DNA from: Sandaracinus amylolyticus
Lineage (GTDB): Bacteria; Myxococcota_A; Polyangia; Polyangiales; Sandaracinaceae
Assembly: GCF_000737325.1 (NCBI RefSeq)
Contig: NZ_CP011125.1
Span: 8,618,001 to 8,682,000 of the forward strand
DNA: 64,000 bases
Reading direction: 5' to 3'
Below are positions 1 through 64,000 of this stretch, in pieces (position 1 is the stretch's first letter; each line of letters opens with the position of its first letter). The notes under the pieces were generated by a model that saw only the letters and a list, made by a program, of their open reading frames with translations, made no database searches and was not told the origin of the DNA. The position numbers were made by a program, and so were the translations under genes.

Positions 1-8
1 GAAGAGAG

Positions 9-82
<74 letters not shown>

Positions 83-254
83 TCGGGTTGGGAGGGCCCC
101 TCCTCGGAAGGAGAGACAGCAGCCTTCAAAGAACCGACCCTGTCGGATCAGTTGCTGAAAACTGAATCGGATGGACTCCGGCGTTCCGTCGAAACCAGTT
201 CGACGCTCACGGGTTTGACCGAGCTGGCTTCGCATCAGAGACACGAAGCATTCG

Positions 255-1821
<1,567 letters not shown>

Positions 1822-1950
1822 TTCGGCGGCACTCTCCGAAGAGAACGCCTAACTGTTGAGCGAGTCCTGAACTCCTTAGAGTTCGTTGCTCGACTTCGAT
1901 CTCGACCTGCGAATCATCCGTGGATGATTCGCGGGACCCGTGATCACGCG

Positions 1951-1973
1951 GAGTCTTCCGATTCAGTTTTCAG
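1951..1973 (-). other. 16S processing stalk, leader arm
   Basis: This segment is complementary to 155-178 on the other side of the 16S gene: the core tccgattcagttttcag pairs perfectly, with a small internal mismatch before the outer gagtc. A long helix bringing the two ends of pre-16S together is the classic RNase III processing substrate. The pairing is seen in the sequence; the enzyme is inferred. Confidence 0.8.
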
Positions 1974-2055
1974 AGACCGATCCGACCTTCGAGCTCGTCT
2001 GCGCAGCGCCTGAGCACCGCGGTTGCGACGACCGCTCTCCGTTTCGGGGCTGGGG

Positions 2056-2084
2056 AACCTAGCGGACTCACCCAGCGTCGTCAA
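2056..2084 (-). promoter_or_regulatory. rRNA promoter, downstream (operon 1)
   Basis: The minus strand carries TTGACG (2079-2084), a 17-bp spacer, then TAGGTT (2056-2061). An A-rich run just upstream of the -35 box (around 2087-2094) resembles an UP element. This predicts a start near 2049, about 230 nt before mature 16S. Confidence 0.65.
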
Positions 2085-2158
2085 GAACTTTTTTCACCCA
2101 CCAGCTCGCGGCCTCTGGCCTGCTTTGCTGGCTTCTGGCCGGAGCCAGAAGGGCGCGG

Positions 2159-2186
2159 ACTGTAGCGCGGTCTACCGCGCCGTCAA
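2159..2186 (-). promoter_or_regulatory. rRNA promoter, upstream (operon 1)
   Basis: The minus strand carries TTGACG (2181-2186), a 16-bp spacer, then TACAGT (2159-2164). It lies about 80 bp past the terminator of the preceding operon and would drive the 16S gene at 262-1821 together with the promoter at 2056-2084. Confidence 0.65.
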
Positions 2187-2265
2187 GTCCGAAGTGCGTA
2201 CCCTGAACTGCCGGGCTTGCACGAATAGGAAGCGCCCTGCGTCGGCAGGTTCGCACAAATAGGAG

Positions 2266-2298
2266 AAGCCCCGTGCTGCGCTGGGCAGCACGGGGCTT
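2266..2298 (-). terminator. rRNA operon 2 terminator
   Basis: A perfect 14-bp stem (2266-2279 with 2285-2298) with a 5-nt loop directly follows the 5S gene. The T-run after it on the minus strand is short and interrupted (TCCTATTT). Confidence 0.8.
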
Positions 2299-2307
2299 CG
2301 AAGAAGA

Positions 2308-2422
2308 CCCGGCGGCGTCCTACTCTCCCACTCACTCACGCGAGCAGTACCATCGGCTCTGGAGGGCTTGACTTCCGAGTTCGGGATGGGATCGGGTATG
2401 GCCCCTCCGACGTTGCCACCGG
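2308..2422 (-). rRNA. 5S ribosomal RNA
   Basis: An approximately 115-nt 5S gene, recognised by the minus-strand GGTGGCAACGTCGGAGGGGC start, the conserved CCGAACTCGGAAG segment (complement near 2370-2382) and the closing GGGTCTTC. It is the last gene of the complete operon. Ends are accurate to a few bases. Confidence 0.93.
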
Positions 2423-2551
2423 AAAATGTGGAAGCGTGATCCCGAACCGATTCGCGTTGTTGGTGCGAGTGTCGGGTCGGGCGAGCTCCGCTGAAGTAGC
2501 GGACTGCTCTTACTCCCAACCCTGACCTCGAATCTGACGTTTGCCTTAGAG

Positions 2552-5513
<2,962 letters not shown>

Positions 5514-5533
5514 ATCCCTAAGGCACGCGTCGT

Positions 5534-5550
5534 GACTCGAGACCAGGGTT
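5534..5550 (-). other. 23S processing stalk, 5' arm
   Basis: This 17-nt segment pairs with 2518-2534 across the 23S gene with three mismatches, and runs outward from the two mature ends. It is the expected RNase III stalk for pre-23S. Confidence 0.55.
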
Positions 5551-5759
5551 CGTCGCAAGAGCTTCCGGACAGACGCACACGTCTGCACGACAACTCGCGC
5601 TCACCCCGTCCTCGCGCCATTCTCGCGATTACGGAATCTACGCTTCCTATTCGATTTTCAGAGAACTCGAGGCTTGCGCCTCGTCGGTGACCACGAGCTC
5701 GATGCTCATGAGCACTGACGAATCAGAAGACTCGCTGCCGACGGCTGATTCGGCAGATT

Positions 5760-5832
5760 TGGAGCTGACCGGGTTCGAACCGGTGACCCCCGGCTTGCAA
5801 AGCCGGTGCTCTCCCAGCTGAGCTACAGCCCC
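5760..5832 (-). tRNA. tRNA-Ala (anticodon TGC)
   Basis: A 73-nt cloverleaf on the minus strand with a GGGGCTG/CAGCTCC acceptor stem, a TTTGCAA anticodon loop (TGC) and a GGTTCGAACC T-arm. CCA is not encoded. It lies between tRNA-Ile and 23S, the standard spacer arrangement. Confidence 0.97.
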
Positions 5833-5875
5833 GTGTGTGGAACTGCTGGCTCGAGCTCGCCCTGAGGGAAGAGAG

Positions 5876-5949
<74 letters not shown>

Positions 5950-6121
5950 TCGGGTTGGGAGGGCCCCTCCTCGGAAGGAGAGACAGCAGCCTTCAAAGAA
6001 CCGACCCTGTCGGATCAGTTGCTGAAAACTGAATCGGATGGACTCCGGCGTTCCGTCGAAACCAGTTCGACGCTCACGGGTTTGACCGAGCTGGCTTCGC
6101 ATCAGAGACACGAAGCATTCG

Positions 6122-7688
<1,567 letters not shown>

Positions 7689-7929
7689 TTTGGCGGCACT
7701 CTCCGAAGAGAACGCCTAACTGTTGAGCGAGTCCTGAACTCCTTAGAGTTCGTTGCTCGACTTCGATCTCGACCTGCGAATCATCCGTGGATGATTCGCG
7801 GGACCCGTGATCACGCGGAGTCTTCCGATTCAGTTTTCAGAGACCGATCCGACCTGCTGCTCAGTCTGGTGAGCTGCGAGTCAGAGTGCCTTCGCCGTCA
7901 GGCTTTCGCCGTTTCGACTCGGGCTGAGG

Positions 7930-7958
7930 AGCGTAGCGGATCGTCGCTGCTACGTCCA
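7930..7958 (-). promoter_or_regulatory. rRNA promoter, proximal (operon 2)
   Basis: The minus strand carries TGGACG (7953-7958), a 17-bp spacer, TACGCT (7930-7935), and an A-rich run immediately upstream (from 7961). Its position relative to 16S and its A-tract parallel the 2056-2084 promoter of operon 1, although the surrounding sequence is unrelated. Confidence 0.55.
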
Positions 7959-8040
7959 GAACTTTTTTTCGCCGCCGGTTCAGGACCGGGGAAGCGAACC
8001 ACCGGGGAAGCACTTGGCTTTTTCCCGGTCAGGGCGGCGG

Positions 8041-8068
8041 AGACTATCTGTCTCGCGGCACCTGTCAA
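8041..8068 (-). promoter_or_regulatory. rRNA promoter, middle (operon 2)
   Basis: The minus strand carries a consensus TTGACA (8063-8068), a 16-bp spacer, then TAGTCT (8041-8046). An A6 run lies just upstream, as in an UP element. It is one of three tandem promoters for the complete operon. Confidence 0.7.
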
Positions 8069-8139
8069 GTTCGTTCGGTTCTTTTTTCAGCGCCGCTTCG
8101 GGTCCGCTTTTCAGGGCGTCGCCGTCGCGAGGGAGGCCC

Positions 8140-8167
8140 GATCTAGCATCGGCCTCCGGGCTGTCAA
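8140..8167 (-). promoter_or_regulatory. rRNA promoter, distal (operon 2)
   Basis: The minus strand carries TTGACA (8162-8167), a 16-bp spacer, then TAGATC (8140-8145), with an AT-rich patch upstream (8189-8197). The spacing between the three promoters is about 100 bp. The rest of 7856-8289 holds no gene that I can see. Confidence 0.7.
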
Positions 8168-8289
8168 ATCCGATCCGAGCTTCGGAGTATTTTCTTTCGC
8201 GGCACCCGGGATTTTCGAGACCTTTCCGCCGGGTGCGGGGGCTCGCGGACCGCTCGGGGCGCGATCCGCGCGCGGGATTTTCGGGCGCC

Positions 8290-9348
8290 TCAGTCGAGCG
8301 GGAGCAGCGCGATTTCGTCCCCAGGGCGCAAACCGAGATGGCGGCAGGTCTCCTCCGGGAGCACGACCTGACCGGCGCCCTCCGGGGCGAGCTGGAAGTG
8401 CGACGGGACCGCGTGGAAATGCGGGGCGACATCGTGCTCGCGCGCGATCAGGGCTTTTGCGCCGGGAAGCGGGTCGGTGGTGCCACGGAGGAGGCGCGCG
8501 CCCCGCGTCCGCTGGACGAGCAGGACCTCGTCGGTCTGCGCGATGAAGTGCGGGCCGCCGTCGAACGGATCGACGCGGTTCCAGTAGCGGAAGCCGATGC
8601 GGCGCAGGAGCTTCTCGACGCCGCGGGTCTGCGGGCCGACCTTGCCGATCACGTCCTGCGCTTCGGGGCGGAGCAGCGAGGCGTAGATGTCGCCGTCCGG
8701 GAACAGGCCGCGGATGAATTCCTTGTTCCGCTTGGAGAGGCGATCTGCCTCACGGTAGGTCAGGCCCGTGAAGTGGCGGCCGACCGACTCCCAGAGGTGG
8801 GAGGTGCCGTCGGGCTCGAGCGGCGGGAGGAGCTCGGCGAGGACGCGGTCCTGGAAGTCGTCGCGGTGCTGCGCGATCCACAAGAAGCGCACGTACGAGA
8901 TGAGCATCCCGAGGCGCTCCGGGCTGCGGCGCACCGCGGGGTGCACCACGAGGCCGCCGATCTCGGTCGGGCCGTTGTACGAGTAGCCGATCGAGAGCAC
9001 TTGATGCGCGAAGTGCTTGTCGAGCGTGGCCGAGTAGCGCTCCTCGACGTGCACGTCGAAGTAGATGTACGGCGCGTCTTTTCGGCCGAGCTGCGCGATC
9101 ACCATCGACGTGCCGACCGCGCGCTTCTGCTCGAGATCGCGCAGCACGAAGACGTAGTTGCGGCGGCGTGGATCGCCGATCTCGCCCGTGAAGGACTGCT
9201 CGCTGTGCTCGAGGATCTCCTCGATCGTCGCTTCGTCGTTCGGGAGGTTCACCGAGTCGAGGAAGCGCGCGAGCTCGAGGATCTCGGCCTTGTCGGCGCG
9301 GGTGGCGGCGCGGATCTCGTAGCGGACACGAGGGTCGGTCGTCGTCAT
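8290..9348 (-). CDS. Arginine N-succinyltransferase-like protein (AstA family)
   Basis: The 352-residue product resembles AstA, which transfers succinyl from succinyl-CoA to the alpha-amino group of arginine in the AST degradation pathway. The N-terminal GNAT-like opening contains the LDSVNLPND loop (about 30-38), followed by TEIGGLVVHP (about 128-137) and LLPPLEPDG, all typical of the family; the family's usual length is near 340. The last 20 residues read like an AbrB-type strand (LGLRPGDEIALLPLD). Its start codon directly abuts the dtd stop (TGAATG), so the two form one operon. No other ast genes are nearby, so the exact acyl donor or acceptor may differ from classical AstA. Confidence 0.8.
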   Translation of the reverse strand: MTTTDPRVRYEIRAATRADKAEILELARFLDSVNLPNDEATIEEILEHSEQSFTGEIGDPRRRNYVFVLRDLEQKRAVGTSMVIAQLGRKDAPYIYFDVHVEERYSATLDKHFAHQVLSIGYSYNGPTEIGGLVVHPAVRRSPERLGMLISYVRFLWIAQHRDDFQDRVLAELLPPLEPDGTSHLWESVGRHFTGLTYREADRLSKRNKEFIRGLFPDGDIYASLLRPEAQDVIGKVGPQTRGVEKLLRRIGFRYWNRVDPFDGGPHFIAQTDEVLLVQRTRGARLLRGTTDPLPGAKALIAREHDVAPHFHAVPSHFQLAPEGAGQVVLPEETCRHLGLRPGDEIALLPLD

Positions 9349-9798
9349 TCAGAAGAGCTTTCGACTGTCGATCAGGATGGTGACGGGGCCGTCGACCTGG
9401 GAGCGCACGTCCATGTGGGCGCGGAAGCGGCCGGTCTCGACGCGGAGGCCCATCGCGCGAAGGCGCGTACAGACTTCTTCGTAGCGAAGGCGCGCGAGAT
9501 CGGGCGGTGCGGCGTCGTCGAACGACGGGCGACGGCCGCGGCGTACGTCGCCGAAGAGCGTGAACTGCGAGACGACGAGGACGGCACCGCCGACGTCGAG
9601 CACGGAGCGCGACATCTTGCCTTCGTCGTCTTCGAAGACGCGCAGGTTCGCGAGCTTTCCGGCGACGTAGTCGACGTCGGGCTCGGCGTCCTCCTTCGCG
9701 GCTCCGAGGTACACGAGGAGGCCGCGATCGATGCGTCCGACGATCTCGCCGTCGACCTCGACCTCGGCGCGCGCGACGCGTTGTGCGACGGCTCGCAT
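9349..9798 (-). CDS. dtd: D-aminoacyl-tRNA deacylase
   Basis: The 149-residue product has the normal length of Dtd, the cytoplasmic proofreading enzyme that hydrolyses D-amino acids (and glycine on tRNA-Ala) from mischarged tRNA. Both signature motifs are present: SQFTL at 77-81 and the Gly-cis-Pro loop DGPVT at 136-140, which forms the chiral-selective pocket across the dimer. It starts with MRAVAQRV, the common N-terminus of the family. It is divergent from coaE with 68 bp between the start codons and is the first gene of a two-gene operon with the AstA-like gene. Confidence 0.95.
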
Positions 9799-9866
9799 GG
9801 AGAACGCGGACGCTACGACGGACGGCTTGCGAAAGGAAGGTCGCCGCGGGTAGAGCGGGAGGCGAG

Positions 9867-10484
9867 ATGACGGCGATCGTGGGGCTGACGGGCGGGATCG
9901 CGTCGGGGAAGAGCACGGTGGGGCGCATCTTCCGCGAGCTGGGCGTGCACGTGGTCGATGCGGACCTCGTCGCGCGCGAGGTCGTCGCGAAAGGGAGCGA
10001 GGGGCTCGCCGAGGTGGTGCGCGTCTTCGGCGAGGACGTGCTCGCGGAGGACGGGTCGCTCGATCGGAAGAAGGTCGGCGCGATCGTGTTCGCGGACGCG
10101 GAGAAGCGGAAAGCGCTCGAGGCGATCACGCATCCGCGGATCGCGGCGCGCAGCATGAGCGAGCTCGCGGCGTTGGCGCAGCGCGGGGACGTGTACGGGA
10201 TCTACGAAGCGGCGCTGCTCGTGGAGAACGGGTCGTACCGGATGATGCAGGCGCTCGTGGTGGTCGCGGCGAGCGCGGAGGTCCAGGTCGCGCGCGTGAC
10301 GGCGCGCGATGCGCTCGACCAAGACGCAGCGAGGGCGCGGCTCGCGGCGCAGCTTCCGCTCGAGCAGAAGATCGCGGTCGCGGATCACGTGATCTGGAAC
10401 GATGGAGATCTCGCGGCGCTGCGCGCGCGCACCGACGAGGTGCATCACGCGCTGCTCGCGCGATTCGGGGGGATGGGACGATGA
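9867..10484 (+). CDS. coaE: Dephospho-CoA kinase
   Basis: The 205-residue product catalyses the last step of coenzyme A synthesis, ATP-dependent phosphorylation of the ribose 3'-OH of dephospho-CoA. The P-loop [12 protein letters not shown] is at 6-17, followed by [10 protein letters not shown] (about 32-41), which contributes the catalytic Asp. The start at 9867 is chosen because GGGAGG lies just upstream and because it places the P-loop at the usual distance from the N-terminus; an open frame continues upstream to 9783 but would overlap the divergent dtd promoter. The stop overlaps the next start (ATGA), so coaE is translationally coupled to the downstream reductase. Confidence 0.94.
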
Positions 10485-11617
10485 CGGGGCGAGTCACGCT
10501 GGTGACGGGGTTTCCGACGAGCTTCCTGGCCACGCGGATGGTGCGGAAGATCCTCGCGGAGGAGCGCAGCGCGCAGGTGCGCTGCGTCGTGCAGGAGAAG
10601 TTCTGGGAGCGCGCGCAGGAGATCGTGAGCGCGCTTCCGGTGCGCGATCGCGAGCGCGTGACGCTGCTCGAGGGCGACGTCGCGTCGATGGACATGGGGC
10701 TCTCGGGGAAGGAGCACGTGGCGCTCGCGCAAGAGGTGCAGGTCATCCATCACTGCGCGGCGGCGACGTACCTCGGGGTGGCGCGCGATGTCGCGCAACG
10801 CGTGAACGTCGACGGAGTGCGCGAGGTGCTCGAGCTCGCGCGCGAGGCGAAGAAGCTCGAACGGCTCGTGCATTGGTCGAGCGCGCTGGTGAGCGGTGGG
10901 CGTCGCGGGTACGTGCTCGAGGACGAGCTGCAGGCGCCCGAGGGGTTCCGCAACGTCGTCGAGGAGATGCGCTTCAAGGGCGAGCAGCTCGTGCGCGCAG
11001 CGATGCAGCGTGGGCTGCGCACGACGATCCTGCGGCCCGCGATCCTCGTGGGCGACTCGGTGACCGGCGAGATCGATCGCTTCGAAGGGCCGTATCTGCT
11101 CGTGCTCTTGATGCTGAGCTCGCCCGTGGATCTGCGGGTGCCGCTGCCGGGGCGCGGGGACGTGCCGCTCAACCTCGTGCCGATCGACTACGTGGTCGAT
11201 GCGGGGTGGGCCATCGCGAACGACGCGCGCAGCGTGGGGCGCACGTTCCATCTCGTGGATCCGACGCCGCAGTCGGCGCGACGGGTGTTCGAGCTGATCG
11301 CGCAGGCCGCGGGGCGTCCGCTGCCGCGCGGGTTCTTGCCGACGAACCTCGCGACCGCGCTGTTGCGTACGCCGGGGCTCGAGCGATTCGCGCACGTGCC
11401 GCGCGCGTTCCTCGAGCAGCTCGCGACCGAGGTCGTGTACGACGATCGCGGCGCGCGGGAATTGCTGGATCCCAAGGGGATCAAGTGCCCGGGGTTCGAG
11501 TCGTACGTCGACGTGATGGTGAGCTACGTGCGCGCGCAGCAGAGCGCGAAGCGACAGCGTCGGCCCGACAGCTTCGAGATCGAAGGCGAGGACGAGGCGA
11601 GCGATCCGCTGCAGTGA
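10481..11617 (+). CDS. Thioester-reductase-like NAD(P)-binding protein (extended SDR)
   Basis: The 378-residue product belongs to the extended SDR / NAD_binding_4 group (fatty acyl-CoA reductase and thioester reductase domains). The nucleotide-binding loop is TGFPTSFLA (8-16) in place of the usual TGATGFLG. A substrate-domain motif LRPAILVGDSVTGEIDRFEG is at about 185. The active-site YxxxK is not recognisable: the aligned segment reads EEMRFKGEQL, with Glu where Tyr is expected, so catalysis may differ or be lost. It overlaps coaE by 4 bp. Its stop codon and that of the convergent oxidoreductase form TGATCA with no space between. The substrate is unknown. Confidence 0.75.
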   Translation: MTGRVTLVTGFPTSFLATRMVRKILAEERSAQVRCVVQEKFWERAQEIVSALPVRDRERVTLLEGDVASMDMGLSGKEHVALAQEVQVIHHCAAATYLGVARDVAQRVNVDGVREVLELAREAKKLERLVHWSSALVSGGRRGYVLEDELQAPEGFRNVVEEMRFKGEQLVRAAMQRGLRTTILRPAILVGDSVTGEIDRFEGPYLLVLLMLSSPVDLRVPLPGRGDVPLNLVPIDYVVDAGWAIANDARSVGRTFHLVDPTPQSARRVFELIAQAAGRPLPRGFLPTNLATALLRTPGLERFAHVPRAFLEQLATEVVYDDRGARELLDPKGIKCPGFESYVDVMVSYVRAQQSAKRQRRPDSFEIEGEDEASDPLQ

Positions 11618-13075
11618 TCAGGATGCGACCCACGGCGGCGCGAGCAGGCGGCGCTTGCCGTCGGCGCTGCGAGGTGTCGTGTCGTCGAGGGACTCGCGAT
11701 CCCAGCGCTGGCACGTGACCTCCTTGTGCGATTGGTCGAGCGCCTCGCAGTAATTCGTGAAGAGGCAGCGACGGATGTCGTCGCCGCGGCCGCGCCGGAG
11801 CTTCTCGAAGAAGTCGGGATCGGCGAGCGCCTGGCGCGCCATCGCGACGATGTCCGCGTCGCCGCGCGCGAGGATGGACTCGGCTTGATCGAAGGTCGCG
11901 ATGCCGCCCGCGGTGACGATCGGCGTGGTGAGATCGTGATCGCGCAGCGCGCGGCGGATCGTCGCGGCGAGCAGGACGTTGCGACCGAACGGGCCGGGCG
12001 GGCCGCTGTGCACGGTGGGCATGCACTCGTGGCCGCTCGGGCCGGTGTAGGGATACGCGGCCTCGCCGACCTTCGGTTGTTTCGCGTCCTCGAACCGGCC
12101 GCCCTTGCTGATGCTCAGGAAGTCCATGCCGGCACGGGCGAATTCGAGGGCGAAGAAGGTCGCGTCGTCGATGCGTGAGCCGCCCTCGACCACGTCGTCG
12201 CCGAGGAAGCGCGCGCCGACGACGTAGTCGGGGCCGACGGCGTCGCGCACTGCGCGGTAGGTCTCGAGCGGAAGGCGCACGCGGTGCTCGCGGGGGCCGC
12301 CGTATCCGTCCGCGCGATCGTTCAGGCGCGAGAGGAACGACGACATCGTGTACGCGTGCGCGTAGTGCAGCTCGACTCCATCGAACCCTGCTTCGCGCGC
12401 GCGGCGCGCCGCATCGGCGAAGAGCGGCGGGATCGTGCGCGGCAGATCGCGGATGTGCGGGAGGTGCGTGTCGGTGACGCGCTCGCGATGGCCGATCGTG
12501 AGCGACTCGTGATCGCGCGGGGATAGATAGTCGCGGAGCGCGTCGTCGTCCTGCGCGAGGAGGAACGCGCGGATCTCGGAATCGCTCGCGCCCGGAACGC
12601 GCGCGCGGAGCGCGTCGTCGATCACGAGGAAGCGCTCGAGGAACTTCTCGCGCGGCGGGCGGCGCTTGATCGCGAGGAAGTCGATGATCTGCAGGAACAA
12701 GCGGGTGCGCCCGCGCGATGCGTCGCGCACTGCCTCGGTGAGGCGACGCAGCCCGGGCACGAATCGATCGTGGCCGATGCGCAGCAGCGGTCCGCTCGGC
12801 ACGTCGCGGATGCCCGTCGCTTCGACGACGATCACGCCGGGCGCGCTCTCCGCGAAGCGCCGGTACCAGCCGATCACGTTCTCGGTGACGAAGCCGTCCT
12901 CGGTGGCGCGCCACGGGACCATCGCGGGGATCCACGTGCGCTCGTGCGCCTCGATCGGGCCGATGCGCACCGGGGAGAGCCAGCGCGAGCGTCGCGCTTC
13001 GTCCTCGGTGGGCCAGCGTTCGACGGGCAGGAGGCGGAGGAGCCGCTTGTCTTCGCGGGCGCGGGGCGCGGGCAT
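11618..13075 (-). CDS. NADH:flavin oxidoreductase (Old Yellow Enzyme family)
   Basis: The 485-residue product is a FMN-dependent TIM-barrel reductase of the OYE family. The catalytic-region motif is FDGVELHYAHAYTMSSFLS (the usual form is FDGVEIHGAHGYL), followed by the family signature LNDRADGYGGPREHRVRLP and the phosphate-binding GGIATFDQAESIL. The C-terminus carries CLFTNYCEAL and ends soon after. The start at 13075 gives a conventional length. An open frame extends further upstream but runs antisense through the divergent gene. Physiological substrates of this family range from enones to 2,4-dienoyl-CoA and cannot be chosen from sequence. Confidence 0.85.
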   Translation of the reverse strand: MPAPRAREDKRLLRLLPVERWPTEDEARRSRWLSPVRIGPIEAHERTWIPAMVPWRATEDGFVTENVIGWYRRFAESAPGVIVVEATGIRDVPSGPLLRIGHDRFVPGLRRLTEAVRDASRGRTRLFLQIIDFLAIKRRPPREKFLERFLVIDDALRARVPGASDSEIRAFLLAQDDDALRDYLSPRDHESLTIGHRERVTDTHLPHIRDLPRTIPPLFADAARRAREAGFDGVELHYAHAYTMSSFLSRLNDRADGYGGPREHRVRLPLETYRAVRDAVGPDYVVGARFLGDDVVEGGSRIDDATFFALEFARAGMDFLSISKGGRFEDAKQPKVGEAAYPYTGPSGHECMPTVHSGPPGPFGRNVLLAATIRRALRDHDLTTPIVTAGGIATFDQAESILARGDADIVAMARQALADPDFFEKLRRGRGDDIRRCLFTNYCEALDQSHKEVTCQRWDRESLDDTTPRSADGKRRLLAPPWVAS

Positions 13076-13096
13076 GCGAGGCGAGGACGGTATGGC

Positions 13097-14143
13097 ATGC
13101 TCGCCGCTTTCGCGAGCGTGGAGCGTGCGATGGCGAGGATGGGCGTGTGGAGCGTCGGGACCGTGGCGATCACGGGTGACGAGGGTGAGAACGGCACGGC
13201 CGTGCTCGTGGTGGACGAGGACGAAGGCGGGCTCGTCGCGAACGATCTCTGGGCGTCGATGGGCGAAGGCGACGCCGTCGCGACGTCGCTGAAGCAGCTG
13301 TTCGGCGAGGTGGGCCGGCCGCGCAAGCTCGTCGTGAAGACGGGCCCGCTCGCGAAGGCGGTGCGCGCGGCGGGCGTGCGCGAGGAGATCACGGTCGGCG
13401 CGACGCCGAAGCTCGATGCGCTGATGGAAGAGCTCGAGAAGGACGCGGCAGCGCTCGCGAGCATGCCCGGTCCGCTCGACGCCGAGGACACGACGAGCGC
13501 GCACCTCAACACGTTCTTCGCGGCGGCGCAGGTGATGCGGCACGTCGCGCCGTGGGGGTTCTTCCCGCCCGCGACGTCGTTCTCGGTGGAGGCGCCTTCG
13601 CTCGGAATTTCCGAGGGCGGCGCGTTCGTGCTGAGCTCGGAGGACGACGATGACGAGCTCGAGGGCGAAGAGGCCGTCGGGATCGAGAACGACGATCTCA
13701 CGCCCGGCGAGGCGCCCGGTGGGTGGATGTTCGTGGAGTCGCCCGAGGACTTCGCGGCGCTGAGCGAGGCGATGATCGACGGGAGCGCGCCGCGCGACAA
13801 GGCGAGCGTGATCGCCCTCGCCTACGAGCGCGCCGAAGATCTCGGGCCCGCGTTCGAGGCGTTCGCGCGCGAGCACGAGCTCGACGTGCCGGCGGACGGA
13901 TGGATCCCCGTGCTCTCGCGCTCGAAGCGCGGCGTCGGGACGGTCGCGGTGAGCGCGAGCGATTACGAGCTCGCGACCGCGATCTGCACGGCGATCGCGA
14001 ACATCACGGTCGCGCTCGCGGAGGACGACGAGGAAGAGGTCGACGGAGTGCGCGCCGAGCTCGTGACCGCGAGCGGGATGCAGGTCTTCGTCGAGGGCCC
14101 GATGGCGGACGACGACGAAGAGGACGAGAGCGAGAGCGAGTGA
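13097..14143 (+). CDS. Acidic protein of unknown function
   Basis: I do not recognise this 348-residue protein. It is strongly acidic, with runs such as SSEDDDDELEGEE near the middle and a Glu/Asp-rich C-terminus, and has no signal peptide or membrane segment. The N-terminal part looks like an alpha/beta domain (VGTVAITGDEGENGTAVLVV), and the C-terminal part repeats a similar pattern (SKRGVGTVAVSASDYELATA). Only 21 bp separate its first ATG from the divergent start at 13075, so the true start could be 13130 or 13139. Codon use is as in its neighbours. Convergent with the next minus gene, 3 bp apart. Confidence 0.7.
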   Translation: MLAAFASVERAMARMGVWSVGTVAITGDEGENGTAVLVVDEDEGGLVANDLWASMGEGDAVATSLKQLFGEVGRPRKLVVKTGPLAKAVRAAGVREEITVGATPKLDALMEELEKDAAALASMPGPLDAEDTTSAHLNTFFAAAQVMRHVAPWGFFPPATSFSVEAPSLGISEGGAFVLSSEDDDDELEGEEAVGIENDDLTPGEAPGGWMFVESPEDFAALSEAMIDGSAPRDKASVIALAYERAEDLGPAFEAFAREHELDVPADGWIPVLSRSKRGVGTVAVSASDYELATAICTAIANITVALAEDDEEEVDGVRAELVTASGMQVFVEGPMADDDEEDESESE

Positions 14144-14146
14144 CGC

Positions 14147-14842
14147 TCAGGAGAGCACGGCGGGATCGTCGCTGGCGCGCACCGGGCCGAGCGCGCTCGG
14201 CTCGATGACGAGACGCTTCTTCCGCGCGGTCTCGCGATACCCGGCGCCGCCCTGTGCGGCGCCCGGGTGAGGATCGTCCTCCCAGCGCGCGAGACCGAGG
14301 ATCGCGACGGTCTCGCCGGGCTCGAGCGCGCCCTCCTGGTAGCGAACTCCCTTGTTGAAGCCGAAGAAGTCGGTGCTCGAGTGGCCGTGGCGCGCGAGGT
14401 ACGCGTCGAGCTCGGGCGTCGCGTCGTTCCACGTGCCCGAGCGCTGGTGGTGATCGAGCACGATCGCGGGCTCGAGCTGGAGCGCCTTCACGATCGCGCG
14501 ACCGGTCTCGTCCTCGACGACGAAATCGACGCTCTCGCGGTCGCGGATCAACGAGCGCCAGCTCGAGCTCTTGCCGGTCGAGACGCGCACGTCGACCTCG
14601 ACGCGGTACGCCGCGCAGGTGCGGTGCGAGAGCGGCGCGTCGAGGGTGCGCGGACCGGCGCGCAGCGTGCCGACGATGCGCACCAGCTGCCCGTCCGGCG
14701 CATCGGCGACGCGCACCAATGGCGCGGCGCGGATCGCGCGGAGCGTCTGCTGGTACGGCGAGAACCACCACGCGCCGAGCGCGATCGCGCCGGCGGCGCC
14801 GAGCGCGATCAGGAGGAACAGCGGGGACGCGACGAGCAGCAT
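14147..14842 (-). CDS. GIDE/MULAN-like membrane protein
   Basis: The 231-residue product starts with one hydrophobic segment (about 4-27), followed by a soluble domain. The pattern PLSHRTCAAYRVEVDVRV ... VDFVVEDETGRAIV ... FGFNKGVRYQEGALEPGETVAILG resembles the bacterial relatives of the GIDE (MULAN E3 ligase) BAM domain, where a Cys-rich PLSxxxCxxYR motif precedes a DxTG strand. The function in bacteria is not known. It follows pmbA by 13 bp on the same strand and is probably the third gene of the tldD-pmbA operon, which hints at a role in peptide or membrane-protein turnover. Confidence 0.65.
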   Translation of the reverse strand: MLLVASPLFLLIALGAAGAIALGAWWFSPYQQTLRAIRAAPLVRVADAPDGQLVRIVGTLRAGPRTLDAPLSHRTCAAYRVEVDVRVSTGKSSSWRSLIRDRESVDFVVEDETGRAIVKALQLEPAIVLDHHQRSGTWNDATPELDAYLARHGHSSTDFFGFNKGVRYQEGALEPGETVAILGLARWEDDPHPGAAQGGAGYRETARKKRLVIEPSALGPVRASDDPAVLS

Positions 14843-14855
14843 CCCCGCGCTTCCT

Positions 14856-16250
14856 TCACTTGCCCGCGAGGGTCATCGCGCTGACGCGGAACGTCGGGCT
14901 CGCGATCGACGTGCGCAGATCGAGGTCGCTGCCGACCATGTCGATGCGCTGCAGCATCTGATCGAGGTTGAGCGAGATCGTCACCTCGCTCACCGGGAAC
15001 GTCTTCTCGCCGTTCTCGATCCAGAAGCCCGCCGCGCCGCGCGAGAAGTCGCCGGTCACCGCGTTGAAGCCGAAGCCCATCATCTCGGTGACGTAGAGGC
15101 CCTTCTTCGTCGCGCGCACGATGTCCTCGGGGGTCGTCGCGCCGGGCTGGAGAACGAAGTTCGTCGTCGTCGGCGACACCCCACCCGAGCCGCCGCGCGC
15201 CGCGCTCGCCGTGCTCTCGAGGCCGAGCTTCCGCGCGCTGTACGTGTCGAGGAGGTACGTCTTCAGCTCGCCCTTCTCGACGACGACGTTGCGCCGCGAG
15301 AGCAGGCCCTCACCGTCGTACGCGCGCGATCCCGGCGCCTGCGCGATCAGCGGATCGTCGATGATCGAGACGAGATCGCTCGCGACCTTCGTGCCCACGC
15401 GATCGACGAGGTAGCTCGACTTCCGCCAGATCGCGCCGCCGCCGATGCAGCCCGCGATGAGGCCGAGGATCGAGCGCGCGACGTCGGGATCGAAGACGAC
15501 CGCGCACTCCTGGGTCTCGACCTTGCGCGCGCCGAGCTTCGCGAGGGTGCGTCGCGCGGCCTCGCGACCGACGAGATCGTCCGCGAGGAGGCCCGCGTAG
15601 TGGCGCTTCGCGGTCCAGTAGTACCCGCTGCGCTTCTTGCCGCCCTGCCCTTCGGTCGTGTCGTCGGCGACCGGATGCACCGAGAGCGACGCGTACGTGC
15701 CGCGCGAGACGCCGCGGAACCCGCCGCTCGTCACCAGCGCGCGCGCCCCGCTCGCGCGGCTGAAGCTCGCGCCCTCGGAGTTCGTGATGCGCGCGTCGTA
15801 CTCGAGCGCCGCCGACTCCGCGCGCCGCGCGTGCCCGATCGCCGACGCACCGTCGATCGAGTCGACACGGTCGTCGTGCAGATCGAGCTCCGCGTGCTGC
15901 TCCCGTCGCGAGAGCAGCGTCGTGTCCGGCGGGCCCGCCGAGGGATCCGGCTGCGACAAGCGCGCGAGCTCGATCGCGTCCTCGACGAAGCGACGGATGC
16001 CGCGCTCGCTGAGGTCGCTGGTCGTCGACACCGCGACTTGCTGCCCGATCATCACGCGCAGGCCGACCGAGCGTGACCCTGCCTCTTCCACCAGCTCGGG
16101 CTCGCGCATCCGCACCTTCGCGGACAGATGCGAGCCCTCGCCGATCACTGCTTCCGCGACATCGGCGCCCGACTTCTTCGCCATGTCCACGATGCGCTCG
16201 CCGAGCGCGATCAGACGCGACTGCGTCGCGTCCCAATTCTCACGCGTCAT
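14856..16250 (-). CDS. pmbA: TldE/PmbA subunit of the TldD-TldE metalloprotease
   Basis: The 464-residue product is the non-zinc subunit of the TldD/E heterodimer, which trims modified peptides such as microcin B17 and acts on CcdA. Family landmarks are the N-terminal KSGADVAEAVIGEG region, TNSEGASFSR (about 156), the C-terminal MGFGFNAVTGDFSRGAAGFWIENGE and the final EVTISLNLDQML segment. It starts 6 bp after the tldD stop. TldD supplies the catalytic zinc; this subunit forms the rest of the substrate tunnel. Confidence 0.92.
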   Translation of the reverse strand: MTRENWDATQSRLIALGERIVDMAKKSGADVAEAVIGEGSHLSAKVRMREPELVEEAGSRSVGLRVMIGQQVAVSTTSDLSERGIRRFVEDAIELARLSQPDPSAGPPDTTLLSRREQHAELDLHDDRVDSIDGASAIGHARRAESAALEYDARITNSEGASFSRASGARALVTSGGFRGVSRGTYASLSVHPVADDTTEGQGGKKRSGYYWTAKRHYAGLLADDLVGREAARRTLAKLGARKVETQECAVVFDPDVARSILGLIAGCIGGGAIWRKSSYLVDRVGTKVASDLVSIIDDPLIAQAPGSRAYDGEGLLSRRNVVVEKGELKTYLLDTYSARKLGLESTASAARGGSGGVSPTTTNFVLQPGATTPEDIVRATKKGLYVTEMMGFGFNAVTGDFSRGAAGFWIENGEKTFPVSEVTISLNLDQMLQRIDMVGSDLDLRTSIASPTFRVSAMTLAGK

Positions 16251-16256
16251 TCGTCC

Positions 16257-17693
16257 TCACCCGACCTGCGTGCCGCCGACCGTCATCCCGCTGATCTTCA
16301 CCGTCGGGCACGCCACGCCGACGGGCACGGACTGCCCTTCCTTGCCGCACGTCCAGATCCCGTCCGAGAGCTCCATGTCGCTCCCGAGCATGACGACCTT
16401 GCGCATGACGTCCGGACCGTTGCCGATCAGGTTCACGCCCTTGAGCGGCGCCGTGATCTTCCCGTCTTCGATGAGGTAGCCCTCGGTCAGCGAGAAGACG
16501 AAGTCGCCGTTCGAGATGTCGACCTGACCGCCGCCGAACTTCCGCGCGAAGACGCCCTTCTTGACGCTCTTCACGATCTCCTCGGGGTCGTCCTGACCCG
16601 CGAGCAGCATCGTGTTCGTCATGCGCGGCATCGGGTGCGACTTGAACGACTCGCGCCGTCCGTTGCCCGTCGGGGCCCCGCCGAAGAACTCGGTGGACTG
16701 ACGGTCCTGCATGTAGCCGCGCAGGATGCCCTTCTCGATCAGCATCGTGCTCCGAGGAACGTTTCCCTCGTCGTCGACATTCACCGATCCGCGCGAGCTC
16801 GCGAGCGTCGCGTCGTCGACCACGGTGCACAGGTCGCTCGCGACGCGCTGTCCGATCTGGTCGGTGTAGTTGCTCGTCTTCTTGCGGTTGAAGTCCGCCT
16901 CGAGGCCGTGCCCCACCGCTTCGTGCAGGAGGATGCCGCTGTCGCCGGGCGCGAGGACGACCTCCATCTCGCCCGCCGGCGCCTCGCGTGCGTCGAGCAT
17001 CGTGAGCGCCTGACGCACTGCTTCCTTCGCGTGCCACTCGGGCGAGCGCTGCTCGAAGTACTCGAGGCCCATGCGGCCGCCGCCGCCCGAGCTGCCCGCC
17101 TGGCGCTTGCCGTTCTGCTCCGCGATCACGCGGATGCCGAAGCGGATCAGCGGCTGGACGTCGTGCACCATCGTGCCGTCGCTCGTCGCGACGAGGATCT
17201 CGCGGAGGCTCTCGCTGAGCGACGCCTCGACGCGCGACACCCGCGGATCCGCCGCGCGCGCGGCCTCGTCGGCGCGGCGCAGCAGCTCGCGCTTCGTCTC
17301 CCCCGCGACGTCGAGCGAGTAGAGCTCGACGTGGTAGCGCTTCGGCGTGTCGAGCGGCGCGAGGCCCACCGGCTCCTTGCCGCCCGCATCCGCGATCTGC
17401 GCCGCGGTCTTCGCGGCGCGCTCCATCGCGTCGACCTCGAAGTCCTCGCAGTACGCGTAGCCCGTCGCGTCACCCTTCCGCACGCGCACGCCGAGGCCCA
17501 TCGACACACCGCGGCCCGCGCTCTTGAGGATGCCCTCCTCGTAGCCGTAGCTGCCGCTCACCTCGTACTCGAAGAAGAGATCCGCGTAGTCGCCGCCCTT
17601 CGAGAGGGCGACCGCGAGGAGCTTCTCGGCGAGGCGCGGGTCGATCGGGGAGGTGCCCTGAGGGCCGAACGGGGCCTGATAGCGCTGGCTCAT
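16257..17693 (-). CDS. tldD: TldD zinc metalloprotease subunit
   Basis: The 478-residue product is the catalytic subunit of TldD/TldE. The zinc motif HEAVGHGLEAD starts at residue 257, giving HExxxH with H257, E258 and H262; the C-terminal SDGIWTCGKEGQSVPVGVACP segment, which carries the distal zinc-ligand Cys, is also present. The start at 17693 (MSQRYQAPFG) gives a normal length; the frame stays open a further 14 codons, but I see no better site. First gene of the tldD-pmbA-GIDE operon. Confidence 0.93.
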   Translation of the reverse strand: MSQRYQAPFGPQGTSPIDPRLAEKLLAVALSKGGDYADLFFEYEVSGSYGYEEGILKSAGRGVSMGLGVRVRKGDATGYAYCEDFEVDAMERAAKTAAQIADAGGKEPVGLAPLDTPKRYHVELYSLDVAGETKRELLRRADEAARAADPRVSRVEASLSESLREILVATSDGTMVHDVQPLIRFGIRVIAEQNGKRQAGSSGGGGRMGLEYFEQRSPEWHAKEAVRQALTMLDAREAPAGEMEVVLAPGDSGILLHEAVGHGLEADFNRKKTSNYTDQIGQRVASDLCTVVDDATLASSRGSVNVDDEGNVPRSTMLIEKGILRGYMQDRQSTEFFGGAPTGNGRRESFKSHPMPRMTNTMLLAGQDDPEEIVKSVKKGVFARKFGGGQVDISNGDFVFSLTEGYLIEDGKITAPLKGVNLIGNGPDVMRKVVMLGSDMELSDGIWTCGKEGQSVPVGVACPTVKISGMTVGGTQVG

Positions 17694-17749
17694 GTGCGGT
17701 CGAGTGACTCTAAGGCGCGAGGTGTCGCGATCCAAGCGTGCTCGTCCCC

Positions 17750-17781
17750 GATCGATCCGTCGGGGCGACCTCCCCGGGCGC
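17750..17781. repeat. Short direct repeat, copy A
   Basis: The sequence beginning gatcgatc and reading through gcgacctcc to ccgggcgc recurs, with about five changes, at 18692-18723, on the other side of the GST gene. Here it lies in the GST upstream region. A further inverted pair (17848-17856 with 17896-17904) lies closer to the GST start. Confidence 0.5.
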
Positions 17782-17940
17782 TCGCATCGCCGTCGCCGGA
17801 GCGTTCAGCTGACACTCGCGAGTCAGGTTCGAGCGCGGTGCGCATCGCGTGCATCGGGCCGCTGTGCTCCGCTCCGGTTCCGCGTCGGACCGCCGCGATG
17901 CACGTCGCGACGCCTGCCGCGCCGTCGGAAGGAGAACGCC

Positions 17941-18564
17941 ATGTCGATCACGCTCTATCACCATCCCTACTCGCGCGCGGCGAACGTCGTCTGGATGCTC
18001 GAGGAGCTCGAGACACCGTACGAGCTCCGATTCGTCGACATCATGCAGGGCGAGCAGAAGACGGATGCGATCCGCTCGATGAACCCGATGGGCAAGCTGC
18101 CGATCCTGAAGGACGGCGACCTGATCGTGACCGAGGTGGCTGCGATCGGGCTCTACCTCGCGGATCGCTACGCGAGCGGACGGCTCGCGCCGAAGATCGA
18201 CGATCCTGCGCGCGGCACGTACCTGCGCTGGTCGTTCTTCGCGCCTTCGGTCGTGGAGCCCGGCTCGACTGCGAAGTTGTACGGCTGGAATGCCAAGCCC
18301 GCCCAGGTCGGATGGGGCGCCTACGACGAGATGCTCGCCGCGATCGAGTCGGCGATCTCGGGCCGCGAGTGGCTGCTCGGATCGCAGTTCTCGATGGCCG
18401 ACTGCATCTTCGGCGGAACCCTTCGCTACATGCTCGACTTCGAGATGATGGCGCCGACACCGAGCCTCTCCGCGTACGCCGATCGCCTGCGTGCACGCCC
18501 CGCGGCCAAGCGCGCCGACGAGCGCAATCGGGCGATCGCGAAGGAGCGCGGGCTCGGCACCTGA
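17941..18564 (+). CDS. Glutathione S-transferase family protein
   Basis: The 207-residue product has the two-domain GST architecture. The N-terminal thioredoxin-like fold carries the catalytic-loop motif with Ser11 (HHPYSRAANV), the cis-Pro strand NPMGKLPILKDGD (about 48-60) and the EVAAIGLYLADRY helix. The C-terminal all-helical domain contains FSMADCIFGG (the N-capping S/T-x-x-D box). A good ribosome site (AAGGAG) precedes the ATG. The 247 bp upstream is non-coding and contains a repeat and a dyad. The family conjugates glutathione to electrophiles; the actual substrate is unknown. Confidence 0.9.
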   Translation: MSITLYHHPYSRAANVVWMLEELETPYELRFVDIMQGEQKTDAIRSMNPMGKLPILKDGDLIVTEVAAIGLYLADRYASGRLAPKIDDPARGTYLRWSFFAPSVVEPGSTAKLYGWNAKPAQVGWGAYDEMLAAIESAISGREWLLGSQFSMADCIFGGTLRYMLDFEMMAPTPSLSAYADRLRARPAAKRADERNRAIAKERGLGT

Positions 18565-18691
18565 GGTCCCGCCCTCGAGGACCGGGAGTGTGTCGAAACA
18601 TCGACTCGCCGGCGCAGGGCCTCCCGTCCGCGTGCGCCGCACGCTCGCGTACGGACCCTCCGCCAGCGAGCACTCCAGCTGGACCGACTCC

Positions 18692-18723
18692 GATCGATCA
18701 GTCGGGCCGACCTCCGCGGGCGC
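18692..18723. repeat. Short direct repeat, copy B
   Basis: This is the second copy of the element at 17750-17781. It overlaps the last codons and stop of the amidohydrolase gene, so one of the two copies became coding sequence or arose from it. Confidence 0.5.
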
Positions 18724-20155
18724 GATCGAGCGCGAGCAGCTCGCGTCGCGTGCGCGGGCCGTACGTCGTGAAGCTCGGTGCGGTGCGCGCGCGATGCTCC
18801 TCGCGCGCACGCGCGAGCTCGTCGCCCGCGTGCGCCGCGTGCATCTCGCTGGGATCGACGCCGTACACCCGCGCCGCGTTGAGCCCGAAGATCTTCGCCT
18901 TGATCGCGGGCGTCAGCGCCGGATAGCCGAAGCGCTCCTGGAGCTCGGGCGTGATCTCGAACGTGCGGAACGCCTGGATCTGATCCTGCGGCGAGCCGTA
19001 CCAGATCGAGTCGGTGCCCCAGAGGATCCGATCCTCGCCGAGGTGCACGAGCAGCTTGCCGATCAGGTGCGCCGCCTCGTCGGGGCGGCTCATCACCTCG
19101 CGCCACGCGCTCCCGAGCTCGGCGTAGACGTTGCCGTCGCGCCCGATGTCGTGATCGCGCAGCGTGTTGATCAGCGCGTCGACGCCGCGCTCCGCGCGCG
19201 GATCGTGCGGGCCCTCGGTGACCGCGTCGTCGTACGCCGAGTGGTAGACGAGGAACGTCGCGTCGGGGAAGGCACGCGCCACCGGGCCCACGTCGCGCGG
19301 CTTCGCGTACTCGGGATCGAGCCCGCCCAGCGGCAGCCCTTTGTGCACCGCGAAGAGCGGCACCCCGAGCTCGATCCCGCGACGGATCACCCGCATGCCG
19401 TCGTCGCCGTCGAGCCACCAGCCGTCGCCCTCGGGGCCCCACACCGGATAGAGCTTCCACGCGCTCACCCGCCATCGCTCCGCGAGCGACTGCATGCGCT
19501 CGTGGGTGCGCGCGGGCTCGTGCGCCTCGGGCAGCACGATGCCGTGGATGCGCAGCCGACTGCCGAGCCGATCGAGGCGCTCGCGCGTCTCGGCGAGCCC
19601 CTCGATCGTGTTCGCGTTGATCTCCTCGTCGCCCCACAGCGCGCTCAGCACCGCGAGGTCGGTGTCGCTGTCCATGAAGACCTCGCGCACGTAGCGATCG
19701 CGCGAGTAGCACTGCACCCAGCTCGGCTCGTCGCACCACGCACGCGCCGTGCGGCGCAGGAAGCCTCCGATGTTCGGGCGCGCCGACGCGTACCACGCGC
19801 GGTCCACGTCGACGTGATGCGTCTGCACGTCGAACACGAATTCGTCGCCCTGCATCGTCGCGTCGGCGAGCGCGAGCTCCTCGGTCGCCTGCGACGAGAC
19901 CGCGTAGCGCCCGCCGCCGCATCCGCTCGCCTGGTTCAGCGCGACGAGCACCGCGGCCGCGCCGCAGCTCGACTCGAGGAACGCCCGTCGAGAGATGCCG
20001 AGCCGTCGCGCGCTCCGTGCCGCGATCTCGTGCGCGACCCGCTGCGCGCGTGCGATCACCGGCGAGCACGGTCGTGGCGTGTACTCGCCGTTCGAGCACG
20101 GATCGAGCTTGATCGGCAGGCGCAGCGGCAGCTCGGGGTCGGACTTGCGCGCCAT
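18698..20155 (-). CDS. Amidohydrolase-family metal-dependent hydrolase with internal Tat-like signal
   Basis: The 485-residue product has the amidohydrolase-2 (TIM-barrel, ACMSD-like) pattern: FDVQTHHVDVDRAW after residue 100, then WKLYPVWGPEGDGWWLDGDDG, HKGLPLGG, FLVYHSAYDD and the C-terminal LWGTDSIWYGSPQDQI, which supplies the conserved Asp. Before the enzyme domain is an SRRAFLESS twin-arginine motif at about 55, followed by a hydrophobic stretch ending ASGCGGG, which suggests Tat export and possible lipidation. The motif lies unusually far from the chosen start, so the real start could be downstream. Substrate unknown. Divergent from the aldehyde dehydrogenase. Confidence 0.75.
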   Translation of the reverse strand: MARKSDPELPLRLPIKLDPCSNGEYTPRPCSPVIARAQRVAHEIAARSARRLGISRRAFLESSCGAAAVLVALNQASGCGGGRYAVSSQATEELALADATMQGDEFVFDVQTHHVDVDRAWYASARPNIGGFLRRTARAWCDEPSWVQCYSRDRYVREVFMDSDTDLAVLSALWGDEEINANTIEGLAETRERLDRLGSRLRIHGIVLPEAHEPARTHERMQSLAERWRVSAWKLYPVWGPEGDGWWLDGDDGMRVIRRGIELGVPLFAVHKGLPLGGLDPEYAKPRDVGPVARAFPDATFLVYHSAYDDAVTEGPHDPRAERGVDALINTLRDHDIGRDGNVYAELGSAWREVMSRPDEAAHLIGKLLVHLGEDRILWGTDSIWYGSPQDQIQAFRTFEITPELQERFGYPALTPAIKAKIFGLNAARVYGVDPSEMHAAHAGDELARAREEHRARTAPSFTTYGPRTRRELLALDRARGGRPD

Positions 20156-20318
20156 CGCGGCGACGTGAGCACGCCTTCCGCGACGACAACGCGCGACGAC
20201 AACGCGCGACCACGACGCGCGCCCCATGCGCGGGGATTGGCTACGCACCACCAGCGAGGGCATCATGGCGCTTCCAGCTGAACCGAGATTCACCCTCGCC
20301 TTCGGGAGAAGTCGCGCC

Positions 20319-21920
20319 ATGGAGCAGACGCGCACCAACGGACACGCGAACGGCAGTCACGTCAACGGGCACGGGCAGTCGGTGGGCGCCTACGAGGGCG
20401 GGATCATCGAGAAGCGCAGCCCGGTCACCGGCGAGCGGCTCGGCGAGTTCCCCATCACGTCGCGCGAGGGCGTGATCTCCGCGGTCGCACGCGCGCGCGC
20501 CGCGTTCGCGAGCTGGCGCGAGACGAGCGTCGAGGCGCGCCTCGTCATCCTCGATCGCATCAAGGAGGTCGTGCGCACGCACGGCGAGGAGTACGCGCGC
20601 CGCATCTCCGAGGACACCGGCAAGCCGCTCGTCGACTCGCTGCTCACCGAGCTGATGAGCGTGCCGCTCTACATCGACTACTACCGGAAGCACGCGCCGA
20701 AGATCCTCGCGCGCAAGAAGGTCGCGACGCCGATCCTCTTCCCCGGCAAGACCAGCTACGTCGAGCACTTCCCGGTCGGCGTGGTCGGGATCATCTCGCC
20801 GTGGAACTTCCCCTTCCAGCTCTCGATGGTGCCCGTCGTGTCCGCGCTGATCGCGGGCAACACGGTGGTGCTCAAGCCGAGCGAGGTCACGCCGATCACC
20901 GGCGAGATCATCGCGGAGATCTTCCGCCGCATCGGCATCCCGAGCGGCGTGGTCGAGGTCGTCCAGGGCGACGGCACGACCGGCGCGGCGCTGGTCGAGG
21001 CGGAGGTCGACAAGATCTTCTTCACCGGCTCGGTCGCGACCGGGCGCAAGGTGATGCAGGCCGCGTCGAAGAAGCCGATCCCGGTCGAGCTCGAGCTCGG
21101 CGGCAAGGACGCGATGATCATCTGCGCCGACGCGAACCTCGAGCGCGCGGCGAAGGCAGCGGTCTGGGGCGGCTTGGTCAACTGCGGCCAGATGTGCGTC
21201 TCGATCGAGCGCATCCTGGTCGAGGCGCCGGTGCACGATCGCTTCGTCGAGCTGCTGCGCCGCGAGGTCGCGAAGGTGAAGGTCGGTGGGCCCGACGAGC
21301 ACGCCGACATGGGCCCGATGACGTTCCCGAAGCAGATCGAGACCGTCGAGCGCCACGTGAAGGACGCGATCAGCAAGGGCGCGAAGGTGCTCTTCGGTGG
21401 CGAGCGCCTGCCGCGCCCCGGGCAGTTCTACGCGCCGACGGTGCTCACCGACGTGCGCCCGGAGATGGAGATCTACTCCGACGAGACGTTCGGCCCGGTG
21501 CTGCCGGTGGTGAAGGTGCGCGACGTCGACGAGGCGGTGCGCATGGCGAACGAGCACCAGTACGGGCTGGTCGGCAGCGTGTGGACGAAGAACGTCGAGA
21601 AGGGCCTCGCCATCGCGTCGCGCATGGAGTGCGGGCAGGTGACGGTCAACGACGTGATCGTGTCGGTGGGCAACCCCGCGCTGCCGTTCGGCGGCGTGAA
21701 GTCGAGCGGCTTCGGGCGCTACCACGGGCCCGAGGGGCTGCTCACGTTCACGCACCAGAAGGCGATCATGGTCGACCGCGGGTGGGCGAAGTCGGAGCCG
21801 TTCTGGTTCCCCTACGGCCGCAAGTACCCCGCGATGCGCGAGGTCTTCCACGGGCTGCTCAGTGGGAACATGGCGCGCGCGCTGGTCGGGATGGTGAAGC
21901 TGAAGAAGCTCGGAGACTGA
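20319..21920 (+). CDS. Aldehyde dehydrogenase (NAD(P)+)
   Basis: The 533-residue product oxidises an aldehyde to the acid through the usual thiohemiacetal. The catalytic Asn163 (SPWNFPF), Glu259 (ELELGGKD) and nucleophile Cys293 (NCGQMCVS) are all in place; the cofactor motif FFTGSVATG is at 235-243. It is longer than the soluble ~480-residue enzymes, with a Gly/Asn/His-rich N-terminal tail and a basic, amphipathic C-terminal extension (about 500-533) like those of membrane-associated, long-chain aldehyde dehydrogenases. The start at 20319 has GGGAGA upstream; an alternative ATG at 20265 is possible. Divergent from the amidohydrolase. Confidence 0.92.
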   Translation: MEQTRTNGHANGSHVNGHGQSVGAYEGGIIEKRSPVTGERLGEFPITSREGVISAVARARAAFASWRETSVEARLVILDRIKEVVRTHGEEYARRISEDTGKPLVDSLLTELMSVPLYIDYYRKHAPKILARKKVATPILFPGKTSYVEHFPVGVVGIISPWNFPFQLSMVPVVSALIAGNTVVLKPSEVTPITGEIIAEIFRRIGIPSGVVEVVQGDGTTGAALVEAEVDKIFFTGSVATGRKVMQAASKKPIPVELELGGKDAMIICADANLERAAKAAVWGGLVNCGQMCVSIERILVEAPVHDRFVELLRREVAKVKVGGPDEHADMGPMTFPKQIETVERHVKDAISKGAKVLFGGERLPRPGQFYAPTVLTDVRPEMEIYSDETFGPVLPVVKVRDVDEAVRMANEHQYGLVGSVWTKNVEKGLAIASRMECGQVTVNDVIVSVGNPALPFGGVKSSGFGRYHGPEGLLTFTHQKAIMVDRGWAKSEPFWFPYGRKYPAMREVFHGLLSGNMARALVGMVKLKKLGD

Positions 21921-22424
21921 TCGCTCCGGATCTCGAGACGAGGAGGTCTCGGCGGGGGGCGGGTGGCGCTTCGGCCTGCATGGTCTCGCGCGCCTCGGTG
22001 GTGGTTGGATGGAGCGGCGGCTCGGTCCCGCGCGTCGCGCGGGATCGAGCGCGCCGCGGACGGCAGCGCGCTCCGCGCGGCTGGGGGCCGATTGGGAGGT
22101 GGCGAGGGGGGTGCTCGTGATCTCGAGGTGGCGCTCCGTCGCCGTTCTCGTCCTCGTGCGACGAGCGCGTGCTCGTGCACGGACGAGCGAGCGCTGGTCC
22201 GTCGATGGGATCGAAGAGGTCGTTCGATGGGCGCCGACCCTGCGATCGACCACCGCGAGCTCCCGTCCGCACCACCGCGGTGGTGGTCGTCGCACCACCG
22301 CGAGCCCATCACGCCACCACCGCGGCGGTGGTCACTGCACCACCGGCCGCCCATCGATCCACCACCGCCGCGGGATCGCGTGAATTGTCCGCGAAAACGC
22401 GTGCTCTCGCTGCGTGTTCGACGG
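21921..22424. other. Convergent intergenic region with CCACCGC palindromes
   Basis: This 504-bp gap separates the 3' ends of the aldehyde dehydrogenase and the M50 protease; I see no gene. It contains a perfect 16-bp palindrome, caccaccgcggtggtg (22270-22285), a second one (accaccgc/gcggtggt, 22316-22332) and scattered single CACCACCG copies to 22375. These could fold as terminators for both converging genes, but no T-runs follow. Confidence 0.5.
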
Positions 22425-23846
22425 TCAGCGGGGCGAAGATCGCGCGGAAGTGACCTCGCGCCAGCGCGGATCGGCGCGGAGCGGCGCGAGATCGTCGTCG
22501 GTCTCGAGCTTCGCGACGTCGTCGAAGCCCGCGTTCGTCGCGATGGCGAGCCAGTCGAGGCCTTGCGCGATGCGTCCGAGCCGCGCGCACGAGCACGCCG
22601 CGTTGTAGGCGTGGGTCGCGACGTGGAATCGGTTCCACGCGAGCTCGCTGACCGCGAGCGCGTGCTCGTAGTGCTCGGCGTAGAACAGCGCGGCGCTGAT
22701 CGTGAGGTGCGCGTTGGTCGAGAGGCGCGCGCCGCGGAGGCTGCGGAGCATCACGACCGCGCGCTCGGGCTGGCGCGCGTCGACGTGCGCGGCCGCGAGC
22801 ACGAGGCCCGGCAGATCACCCGGCGTGTCCTGCCACGCGCGCTCGAGCGCCTGCATGCCCTCGTCGTGTTTGCCCTCCGCGAGCAAGAGACGCGCGGCGA
22901 GGAGCGCGCTCGGACGGAAGCGCGCCGGCATGCGTCGCGCGACGCCGCTCGCCTCGCGCTCGCGGCCCGCCTCGAGGTGCGCCCACGCGATCGTCTCGAG
23001 CAGGCGCGCGCGCAAGGGCGCGCTCGCTTCGTCGTCGGGCGTGCGCTCGAGGATCGCGTCGCACGCGGCGATCGCGTCGTCCTCGCGGCCGCCGCGGATC
23101 GCGTCCCACGCGTCTTCGATCGCGCGCTCGACCGCGGGATCGATCGGGGCGCGCGCCGGGATCGAGCCATCGCCCTCGGGAGCCCCGAGCGCGCGCATCG
23201 AGTGCAGCCCCGCGAACAGCGCGATGAACGCGAGGCCGGGCACCGAGCACGTCATCGCGACGAGCGCCGCGATCACCGCGAGCGCGATCGACGCGTAGCG
23301 CGCGAGGCGGGGGCCCTGCGCGCCGAAGATCGAGGTGAGCGCGACCTCCATCACGTGGCCGCCGTCGAGCGGGAGGATCGGCAGCAGGTTCAGCGCGCCG
23401 TAGAAGAGGTTCACCAAGAGCGCCTGATCGACCGCGGTGTGCGCGAGCGAGCCGGGCTCGAACGCGCCCCATCGCGCGGCGATCGCGATCGGGAGCGCGA
23501 GCGCGAAGCCCGCCGTCGGGCCGGCGAGCGAGACCACCGCGCGCTTCCAGCCCGAGATGCGCGGCCCCTCGCCCCAGTGCGTGAGGCCGCCCATCGCCCA
23601 GAGCTCGATGCGCGGCGAGCGACCGAGCGCGCGCATCGCCCACGCGTGACCGAGCTCGTGCACGAGCACCGAGACGAGCACGATCGCGACCCACGTCGCG
23701 ACGAGCGGCCACTCCCCCGCCTGCAGGTATGGCGACGCGAGCAGCGCCGCGACCATCCAGAACGCCGGCCGCACGAGCACCGGGACGCCGAAGAGCGAGA
23801 ACCGCATCGCGAGCGCGATCCTAGCGAGGACCGTGTCGTCGTTCAC
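22425..23846 (-). CDS. M50-family intramembrane metalloprotease with helical-repeat C-terminus
   Basis: The 473-residue product has a site-2-protease core of the compact (SpoIVFB-like) type. The zinc motif HELGH is at 63-67 in a membrane helix and the third-ligand motif NLLPILPLDGGH at 153-164, with further hydrophobic segments to about 225. The cytoplasmic C-terminal half (about 240-473) consists of alpha-helical pairs resembling TPR repeats (DAWDAIRGGREDDAIAACDA, ALERAWQDTPGDLPGLV, YNAACSCARLGRIAQGLDWL). This fusion is common in myxobacteria. It would cleave membrane-bound substrates; the repeat domain may select partners. It starts with GTG. Confidence 0.85.
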   Translation of the reverse strand: MNDDTVLARIALAMRFSLFGVPVLVRPAFWMVAALLASPYLQAGEWPLVATWVAIVLVSVLVHELGHAWAMRALGRSPRIELWAMGGLTHWGEGPRISGWKRAVVSLAGPTAGFALALPIAIAARWGAFEPGSLAHTAVDQALLVNLFYGALNLLPILPLDGGHVMEVALTSIFGAQGPRLARYASIALAVIAALVAMTCSVPGLAFIALFAGLHSMRALGAPEGDGSIPARAPIDPAVERAIEDAWDAIRGGREDDAIAACDAILERTPDDEASAPLRARLLETIAWAHLEAGREREASGVARRMPARFRPSALLAARLLLAEGKHDEGMQALERAWQDTPGDLPGLVLAAAHVDARQPERAVVMLRSLRGARLSTNAHLTISAALFYAEHYEHALAVSELAWNRFHVATHAYNAACSCARLGRIAQGLDWLAIATNAGFDDVAKLETDDDLAPLRADPRWREVTSARSSPR

Positions 23847-23908
23847 GCGCCGCGTCGACGAACGTCGGGGGCCTACGACGCGCGCGGCGTTCCGGCGACA
23901 GCACGGCC

Positions 23909-24003
<95 letters not shown>

Positions 24004-24004
24004 T

Positions 24005-24410
24005 GTCGGCGGCCTACGGCGCGCGTTCCGACGTGAACGTGATCGTGGTCGTGAGCGTGGTCGTGGACGGCCGCTCGACGGCCGCACGATCGACCATGTC
24101 GACGACCACGACCACGTCAGCGACCGACGACGCGCCCCGCGTTCCGACGTGACCGTGGTCGTGGTCGTGGACGGCCGCTCGACGGCCGCACGATCGACCA
24201 CGTCGACGACCACGATCACGTCGGCGGCCTACGACGCGCGTTCCGACGTGAACGTGGTCGTGGTCGTGAGCGTGGTCGTGGACGGCCGCTCGACGGCCGC
24301 ACGATCGACCACGCCGACGACCACGACGGCGGCCGACGACGCGCGCTCCGTCGTGAACGTGGTCGCGGACCGCCACGATCACGTCGGCGGCCGACGACGC
24401 GCTCCTGTCC
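24005..24410. repeat. Tandem ~105-bp repeat units with internal dyads
   Basis: Units begin gtcggcggcc or gtcagcgacc at 24005, 24116, 24220, 24328 and 24383. Lengths are 111, 104 and 108 bp, then a 55-bp deleted unit and a short terminal piece. Each full unit contains GTGGTCGTGG, two copies of ACGGCCGC around CTCG, CGATCGACCA and CGACGACCACGA. The GTGGTCGTGG arm can pair with the CCACGACCAC arm, so the transcript or a single strand would fold into repeated stem-loops. Confidence 0.85.
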
Positions 24411-24956
24411 GGGGCAGTCGCTCGGAGGTGGCTCGAACCCGACGCGATCGAGCGAGCACGCGAGGGTCGACGTCGCGCCGAGCTCGCTCGAATCCGTCCA
24501 CCTCGGCGGACGCGAATTCGCTCACCATTTCCAGCGCTCAGCGCCGCGCGCGCGGTGCTCCCCGAGCGCCTGGCGCTCCGCGCGCAGGTGGGGTCGATCG
24601 ATGCCGTCGTGGTCGGCGAGCGCCCAGCCGCGTCCCGGCCGGTCCCGACGAGACTGGGCGCGCGCGAGATCGCGATCGGACACGCCAGAACGCGACTTTG
24701 CACATCGCGGAGCGCGATCTCGGCGCGTGGGATCGCGATCTTGCGCGCGCGAGCTCGTGCTCGGTCTCGTCGGTGCGACACCTGGCGCGCACGTGAGACC
24801 GATCGCGCCCGTCGGATCACGACTGTGCGCGCGCCCGGCGTCACCACGACGCGTCAGCACGACCACGATCACGTCGGCGGGCTACGACGCGCGCCCAGCA
24901 CGGTTGCGTGACGTGGGTCGGCGACGGGCTCTCACGGCGCGCGTAGCATCGCGCGG

Positions 24957-26981
24957 ATGCAGTGGCGTCTCGCGTGGGTGTTGGTGACCGTGGCGCTCGT
25001 GGGGTGCGGGGACGACGACGGCGCGGTCGTCGACGCGGGCACGAGCGACGCCTGGGTCGATCCCGGCGAGGCGATCGCGCGGTTCGATCTCGGCGCGATC
25101 GGCGACGACTTCTTCGCGTTCCCCTTCCCGTCCGATCTGCGGCTCGAGGAGGACGGGACGCCGGACCTCGCGGGCTATCCGAACCCGCGCGGCGCCGACG
25201 TGGTGAACGATCTCTTGCCGCTCGCCGACGAGCGTCGCGGCTGGCCGGTGGTGCCGGTGGTGTACGCGCGGTTCTCGGCGCCGCTCGGGGCGCGATCGGC
25301 GGACGACGTGATCGCGGCGGAGCCCGATGTGCCGATCCTGCTCGTCGACGTCGATCGCGACTCGCCCGCGCGCGGGTCGCTCGTGCCGGTGGTCGCGGCG
25401 ACGATGCCCGAGGACGGATCGACGGGCGCGCACCTGCTCGCGGTCTCGCCTCGGCCGGGGTTCGTGCTCGCGCCCGATCGCACGTACGCGGTGGTCGTGA
25501 TGCGCACGCTCGGCGATGCGCTGGGGCGCCCGCTCGGAGTGCCCGACGCGCTCGCGGCGCTGGCGCGCGGTGAGACGCCCGATGCGCCGTGGGGCACTCG
25601 CGCCGCGGAGATCCACGCGCCGCTCTTCGAGACGCTGGCGACGATGAACGTCGACGCGGGCGACGTCGCGGCGGCGACGGTGCTGACGACCGGCGACGTG
25701 GTCGCGGACCTGCACGCGATGTCGGAGCGCGTGATCGCGGCGCACGACGTGACGCTCGAGTCGCTGGCGCTCGAGCGGACGTGGGATCGCTACTGCGAGC
25801 TGCGCGGGACGATCTCGATGCCGCAGATGCAGCGCGGCACGCCGCCGTTCGCGACCGAAGGAACGTTCGAGCTCGACGCGGAGGGAACGCCGATCGAGCA
25901 GCGACGCGAGACGGTGCCGGTGGTGATCACGATCCCGCGCGGCGCGATGCCGGCGGACGGATGGCCGCTGATGGTCTACTTCCACGGCTCGGGCGGGGTC
26001 GCGTCGCAGGTGGTCGATCGCGGGCCGCGGGTGGAAGGCGGCGAGCCCGCGGCAGGCGAGGGACCGGCCCACGTGATCGCGGCGCACGGCTTCGCGGCGG
26101 TGGGCGCGGCGCTGCCGCTGAGCCCGGATCGTCTGCCCGGCGCGGGCGACACCGCGTACCTGAACCTCGAGAACCTCGGCGCGTTCCGCGACACGTTCCG
26201 CCAGGGCGCGCTCGAGTCGCGCCTGCTCGTGGAGGCGATGACGCGCACGACGATCGCGCCCGAGGTGATCGCGTCGTGCGAGGGCGCGAGCGCGGGCGAG
26301 CATCGGTTCGACGGCGAGGCGTTCGTCGCGCTCGGTCAGTCGATGGGCGGGATGTACACGAACGTCGTGGGCGCGATCGAGCCGCGCTTCCGTGCGCTCG
26401 TGCCGACCGGCGCGGGCGGGTACTGGTCGTACTTCATCCTCGAGACGAGCCTCGTGCCGGGCGCGGCGGGGCTGCTGGGCGCGCTGCTCGGGGCGAACGG
26501 AAGGACGCTCACGCACCTGCACCCCGCGCTCTTCTTGCTGGAGCTCGCGTGGGAGCCGGCCGAGCCGCTGGTGTACATGCCGCGGCTGTCGCGGCGTCCG
26601 CTCGAGGGCGTGGCGTCGCGGCCGGTCTACGAGCCGGTGGGCGAAGGCGACTCGTACTTCCCGACGCGCGTGTACGACGCGGTCGCGCTCGCGTACGGGC
26701 ACGCGCAGGCGGGCGACGTGGTGTGGAGCTCGATGCAGGACGCGCTCGCGCTCGACGGGCGCGAGGGCGTGCTCGGGTATCCGGTGCAGGGGAATCGAAC
26801 GTCGGAGCGCGGCGACGCGTACACCGGCGTGGTCGTGCAGTACGCGGGCGACGGGTTCAGCGATCCCCACGACATCTTCGTGCAGCTCGAGGCGGTGCGG
26901 CACCAGTACGGGTGCTTCTTGCGCAGCGTGATCGAGGGGCGAGGCGGCGTGGTGATCGCGCCCGGCGCGAGCTGCGACTGA
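24957..26981 (+). CDS. Secreted lipoprotein with alpha/beta-hydrolase fold
   Basis: The 674-residue product has a lipoprotein signal peptide with lipid-accepting Cys17 (VALVGC) and an acidic linker. The N-terminal ~300 residues are an all-beta-looking region (FAFPFPSDLR, VPVVYARFSAPLG). The C-terminal half is an alpha/beta hydrolase with the oxyanion motif HGSGG from residue 343 and the nucleophile elbow GQSMGG with Ser462. The arrangement resembles the myxobacterial secreted esterase/lipase-like proteins annotated only as hypothetical. There is no Shine-Dalgarno site, but TAGCAT ends 7 nt before the ATG, so the mRNA may be leaderless. Substrate unknown. Confidence 0.8.
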   Translation: MQWRLAWVLVTVALVGCGDDDGAVVDAGTSDAWVDPGEAIARFDLGAIGDDFFAFPFPSDLRLEEDGTPDLAGYPNPRGADVVNDLLPLADERRGWPVVPVVYARFSAPLGARSADDVIAAEPDVPILLVDVDRDSPARGSLVPVVAATMPEDGSTGAHLLAVSPRPGFVLAPDRTYAVVVMRTLGDALGRPLGVPDALAALARGETPDAPWGTRAAEIHAPLFETLATMNVDAGDVAAATVLTTGDVVADLHAMSERVIAAHDVTLESLALERTWDRYCELRGTISMPQMQRGTPPFATEGTFELDAEGTPIEQRRETVPVVITIPRGAMPADGWPLMVYFHGSGGVASQVVDRGPRVEGGEPAAGEGPAHVIAAHGFAAVGAALPLSPDRLPGAGDTAYLNLENLGAFRDTFRQGALESRLLVEAMTRTTIAPEVIASCEGASAGEHRFDGEAFVALGQSMGGMYTNVVGAIEPRFRALVPTGAGGYWSYFILETSLVPGAAGLLGALLGANGRTLTHLHPALFLLELAWEPAEPLVYMPRLSRRPLEGVASRPVYEPVGEGDSYFPTRVYDAVALAYGHAQAGDVVWSSMQDALALDGREGVLGYPVQGNRTSERGDAYTGVVVQYAGDGFSDPHDIFVQLEAVRHQYGCFLRSVIEGRGGVVIAPGASCD

Positions 26982-26994
26982 GCTGAGCGGAACA

Positions 26995-27131
26995 GCCGAC
27001 CACGACCACGCTCACGACGACGAGGCCGGCTCTCGCGCGGCGCACGTGGTCGTGGTCGTCGACGTGGTCGTGGTCGGCCGTTTCGATCGGCGCAAACACG
27101 AACGGCCGACGCGATCGCGCCGGCCGTTCGT
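26995..27131. terminator. Paired inverted repeats between convergent genes
   Basis: A 16-bp perfect inverted repeat built from GACCAC units (26995-27010 with 27063-27078) is followed by an 11-bp hairpin, acgaacggccg/cggccgttcgt (27098-27108 with 27121-27131). They lie between the 3' ends of the hydrolase and the PPC lipoprotein and could terminate both. No T-tract follows either stem. The GACCAC composition links them to the array at 23909. Confidence 0.55.
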
Positions 27132-27152
27132 CGTGCATCGCGCGATCGGCGC

Positions 27153-28088
27153 TCAGCCCGGCGGGATCGGGGTCGGCGCCGCCATCGTCGCGGTGATCTG
27201 GTACTCGCCGCGCGCGCCCTGCGCGTCGTCGCGCACCATCAGCCCGCCCGCGTTGATCACGAGCGAGGGATCACGATCGTTGCCGCTCGTGTTCACGTCC
27301 GCGACCAGCGTGCCCGGCGGCCAGCTCGGATCGGTGCACGGATTGAAGCCGCCCTCGGCTTCGCCGTAGACGACGTGGCTCCCGCAGGTGACCTGCCAGC
27401 GGCAGTCGAAGCCGTACTGTGCGGCGTCGACCGCGGTCTGGGTGTACGTGCACTGCGTGCCCGCCGCGACGCCCGGGACGTTGCCGCTGACGAGCGCGAC
27501 CGTCGCGACGCCGCTGCGCAGCACCGTGCCCGGCGTGCCACCACCGCCGACCGGCGGAGGGGGCGGCAGCGTCGGGCCCCCGCCGACCGGCGGCGGGAAC
27601 GGCGGGACGACGCCGCCCGCGCCGAGCGTCGACGGAGTGACCGAGGGGTTCGTCGTGAGGCCGAGCGTGTACGACGCGCTCGCGCCCGCGGCGTAGGTGC
27701 CGACGAACACGTTGTAGCTGCCGGCCGCGAGGTTCGTGAGCGCGACCGCGGGGTTCAGACCGTCGCTGTCGTCGTTGCAGACGTACGTGCCGTCGGGCTG
27801 GCGCACGACGAGCGTGGTGTCCTGATCGGCGCGCACCAGCACGTTGAGCTGCGGCATCGGCCCGGTGATCTGCAGCGTGTGGCTCGGAATGATGCCGACG
27901 TGGCCGCGACACGTCGGGCTCAGCGTGCTCGCGTCGGTCGGGCCGCCCGCGCTGCCGGCGAGGATCATGGGGTCGGGCGCGAAGCCCGGGCCGATGCTCG
28001 TGGTCGGACCGGTGACCGTGAAGTTGCCGCCGCCGAAGCAGCAGCCGCCGAGCGCGACGAGCGCGGTGATCGCGACGAGACGTTTCAT
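27153..28088 (-). CDS. Lipoprotein with PPC-like domain and Pro/Gly linker
   Basis: The 311-residue product has a lipobox LGGC with Cys16. Residues about 45-135 match the bacterial pre-peptidase C-terminal (PPC) pattern: VLVRADQDTTLVVRQPDG, then CNDDSDGLNPAVALTNLAAG and YNVFVGTY. A Pro/Gly-rich linker (about 160-190, PPPPPVGGGG) joins it to a C-terminal domain with paired Cys (DCRWQVTCG) that I do not recognise. The start at 28088 is preceded by GGAG. PPC domains usually sit next to secreted enzymes; here the domain stands alone, so a binding role is more likely. Confidence 0.75.
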   Translation of the reverse strand: MKRLVAITALVALGGCCFGGGNFTVTGPTTSIGPGFAPDPMILAGSAGGPTDASTLSPTCRGHVGIIPSHTLQITGPMPQLNVLVRADQDTTLVVRQPDGTYVCNDDSDGLNPAVALTNLAAGSYNVFVGTYAAGASASYTLGLTTNPSVTPSTLGAGGVVPPFPPPVGGGPTLPPPPPVGGGGTPGTVLRSGVATVALVSGNVPGVAAGTQCTYTQTAVDAAQYGFDCRWQVTCGSHVVYGEAEGGFNPCTDPSWPPGTLVADVNTSGNDRDPSLVINAGGLMVRDDAQGARGEYQITATMAAPTPIPPG

Positions 28089-28169
28089 GAGTGGCTCTTC
28101 TCGCTCCTTCGGAGTTCCGGGACGCGACGGTATCACGAGGGGCGATGGCTCATGCGATGATGCCCGGTG

Positions 28170-29306
28170 ATGTCGTCGCGGTGGCTGTGGGTGGGCGCGG
28201 TGGTGCTGGCGATCGGTTGCGCGAAGGCGGGGCCGATCCGCAATCCAGACGGCGGCGCGCGCGGCGCGGACGCGCAGCCACCCGAGCTCGACGCCTCGAG
28301 CAGCGACGCGAGCACGACGCCGATCGACGCGCAGACGGTCGAGCTCGACGCGTCGACGCCGCCGCCGATCGACGCGTGGGTGGCCCCTCCGATCGACGGA
28401 GGCCCGCCGCCCGGCACCGGCGCGTACCTCGATCGCTGCACCACCGACGCGCAGTGCGCGGACGGACGCTGCGTCGACGATCGCGGCGGAACGCGCTTCT
28501 GCACGCGTGCCTGCGCGAACCACCTGCAGTGCGCGCGCGAGCACCTCTGCGTCGGAGGCGTCTGCGTGCCCGACGACACCGGCGAGCCGTGCAACACCGC
28601 GACGCCGGGCACGTGCTCGACGACGCTGTGCCTCGGCGACGCATCGAGCGGTCAGTGCGTGCGCGACTGCGCGAGCGCCGCGGACTGTCCCGCCGGCCAC
28701 GCGTGCACCACGTTCGACGGATCGGGGCGACGGGTGTGCATCGACGTGGAGCGCCCGTGCAACGCGGCATCGGAGTGTCGCACCGGGATCTGCATCCCGG
28801 GCATCGGGTGCACCGGGCAGTGCCGCAGCGCGGGCGACTGCCCGCGACGGTTCGGAGAGCTCGGCGTGCCTGCGTACACGTGCGGCACCGCGAGCGGCGT
28901 GACCGGGACGATCTGTCTGCCGCCCGACGACATCCTCGGCGACGATCCGATCGGCGCCTTCTGCGACGGCGAAGCGAGCCTCAACGCGTGCCGCAGCGGC
29001 GTGTGCGATCCCGGCGCGACGCCCGCCGCGATGTGCACGCAGTCGTGCACCGAGCAGGGCGGATGCGCGGTCGGGCTCGGCTGCGCGCCGACGCCGGCAG
29101 GCGACGTGTTCGTGTTCGCGTGTCAGCGCGCGGGCACGCGCGACATCGGCGCGGCGTGCGCGCGAGGCAGCGAGTGCCACAGCGCGCTGTGCGCGTCCGA
29201 CGGCGGGTACTGCACGCGCCTGTGCGGCGACGGGACGTGCCCGACCGGCTGGTCGTGCGTGCCGGTCCCCGGTGTGCCCGACGTGGCGATCTGCCGGCGC
29301 CCTTGA
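28170..29306 (+). CDS. Cys-rich secreted lipoprotein
   Basis: The 378-residue product has lipobox VLAIGC with Cys17, then a ~60-residue Asp/Ala/Pro-rich linker (DASSSDASTTPIDA), then about 280 residues with evenly spaced Cys pairs (CTTDAQCADGRC, CASAADCPAGHAC, CRSAGDCPRRFG, CTEQGGCAVGLGC, CARGSECHSALC). The spacing is that of the EGF-like or 'CxxxxxC-G-C' repeats common in myxobacterial surface proteins, presumably disulfide-bonded. GTG at 28167 is an alternative start one codon upstream. No catalytic motif is visible. Confidence 0.75.
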   Translation: MSSRWLWVGAVVLAIGCAKAGPIRNPDGGARGADAQPPELDASSSDASTTPIDAQTVELDASTPPPIDAWVAPPIDGGPPPGTGAYLDRCTTDAQCADGRCVDDRGGTRFCTRACANHLQCAREHLCVGGVCVPDDTGEPCNTATPGTCSTTLCLGDASSGQCVRDCASAADCPAGHACTTFDGSGRRVCIDVERPCNAASECRTGICIPGIGCTGQCRSAGDCPRRFGELGVPAYTCGTASGVTGTICLPPDDILGDDPIGAFCDGEASLNACRSGVCDPGATPAAMCTQSCTEQGGCAVGLGCAPTPAGDVFVFACQRAGTRDIGAACARGSECHSALCASDGGYCTRLCGDGTCPTGWSCVPVPGVPDVAICRRP

Positions 29307-29349
29307 CCATCGTGGGCTAGCCTGCGCGCCCCGATTTCCAGGGTGAGCG

Positions 29350-30222
29350 ATGCAGGCGTTCGGTGATGCGATGGCGCTCGGGTGCGCGCTCGCGTGGGCG
29401 CTCGCGGTGCTCGCGTTCCGTCGCGTGCAGGGCGTCGGATCGGCGGCGCTCAACCTGTTCAAGAACACGCTCGCGAGCGTGCTGCTCTTCGCGACGATGC
29501 TCGCGACCGGGCTGCGCTTCGATCTCGCGCGCGGGTGGAGCGATTGGGGCGCGCTCGCGCTGAGCGGCGTGCTGGGGCTCGCGGTGGCGGACACGCTCTT
29601 CCTCGCGGGGCTGCGACGGGTGGACGCGTCGATCGCGGCGGTCGCGGACTGCGCGTACGCGCCGACGGTGCTCGCGCTCTCGGTGCTCGCGCTCGGCGAG
29701 CCGATCACGACCGGCTTGTGGATCGGCGCGCCGCTCGTGGTGCTCGGGCTCGCGGTGGTCGGGTGGGAGCCGCGCGGCGAGGCGAAGCCGATCGATCGGC
29801 GCGGCCTCGTGCTGTGCGTCGCGGGGGTGATGACGACGGCGGTCGCGGTGGTGCTCGCGAAGCGCGCGCTCGATCGCAGCGAGCTGATCGAGGCGACGGC
29901 GGTGAGGCTCGTCGCGGGATCGATCGCGCTCTTCGCGTGGGAGACGATCGCGGGGCGGCGGCGCGAGGTGCTCGCGCTGTTCCGTGAGCGCGCGTCGTGG
30001 AAGTGGGCGGTGCCGGGCGCGGTGCTCGGCTCGTACGTCGCGATGATCCTGTGGCTCGGCGGGATGAAGTACGGCGCGGCGTCGCGCGCGGCGCTGCTGA
30101 ACCAGAGCGGCGCGGTGTTCGTGCTCGTGCTCTCGCGGATGAGCGGCGAGGTGGTTCCGTCGCGGCGATGGATCGGCGCGGCGATCGCGATCGCGGGCGT
30201 CGCGGCGGTGCTGGCGTGGTGA
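29350..30222 (+). CDS. DMT/EamA-family transporter
   Basis: The 290-residue product has ten predicted transmembrane helices in two EamA repeats (about 5-135 and 150-288), the layout of drug/metabolite transporters. Typical features are the GVLGLAVADTLFLAGL segment closing the third helix pair and the ALLNQSGAVFVLVLS motif in the second repeat. Substrates in this family include amino acids, metabolites and nucleotide sugars and cannot be assigned. GGGTGAG precedes the ATG. The GNAT gene follows 7 bp later, suggesting co-transcription and perhaps that the acetyltransferase acts on the exported compound. Confidence 0.85.
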   Translation: MQAFGDAMALGCALAWALAVLAFRRVQGVGSAALNLFKNTLASVLLFATMLATGLRFDLARGWSDWGALALSGVLGLAVADTLFLAGLRRVDASIAAVADCAYAPTVLALSVLALGEPITTGLWIGAPLVVLGLAVVGWEPRGEAKPIDRRGLVLCVAGVMTTAVAVVLAKRALDRSELIEATAVRLVAGSIALFAWETIAGRRREVLALFRERASWKWAVPGAVLGSYVAMILWLGGMKYGAASRAALLNQSGAVFVLVLSRMSGEVVPSRRWIGAAIAIAGVAAVLAW

Positions 30223-30229
30223 GGAGCGG

Positions 30230-30715
30230 ATGTCGAACGACGTGACCGTGAGGGCGGCGACGCCCGACGATGCGGGGACGATCCTGCGCTTCGTGCGCGC
30301 GCTCGCGGCGTACGAGCGCGAGCCGGACGCGGTGGAGGCGACCGAGGAGGTGCTGCGCGCGCAGCTCGCGTCGGAGCGCCCGCCCTTCGAGTGCTTCGTC
30401 GCGGAGATGAGCGGCGCGCCGGTCGGGTTCGCGCTGTTCTTCGCGACGTACTCGACGTGGCGCGCGAGCACCGGGATCCACCTCGAGGATCTCTGGGTCG
30501 AGCCCCACGCGCGGCGTCACGGCGTGGCGCTCGCGCTGATGCGCGCGATCGCGCGCTCGCTGATCGCGCGCGGAGGTGCGCGGCTCGAGTGGCGCGTGCT
30601 CGACTGGAACGAGCTCGCGCTCGGGTTCTACCGGCGGCTCGGAGCGAGCGCGCTCGGCGAGTGGGAGACGATGCGGCTCGACGGCGAAGCGCTCGCGCGG
30701 CTGGCGAACGGCTGA
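30230..30715 (+). CDS. GNAT-family N-acetyltransferase (SSAT-like)
   Basis: The 161-residue product is a single GNAT domain. The start VTVRAATPDDAGTILRFVRALAAYER and the central PVGFALFFATYSTWRASTG, IHLEDLWVEPHARRHGVALAL segments follow the spermidine/diamine acetyltransferase subgroup; the acetyl-CoA pyrophosphate loop is RRHGVA (about 96-101), and the motif ending WNELALGFYRRLGA supplies the general-acid Tyr. It is 7 bp from the upstream transporter gene. A polyamine or similar amine is a likely substrate by family, but not proven. Confidence 0.88.
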   Translation: MSNDVTVRAATPDDAGTILRFVRALAAYEREPDAVEATEEVLRAQLASERPPFECFVAEMSGAPVGFALFFATYSTWRASTGIHLEDLWVEPHARRHGVALALMRAIARSLIARGGARLEWRVLDWNELALGFYRRLGASALGEWETMRLDGEALARLANG

Positions 30716-30756
30716 GGCCTGTCGCGCGCTGCTCCTCGCGCGGTACCATCCGACTC

Positions 30757-33807
<3,051 letters not shown>

Positions 33808-34728
33808 TCAGAACGCGAGCAGCGGCAGCGTGACGTTGCCGAGCGATCCGTCGCTCGGCCCTTCGCTCGCGACCGCGACCCCGACGCCGATGCCCACGCC
33901 GGCGCCGACCACCGCGACGCCGATCAGCGTCCAGAGCCACCACTCGCCTGTCACGTCGCCGCTCGCCGGCTCGACGTGATCGCGCGGCTCGTCCACCGTC
34001 GTCGTCGCGCGCGCGACCACGACCGGCGCGGCCGCGGGCACCTCGACGACCAGCGGCGCGTCGGGCGATCCGACGCGCGCGAGCACGTGCCCCGAGGGCG
34101 CGGCCGCCTCGATCCAGTACTCGATCGCCGCGGCGGCGTCGTCGCCGGGAAGCGCGATGCGGCCCGACGCGGCACCGTCGGCATCGAGCGCGAGCACGAC
34201 GACGCTCGCGCGCGCTGCGCCACGCGCCCGGTGGGCGAGGCGGATCTCGTGCACCGCGTCCGCGTGGTCGACCACACGCGCGCCGATCTCGGCCGCGTCG
34301 TGTCGCGCCAGCACCGGCGGCACGTGCTCGATCGTGATCGCGAGCGGCGTCGCGGACTCCCGGGCGCGCGCGAACGCCGACTGCACCACCGGGCTCGCGT
34401 CGGGATCGGCGAGGCGGTGCGCGGGGTCGCGCGCATAGAGCGTCGCGAGCGTGTCGCGCGCCGCGATCTCGTCGCGCATCGCGAGGTGGATCGTCGCGAG
34501 CACCTCGAGCGCTTGGTTGCGCGTCGCGGCGTCGAGATCGGTGCGCGCGAGCAGCGCCTGCGCGGCGGGCAGCGCGGTGCGGTAGTTGGCGCGCAACGCG
34601 AGCTCGCGCACCTCGGCGAGCTGAGCGCTCGGTGGCGTCGCGTCCTGCGCATGCGCGAAGGGCGCCCACGCCGCCAGCATGACGATCACGGCGACGATCG
34701 AGCCTCGGTGAGACGCGCCGCGTGTCAT
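33808..34728 (-). CDS. Exported helical-repeat protein with C-terminal membrane segment
   Basis: The 306-residue product has an N-terminal signal peptide (cleavage after PFAHA-Q), a helical TPR-like region (about 30-110: REALRANYRTALPAAQALL-type pairs), an Ig-like beta region, and one transmembrane segment near the C-terminus (about 262-285, WWLWTLIGVAVVGAGVGIGV). I do not recognise a family, but such proteins are frequent beside Ser/Thr kinase genes in myxobacteria. It is divergent from the kinase with 41 bp between starts. TACGCT lies 6 nt before the ATG, suggesting a leaderless mRNA. Confidence 0.7.
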   Translation of the reverse strand: MTRGASHRGSIVAVIVMLAAWAPFAHAQDATPPSAQLAEVRELALRANYRTALPAAQALLARTDLDAATRNQALEVLATIHLAMRDEIAARDTLATLYARDPAHRLADPDASPVVQSAFARARESATPLAITIEHVPPVLARHDAAEIGARVVDHADAVHEIRLAHRARGAARASVVVLALDADGAASGRIALPGDDAAAAIEYWIEAAAPSGHVLARVGSPDAPLVVEVPAAAPVVVARATTTVDEPRDHVEPASGDVTGEWWLWTLIGVAVVGAGVGIGVGVAVASEGPSDGSLGNVTLPLLAF

Positions 34729-34769
34729 CCGCGAAGCGTATCCGAAGTTGTGGTAGCTTTTCGACCAGG

Positions 34770-36908
34770 ATGTCCTCTGCGGGGCCCAGGGGCAGCGGCG
34801 CCGACGGTGATCCGGCGCGCGCCGAGATCGACGAGGACGCGGACGCTCGGACCGAGGTGCGCAAGCCGCTCGGTCCCGCCGACGACGCGAGCCGCTCGAC
34901 GCTCCCGCCGAAGCGCGCGATCCCGAGCCACGTGCTCGAGCACGCGCGCGTCGTGCAGGGCGCGCGGCGCTCCGATCCCTCCTCGCGACCGCCCCCGCCG
35001 CGACCCGTCGCGATCCCGCCGCCGCCTTCGCCGCTGCTCGCGAACGAGCTCGCACCGCGCGCGATCGAGTCGATCGACGACGCGGAGCACGCGCCGATCG
35101 GGACCGACTCGGTCGAGGTCCCGCTCGACGCCGAGCCCACGCCGCCTCCGACCTCCGGCGCACGACCGACCTCGCAGGGCCGCGGCTCGCTGCAGATGCC
35201 CGCGATCTGCACCTACGGGCGGTTCGACATCCTCGGGCGCGTCGCGTTCGGCGGCATGGCGGAGATCTTCCTCGGCCGCGAGACGACGAGCGTCGGAGCG
35301 ACGCGCTTGCTCGCGATCAAGCGCATCCTCGCGCACGTCGCGGACGACCCGCGCTTCGTCGCGATGTTCCTCGACGAGGCGCGGCTCGCGATCCAGCTGA
35401 CGCACCCGCAGATCTGTCACATCTACGAGTTCGGCGAGCTCGAGGGCACCTACTTCATCGCGATGGAGTGGATCCACGGCGCGCAGCTCGGGAAGCTGAT
35501 CCGCAAGGCGCGCGGGCGCGGCGGCATCGCGCCCGAGCTCGGCGCGCGCATCGTCGCGTACGTCGCGGAGGCGCTGCACTACGCGCATCGCGCGCGCGAC
35601 GCGAACGGAGAGCCGCTCGGGATCGTCCACCGCGACGTCAGCCCGCACAACGTGATGGTGAGCTTCGACGGGCAGGTGAAGCTGCTCGACTTCGGCATCG
35701 CGAAGGCCCAGTCGCACACCACGAAGACCCAAGCGGGCGTGGTGAAGGGCAAGTTCTCGTACATGTCGCCGCAGCAGTGCCTCGGGAAGCCGATCGACGC
35801 GCGCGCCGACGTGTTCGCGCTCGGCATCTGCCTCTACGAGACGCTCACCGGCGAGCCGCTCTATCACCGCGCGACCGAGTACGAGACGATGCGCGCCGTC
35901 ATCGAAGATCCGGTGCCGTCGATCCGCACCGTGAACGCGGCGCTGCCGGCCGAGCTCGATGCGATCGTGCAGAAGGCCCTGCAGAAGGAGCCGCGCGATC
36001 GGTTCGCGACCGCGGGCGAGATGCAGGCGGCGCTCGAGGACTGGCTCGCGAAGATCGGCAAGGCGGTGACGACGGCGCGCATCGCGTCGCTGATGGAGCC
36101 GCTCTTCGAGGAGCAGATCCACGCGGGCCCGCTGGTCGACTCGACGCCCTTCGGAGAGAGCTTCCGGAAGCGGCCTTCGCCGATCGCGCAGCGTGTGTCG
36201 CCGCCGCAGGCCGGGGCGCGCGTCGAGGGCACGCCGATGCCGGCGACGATCGACGAGCCGAGCGCGACGCGCTCGCGCACCGCGTGGATCGCGAGCGCCG
36301 CGGCGGCCGCGGTGCTCGCGCTGATCGGCGCGGGGTGGATCGCGAGCAGCGCGACGTCGTCGCATCCCGCGGTGACGAGCGCGCCCGCGGCGGTGGTCGC
36401 GCCGCCCGAGGAGGTCGTGCCCACGATCGCGGCGCCGCCCGCAGCGACGAGCGGCCACCTGGTGCTGCGCGGCGCGCCCCCCGACGCGATCGTGCGCATC
36501 GGCGATCGCACGCTGCGCGCGGACGAGCTCGCCGCGCCGATCGAGCTGCCGGCGGGCGCGCATCTCGTGCACGCCGAGCGACCGGATCATCGATCGTACG
36601 ACGTCGGGATCGACGTGCGGGCAGGCGAGTCGATCGAGGTCGAGCTCGCGTGGGCCCCGCTGCCGCGCGCCGCCGCGGAAGCGCGCGGGCCGGTCGCGCG
36701 CCCCGGGCACCTCTCGATCAACACGCGTCCGTGGTCGAAGGTCTACGTGGGCTCGCGCCTCCTCGGCACCACGCCGATCGGCGAAGCCAACGTCCCCTCG
36801 GGCACGGTGCGGCTGCGCATCGTCGATCGCGACGGGCGCACGTTCTCGCGCACGGTGCGCGTGCAGCCGGGCGGCGACGAGAGCGTGTTCTACGACCTCG
36901 ACGAGTGA
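34770..36908 (+). CDS. Membrane Ser/Thr protein kinase with PEGA domain
   Basis: The 712-residue product has a Pro-rich cytoplasmic lead (1-145), then a eukaryote-like kinase domain from YGRFDILGRVAFGGMAEIFL (about 149) through LLAIKRI (ATP-binding Lys), IVHRDVSPHN (about 285) and LLDFGIAKA to about 420. The catalytic-loop Lys of HRDxKxxN is Ser, as is common in myxobacterial kinases. One transmembrane helix is at about 505-526, and the C-terminal region ends in a PEGA domain (SINTRPWSKVYVGSRLLGTTP). TAGCTT lies 10 nt before the ATG. Likely a sensor kinase whose extracytoplasmic part binds an envelope component. Confidence 0.9.
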   Translation: MSSAGPRGSGADGDPARAEIDEDADARTEVRKPLGPADDASRSTLPPKRAIPSHVLEHARVVQGARRSDPSSRPPPPRPVAIPPPPSPLLANELAPRAIESIDDAEHAPIGTDSVEVPLDAEPTPPPTSGARPTSQGRGSLQMPAICTYGRFDILGRVAFGGMAEIFLGRETTSVGATRLLAIKRILAHVADDPRFVAMFLDEARLAIQLTHPQICHIYEFGELEGTYFIAMEWIHGAQLGKLIRKARGRGGIAPELGARIVAYVAEALHYAHRARDANGEPLGIVHRDVSPHNVMVSFDGQVKLLDFGIAKAQSHTTKTQAGVVKGKFSYMSPQQCLGKPIDARADVFALGICLYETLTGEPLYHRATEYETMRAVIEDPVPSIRTVNAALPAELDAIVQKALQKEPRDRFATAGEMQAALEDWLAKIGKAVTTARIASLMEPLFEEQIHAGPLVDSTPFGESFRKRPSPIAQRVSPPQAGARVEGTPMPATIDEPSATRSRTAWIASAAAAAVLALIGAGWIASSATSSHPAVTSAPAAVVAPPEEVVPTIAAPPAATSGHLVLRGAPPDAIVRIGDRTLRADELAAPIELPAGAHLVHAERPDHRSYDVGIDVRAGESIEVELAWAPLPRAAAEARGPVARPGHLSINTRPWSKVYVGSRLLGTTPIGEANVPSGTVRLRIVDRDGRTFSRTVRVQPGGDESVFYDLDE

Positions 36909-36960
36909 AGGCTGACGAAGGGCACGGCCATACACCGGGATCGCCTCGGGGGGGTCCCGC

Positions 36961-39654
36961 ATGTCGTGGTCGTGTCGTGCTCGCGCCGCGAGCATGGTCG
37001 TCTCGTGCTTGCTCGCGGTCCTCGCGAGCGGCTGCACCTGCGGTGTGCCGATCGCGCCGCTCGAGGACGTGTACATCCCGTCGCTCGACGCCGGCGCGGA
37101 CGCGCAGCTCGAGCGCCCCGACGGATCGACGTGCAGCGCGGAGACCGGCGAGGGCTGTCCCTGCGCGGCCGAGGGCGAGACGCGATCGTGCTCGACCGGC
37201 GGCGTCGGCGCGTGCGGCATGGGCACCCAGACGTGCGTCGTCACGTTCGAATTCCCGGTGTGGGGCGCGTGCGGCGACGTCGCCGAGCCGAGCGACGAGA
37301 CGTGCAACGGCGTCGACGACGACTGCGACGGCACGCTCGACGAGGCGCTCGGCGAGCTCACGTGCGGCGAGGGCGCGTGCCGCACCACGGTGCCCGCGTG
37401 CGCGTCGGGCGTCGCGCAGGAATGCACGCCGCTCGCGGCGTTCGGCGAGGCGTGCAACGGCGCCGACGACGACTGCGACGGCGCGATCGACGAAGCGCTC
37501 GGCAGCTCGATCTGCGGGACCGGCGCGTGCGAGCGCGAGGTGGCGGCGTGCGCGGAAGGCGTCGTCGGCGTGTGCACGCCGGGCGCGCCGGCCGTCGAGT
37601 CGTGTGACGACGACGACGACGACTGCGACGGCATGATCGACGAAGGGCTCGGCACGATCGCGTGCGGCCGCGGCACGTGCGCGCGCACCGTCGCGGCGTG
37701 CGCCGACGGAACGCCGGGCGTGTGCATCCCCGGGACCGCCGGCAGCGAGACCTGCGACGGCGCCGACGACGACTGCGACGGGACGATCGACGAGGGCTTC
37801 GGCACCACGGTGTGCGGCGTCGGCGAGTGTCGCCGCGTCGTGCTCGCGTGCTCGGGCAGCGGTGGAGGCACGTGCACGCCGGGCACGCCGACCGCCGAGA
37901 TCTGCAACGGCCTCGACGACGACTGCGACGGCACCGTCGACGACGGGATCGCGCCCGTGCGCTGCGGCGTCGGCGCGTGCGCGCGCATGCAGGCGGGCTG
38001 CGTCGGCGGCGTCCCCGCGACGTGCACGCCCGGCATGCCGAGCGCCGAGGCGTGCAACGGCGTCGACGACGACTGCGACGGCACGGTCGACGACGGCTTG
38101 CCCGAGCTCACTTGCGGCCTGGGCGCGTGCCGCCGCACCGCGACCGCGTGCACGAGCGGCAACCCCGGCACCTGCACGCCGGGCACGCCGGGCACCGAGG
38201 TCTGCGGCAACGGCGTCGACGACGACTGCGACGGCGCGGCCGACGAGCTCTGCGCGTGTGATCCCGCGGTCGATCGCGACTTCGACGGATCGAACGAGTG
38301 CCTCGACTGCGACGACGCGAACGGCGCGGTGCGCCCCGGTCGCGCCGAGCTCTGCAACGGCACCGACGACGACTGCGATCGACGCATCGACGAGGCGTTC
38401 GACGCCGATCGCGACACGTTCGGCACCTGCTCGAGCGATCCCACCCAGCGCGACTGCGACGACACGCGCGCGAGCGTGTACCCCGGCGCGCCCGAGCTCT
38501 GCGGCGCCGACGGGCGCGGCGACGGGATCGATCAGGACTGCGACGGATACCTCGACGAGCTGTGCAATCCGTGTGACCCGCGCGACGACGACGGCGACGG
38601 TCTGAGCGAGTGCGCGGGCGACTGCGACGACACGACCCCGAACGTCTCGCCGCGCGTCGCCGAGCGCTGCGACGGATCCGACACCGACTGCAATCGCTTC
38701 ACCGTCGACAATTGCGGCGTGAGCGAGCCGTGCAACTTCTCGAGCGGCGCCGACGTCTGCGGCGACGATCTGCTCTGCGGATGCGTCGTGGGCGGCGGCG
38801 GGATGTGCACCGGCAACTACGTCTGCACGTCGTTCTGCGAGGGCAGCTACACCGGCGCGCTCGGCGCGGGCTGCACCGCGACGCAGACGTGCCGCTATCG
38901 CGTGACGATCACCGACAACCTGCACGGCTGCGCGGAGAGCACCGATCCGATCGGCACGCTGATGGGCGGCGCGGTGTGCAGCGGAGACGCGCAGTGCCGC
39001 AGCGGCGACTGCGATCGCTACTGCATCGGGCCGGGGTGCAACACGCAGCGCTGCGTCGACTACTGCACGCACCACGCGCCCGGGACGTCGGGCAGCTGCG
39101 CGAGCGGCACGGTCTGCGAGATCGTGTCGGTCGCGGGGACCTCGCCGCTGATGTACGCGCGCTGCGCGCTCGACGACAACGGCACCGGCACCACCGGCGC
39201 GGCGTGCGGTCGCGCGGGTCAGCCCGGGTGCATGTGGGGCGCGCAGAGCTGCGTCAGCGGCGTGTGCGCGCAGCCGTGCGCGGTCAACGCGCAGTGCCCG
39301 AGCGGCACGCACTGCTCGGTCCGCGGCAACGCGACGACGATCGGCACGTTCGGCAGCGACGCGCCCGCGGCGATCCGCGGGATGACCGCGGTCGAGACGG
39401 TGCCGGTCTGTCTCGCGAACACCGGCGCGGGCCTGCACAACCGCCAAGCAGGCGCGGCGTGCGCACAGAACGGCGACTGCGAGAGCCAGCTGTGCGAGCG
39501 CTCGCTCGGCGTGTGCATCGACCTCTGCACGAGCGACGACTCGTGCCCGACCGGCCTCGGATGCGAGCTCGCGTACCTGCGCACGCCGACCGGCGTCGTG
39601 TCGTCGCGCGTGTGCCTGTCGGCGAGCTACGACGGGCTCTTGAGCGCGCTCTGA
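36961..39654 (+). CDS. Large secreted MopE-type repeat lipoprotein
   Basis: The 897-residue product has lipobox LASGC with Cys25 (a shorter start, Met12, is equally plausible). About ten CNGxDDDCDGxxDE motifs lie between residues 118 and 580; the first seven are regularly spaced by ~50 residues with CGxGxCxRxxxAC and CTPGxP between. The rest (about 600-897) is Cys-rich with CSGDAQCRSGDC-like modules as in the lipoprotein at 28170. It shares the metal-binding motif with the protein at 30757 but not its spacer sequences or PPC domains. It starts 52 bp after the kinase stop on the same strand and could be co-transcribed. Confidence 0.8.
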   Translation: MSWSCRARAASMVVSCLLAVLASGCTCGVPIAPLEDVYIPSLDAGADAQLERPDGSTCSAETGEGCPCAAEGETRSCSTGGVGACGMGTQTCVVTFEFPVWGACGDVAEPSDETCNGVDDDCDGTLDEALGELTCGEGACRTTVPACASGVAQECTPLAAFGEACNGADDDCDGAIDEALGSSICGTGACEREVAACAEGVVGVCTPGAPAVESCDDDDDDCDGMIDEGLGTIACGRGTCARTVAACADGTPGVCIPGTAGSETCDGADDDCDGTIDEGFGTTVCGVGECRRVVLACSGSGGGTCTPGTPTAEICNGLDDDCDGTVDDGIAPVRCGVGACARMQAGCVGGVPATCTPGMPSAEACNGVDDDCDGTVDDGLPELTCGLGACRRTATACTSGNPGTCTPGTPGTEVCGNGVDDDCDGAADELCACDPAVDRDFDGSNECLDCDDANGAVRPGRAELCNGTDDDCDRRIDEAFDADRDTFGTCSSDPTQRDCDDTRASVYPGAPELCGADGRGDGIDQDCDGYLDELCNPCDPRDDDGDGLSECAGDCDDTTPNVSPRVAERCDGSDTDCNRFTVDNCGVSEPCNFSSGADVCGDDLLCGCVVGGGGMCTGNYVCTSFCEGSYTGALGAGCTATQTCRYRVTITDNLHGCAESTDPIGTLMGGAVCSGDAQCRSGDCDRYCIGPGCNTQRCVDYCTHHAPGTSGSCASGTVCEIVSVAGTSPLMYARCALDDNGTGTTGAACGRAGQPGCMWGAQSCVSGVCAQPCAVNAQCPSGTHCSVRGNATTIGTFGSDAPAAIRGMTAVETVPVCLANTGAGLHNRQAGAACAQNGDCESQLCERSLGVCIDLCTSDDSCPTGLGCELAYLRTPTGVVSSRVCLSASYDGLLSAL

Positions 39655-39661
39655 CGATCGC

Positions 39662-39687
39662 GGTTGGTCAAGTGTCCTTGACCAACC
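39662..39687. promoter_or_regulatory. Perfect palindrome GGTTGGTCAA/TTGACCAACC
   Basis: Ten-base arms (39662-39671 and 39678-39687) surround GTGTCC. It starts 7 bp after the stop of the MopE-type gene and lies upstream of the frameshifted gene. It could be a terminator stem, or an operator, since the arm shares GGTC/GACC with the MarR palindrome at 40421. Confidence 0.5.
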
Positions 39688-39749
39688 CGGTTTGTTGATC
39701 GCGGGCACGGACGTTGCGGAGACTGCAGCTCGGGGGAGCTGGAGGAACG

Positions 39750-40332
39750 ATGGACTCACACACCGGCACGCACGCGCTCTGCACGAAGATCGCGATCGCC
39801 CTGACGTTCGCGCTCGGCTTCGCGCTCGTGCACGTGCCAGGACGTGCTGCGGCACAGGCACAGCCCGTGAACCCCGGGCAACAGATCGTGATCGTGCAGC
39901 AGCCCGCTCCGGGCTACTCGCCGTACACGCCCGTGACCGCCGAGCCGCCGCGCCGCGAGCGCGGGCCGAACGTCGGGCTGATCGTGACCGGCGCGGTGAT
40001 GCTGGGCGTCGGCTGGATCGTGAACGGCTTCGTCGGGATCTTCGCGGGATCGACGCTCGACGGCACGTCGAGCGATCGCTGGGGACGCGTTCCGCTACTC
40101 GAGCTGGGTGCCGATCGCCGGGCCGTGGATCCAGCTGGCGGTGAAGCCGACCGCGTTCGACTCGGACGACCGGGGCACGTGGCTGATCTTCGACGGCCTG
40201 CTGCAGGCGGCGGGCGCAGCGCTGCTGATCGCCGGCATCGCGACGTCGGGCGGCGACGAGGAGCCGGCGCTCTCGATCCTGCCGAGCGCCGGGCCGCATC
40301 ACGCGGGGCTCTCGCTCGCCGGGCGGTTCTGA
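39750..40332 (+). pseudogene. Small exported or membrane protein gene broken by a +1 frameshift
   Basis: An ideal GGAGG site precedes ATG 39750. The first frame encodes a signal peptide, a Pro-rich linker and a transmembrane segment (VGLIVTGAVMLGVGWIVNGF). At the GGGG run 40081-40084 the frame turns into an Arg-rich string. Skipping one G restores DAFRYSSWVPIAGPWIQLAV, a second hydrophobic segment (WLIFDGLLQAAGAALLIAGI) and a stop at 40332. The 583-nt length is 3n+1, as one inserted base predicts. It could be a true pseudogene, a homopolymer sequencing error, or programmed frameshifting. Function unknown; the restored product would be about 193 residues. Confidence 0.75.
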
Positions 40333-40410
40333 ATCCAACCACAGAGGGCCGCAGAGAAGAGATCGTTTCGGTTCGATCTCTGCGGCTCTGCGTGAGCTCG
40401 GTGGTGGATT
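40332..40410. repeat. Fold-back element (AACCACAGAGG type)
   Basis: The left side aatccaaccac ... agag.ccgcagaga.gatcg pairs with the right side cgatctctgcggctct ... gtggtggatt, with a few bulges, around a short loop near 40367. Elements of the ACCACAGAGG...CCTCTGTGGT form are widespread intergenic repeats in several bacterial phyla. It may also act as a terminator for the frameshifted gene. Confidence 0.6.
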
Positions 40411-40420
40411 CGGCTCGGTC

Positions 40421-40449
40421 GCACATGGTCGGCGAGCTTGACCATGTGC
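40421..40449 (+). promoter_or_regulatory. Candidate MarR operator palindrome
   Basis: Perfect 10-bp arms GCACATGGTC (40421-40430) and GACCATGTGC (40440-40449) flank a 9-bp centre. The right arm ends 4 bp before a TAGCAT -10-like box (40453-40458) and 16 bp before the MarR start. This is the expected geometry of an autoregulatory operator. The assignment is inferred. Confidence 0.6.
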
Positions 40450-40464
40450 GGGTAGCATCGGGGG

Positions 40465-40962
40465 ATGGTCCGTCGTCCCTTCGATCCCGATTGCGGCGAC
40501 GAGCGCGCGAGCCCGGCGCAGCTCCTCGCCCGGTGCGCGCGACGCATCGACGAGCTCGCCCTCGAGCGCATCGCCGCCAGGACGCGCATCGCGATCCGGC
40601 CCGCGCACGCCGCGCTGTTCCGGCACCTCGATCTCGAGGGCACGCGACAGACGGAGCTCGCGCGGCGCGCCGGCGTGAGCAAGCAGGCGATCCACCAGCT
40701 CGTCTCGGAGCTCGAGGAGCTCGGGCTGGTCGAGCGCGCGCCCGACCCGGAGGACGCGCGAGCGACGCGCGTCCGCTTCACGAGCAAGAAGGGGCGATCG
40801 CTGCTCGACGAGCTCGGCGAGGTCGAGCGCGAGCTCGAGCAGGCGATCGGCAAGGAGCGCATGCGCGCGCTGCACGACGCGCTCGCGCGCATCGACGTGC
40901 ACCTCGATCGCGCGGAGGACGCGCGCGCAGCGCCGCGGGCCCGCGCACGTCGCGCAGACTGA
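40465..40962 (+). CDS. MarR-family transcriptional regulator
   Basis: The 165-residue product has the MarR winged-helix region RQTELARRAGVSKQAIHQLV (recognition helix) followed by the wing ELGLVERAPDPEDARATRVRFT (about 85-106), with flanking dimerisation helices and a basic tail. It probably represses its own transcription, because a perfect palindrome overlaps its promoter. No Shine-Dalgarno site is present; TAGCAT ends 6 nt before the ATG. No obvious target gene lies beside it except the frameshifted gene upstream. The ligand is unknown. Confidence 0.88.
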   Translation: MVRRPFDPDCGDERASPAQLLARCARRIDELALERIAARTRIAIRPAHAALFRHLDLEGTRQTELARRAGVSKQAIHQLVSELEELGLVERAPDPEDARATRVRFTSKKGRSLLDELGEVERELEQAIGKERMRALHDALARIDVHLDRAEDARAAPRARARRAD

Positions 40963-41141
40963 CTGACGTCTGTGCGCGCGGGCTCTCCCCCATCCGAGCA
41001 CCGCGCGCGCCACCTTCTCGCCCTTACAGACTGCTCGCCGCGGCGCGTCAGCCGAGCGTGCGCGATCGGCCGAGACGCGTCGTCACGGTGGCAGTCGCTG
41101 GCGCCACCGCTACGCAGTGACGCGCGACTCGCGCACGCGGC

Positions 41142-41339
41142 TCACGCGAGCCGCGGGCACGAATGCTCGAGCGGCAGCGCGAGCGCGCCCAGCTCGCTCG
41201 TCGCGCGCACGTCGTCGCGCTTGGCGTTGCGCGTCTCGTTGGGACGGCGCCACGCGCGAGCGACCAGCGACTCGGCGCGATCGTCGGTGAAGTGTCCCAT
41301 CGCTTCGAACTGCAGCAGCTCGTGCTCGTGCGTCTCCAT
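41142..41339 (-). CDS. Small protein of unknown function
   Basis: A 65-residue frame starting METHEHELLQFEAMGHFTDD. It is short, but GAGGAGG lies at the correct distance before the ATG on the minus strand, better than for most genes here. The N-terminal half is acidic and His-containing and the middle basic (ARAWRRPNETRNAKR). No family is recognised. It is divergent from the Fpg-like gene with 139 bp between starts. It could be a small cytoplasmic regulator or spurious. Confidence 0.5.
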   Translation of the reverse strand: METHEHELLQFEAMGHFTDDRAESLVARAWRRPNETRNAKRDDVRATSELGALALPLEHSCPRLA

Positions 41340-41478
41340 GATCGTCCTCCTCGTGTGTGCGGCTGCGTCGCGCCGCGAATGCGTCGCGCCCCTTCGAGCA
41401 CGGTGCGCGCCACGACGCAGCGCGTAGAGATCGCGCCGCAGCGCGTCAGCGGTGTTGCCGGTTAGTATCGGGCTCCCC

Positions 41479-42390
41479 ATGCCCGAGCTCCCCGACATCA
41501 CGCTCTACATCGAAGCGCTGGAAGCGCGCGTGATCGGACGCACGCTCGCGTCGATCCGGCTCGCGTCGCCCTTCGTGCTGCGCTCGGTGGATCCGAAGAT
41601 CGCGGACGTGGTGGGGCACGAGGTGATCGGGCTGCGAAGGATGGGCAAGCGCATCGTCTTCGCGATCGAGCCCGACGTGTTCGCGGTCGTGCACCTGATG
41701 ATCGCCGGACGCTTCCAGTGGAAGGACGAAGCGAAGGCGAAGATCCCCGGCAAGGTGGGCCTGCTCGCGTTCGACTTCGTCAGCGAAGACGGCGCGGAGC
41801 ACGGGACGCTGCTGCTCACCGAGGCCTCGACGAAGAAGCGCGCGAGCCTGCACCTCGTGCGCGGCGAGGCCGCGCTGCGCGACTTCGATCGCGGCGGGCT
41901 CGAGCCGCTCGGCTCGACGCTCGAGCAGTTCAAGGACGCGCTCACCCGCGAGCGCCACACGCTCAAGCGCGCGCTGACCGATCCGCGCCTGTTCTCGGGC
42001 ATCGGCAACGCGTACTCCGACGAGATCCTCCACCGCGCGAAGATGTCGCCGGTCACGCGCAGCGATCGCCTCGACGACGCGGCGATCGCGACGCTGCATC
42101 GCGCGACGATCGAGGTGCTCGAGGAGTGGATCGATCGCATGCGCGCCGAGCTCGCCGGCGGCTTCCCTGCGAAGGTCACTGCGTTCCGGCCCGAGATGGC
42201 GGTGCACGGCAAGTACGGACAGCCGTGCCCGGTGTGCGGGACGAAGGTGCAGCGCATCGTGTACGCGGAGAACGAGTCGAACTACTGTCCGCGCTGCCAG
42301 ACCGAAGGGAAGCTGCTCGCGGATCGATCGCTCTCGCGGCTGCTGAAGGGCAACTGGCCCAAGACGATCGAGGAGCTCGAAGGTCGTTGA
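41479..42390 (+). CDS. Fpg/Nei-family DNA glycosylase
   Basis: The 303-residue product has the base-excision glycosylase/AP-lyase layout. Pro2, the Schiff-base nucleophile, and Glu3 open the protein (MPELPDITLY; position 6 is Asp, not the usual Glu). The helix-two-turn-helix region reads FSGIGNAYSDEIL (about 173-185), and the C-terminal zinc finger is CPVCGTKVQRI with CPRCQTEGK. The family excises oxidised bases such as 8-oxoguanine or oxidised pyrimidines. The sequence does not decide between Fpg and Nei, so no symbol is given. TAGTAT lies 10 nt before the ATG. Confidence 0.85.
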   Translation: MPELPDITLYIEALEARVIGRTLASIRLASPFVLRSVDPKIADVVGHEVIGLRRMGKRIVFAIEPDVFAVVHLMIAGRFQWKDEAKAKIPGKVGLLAFDFVSEDGAEHGTLLLTEASTKKRASLHLVRGEAALRDFDRGGLEPLGSTLEQFKDALTRERHTLKRALTDPRLFSGIGNAYSDEILHRAKMSPVTRSDRLDDAAIATLHRATIEVLEEWIDRMRAELAGGFPAKVTAFRPEMAVHGKYGQPCPVCGTKVQRIVYAENESNYCPRCQTEGKLLADRSLSRLLKGNWPKTIEELEGR

Positions 42391-42425
42391 GCGACTGGCA
42401 CGCTCACTGCCAGGCGGGCGCCTCG

Positions 42426-42932
42426 ATGTGCCGCTCTGTTGCACGTGGGAGCACCGCGCTGGTCGTGATCGCGATGATCTCGCTCTCGTGCCGAGAGCCG
42501 GATCCCGACGACGGGCCCTTCCCCACCGACTACGAGCGTGCGTGGACCGAGGCGCGCGACGGCTGCACGCTCAGCCACGATCACGAGCTGCGCTACATCC
42601 GCGTGTTCGCGAACGACGGCGCGCTCGGGCCCTACACGCAGCAGGACGCGCCCTACCCCGTCGGCGCCGCGCTGCTGAAGGCGGAGTACGACGACCCCGA
42701 GTGCACCGAGCTGCTCTCGTTCGTGCTGATGGAGAAGCTCGAGGCGGGCACCACGCCCACCGAGGAGCACGACTGGACGTGGCGCCGCTTCGACGCGCAG
42801 CGCCGCGAGGTCTTCGATCGTCGCGCGATCCCGACGACGTGCATCGACTGCCACGCTTGGCATTGCGAGGAGCCCCCGTATGGCTGGGACTACACGTGCC
42901 CTCCCGGTTCGATCGAGCCGACTCCGCGCTGA
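42426..42932 (+). CDS. Lipoprotein with CxxCH heme motif (cytochrome P460-like)
   Basis: The 168-residue product has lipobox ISLSC with Cys22. The domain contains YIRVFANDGALGPY, LSFVLMEKLEAG and a final CIDCHAWHC, in which C139, C142 and H143 form a CxxCH c-type heme site. This matches the P460-like family, small periplasmic c-type cytochromes, although the cross-linking Lys of true P460 is not evident. Further Cys (CPPG) follow. It is the first gene of a tight plus-strand lipoprotein cluster; the next start lies inside it. An inverted repeat (ctggca/tgccag, 42395-42413) precedes the start. Confidence 0.65.
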   Translation: MCRSVARGSTALVVIAMISLSCREPDPDDGPFPTDYERAWTEARDGCTLSHDHELRYIRVFANDGALGPYTQQDAPYPVGAALLKAEYDDPECTELLSFVLMEKLEAGTTPTEEHDWTWRRFDAQRREVFDRRAIPTTCIDCHAWHCEEPPYGWDYTCPPGSIEPTPR

Positions 42933-43908
42933 GATCGCGCTCGTCGCGCTGATCACGATCGGGTGCCCGGGGCCGAGCGAAGAGCCCGTGCACCGCGTCG
43001 TGATGGAGGAGCTGCCCGCGGGCTTGCTCTCGGTGTGGGGGACGAGCGCGCGCGACGTGTGGACGGTCGGCGCCGATCCCGGCGACGGTCCGTACGTGCT
43101 GCGCTACGACGGCGACGGGTGGACGCGCATCCCGACCGGCGCGCAGGGCGACGCGTGGTGGGTGCACGGCTTCGAGAGCGATGGCTCGGTGCTCGTCGGC
43201 GGCGAGGGCGGGATGATCCTGCGCTGGGACGGGACGTCGTTCGCGCGCATGGAGACGCCGAGCGATGCGCCGACGATCTTCGGCATCTGGGGCAGCGCGC
43301 CGGACGACGTGCTCGCGGTCGGCGGGCTCGGCCGCGTGGCGGGGTTCGTGTGGCACTACGACGGGAGCGAGTGGCGCGCGATCGAGCTGCCCGAGGCGCT
43401 CGAGGGGCGATCGCTCTTCAAGGTGTGGGGGCGCGGGCGCGGCGATGCGTGGATCGTCGGCACCGACGGAGCCGTGCTGCACTGGGACGGCGAGGAGCTC
43501 GCGATGCACGACGCGGGCACCACGCGGACGCTCTTCACGGTGCACGTCGGGCCCGACGGCAGCGTCGCGGCGGTGGGTGGCGCGGGCTCGGGCGTGCTGG
43601 TCGTGCGCGATCCCGAGGGTGCTTGGCACGACGTGGCACCCGACCTGGTGCCCCATCTGTTCGGTGTGTTCCTCACGCGCGACAGCGGTCGTGCCGTGGG
43701 GATCAACGGGACGTTCGTGCGGCGCGAGAGCGCGACGTGGGTCGTCGAGGACACCGGGCTCGCGCTGGCAGAGACTCTGCATTCCGTGTGGATCGATCCC
43801 GACGGCGGCGTGTGGGCCGCGGGCGGACAGGTGCTCGCAGAGCCGCTGGAGCGCGGTCTCTTGATCTATCAGGGGCGCGAGGAGATCGCGTCGTACGAGG
43901 GGGAGTGA
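42880..43908 (+). CDS. Beta-propeller surface lipoprotein
   Basis: The 342-residue product has lipobox ITIGC with Cys29. The mature part consists of repeated strands around VWGTSARDVWTVGA, GIWGSAPDDVLAVGG, VWGRGRGDAWIVGTDGAVLHWDG and SVWIDPDGGVWAAGG, a seven-bladed propeller pattern of the 'galactose-oxidase/photosystem-II assembly-like' kind frequent in myxobacteria. The ATG at 42880 overlaps the P460-like gene by 53 bp; the only other start upstream of the signal peptide is not better. Its TGA overlaps the next ATG. Likely binding or assembly function at the outer membrane; no enzymatic residues are evident. Confidence 0.75.
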   Translation: MAGTTRALPVRSSRLRAEIALVALITIGCPGPSEEPVHRVVMEELPAGLLSVWGTSARDVWTVGADPGDGPYVLRYDGDGWTRIPTGAQGDAWWVHGFESDGSVLVGGEGGMILRWDGTSFARMETPSDAPTIFGIWGSAPDDVLAVGGLGRVAGFVWHYDGSEWRAIELPEALEGRSLFKVWGRGRGDAWIVGTDGAVLHWDGEELAMHDAGTTRTLFTVHVGPDGSVAAVGGAGSGVLVVRDPEGAWHDVAPDLVPHLFGVFLTRDSGRAVGINGTFVRRESATWVVEDTGLALAETLHSVWIDPDGGVWAAGGQVLAEPLERGLLIYQGREEIASYEGE

Positions 43909-45098
43909 TGGGAGCGAGGCTGCGAACGCTGGGCGTGCTCGCGGGCGGTGTGATCACCGCGGCGGGGCTCGGCGCGTGCGAGGAGAGCGGATGCCCGGAC
44001 GAGCGCGGCGTCGCGTGCGTCTACGCGGGCACCGGTGAGCAGGCGCTCGGCGAGGACGGATTGCCGCCGCGCGAGACCGCGATCTACTGGTCGATCGATC
44101 TCGAGTTCGCGCCCGACGGCACCGCGTACTTCCTCGACTGGAACAACCACCTCGTGCGGCGCGTGCGCGCCGACGGAACGGTCGAGACGGTGATCGGCGA
44201 CTTCATCGGCGACGGGCCGCGGCTCGATCCGGAGCGCGAGTTCGACGGCACCGGCGTGCCCGGTCGCGAGGTCTCGCTGAACCACCCGACCGATCTGCAG
44301 TTCGACGATCGGGGCCGGCTCTACCTGATGGCCTGGCACAACCACAAGCTGCGCACGTGGGATCCGACGACCGGGCTCGTCGAGGTCGTGTGCGGCAGCG
44401 CGCCGGGCTATCGCGGCGACGGGTCGAGCGACCCCGCGGCGGCGCGCTTCAACCAGCCCAAGGCGCTGGTGCGCGCGAGCGACGGCACGTTCTACGTGCT
44501 CGATCAGCGCAACTTCTTGGTGCGACGCATCACGCCCGACGGGGCGATCGAGACCGTCGCGGGCACGCCCCCGATGCCGGGCACGATGCCGATGCCGGGC
44601 TTCGAGGGTGACGGCGGTCCCGCGACGAGCGCGCGCCTGCGCTTCGAGGCGGGCGGCAATCCCGAGCCGAGCGGTGGGCTCGCGCTCGACGAGGACACGA
44701 ACGTCCTCTACATCGCCGACGGTCTGAACTTCCGCATCCGCGCGGTCGATCTCGCGACCGGTGTGATCGACACCGTGCTCGGAACCGGCGAGATGGGCTA
44801 CGACGGAGACGGAGGCCCCGCGGCGAGCGCGCGCATCTCGCACGTGCGCGATCTCGAGATCGGCCCCGATGGTCGGCTCTACTTCGCCGACACCGAGAAC
44901 CACGTGGTGCGCGCGTGGGATCGCGACGCCGACGTCGTGACCACGATCGTCGGCACCGGCGAGCGCGGCACCGGCGCGGAGGGCGCGGACGCGACGGCGA
45001 CGCAGCTCGCGCGGCCGATGGGCATCGCGTTCGGGCCCGATGGCGCGCTCTACGTCGCCGACACCGAGAACAGCCGCTTCCTGAGGGTGCCCCTGTGA
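43908..45098 (+). CDS. NHL-repeat lipoprotein 1
   Basis: The 396-residue product has lipobox LGAC with Cys24. The mature protein is an NHL-type six-bladed propeller: AYFLDWNNHLVRRV, LYLMAWHNHKLRTW, FYVLDQRNFLVRRI, LYIADGLNFRIRAV, LYFADTENHVVRAW and LYVADTENSRFLRV mark six blades. The loops between them read GYRGDG and YDGDGGPA, common in this group. It overlaps the upstream gene (TGATG) and is a paralogue of the next. NHL propellers bind peptides, carbohydrate or RNA; no substrate is inferred. Confidence 0.82.
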   Translation: MGARLRTLGVLAGGVITAAGLGACEESGCPDERGVACVYAGTGEQALGEDGLPPRETAIYWSIDLEFAPDGTAYFLDWNNHLVRRVRADGTVETVIGDFIGDGPRLDPEREFDGTGVPGREVSLNHPTDLQFDDRGRLYLMAWHNHKLRTWDPTTGLVEVVCGSAPGYRGDGSSDPAAARFNQPKALVRASDGTFYVLDQRNFLVRRITPDGAIETVAGTPPMPGTMPMPGFEGDGGPATSARLRFEAGGNPEPSGGLALDEDTNVLYIADGLNFRIRAVDLATGVIDTVLGTGEMGYDGDGGPAASARISHVRDLEIGPDGRLYFADTENHVVRAWDRDADVVTTIVGTGERGTGAEGADATATQLARPMGIAFGPDGALYVADTENSRFLRVPL

Positions 45099-45100
45099 CG

Positions 45101-46351
45101 ATGAGCAAGACGAAGAAGGTCGCGGCGTGCGCGCTGCTCGCGATGACCGCGTGCGAGCCCGAGACGCCGGCTGCGTGCGAGCCCGCGCCGGGCACGATCT
45201 GCACGATCGTCGGCACCGGGCGCGCGGGGCTCGCGGGCGACGACGGGCTCGCGCGCGAGGCCGAGCTCTACCTGCCGATGGACTCGACGATCGGTCCGAA
45301 CGGCGACCTCTACGTGGTCGACTGGAACAACCACCGGATCCGCGTGGTGAGCGACCCGCTCGAGACGAGCGTGATCGAGACGTGTGCGGGCAGCGGTCGT
45401 CTCGGCGACGGACCGCCGGGCCCGGTGCTCGAGGCGGACTTCAATCATCCGACCGACATCGTGTTCGACGGGTCGGGCCACATGTGGATCGCGGCCTGGC
45501 ACAACAGCCGAGTGCGCATGGTCGACCTCGAGACGGACACGCTGAGCGACGTCGCGGGCACCGGCGGGCGCAACTACTTCGGCGACGGCGGGCCGGCGTC
45601 GAGCGCGGTGCTCGACCTTCCCGCGGGCCTCGACTTCGATGCGGCGGGGAACCTCTACTTCGTCGATCAGGCGAACCAGGTGATCCGCCGGATCACGACG
45701 ACGGGCACGATCGAGCGCGTCGCGGGCATGTGCGTGACCAACGAGTGCGCGGACGGCGAGACGCCGGTCGCGTGCCCGGGGGGCAGCGGCCGCACGCACT
45801 GCGGCGCCGACGTGAGCGCTTGCGATCTGCCGTGCGCGCGCGCGTACGGGGGCGACGGTGGGCCCGCGCTCGAGGCGCGCTTCGCGATGCCGTTCGGGCA
45901 GTCGGCGGAGCCCTCGGGCCGCATCGCGATCGCCGGCGACGGCACGATCTACTTCGCGGACAGCCACAACCATCGGGTGCGCGTGATCTCGCCCGACGGG
46001 ATGATCGACACGCTCGCGGGCACGGGCACGCGGGGCTACGCGGGCGATGGGGGCCCGGCGAGCGCGGCGCAGCTCGACAACCCGGTCGACGTCGAGCTCT
46101 CGGAGGACGAGCGCACGCTCTACCTGACCGACACGTTCAACCACTGCGTGCGCGCGATCGATCTCGACGCGGGCACGATCGACGGCGTCGCGGGCCGCTG
46201 CGGGACGCGCGGGTTCGAGGGCGACGGCGGCGATCCGCGCGAGGCGCTGCTCGATCGCCCGTACGGGATCGAGATCGATCACGCGACGGGGAACCTCTAC
46301 GTCACCGACACGCACAACCACCGGGTGCGCGTGATCGTCCCCGCGACGTGA
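45101..46351 (+). CDS. NHL-repeat lipoprotein 2
   Basis: The 416-residue product has lipobox MTAC with Cys18. Its propeller blades are marked by LYVVDWNNHRIRVV, MWIAAWHNSRVRMV, LYFVDQANQVIRRI, IYFADSHNHRVRVI, LYLTDTFNHCVRAI and LYVTDTHNHRVRVI. It differs from its paralogue in a Cys-containing insertion (CVTNECADGETPVACPG) between blades. GTG at 45095, overlapping the previous stop and better spaced from GAGGG, is an alternative start. Last gene of the lipoprotein operon; a 9-bp hairpin (46396-46404 with 46408-46416) follows. Confidence 0.82.
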   Translation: MSKTKKVAACALLAMTACEPETPAACEPAPGTICTIVGTGRAGLAGDDGLAREAELYLPMDSTIGPNGDLYVVDWNNHRIRVVSDPLETSVIETCAGSGRLGDGPPGPVLEADFNHPTDIVFDGSGHMWIAAWHNSRVRMVDLETDTLSDVAGTGGRNYFGDGGPASSAVLDLPAGLDFDAAGNLYFVDQANQVIRRITTTGTIERVAGMCVTNECADGETPVACPGGSGRTHCGADVSACDLPCARAYGGDGGPALEARFAMPFGQSAEPSGRIAIAGDGTIYFADSHNHRVRVISPDGMIDTLAGTGTRGYAGDGGPASAAQLDNPVDVELSEDERTLYLTDTFNHCVRAIDLDAGTIDGVAGRCGTRGFEGDGGDPREALLDRPYGIEIDHATGNLYVTDTHNHRVRVIVPAT

Positions 46352-46428
46352 TCGCCATCGTCGTCGAACGCGGAGGCTCCGGGCGAGGAGATTGAGCCCG
46401 CGCGTCGCGCGCGGGCAGACTCGCTCCG

Positions 46429-46788
46429 ATGGCGGGGAGCGCGAGCGTGCACTGGGACGGCGACGTGATCCGAGTGCACTACCGTGGATACATCGACGGC
46501 GCGGCGATGCAGCAGGCCACCGACGGCGTGAAGCGCTGTCTGATGCAGCGCCGTGCGAGCGCCGTGCTCTTCGACACGCTCGAGGTCGAGGGATACTCGG
46601 CCGAGGTGCGTGCGCCGGGCATCGAGATGTTCCGCGCGCTCAAGGACCACGCGCTGGCGCGCGCGGTCGCGATCTCCACGTCGTCGGCGGTGCGGATGAT
46701 GGGCTCGGTGTTCGCGTTCGCGACCGGGATGCCGCTCGAGTTCGTCGAGTCGCGCGCCGAGGGCGAGCGACGCGTCGCGCTGCGGTGA
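46429..46788 (+). CDS. STAS/SpoIIAA-like protein
   Basis: The 119-residue product has no signal peptide. The pattern (VIRVHYRGYIDGAAMQQATDGV, ASAVLFDTLEVEGYSAEVRAPGIEM, ALARAVAISTSSAVRMMGSVFAFATG) resembles the SpoIIAA-like (STAS-type) single-domain proteins that are common hypothetical genes in myxobacteria. A regulatory or scaffolding function is likely by fold, but no partner kinase is nearby. It starts 78 bp after the lipoprotein operon, behind a 9-bp hairpin, so it may be a separate transcript. Convergent with the next gene. Confidence 0.7.
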   Translation: MAGSASVHWDGDVIRVHYRGYIDGAAMQQATDGVKRCLMQRRASAVLFDTLEVEGYSAEVRAPGIEMFRALKDHALARAVAISTSSAVRMMGSVFAFATGMPLEFVESRAEGERRVALR

Positions 46789-46801
46789 TCATCGACCGGA
46801 G

Positions 46802-46855
46802 CGCTCGTCCCGCGGGTCCCGGACGGGAGCGCGCGAAGCGCGCGGACGGGAGGGG
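46802..46855. repeat. 54-bp hairpin element, copy 1
   Basis: The segment gctcgtcccgcGGGTCCCGG and the following GGGAGCGCGCGAAGCGCGCGG recur at 61208-61261 with about four changes. The second half folds as gcgcgc-gaa-gcgcgc. Both copies follow the stop codon of a plus-strand gene by a few bases, and this copy also lies at the 3' end of the convergent gene. Terminator or REP-like element. Confidence 0.8.
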
Positions 46856-46863
46856 CCGAGCTC

Positions 46864-47919
46864 CTAGCGGGCGCCGCCGCCGAAGAACTCGGCGCCCGGT
46901 CGCGCGAGCACGGTCGCGCGCGCGGTCGTGACGTCGATGCGCAAGAGGACGCCGCCGCGCGTGAGCCCGTAGAGCGTCTCGCCGAACGGCGCGAGCCCCC
47001 AGATCATCTCGTGGCCCGTCGCGCCGATCACACGCGCGCGAATGCCTCCGTCGAGCGGCACCTCGACGAGCCAGTCGCCGCCGCGTCCACCGGTGACCGT
47101 CGCGTACAGGCGCCCCTCGACGAACGCGAGATCGCCGCTCGCGCGCAGCCCACCGGGGAACGTCGCGACGCGCATCGCGGCGCCGCGCGCGAGATCGAAG
47201 CGCACGACGCGCTCGTCGACCGAGCCGTAGAGCGTCCCGTCGGGCGAGATGTCGAGGCCGACGAACGCGCCCATCACGTCGACGAGGCGCTCGACGGTGC
47301 CGGCCTCCGGGTCGACGCGCACCAGCGTGCCCGCGACCGCGCCGTAGAGCGTGCCGTCGGGATGGAGCGCGAGATCGGTGAGCGTGACCGGCGTCGGCGC
47401 GAGCTCGCGCAGCGCGCCGCTCGGGAGATCGATCTCGTAGAGGCGCGTGCGATCGTGCGCGAGCGCGCGCGCGACGCAGCCCATCACGGGATCGCAGCGG
47501 TGGCTGATCGGACAGAGATCCGCGTCGGGCTCGCGCACGCACGCGTCGATCGCCTCGTCACAACGATCGACGGTGCACGCGATCGCGTCGCCACACGCCG
47601 GCGGCGACGCGACGCACCCGACGCGCACGTCGCAGCGCTCGACGCCGGTGCAGAACAGCGCGTCGTCGCACCACATGTCGACGGGCTCGGCGACGCACGC
47701 ACCGTCGATGCAGCGATCGAGCGTGCAGGCGAGCCGATCGTCGCAGTCCGCGTCGCTCGTGCAGCGCGGCGCGTCGATCGGCGGCGGCGCGTCGTGGCCC
47801 GCGTCGATCGGCGGCGGCGCCGCGTCGAAGGGCTCGACGGGCGGAGGCGCACCGAGATCGGTGCGCGCACCGCAGCCGGCGAGGAGGACGCAGAGGAGCA
47901 GAGCCCGCGTGATGGTCAC
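46864..47919 (-). CDS. Cys-rich, propeller-containing lipoprotein
   Basis: The 351-residue product starts with GTG and has lipobox LLAGC with Cys16. After an Ala/Pro/Asp linker, a Cys-rich segment of about 90 residues (CTSDADCDDRLACTLDRC, CTGVERCDVRVGC, CDEAIDACVRE) precedes a beta-propeller-like domain (LTDLALHPDGTLYGAVAGTLVRV, GLDISPDGTLYGSVDERVVRFD, IWGLAPFGETLYGLTRGGVLLRI). The start overlaps the upstream gene's stop (GTGA), so the two are co-translated. Likely surface binding protein. Confidence 0.75.
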   Translation of the reverse strand: MTITRALLLCVLLAGCGARTDLGAPPPVEPFDAAPPPIDAGHDAPPPIDAPRCTSDADCDDRLACTLDRCIDGACVAEPVDMWCDDALFCTGVERCDVRVGCVASPPACGDAIACTVDRCDEAIDACVREPDADLCPISHRCDPVMGCVARALAHDRTRLYEIDLPSGALRELAPTPVTLTDLALHPDGTLYGAVAGTLVRVDPEAGTVERLVDVMGAFVGLDISPDGTLYGSVDERVVRFDLARGAAMRVATFPGGLRASGDLAFVEGRLYATVTGGRGGDWLVEVPLDGGIRARVIGATGHEMIWGLAPFGETLYGLTRGGVLLRIDVTTARATVLARPGAEFFGGGAR

Positions 47920-48752
47920 AGCTCGTTGTCGTAGATGAACGCGTCCTCGCCGTTCGTGACGGTGACGAGGAGGATGGTGTCGCCGCGCGTCTCCTCCGAG
48001 AGCCCCGCCCACGCGGCGCGGAGCTGCTCGGCGTGCATCGGGGCGTACGCCATGACGTGGAGGATCTGCTTCACCCAGCGATCGCGCTCGTCGACGTTCG
48101 CGGTGCTCGCGTGGATGTCGGTGAGCTTGTTCATCAGGATGCGCTGCGCCTCGCTCGCCGGATACGGTGCGTCGCGCGGGAAGTGCACCGCGCGCGTGAC
48201 GCTGACGCCGACGCGGTGCCCGTCGATCTCGACGAGGAGATCGGTGCGCGTGCCGTTCGGGTCCATGTAGCGAATGCCGGGCTCGCTCGCGAGGAGCGTC
48301 GCGCCCTCGCACCGCGCGAGGACCTCGAACGACATCGCCTCGCTGTAGACGCTGCTGCCCCCGACGGTCCCTGCCTCGAGCACCTCGCGCGCGCCTTCGG
48401 TGAAGTGCACGAGGTCCGCCTCGGTGATCCGCACCGGGAACGTGATCTCGTTCTCGAAGAGGAACTCCGATGGATCGAGCAGCTCCGTGTCGATCTCGTC
48501 GCAGCTGCCGGAGACGATCCCCTCGACGGGCGGCCCGGCGTCGGGCGCGCCCGCGTCGAGCCCTGCATCCATCGCCGCATCGTCCGTCGAGGCGTCGGGG
48601 TCGTCGGTCGCGGCGTCGGCACTCGCGTCGAACGAAGACGCGTCGAACGAGGACGCGTCGGTCCGTGTGCCGCCGTCGGTGGGCCCGGGGGTCGGATCTC
48701 CACAGGCGATCAGGAGGACGGCGAGAGCGAGGAGCCGCGATCGAAGTGCCAC
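47916..48752 (-). CDS. Lipoprotein of unknown function with Asp/Ala linker
   Basis: The 278-residue product starts with GTG and has lipobox LIAC with Cys17. Residues about 25-78 are an Asp/Ala/Ser-rich linker (SFDASADAATDDPDASTDDA), followed by a globular domain I do not recognise (IDTELLDPSEFLFENEITFP, LLVEIDGHRVGVSVTRAVHF, ILLVTVTNGEDAFIYDNEL). The central part is reminiscent of a restriction-endonuclease-like beta-alpha fold, but without a convincing active site. No Shine-Dalgarno site; TAGCCT ends 6 nt before the GTG, suggesting a leaderless mRNA. First gene of a two-gene operon. Confidence 0.72.
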   Translation of the reverse strand: MALRSRLLALAVLLIACGDPTPGPTDGGTRTDASSFDASSFDASADAATDDPDASTDDAAMDAGLDAGAPDAGPPVEGIVSGSCDEIDTELLDPSEFLFENEITFPVRITEADLVHFTEGAREVLEAGTVGGSSVYSEAMSFEVLARCEGATLLASEPGIRYMDPNGTRTDLLVEIDGHRVGVSVTRAVHFPRDAPYPASEAQRILMNKLTDIHASTANVDERDRWVKQILHVMAYAPMHAEQLRAAWAGLSEETRGDTILLVTVTNGEDAFIYDNEL

Positions 48753-48792
48753 GAGCCGAGGCTACACGGGAACGCCGCGGATGCCTCGCAGA

Positions 48793-49752
48793 TCACGCCG
48801 CGCGCGCGGTCGCCTCCGCGCCGTACTTCGCGCGCGCCCAGGCGGCGGTGGCGCGCACCTGCTCGTCGAACGGAGTGGGCTCGATGCCGAGCACGCGGCG
48901 GAACGCCGAGTCGTCGACGAGGTACGGCGCCTCCCACTGATACGTCATCTCGCGGAGCTCGCGCATGATCGGCACGACCACGCCGGCGATCGCGAGCAGC
49001 CAGCCGGCCAGCTTCGTGATCCGCACGTCCACCCCGAGCTCGCGGCCGAGCGCCTCGCCCCAGGCGCGCATCGAGCGCGCTTCGAGCGTCGGCAGGTGCC
49101 AGATGCGACCCGCGACGTCGGGCGCGCGTCCGAGCGCGGCGAGCCCACGCACGACGTCGCGCCCGTACGTGAACGCGTGCGGCAGATCCGCGTCGCCGAG
49201 GCACTCACCGGGGCTCCCCGCGAGCACGCGCGTGAAGAAGCGCTCGCCGAGGTGCGCGCCGACGATCTCGGGACCGACGAAGTCGCTGGCGCGCGCGATC
49301 ACCGCCTCGACCTCGCCCGCGTGGTGCGCCGCGAGCACGCGCTCGGCGAGCTGCTTGCGGAGCACGCCCTTCCTCGAGCAGGGCTCGAACGGGCCCTCGG
49401 GGCCCATCGGCGCGCCGCCCATGCGGCCGAACGCGTAGAGGTTGTCGAGCACGACGAGGCGCGCGCCCGCGCTCTTCGCCGCCACGATCGCGCCTTCCAC
49501 GAGCGGCGCGAGCTCGCGGTGCCAGCGATCGTACGGGACGTTGGTCGCGCTGTAGACGACCTCCGCGCCCCGCGCGCACTCGGCCGCGAACGCAGGGTCC
49601 GCGACGCTGCCCCGAACGCGCTCGACGCCCGGGATCGCGGCGCCGCCGCTGCGCGCGACGAGGCGCACGCGGTGGCCGCGCTCGGCGAGGAAGCGCGCGA
49701 CAGCGGTGCCGATCTGACCGGCGCCGAGGACCACGTGGAGCGAGCTGGACAT
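48793..49752 (-). CDS. NAD-dependent epimerase/dehydratase-family protein
   Basis: The 319-residue product is an extended or atypical SDR. The N-terminal HVVLGAGQIGTAVARFLAERGH (6-27) is the dinucleotide-binding loop GxGxxG; VVYSATNVPYDRWHRE and VVLDNLYAFGRMGG are typical of NAD(P)-binding epimerases; YAFGR gives a Tyr but the usual YxxxK spacing is not seen. GGAGGA precedes the ATG. It is divergent from a LysR gene over a 94-bp region with LysR-type palindromes, so its expression is probably controlled by that regulator. Substrate unknown. Confidence 0.85.
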   Translation of the reverse strand: MSSSLHVVLGAGQIGTAVARFLAERGHRVRLVARSGGAAIPGVERVRGSVADPAFAAECARGAEVVYSATNVPYDRWHRELAPLVEGAIVAAKSAGARLVVLDNLYAFGRMGGAPMGPEGPFEPCSRKGVLRKQLAERVLAAHHAGEVEAVIARASDFVGPEIVGAHLGERFFTRVLAGSPGECLGDADLPHAFTYGRDVVRGLAALGRAPDVAGRIWHLPTLEARSMRAWGEALGRELGVDVRITKLAGWLLAIAGVVVPIMRELREMTYQWEAPYLVDDSAFRRVLGIEPTPFDEQVRATAAWARAKYGAEATARAA

Positions 49753-49826
49753 GTCTTCCGTTCCTCCTGGCGCGCTCTGGGCGCCACGAGCGGAGCATTG
49801 CGCGGATGCATGGCCACGGGTCGCGC

Positions 49827-49855
49827 TGCAAGCCATCCTTGCAATCGTGCAAGCC
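49827..49855. promoter_or_regulatory. Phased LysR-type palindromes
   Basis: TGCAAG-n5-CTTGCA (49827-49843) is a T-n11-A LysR box. Its second arm also forms TTGCA-n4-TGCAA with the next bases (49839-49852). The word TGCAAGCC occurs at 49827 and 49848, exactly 21 bp apart, two turns of the helix. The downstream element overlaps the proposed GTG start. Confidence 0.65.
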
Positions 49856-50779
49856 ACGGGCTCGACGCCGCTGCGGTGGGACGACGTGCAGCTCTTCCTC
49901 GCGCTCGCCCGCGAGCCCTCCCTCGCGCGGGCCGGCGCGCGGCTCGGGGTCGATGCGTCGACCGTCAGCCGTCGCCTCGCCGCGCTCGAGGACGCGCTCG
50001 AGCTGCGGCTCTTCGATCGGACGCGCGAAGGGCTGCGCGCGACGGCGGCCGCGGAGCGGCTCCTCCCCTCGGCGGAGGCGATGGAGGCCGGCGCATCGGG
50101 GTTCGCGCGCGACGCCGAGACCTTCGAGCGCGAGATCGAAGGCAGGGTGCGCATCACCGCGCCGCCGGGGCTCGCGGACGCGTTCGTCGCACCGCTGCTG
50201 GTCGAGCTCGTCGCGAAGCACCCGCGGCTCTCGATCGAGCTCGACGCGAGCATCGGCTACGCGGACCTCGCACGACGCGACGCCGACCTCGCGCTGCGCG
50301 TGGCGAGGCCGCGCTCCGGCGATCTCGTGGCGAAGAGGATCTTCACGGCGCGCGAAGCGGTGCTGGGCGCGCCGGCCTACGTGACGCGCCTGGGCCGGCT
50401 CAAGCGGGTGTCCGACGCACGCTGGATCACGTACGCCGACGACCTCGCGTCGCTCCCGACGATGCGATGGCTCAAGCGCGAGGCACCGGCGATGACCGCG
50501 GTGCTCGCGACGAGCGACTTCTCGGCGCAGGCGCGCGCCGCCGAGGCCGGGCTCGGCGTGCTCGTCGCGCCGAGCCCGTTCGTGCACGCATATCGACTCG
50601 TCGAGGTGCCGCTCGCGCGACCGCTCGCGAGGTCGCTCGCGGAGGTCGCCGAGAACGAGCTCTGGCTCGTCGGGCATCGCGCCCTCCGCGACGTCCCGCG
50701 CATCGCCGCGGTGTGGTCGTTCCTCGACGAGTCGTTCGAGCGCATGACGAAGGCGCAACACGCGCGCCGGAAGCGGTGA
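49847..50779 (+). CDS. LysR-family transcriptional regulator
   Basis: The 310-residue product has the N-terminal winged HTH (VQLFLALAREPSLARAGARLG then STVSRRLAALEDALELRLFDR, about 12-60) and a C-terminal periplasmic-binding-like effector domain (VRITAPPGLADAFVAPLL, LRVARPRSGDLVAKR, GLGVLVAPSPFV). GTG 49847 gives the usual LysR length; it lies within the downstream palindrome, which fits an autorepressed gene. The likely target is the divergent epimerase-like gene. The effector is unknown. Confidence 0.9.
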   Translation: MQATGSTPLRWDDVQLFLALAREPSLARAGARLGVDASTVSRRLAALEDALELRLFDRTREGLRATAAAERLLPSAEAMEAGASGFARDAETFEREIEGRVRITAPPGLADAFVAPLLVELVAKHPRLSIELDASIGYADLARRDADLALRVARPRSGDLVAKRIFTAREAVLGAPAYVTRLGRLKRVSDARWITYADDLASLPTMRWLKREAPAMTAVLATSDFSAQARAAEAGLGVLVAPSPFVHAYRLVEVPLARPLARSLAEVAENELWLVGHRALRDVPRIAAVWSFLDESFERMTKAQHARRKR

Positions 50780-50886
50780 GCGTGGACGACGTCGCGGATC
50801 GCACGCGCTGCGTGCGGGGCGTGACGTCGTGCGTGCGAGGCGTGACGCTCCGCGCATCCGCGCTCGCGGTCTTCTTGCGATCTCGC

Positions 50887-50902
50887 GGGCACGCGACGTG
50901 CT
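50887..50902 (+). promoter_or_regulatory. Candidate sigma-54 promoter
   Basis: GGGCACG-cgac-gtGCT matches the -24/-12 consensus TGGCACG-n4-TTGCT, with the GG-n10-GC spacing exact. The predicted start (about 912) lies only some 5 nt before the ATG of the sigma-54 activator gene. Confidence 0.5.
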
Positions 50903-50916
50903 GTTTCGCACACACG

Positions 50917-54545
<3,629 letters not shown>

Positions 54546-54549
<4 letters not shown>

Positions 54550-54917
54550 AGACGCGCTGGACGTACGCGCTCGCCGCCGCGCTCGCGGTGCTGAGCGGAT
54601 GCGCGGGACAGTCGGCGGAAGGCGCGGTCGCCGAAGCGCTCGTCTCCGACGAGCGGGTGCCCGAAGCGGCGTGGCGCGCGATCGATCCGATCGCGTGCGG
54701 GGATGCGGAGGACGTCGCCGGATATCGCCGCGCGGCGGGCGCGGACGAGCTGGTGGTCGGCGTCGACCTGCGCGGCCGGCTGCGATGCATCGACACGATC
54801 GCGTTCGAGGGCCCGCGGGTCATGTCGCAGCCGCGGACGCCGGTGCTCCTGCCGCGACCGCGCGGCGTGGATCCCGAGCCGCAGCCGATGCTCGACTGGT
54901 CGCGCCGTTGGTGGTGA
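54546..54917 (+). CDS. Small lipoprotein
   Basis: The 123-residue product has lipobox LSGC with Cys19, and its ATGA start overlaps the stop of the sigma-54 activator gene, so it is translationally coupled to it. Two Cys (ACGD, LRCID) may form a disulfide. No family is recognised. Coupling of a lipoprotein to a regulator suggests it reports on or responds to the same envelope condition; this is inference only. Confidence 0.68.
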
Positions 54918-55032
54918 CCGCGCGGTGTCGCGGCGCGCACGTGCGAGCGTGCCCGCGATGACGCGCGTGCGATCGCGCGCCCACGCGAGGGGAGGTTTTC
55001 GCGCGGCACGCCGTTTGACGGAGCGCTTCACG

Positions 55033-56571
55033 ATGCTTCTCCACTCGTCTTCGGGCGCCCTCGCCGCGCTGGTCTCGGGCGGCGTGATGGTCGCGGGCTG
55101 TCACCTCTCTCACGAGCTCGAGCGCGGGCCCCACGGCGACCCACACCAGGTCGACGCGGGCGTTCCCGGCGCGGACGCCGGCGAGCCACGCGACGCGACG
55201 ACGATCTGCTCGCCGTGGACGCTGCGCGTCGAGCCCGTGTCGCCCGACGCGGTCGCCGACGTGACCGCGATGCCGATCGCGTTTCGCAGCGGGCACGAGA
55301 CGACGGTCGCGTTCGTGACCCACGGCGCGCTGACCAACGCGGGCGAAGGCGACGTCGCGCTCGACCCGACGCGGTGTGCGAGCGCCGGCGACGCGACCAC
55401 CTGCGCGCCCGACATGCCGTCGTCGTGGGACGGCGCGGGGATGCTGCGGCTGTGGGCGCGCGATCGCGTGCTCACGCTGCCCCTCGACGACGCGGAGATC
55501 GCCGCGACGGGCACGCTCGCGAGCGCCGACCTCGACGCGAACCACAAGCCCGAGCTCGTCGCGTTCGGCCGCTTCTCCGGCGCGATCGCCCTCGATCACG
55601 AAGGCCACGTGCGATGGCGCGCCGACCTGCCCTCGCTCGACGAGGTGCGCATGCTCGACGTCCCGCTGCCCGAAGGTCGTCCGCGCTCGCTCTCGGGCAC
55701 GCCGCTCGTCGTCGATCTCGAGGGCGACGGTGAGGTCGAGGTCGCGTTGGGCTATGGGCTCGTCGAGGGCCGCACCGGCGAGGTGCGTTGGCGCGCGTCG
55801 GGCCATCGCGGGATCAACCGCGTGTACGGCCCGATGCCCTGCGCCGGCGATCTCGACGGTGACGGCGTGCTCGAGATCGTCGCGGGCGGCACGGCGTACC
55901 GCGCGGATGGCTCCGTGCTCTGGCAGGCCGCGGTGAGCGACGGCTTCTGCGCGATCGGCGAGACCGCGATCGCGCTCGTCTCGGAGGGCAGGCTCTTCCT
56001 GCTCGATCGCGAGGACGGCGCGGTGCGGTGGACGACGATGCTCGCCGGCGGGCTGCGCATGGGCGCGACCGGGCCCGCCGGCGGGCCGCCCACCCTCGTC
56101 GACGTGGACGGAGACGGAGACGACGAGATCCTCGTCGCGTCGGAGTCCCGGCTCGCGCTCTACGACCCGCGGTGCCACGACCCCTCGTGCACCATCGACG
56201 GTTGGTCGATCGCGATCGAGGACGGCCTCAGCGGCGTCACCGGCGTGACCGTGGTCGACGTCGACGGAGACCTCGCGCTCGAGGTGCTGCACGCGGATCA
56301 GACGACGCTGCGCCTGCTCGATGCGCGCACCGGCGCGGTGCGGGTCTCGACGCCGCGCCTCTCGCGGACGCGCACCGAGCGCCCGCTCTTCGTCGACGTC
56401 GACGGCGACGGCTCGGGCGAGATCCTCGTCGGCATCTCGTCCGAGTGGGATGGCAACCACGATCGACGCGACGAAGGGCCGAGCGCGGGGCTCGCGGTGG
56501 TCGGACCGGTGTGCGCGCGATGGGCGACGCCGCCGGGCAGCTCGCCGGGCCGGCTGATCGGGCCCGACTGA
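55033..56571 (+). CDS. FG-GAP/VCBS-repeat lipoprotein
   Basis: The 512-residue product has lipobox VMVAGC with Cys23. The mature part is an integrin-alpha-like propeller with Ca2+-binding loops: DLDANHKPELVAFG, DLEGDGEVEVALGYG, DLDGDGVLEIVAGG, DVDGDGDDEILVAS, DVDGDLALEVLHAD and DVDGDGSGEILVGI. Such proteins are surface adhesin- or enzyme-like propellers; no active site is visible. The start at 55033 follows a GC-rich 115-bp gap. Its stop lies 7 bp from that of the convergent sterol reductase. Confidence 0.8.
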   Translation: MLLHSSSGALAALVSGGVMVAGCHLSHELERGPHGDPHQVDAGVPGADAGEPRDATTICSPWTLRVEPVSPDAVADVTAMPIAFRSGHETTVAFVTHGALTNAGEGDVALDPTRCASAGDATTCAPDMPSSWDGAGMLRLWARDRVLTLPLDDAEIAATGTLASADLDANHKPELVAFGRFSGAIALDHEGHVRWRADLPSLDEVRMLDVPLPEGRPRSLSGTPLVVDLEGDGEVEVALGYGLVEGRTGEVRWRASGHRGINRVYGPMPCAGDLDGDGVLEIVAGGTAYRADGSVLWQAAVSDGFCAIGETAIALVSEGRLFLLDREDGAVRWTTMLAGGLRMGATGPAGGPPTLVDVDGDGDDEILVASESRLALYDPRCHDPSCTIDGWSIAIEDGLSGVTGVTVVDVDGDLALEVLHADQTTLRLLDARTGAVRVSTPRLSRTRTERPLFVDVDGDGSGEILVGISSEWDGNHDRRDEGPSAGLAVVGPVCARWATPPGSSPGRLIGPD

Positions 56572-56578
56572 CTGGCGA

Positions 56579-57937
56579 TCAATAGACGCCGGGGACGATC
56601 TTGTAGGGCACGAGGCGTCGATATTCCTCCCACGCGGCGCCGTACTTCCGTTCACATCGTTTGTCGTCGCGGGCTGCGCGATCGAAGAGCAGGATCGCGA
56701 GGAACGCGAGATAGAAATACGGAATCGCGTGGGTGTGCCCGGCGGGCAGCGCCCAACAGAGCGCGAGCACGAGCTCCGGCACGTAGTGGAAGTGCCGCGC
56801 GACGCCCCAGAAGCCGGAGACGAGCAGCAGATTCGTGCGCTCGACTCCCTCGCTCGTGCGATATCGCGCGACGATGGTCTTCGGCGGACGACCCCAGATC
56901 GTCGTCTTCCCACCGGTCGCGCGGACGCGCTGGCGCTGCGCGTCCGCCTCGTAATTCGCCCAGAGCGCAGCGAGCCCGAGCGCGGTGATCGCGATCGCGG
57001 CGAGCGGGCTGAGCGCGCGCGGATGATGCGCGAGATACTGACCGAAGATCGTGTAGACCGACGGCACCCAGACCAGCACGCCCCAGCAGATGTAGTAACC
57101 GAAGCGGTCGTGCATGATGTCGAGAGAGCCGAAATAGCCACTCTCCCAGACGAAGAACTTGAGCAGATAGAGCATCACCAGACCGCTCGAGACGAGCATC
57201 GAATTCGCGATGAATCCGTAGGTCTCCCACTGGTGCAGCGCGAAGCACAGGAAGAGCGCGCTCCACCCCATCATCGACACGCGGCAATTGACGAGCTGCT
57301 TCAGGCTCGCTCCGAGCAGCGTCGGATGCAGCTCGATGCCCTGGAAGAAGTCGAAGAGTGGATATCCGGTGTACGTCGCGTCGGTCGACGACGGGTAGTG
57401 TCGGCCCTTCCAGTAGAGGAACGCGCAGAAGAGCAGCGCGGCGACGTTGAGGATGACGATCATCGCGCCGAGCTCGCGGACGACCGTGCTCGCCGACCAG
57501 AGATCGAGCGCCCAGGTGCCGATCAGCGCGACGTGCGTCACGGCCCACGCGGCGACGCCGTTGAGCCGATAACGAGGCTGTCGCCCGGTGGGCGTGACCG
57601 GCCCGAGGTGCTCGCGACCGGGCAGCACCGCGAGCAGGAGCGTCTGCGCGACGACCCAGAGCGCGAGGATCGCGCCAGCGCTCGTGGTGGGCCTCGGGAA
57701 CAGGCGCACGAACGTGCCCAGGTCGATCTGCGCGAGGAAGAGCGCGATCGATCCGTCGAAGTGCGCGCAGGTCATCCACAGCACGACGACGAGGATCGGC
57801 GTCGTGGAGAGCAGCAACGCGGGCCCGATCCACCGCCGGAGCGCCGGGATCTCGACCGCCGTACGAGCGGGCGGAGCGGGCCGGGACACGGGACCGTGGC
57901 CGGTGAGGATCCACGACGCGATGCGCTCGGCCGACAC
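56579..57937 (-). CDS. Sterol delta-7/delta-14 reductase (DHCR7/ERG4/ERG24 family)
   Basis: The 452-residue integral membrane protein belongs to the ERG4/ERG24 family, which reduces sterol ring double bonds with NADPH. Eight to ten hydrophobic helices are predicted. The C-terminal signature LLVSGFWGVARHFHYVPEL closely follows vertebrate 7-dehydrocholesterol reductase (LLVSGFWGVARHFNYVGDL), then PYFYLAFLAILLFDRAARDD, CERKYGAAWEEY and VPYKIVPGVY at the end. GTG 57937 is chosen because AGGAGG lies at the right distance; the frame stays open to GTG 57961. Some myxobacteria synthesise sterols, so a role in sterol maturation is likely. No other sterol genes are in the window. Confidence 0.88.
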   Translation of the reverse strand: MSAERIASWILTGHGPVSRPAPPARTAVEIPALRRWIGPALLLSTTPILVVVLWMTCAHFDGSIALFLAQIDLGTFVRLFPRPTTSAGAILALWVVAQTLLLAVLPGREHLGPVTPTGRQPRYRLNGVAAWAVTHVALIGTWALDLWSASTVVRELGAMIVILNVAALLFCAFLYWKGRHYPSSTDATYTGYPLFDFFQGIELHPTLLGASLKQLVNCRVSMMGWSALFLCFALHQWETYGFIANSMLVSSGLVMLYLLKFFVWESGYFGSLDIMHDRFGYYICWGVLVWVPSVYTIFGQYLAHHPRALSPLAAIAITALGLAALWANYEADAQRQRVRATGGKTTIWGRPPKTIVARYRTSEGVERTNLLLVSGFWGVARHFHYVPELVLALCWALPAGHTHAIPYFYLAFLAILLFDRAARDDKRCERKYGAAWEEYRRLVPYKIVPGVY

Positions 57938-58038
57938 TCGTCCCTCCTGCGGGCGCACCACGCCGGCGGCGCATCGTTGCGCCGAGGGGCCCCGTCGCCT
58001 CGCACCTATGCGCGCGAACGGTGCGGCTCAACCCGAGG

Positions 58039-59148
58039 TCACTCCCAGAGCGGCCGGAGCGAGGCGATCGCCCACCACACGACCGCAGCGCCTCGCGCCG
58101 CGAGCTCGATCGACGCGGCGCGCACGAGATCGCGTCGCACCTCGCGCTCGTGCGCGGTCTCGATGTCCGTCACCGCGACCGCGGGCCCGATGCCGAGCCG
58201 CTGTGGCGACGGGACCCATCCGGCGAGCGGGAGCACTGCATGGACGAGCGTCTCGACGCGCGTCGCGAGCCACGCGTCGGGATGGCGCGCCGCGCTCAGG
58301 TCGAGCCGCAGCCACGTGCCCTCCTTGCGCTTCACGATCGCCTCGCGCCCCTCGCCCTCTTCGATCGTCGACTCGTCGCTGCGCTCGAACCGGCGCCCGA
58401 GCGCGAGCAGATCGAGCAGCTCGTGCAGCGGGCGCAGCGCGGGCGCGGCGCACAGGATGCACACCAGGAGCGCGCCGAACGCCGGGAGAATCCGGCGCAG
58501 ATCCGGCACCAGCCACATCATCGGGAGCGCGATCGCAGCGAGCGCGACCGTGAGGAGCGCGACCTGCGGGCCCATCGTCGGACGTCGCGCGTCGCGCGCG
58601 TCGGGCGCGATCTCGGGGCCGGTCTCGACGTCGACGAGCACGCGCGCCAGACGATCGAGCTCGGGCGTGCACGCCTTGCGGCGCGCGAGCCAGCGCGGGG
58701 CGGCGCGCGGCGTCGCGAGCGTGATCGCGCGTCCGTCGCGGTCGGTGATCTGCAGCACGCGGCCGCGCTCGGCGTCGTCGATCCGGGCGCGCGCGTCGAG
58801 CCAACGGATCGCCGTGCGCACGTGCGGGCCGTCGTGCTCGGTGATGCCCTCGCGATCCCAGGTCACGCGCGCAGGACGTGGCGCGCGCGCGCGCTGGAGC
58901 ATCGGCGGGAGCAGGAGCGAGATCGCGAAGGTGAGCGGCGCGGTGATCGCGAGCAGCGCGGTGAGCGCGCCGTCGGAGAGCGAGCTCGCGAGCAAGGCCG
59001 CGGGGATCAGCGCGACCCAGAGCCCGAGCCCCGGGAACCCCAAGAGCGCGCCGAGCGCGCCGAGACGCACGATGCGCCCGCGTGGAAAGTCGAGCGAAAG
59101 CTCACCTTCGCCCTTGCCGCGCGTCTCGGAGATGTCGTCGTCGCTCAC
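58039..59148 (-). CDS. Membrane protein of unknown function, paralogue A
   Basis: The 369-residue product has two hydrophobic hairpins (about 30-75 and 190-240), with soluble parts between and after. Its domain RVTWDREGITEHDGPHVRTAIRW then LQITDRDGRAITLATP is matched in the adjacent gene by LRLVWDGDEISLREGSIVRATIRW and VTIRDDGDRAIELCGP, so the two are tandem paralogues. The pattern is that of small bacterial PH-like (bPH) domains. No catalytic motif. TACGCT lies 9 nt before the GTG start. Confidence 0.68.
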   Translation of the reverse strand: MSDDDISETRGKGEGELSLDFPRGRIVRLGALGALLGFPGLGLWVALIPAALLASSLSDGALTALLAITAPLTFAISLLLPPMLQRARAPRPARVTWDREGITEHDGPHVRTAIRWLDARARIDDAERGRVLQITDRDGRAITLATPRAAPRWLARRKACTPELDRLARVLVDVETGPEIAPDARDARRPTMGPQVALLTVALAAIALPMMWLVPDLRRILPAFGALLVCILCAAPALRPLHELLDLLALGRRFERSDESTIEEGEGREAIVKRKEGTWLRLDLSAARHPDAWLATRVETLVHAVLPLAGWVPSPQRLGIGPAVAVTDIETAHEREVRRDLVRAASIELAARGAAVVWWAIASLRPLWE

Positions 59149-59168
59149 GGGACGCGCAGCGTAGCGCG

Positions 59169-60035
59169 TCAGGTGAGCGCGAAGAACGCCAGCGCCGCGA
59201 GCACGCCGAGCGCGCAGTCGATCAGCGCGAAGCGTGCGCGCTCGAGCTGGATGCGGCGCTCTTCGTCGGTCGGGCCGGGAAGACGACGCACGAGAGGCGC
59301 TTCGCGATAGGTGCTCGCGCCCGCATCGCTGACGCGCGGGAGCGCCGCATCACGGAGAGCCTGATGTCGATCTCGGAGGAGCACCAACGGGCCGCGACCG
59401 AGCCACATCGCGAAGCCGAGCGCCGGAAACGTGAGCAACACGTTCTGTGAGAACGGCAGCAGGAAGAACTGCGTGGGCGCGTAGAGCAGCCACCACGACC
59501 ACCGGAGCTGCGGTGGCTCGTACATGCCGTTCGTGACCTCCCGCGCGCGCGCCAGGGCAGGCTCGATCGGATCGAACGAGTCGATCCAGTGGCTCCGCCC
59601 CGGACGACCCGCGACCTCGGGCCCACACAGCTCGATGGCGCGATCGCCGTCGTCGCGGATCGTGACGGCAGCGATCGAGGCGTCGTCGCGTCGGCGGAGG
59701 TGCACGCGCGAGTCCGACCAGCGAATCGTCGCGCGCACGATCGACCCTTCACGCAGCGAGATCTCGTCGCCATCCCAGACGAGCCGCAGCGACGCGAACC
59801 GAGCACGCTGGAGGCGCCCCCACGCCGCCATCGAAGCGAGCGCGAACGGAACGATCGCGAGCCAGAGCAAGAACGAGCCGGGCCGTGGCGCGAGCCAATC
59901 GCCGCCGGGTGGCTCGCGGCGGAGCACCGACACGAGCCCGAGCAGGACGAAGAGCGCCGGCAGCAAGGCCCGCGCGCGCCGATACCCCGGCGTGTCGGTC
60001 TGGGGCGGAGCTGGGTGGAGGGCTAGCTCGTTCAT
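59169..60035 (-). CDS. Membrane protein of unknown function, paralogue B
   Basis: The 288-residue product has hydrophobic segments near 22-40, 55-75 and 165-205 and a last one at the C-terminus (IDCALGVLAALAFFALT). The soluble part holds the same PH-like pattern as its neighbour (LRLVWDGDEISLREGS, ATIRWSDSRVHLRRRDD). It lies 20 bp upstream of that gene on the same strand, so they form one unit. A start at 60059 (eight codons earlier) is also open. Function unknown. Confidence 0.68.
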   Translation of the reverse strand: MNELALHPAPPQTDTPGYRRARALLPALFVLLGLVSVLRREPPGGDWLAPRPGSFLLWLAIVPFALASMAAWGRLQRARFASLRLVWDGDEISLREGSIVRATIRWSDSRVHLRRRDDASIAAVTIRDDGDRAIELCGPEVAGRPGRSHWIDSFDPIEPALARAREVTNGMYEPPQLRWSWWLLYAPTQFFLLPFSQNVLLTFPALGFAMWLGRGPLVLLRDRHQALRDAALPRVSDAGASTYREAPLVRRLPGPTDEERRIQLERARFALIDCALGVLAALAFFALT

Positions 60036-60103
60036 TTCGAGACTCTGCAACGCGCGCATGCGGTTCGCTCATCCGCGCCTCGCGTTCTGGTAGCGTCGCG
60101 CGC

Positions 60104-61195
60104 ATGCGCTTGTTCACGCAAACGTTCTTCTTCCTTCTCGCTCCTTCGACGTTGCTCGCGTGCGGTGGCGACTCGTCGGCGCTCGACGCCTCGGTTCCGC
60201 CCGACGCGCCCGCGGTCGACGCGTACACCCAGCCGTTCGCGTTCGACGGCAACTTCGCGCCGCGCCCCGACGCGTCGTTCGAGCAGTACACGCAGGACGA
60301 CACGCTCTCGCTCTTCCACGTGCAGCTCGAGGCGACGCACAACAGCTATCACCTGCGCCCGAGCGACGATCCGATCGTCGACTGGGACTACGAGCACGCA
60401 CCGCTCGACGTGCAGCTCGAGGAGCAAGGCGTGCGCGGCCTCGAGCTCGATCTCCACTGGGACCAGGCGATCGGCGTGCACCGCGTCCTCCACGTCCCCA
60501 CCGTCGACGCGCGCAGCACGTGCGAGCTCTTCGTCGAGTGCCTCGCGATCGTGCGCACGTGGTCGGACGCGCACGCGGACCACGTCCCGCTCGTCATCCA
60601 CCTCGAGCCGAAGGGCGGTGCGACCGCGGCCGAGCGACTCGCGCGCATGCTCGCGATCGAGAACGAGATCCGCAGCGTGTGGCCCGACGAGCTGATCCTC
60701 ACGCCCGATCGCGTGCGCGGCGATCACGCGACGTTGCCCGAGGCGCTCGCCGAAGGTGGCTGGCCCACGCTCGGCGAGACGCGCGGCCACGTGCTCTTCG
60801 CGATCGACGACTCCGAGGGACTGCGCGCTGCGTACGTCGCGGATGCGCCGAGCCTCGAAGGCCGCGTGATGTTCGTCGACTCCGAGCCCGGCGACACGTT
60901 CGGCGCGTACGCGATCATCAACGACGCGTTCGCGAGCGAGCGCATCGAGGCCGCGCTCGACGCGCACTTCCTCGTTCGCGTGTTCGGACAGGACAGCGTC
61001 GAGCGCGCACTCGAGGGCGATCGCACGCACCTCGAGCGCGCGCTGGCGAGCGGTGCGCACGTGATCAGCTCGGACTTCCCGGCGCAGGTCGACGAGACGA
61101 CGTTCTTCGTCGAGATCCCCGAGGGGTCTCCGTCGCGCTGCAATCCGTCGACGGCGCCGGAGAGCTGCACGTCGGCGGCGATCGAAGCTCGGTGA
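60104..61195 (+). CDS. Secreted lipoprotein, phosphoinositide phospholipase C-like (Ca2+-dependent type)
   Basis: The 363-residue product has lipobox LLAC with Cys20. The mature part is a TIM-barrel of the PI-PLC superfamily: QLEATHNSYHL (catalytic His79), VRGLELDLHWD (Glu114 and Asp116, metal or acid/base ligands), GVHRVLHVPT (His126/His130), VPLVIHLEPKG and a late VISSDFPAQ. This motif set matches the bacterial 'Ca2+-dependent phosphoinositide-specific PLC' group, although the lipid actually cleaved is unknown. TAGCGT lies 7 nt before the ATG, with no Shine-Dalgarno site. Confidence 0.82.
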   Translation: MRLFTQTFFFLLAPSTLLACGGDSSALDASVPPDAPAVDAYTQPFAFDGNFAPRPDASFEQYTQDDTLSLFHVQLEATHNSYHLRPSDDPIVDWDYEHAPLDVQLEEQGVRGLELDLHWDQAIGVHRVLHVPTVDARSTCELFVECLAIVRTWSDAHADHVPLVIHLEPKGGATAAERLARMLAIENEIRSVWPDELILTPDRVRGDHATLPEALAEGGWPTLGETRGHVLFAIDDSEGLRAAYVADAPSLEGRVMFVDSEPGDTFGAYAIINDAFASERIEAALDAHFLVRVFGQDSVERALEGDRTHLERALASGAHVISSDFPAQVDETTFFVEIPEGSPSRCNPSTAPESCTSAAIEAR

Positions 61196-61207
61196 GTCCT
61201 TGCGGAG

Positions 61208-61261
61208 TGCTCGTCCCGCAGGTCCCGGACGGGAGCGCGCGAAGCGCGCGGACGGTAGGGA
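61208..61261. repeat. 54-bp hairpin element, copy 2
   Basis: About 50 of 54 bases match 46802-46855, including the gcgcgc-gaa-gcgcgc stem. It begins 13 bp after the phospholipase-like stop codon. Between this element and the TPP riboswitch (61262-61363) I see no gene; a TATACG box at 61341-61346 may be the thiC promoter -10. Confidence 0.8.
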
Positions 61262-61363
61262 CCCACAGGCGAGCCGATTTTGGTGCCCGAGACGACGCGA
61301 CGCGTCATTCCGCGTGATGGTGCGCGCGCGCGACCGGCGCTATACGTCTTCCGCTCATTTCGT

Positions 61364-61450
61364 CGCTCGGGGCGCGTCCTCCGGATGGTCGGAGGTCGCT
61401 GAGAAGCACCCGGGAACCTGATCCGGTTCGGACCGGCGTAGGGAACGCGA
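61364..61450 (+). promoter_or_regulatory. TPP riboswitch (THI element)
   Basis: The conserved core of the thiamine-pyrophosphate aptamer is present in order: CTCGGGG near 61366, GCTGAGA (61398-61404), ACCC, then GAACCTGATCCGGTT and CGGCGTAGGGAA (about 61413-61445). It ends 43 bp before thiC. A GACGCC-gcga-GGCGTC stem (61459-61476) directly precedes the GGAGGAG ribosome site (61478-61484). TPP binding could therefore mask or expose the start site, fitting translational control. Confidence 0.93.
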
Positions 61451-61492
61451 CGATCGAACGACGCCGCGAGGCGTCGCGGAGGAGATCCCGTC

Positions 61493-63277
<1,785 letters not shown>

Positions 63278-63288
63278 GCGGCGATCGA

Positions 63289-63320
63289 TGCTGACAGCAC
63301 ACATTCGTGTGCTGTCAGCA
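63289..63320. terminator. Bidirectional terminator hairpin
   Basis: A perfect 14-bp inverted repeat, tgctgacagcacac/gtgtgctgtcagca (63289-63302 and 63307-63320), with a 4-nt loop lies between thiC and the converging minus-strand gene. There is no long T-run on either side. Confidence 0.8.
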
Positions 63321-63331
63321 CACCCGTGCGC

Positions 63332-64000
63332 TCAGCACACGATGCAGCCGCGCACCGGCGTCTTGATCTCCGAGACGATCTCGCCGGTCACCTCGTCGTA
63401 GATGCGGATCCATCCGATGCGACGGCCCTCGATGGAGCAGTTCGCATCGCTCTGGATCAGCTCGGCCGTGTGGTTGGCGGTCGCGAGCTCGAGCGTCACC
63501 GCGCGCAGCCGGCGCATGCGGATCGGCGCGGCGTCGTCCCAGAGCAGCTCGACCGCGTCGTCGAACGTGACCGCGTCGCCGGGCGCCGCGGTGTACATGC
63601 CCTCCCCGACCGGCTGACAGCCGTCGGCAGGCGGGGGCGCGAAGTGCGTGTAGTGGAACGGCGTCGCGCGGACGATCGCTTCGACCACCTCCTCGGGGCG
63701 CTCGGGGCACGCCTCGAGCCCGTCGACGAGGGTCGCGTCGGGGCTCGGGATGTACTGCCCGCCGAACCCGAACAGCGTGACCACGCCCGCGCGTCGCTCG
63801 ACCGCGACCGTGAACACGTCGTTCACCATCGCGTAGGGCCCGTACGCGACGCGGCGGATGCGCAGGAAGTCGACGTTCTCGGTAACGGCGGAGCACGGGT
63901 ACGTCGAGTCCGGGCGCCACTCGTCGCGATCGATCTGGAAGAGATCGGGCGAGGCCTCGAGGACCTCGAAGAGCGCGTCGTACGCGTCCTCGGCGCCGTC
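63332..64000 (-). CDS. Protein of unknown function (5' end outside the window)
   Basis: The minus frame is open from the window edge to the stop at 63332, at least 222 residues, so an apparent Met at 63829 is internal and the real start lies beyond 64000. Visible features: SPDLFQIDRDEW, NVDFLRIRRVAYGPYA, VAVERRAGVVTLFGFGGQYI and a final pair of Cys (VRGCIVC). The strand pattern IGWIRIYDEVTGEIVSEIKT looks like a small beta domain. I do not recognise the family. Convergent with thiC. Confidence 0.65.
   Translation of the reverse strand, partial: DGAEDAYDALFEVLEASPDLFQIDRDEWRPDSTYPCSAVTENVDFLRIRRVAYGPYAMVNDVFTVAVERRAGVVTLFGFGGQYIPSPDATLVDGLEACPERPEEVVEAIVRATPFHYTHFAPPPADGCQPVGEGMYTAAPGDAVTFDDAVELLWDDAAPIRMRRLRAVTLELATANHTAELIQSDANCSIEGRRIGWIRIYDEVTGEIVSEIKTPVRGCIVC

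Follow-up and report, generated by a model that had tools for sequence, protein, structure and literature searches.

What a small P460-type cytochrome might do beside three β-propeller lipoproteins is the question raised by a gene cluster of Sandaracinus amylolyticus. The window, the whole stretch of 64,000 nucleotides that was analysed (G000:C1:8618001-8682000), belongs to a genome that consists of one contig of 10,327,335 bases. Four genes make up the cluster:

42426-42932, + strand: P460-family cytochrome lipoprotein, 168 aa, with anchor Cys22, Lys85, Val100 and the heme motif CIDCH at residues 139-143
42880-43908, + strand: PROP, a seven-bladed β-propeller lipoprotein, 342 aa, with anchor Cys29
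43908-45098, + strand: NHL1, an NHL-repeat propeller lipoprotein, 396 aa, with six NHL-type motifs (counted by eye)
45101-46351, + strand: NHL2, an NHL-repeat propeller lipoprotein, 416 aa, with six NHL-type motifs (counted by eye)

The P460 and PROP genes overlap by 53 bp, PROP and NHL1 share the overlap TGATG, and 2 bp separate NHL1 from NHL2. Direct reading of these same-strand genes thus agrees with the original prediction of four lipoprotein genes that overlap or lie a few bases apart, and all four proteins pass the lipoprotein pattern PS51257. The anchor Cys29 is invariant across the PROP alignments, and the anchor cysteine of the P460 protein is invariant or nearly so in its own. Relative to a sister species (G181), dN/dS amounts to 0.26 for P460, 0.24 for PROP, 0.21 for NHL1 and 0.26 for NHL2, values which indicate that all four genes are under purifying selection; the figure for the adjacent Fpg gene is 0.05. 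This gene (41473-42390) and the SpoIIAA-like gene on the other flank (46429-46788) were considered as members of the unit and rejected, as their adjacency to the cluster is kept only in the sister species. Promoter and terminator scans of the locus, poorly informative in a GC-rich myxobacterium, detected neither element. Elsewhere in the window (36961-39654, + strand) an ORF codes for an 897-aa lipoprotein-like product with many CNGVDDDCDGTxDE repeats, resembling putative metal-binding motif proteins.

The first gene had been described as a P460-like lipoprotein with a CIDCH motif, and this assignment holds: the protein scores 27.9 bits against PF16694 (cut-off 27) in the Pfam scan, and 26 of 26 members of its group match this family at E ≤ 0.01. 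Chance does not account for the CxxCH close to the C terminus, as this motif is present in all 26 relatives and in 20 of 20 sequences of a second, overlapping alignment. The AF2 model (pLDDT 83.8) superimposes best on cytochrome c'-β (TtCP, Z 13.7), followed by McP460 (11.7) and NeP460 (9.0); Z ranges from 13.7 to 8.9 for all listed P460 and c'-β members, and the next unrelated structure reaches 4.2. The single P460 sequence also gave a weak PDB match to maritimacin, which was judged to be due to chance. Additional conserved cysteines at positions 47, 93 and 158, and in most sequences at 147, suggest disulfides, as would fit an exported protein. The same genome encodes the cytochrome c assembly family PF01578, and the cytochrome would be loaded with a single heme. 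In the Sandaracinaceae the P460 gene is duplicated, and the window copy groups with the upstream copies, in a clade specific to this family (support 100/100). A second, canonical P460 lipoprotein of this genome (G000:C1:9324250-9324669; L040:7995-8426) groups with the downstream cluster copy of another genome (G175); it lies ≈ 663 kb from the window cluster and has no PROP or NHL gene within ≈ 8 kb.

In profile alignments to 6hiu and to the 6hih group, Lys85 pairs with the cross-link residue Lys78 of McP460 and with Phe61 of McCP-β, and residue 100 pairs with Asp102 of McP460 and Gly82 of McCP-β, in both cases consistent with the published Table 2 (PMC11928373). Among 46 aligned rows, drawn from two overlapping alignments and hence representing fewer distinct proteins, the lysine is invariant (46/46), and position 100 holds Thr, Val or Ser in every row, Val in the window protein, and an acidic residue in none. 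A glutamate two residues past the lysine on the same strand, Glu87, is found in 38 of the 46 rows and could substitute for the missing distal acid. Cytochrome P460 has a distal capping residue, Phe or Arg; the loop that carries Phe32 of McCP-β appears in the profile alignment as an insertion relative to the P460 subfamily. The distal carboxylate, Glu96 in NeP460 and Asp102 in McP460, is required for hydroxylamine oxidation, and its placement tolerates little change; NsP460, which has the lysine without the carboxylate, does not oxidise hydroxylamine (PMC11928373). More generally, P460-fold proteins devoid of the carboxylate do not oxidise NH2OH, several of them bind NO, and the hemes of P460 are regarded as centres that bind ligands and have a very low potential (PMC11928373). 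With the lysine kept and the carboxylate absent in the alignment, the cluster protein is a 'halfway house' P460, a lysine-heme cross-link through Lys85 is predicted from sequence, and oxidation of hydroxylamine is not expected in the absence of the proton-relay carboxylate. According to a 2025 review (PMC11928373), it has yet to be settled what P460-fold cytochromes with the lysine but without a polar catalytic pocket do.

The propeller assignments of the original prediction were likewise confirmed. PROP matches no Pfam family above cut-off; its AF2 model (pLDDT 92.6) is a seven-bladed propeller, with Z ≈ 32 to propellers of this type such as streptogramin B lyase and WD40 proteins. At identities of 8-18% this match concerns the fold only and indicates no function. 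A weak PDB match of the PROP profile to a laccase was judged to be due to chance. The other two propellers, paralogues with 39% identity, score above the cut-offs of TEN_NHL and NHL, the latter being 20 bits (NHL1: TEN_NHL 75.3 bits, NHL 60.7 bits; NHL2: TEN_NHL 82.3 bits, NHL 73.4 bits), and the best solved relatives of NHL2 are teneurin-like proteins, SOQ1 and NHLRC2. Invariant Asp, Asn and His residues in the first blade motifs of the NHL proteins (DWNNH, AWHN) hint at a putative ligand or metal site. In six genomes of one family (f3), PROP and NHL1 form a single ORF, in which the PROP part scores 338-347 bits and the NHL1 part 495-569 bits; such a fusion very probably reflects a joint function or physical association of the two proteins. 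A second context of PROP occurs in other Myxococcota, where it heads proteins of ≈ 950 aa (L071:9995-12844, L080, L081, L082, L084, L087, L089, L090, L092). In the six that were scanned, the C-terminal part gave a DUF6851 match and a weak match to the VCPO helical bundle, and that of the L071 protein matches solved vanadium-dependent haloperoxidases (E 4e-18), so that these proteins may be fusions of a propeller with a haloperoxidase-like domain.

The cluster is by no means confined to the window. A search with P460 found relatives in 26 of 183 genomes of the order, and their neighbourhoods contain PROP, NHL1 and NHL2 together with P460, mostly in that order with P460 last. With a phylum-wide sample included, at least 33 genomes have P460 next to NHL1/NHL2, and they span 11 family-level groups (f1, f3, f4, f11, f15, f16, f26, f38, f48, f53 and f54, PROP not being seen on some of the contigs), so that the conserved co-occurrence and synteny on which the original prediction depended are present in relatives. 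When GTDB genomes were scanned with the PROP alignment, 35 loci were obtained; without exception their labels are Myxococcota, MAGs that are delta-/proteobacterial or unassigned, or strains of myxobacteria, and complete clusters are present in Enhygromyxa salina SWB005 and SWB007, Paraliomyxa miuraensis and others. A scan of genome contigs with the single P460 sequence found no relatives. Of 29 places with a P460 hit of at least 139 bits, 21 have NHL1/NHL2 or PROP next to it, and four of the remaining eight are at contig ends; for the more distant, lower-scoring hits the count is only 3 of 41 (Fisher p = 1.3e-8, with the relatedness of the genomes uncorrected and the 139-bit cut placed after the scores were known). 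The association with propellers is thus the property of one P460 subfamily, a few members of which stand alone. A conserved unit is therefore well supported.

The composition of the unit is nevertheless variable. A third NHL gene (NHL3) frequently adjoins P460 in relatives, PROP-P460 pairs occur without NHL genes (L156-L158), and several families have the PROP-NHL1-NHL2 trio with no P460 beside it (L079, L222, L223, L226-L229), in one case with PROP and NHL1 fused (L224). Hence the propellers constitute the core, and P460 with its heme is a frequent but optional member. In clusters of the Nannocystaceae type, a small lipoprotein-like gene with a C-terminal LHVHNHG-N-WE motif adjoins P460 or NHL3 and may be one more component of the unit there:

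L072:6101-6865: LHVHNHG-N-WE lipoprotein-like gene
L077:13741-14484: LHVHNHG-N-WE lipoprotein-like gene
L069:15231-15896: LHVHNHG-N-WE lipoprotein-like gene
L074:15081-15866: LHVHNHG-N-WE lipoprotein-like gene
L066, near 14080-14573: LHVHNHG-N-WE lipoprotein-like gene

At another locus, a very long NHL ORF of ≈ 1,560 codons (L180:2-4678; 640 bits to the NHL3 model) precedes, by ≈ 1.4 kb, a P460 gene that belongs to a more distant subfamily.

It can be rationalized that the four genes are inherited together, are probably co-expressed and encode membrane-anchored lipoproteins. The core would be formed by the three β-propellers, PROP and NHL1 as one physical unit joined by NHL2 and sometimes by a third NHL protein, and this core would hold the small c-type heme protein of P460 fold. 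The heme, attached via CxxCH and by the predicted lysine cross-link, would most likely bind NO or another small ligand at its open site, and it could either scavenge this ligand or serve the propeller assembly as a sensing or redox centre. We favour, tentatively and with slightly less than even confidence, such a membrane-anchored propeller assembly docking a single cross-linked heme that is able to bind an NO-like ligand. Against it count the trio without P460 in several families and the few solitary P460s of the same subfamily, and further the Glu87 that could substitute for the missing acid and the denitrification genes, which do not follow the cluster. The more specific version, a complex in which the cross-linked heme senses or captures an NO-like molecule and relays the effect to two six-bladed propellers and one seven-bladed propeller, appears rather unlikely; if true, it would give 'halfway house' P460s a biological role.

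The main rival draws likewise on the trio without P460 and on the solitary P460s, as well as on the canonical P460 encoded far from the cluster in this genome: the functional core would consist of the propellers, as lipoproteins for ligand binding, adhesion or scaffolding, and P460, encoded next to them, would serve a purpose of its own. The adjacency of the subfamily to propellers in 21 of 29 places and across 11 families, retained despite changed gene order, suggests selection for a link between P460 and the propellers, and we consider a separate role unlikely, if somewhat less so than the relay just described. Catalysis, that is, oxidation of hydroxylamine or another N-oxide by the cross-linked heme for detoxification, with another acid such as Glu87 in place of the usual one, would account for the invariant lysine and for the glutamate that is frequent two positions further along this strand. 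It is rendered improbable by the lack of an acidic residue at the required position in all 46 rows, by the inactivity of NsP460, which shows the same pattern, and by the strict placement of the acid (PMC11928373).

The original prediction had gone further and proposed a functional unit for extracellular electron transfer or heme handling, with electrons or heme passed across the envelope by the cytochrome and the propellers as scaffold. The unit itself stands, as a conserved multi-gene set of a c-type heme protein and three propellers. The proposed role is not supported, even though a c-type cytochrome and surface-type lipoproteins do meet in one cluster: there is one protein with one heme, from a ligand-binding family of very low potential (PMC11928373), and the trio exists without any cytochrome. 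Six-frame ORFs, counted in this way because a simple gene caller misses several P460 genes, contain none with three or more CxxCH motifs in 571 kb around 31 cluster loci, a result that speaks against electron transfer to the cell exterior, and no other redox gene is conserved in the vicinity of the clusters; this role is accordingly regarded as very improbable. A part in denitrification is not supported either, as NirK and NosZ do not follow the cluster: NirK is above cut-off in 5 of 21 cluster genomes against 20 of 162 others (p = 0.17), and NosZ is depleted (1 of 21 against 42 of 162, p = 0.03). Least credible of all is an enzyme like hydrazine synthase. The parts are alike, with six- and seven-bladed propellers and a c-type heme site (PMC12758564), but the Pfam scan of the four proteins revealed no hydrazine synthase domain at E ≤ 1, one heme would have to stand for four, and no second heme protein is conserved nearby.

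As anticipated in the original prediction, no system of this composition emerged: a unit of P460 and propeller or NHL proteins in myxobacteria or Deltaproteobacteria is not described in the literature searched, which excluded most subscription papers. None of the parts falls outside known folds and families; apparently undescribed are the way in which they are combined, the conservation of this combination and the subtype of P460. The cluster thereby supplies a conserved gene context to NHL lipoproteins otherwise without an assigned function, and P460s of the 'halfway house' type, judged as such by sequence, here have conserved partner genes across a whole phylum. As carriers such as S. amylolyticus, E. 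salina and P. miuraensis are in culture, the role of these P460s is experimentally tractable.

Among known systems, cytochrome P460 (PF16694; NeP460, McP460, NsP460) shares with the cluster protein the fold, the CxxCH near the C terminus and the lysine at the cross-link position; the cluster protein, by contrast, is a lipoprotein, has additional conserved cysteines, lacks the distal carboxylate and is encoded next to propellers. Its pocket pattern is nearest to that of NsP460, which is inactive on NH2OH. Cytochrome c'-β (McCP, TtCP, NeCP) has the fold and the missing distal carboxylate in common with it and provides the best structural match, but carries Phe or Met at the position of the invariant lysine. 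NHL1 and NHL2 share repeat family and motif number with NHL and teneurin-NHL propellers and differ in that they are free-standing lipoproteins whose genes form a conserved set with those of PROP and P460. The PVC-type heme-binding CxxCH protein (TIGR02604) was rejected as a relative at 32.2 and 24.9 bits against a cut-off of 122.2. ScyE and ScyF of the scytonemin cluster are likewise cluster-encoded NHL propellers of distant similarity (82 bits to ScyF), but the NF035926 scores of 43.8 and 82.3 bits are far under the 350-bit cut-off and the gene partners differ. Porin-cytochrome electron conduits place a c-type cytochrome in the outer envelope, as the cluster may, with multiheme cytochromes that the present clusters lack. 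In hydrazine synthase, six- and seven-bladed propellers surround c-type heme sites for NO/NH2OH chemistry; homology was not detected, and that enzyme carries four hemes in heme domains of a different kind (PMC12758564, PMC12607021), in contrast to the single P460-type heme that would be held by the propellers described here.
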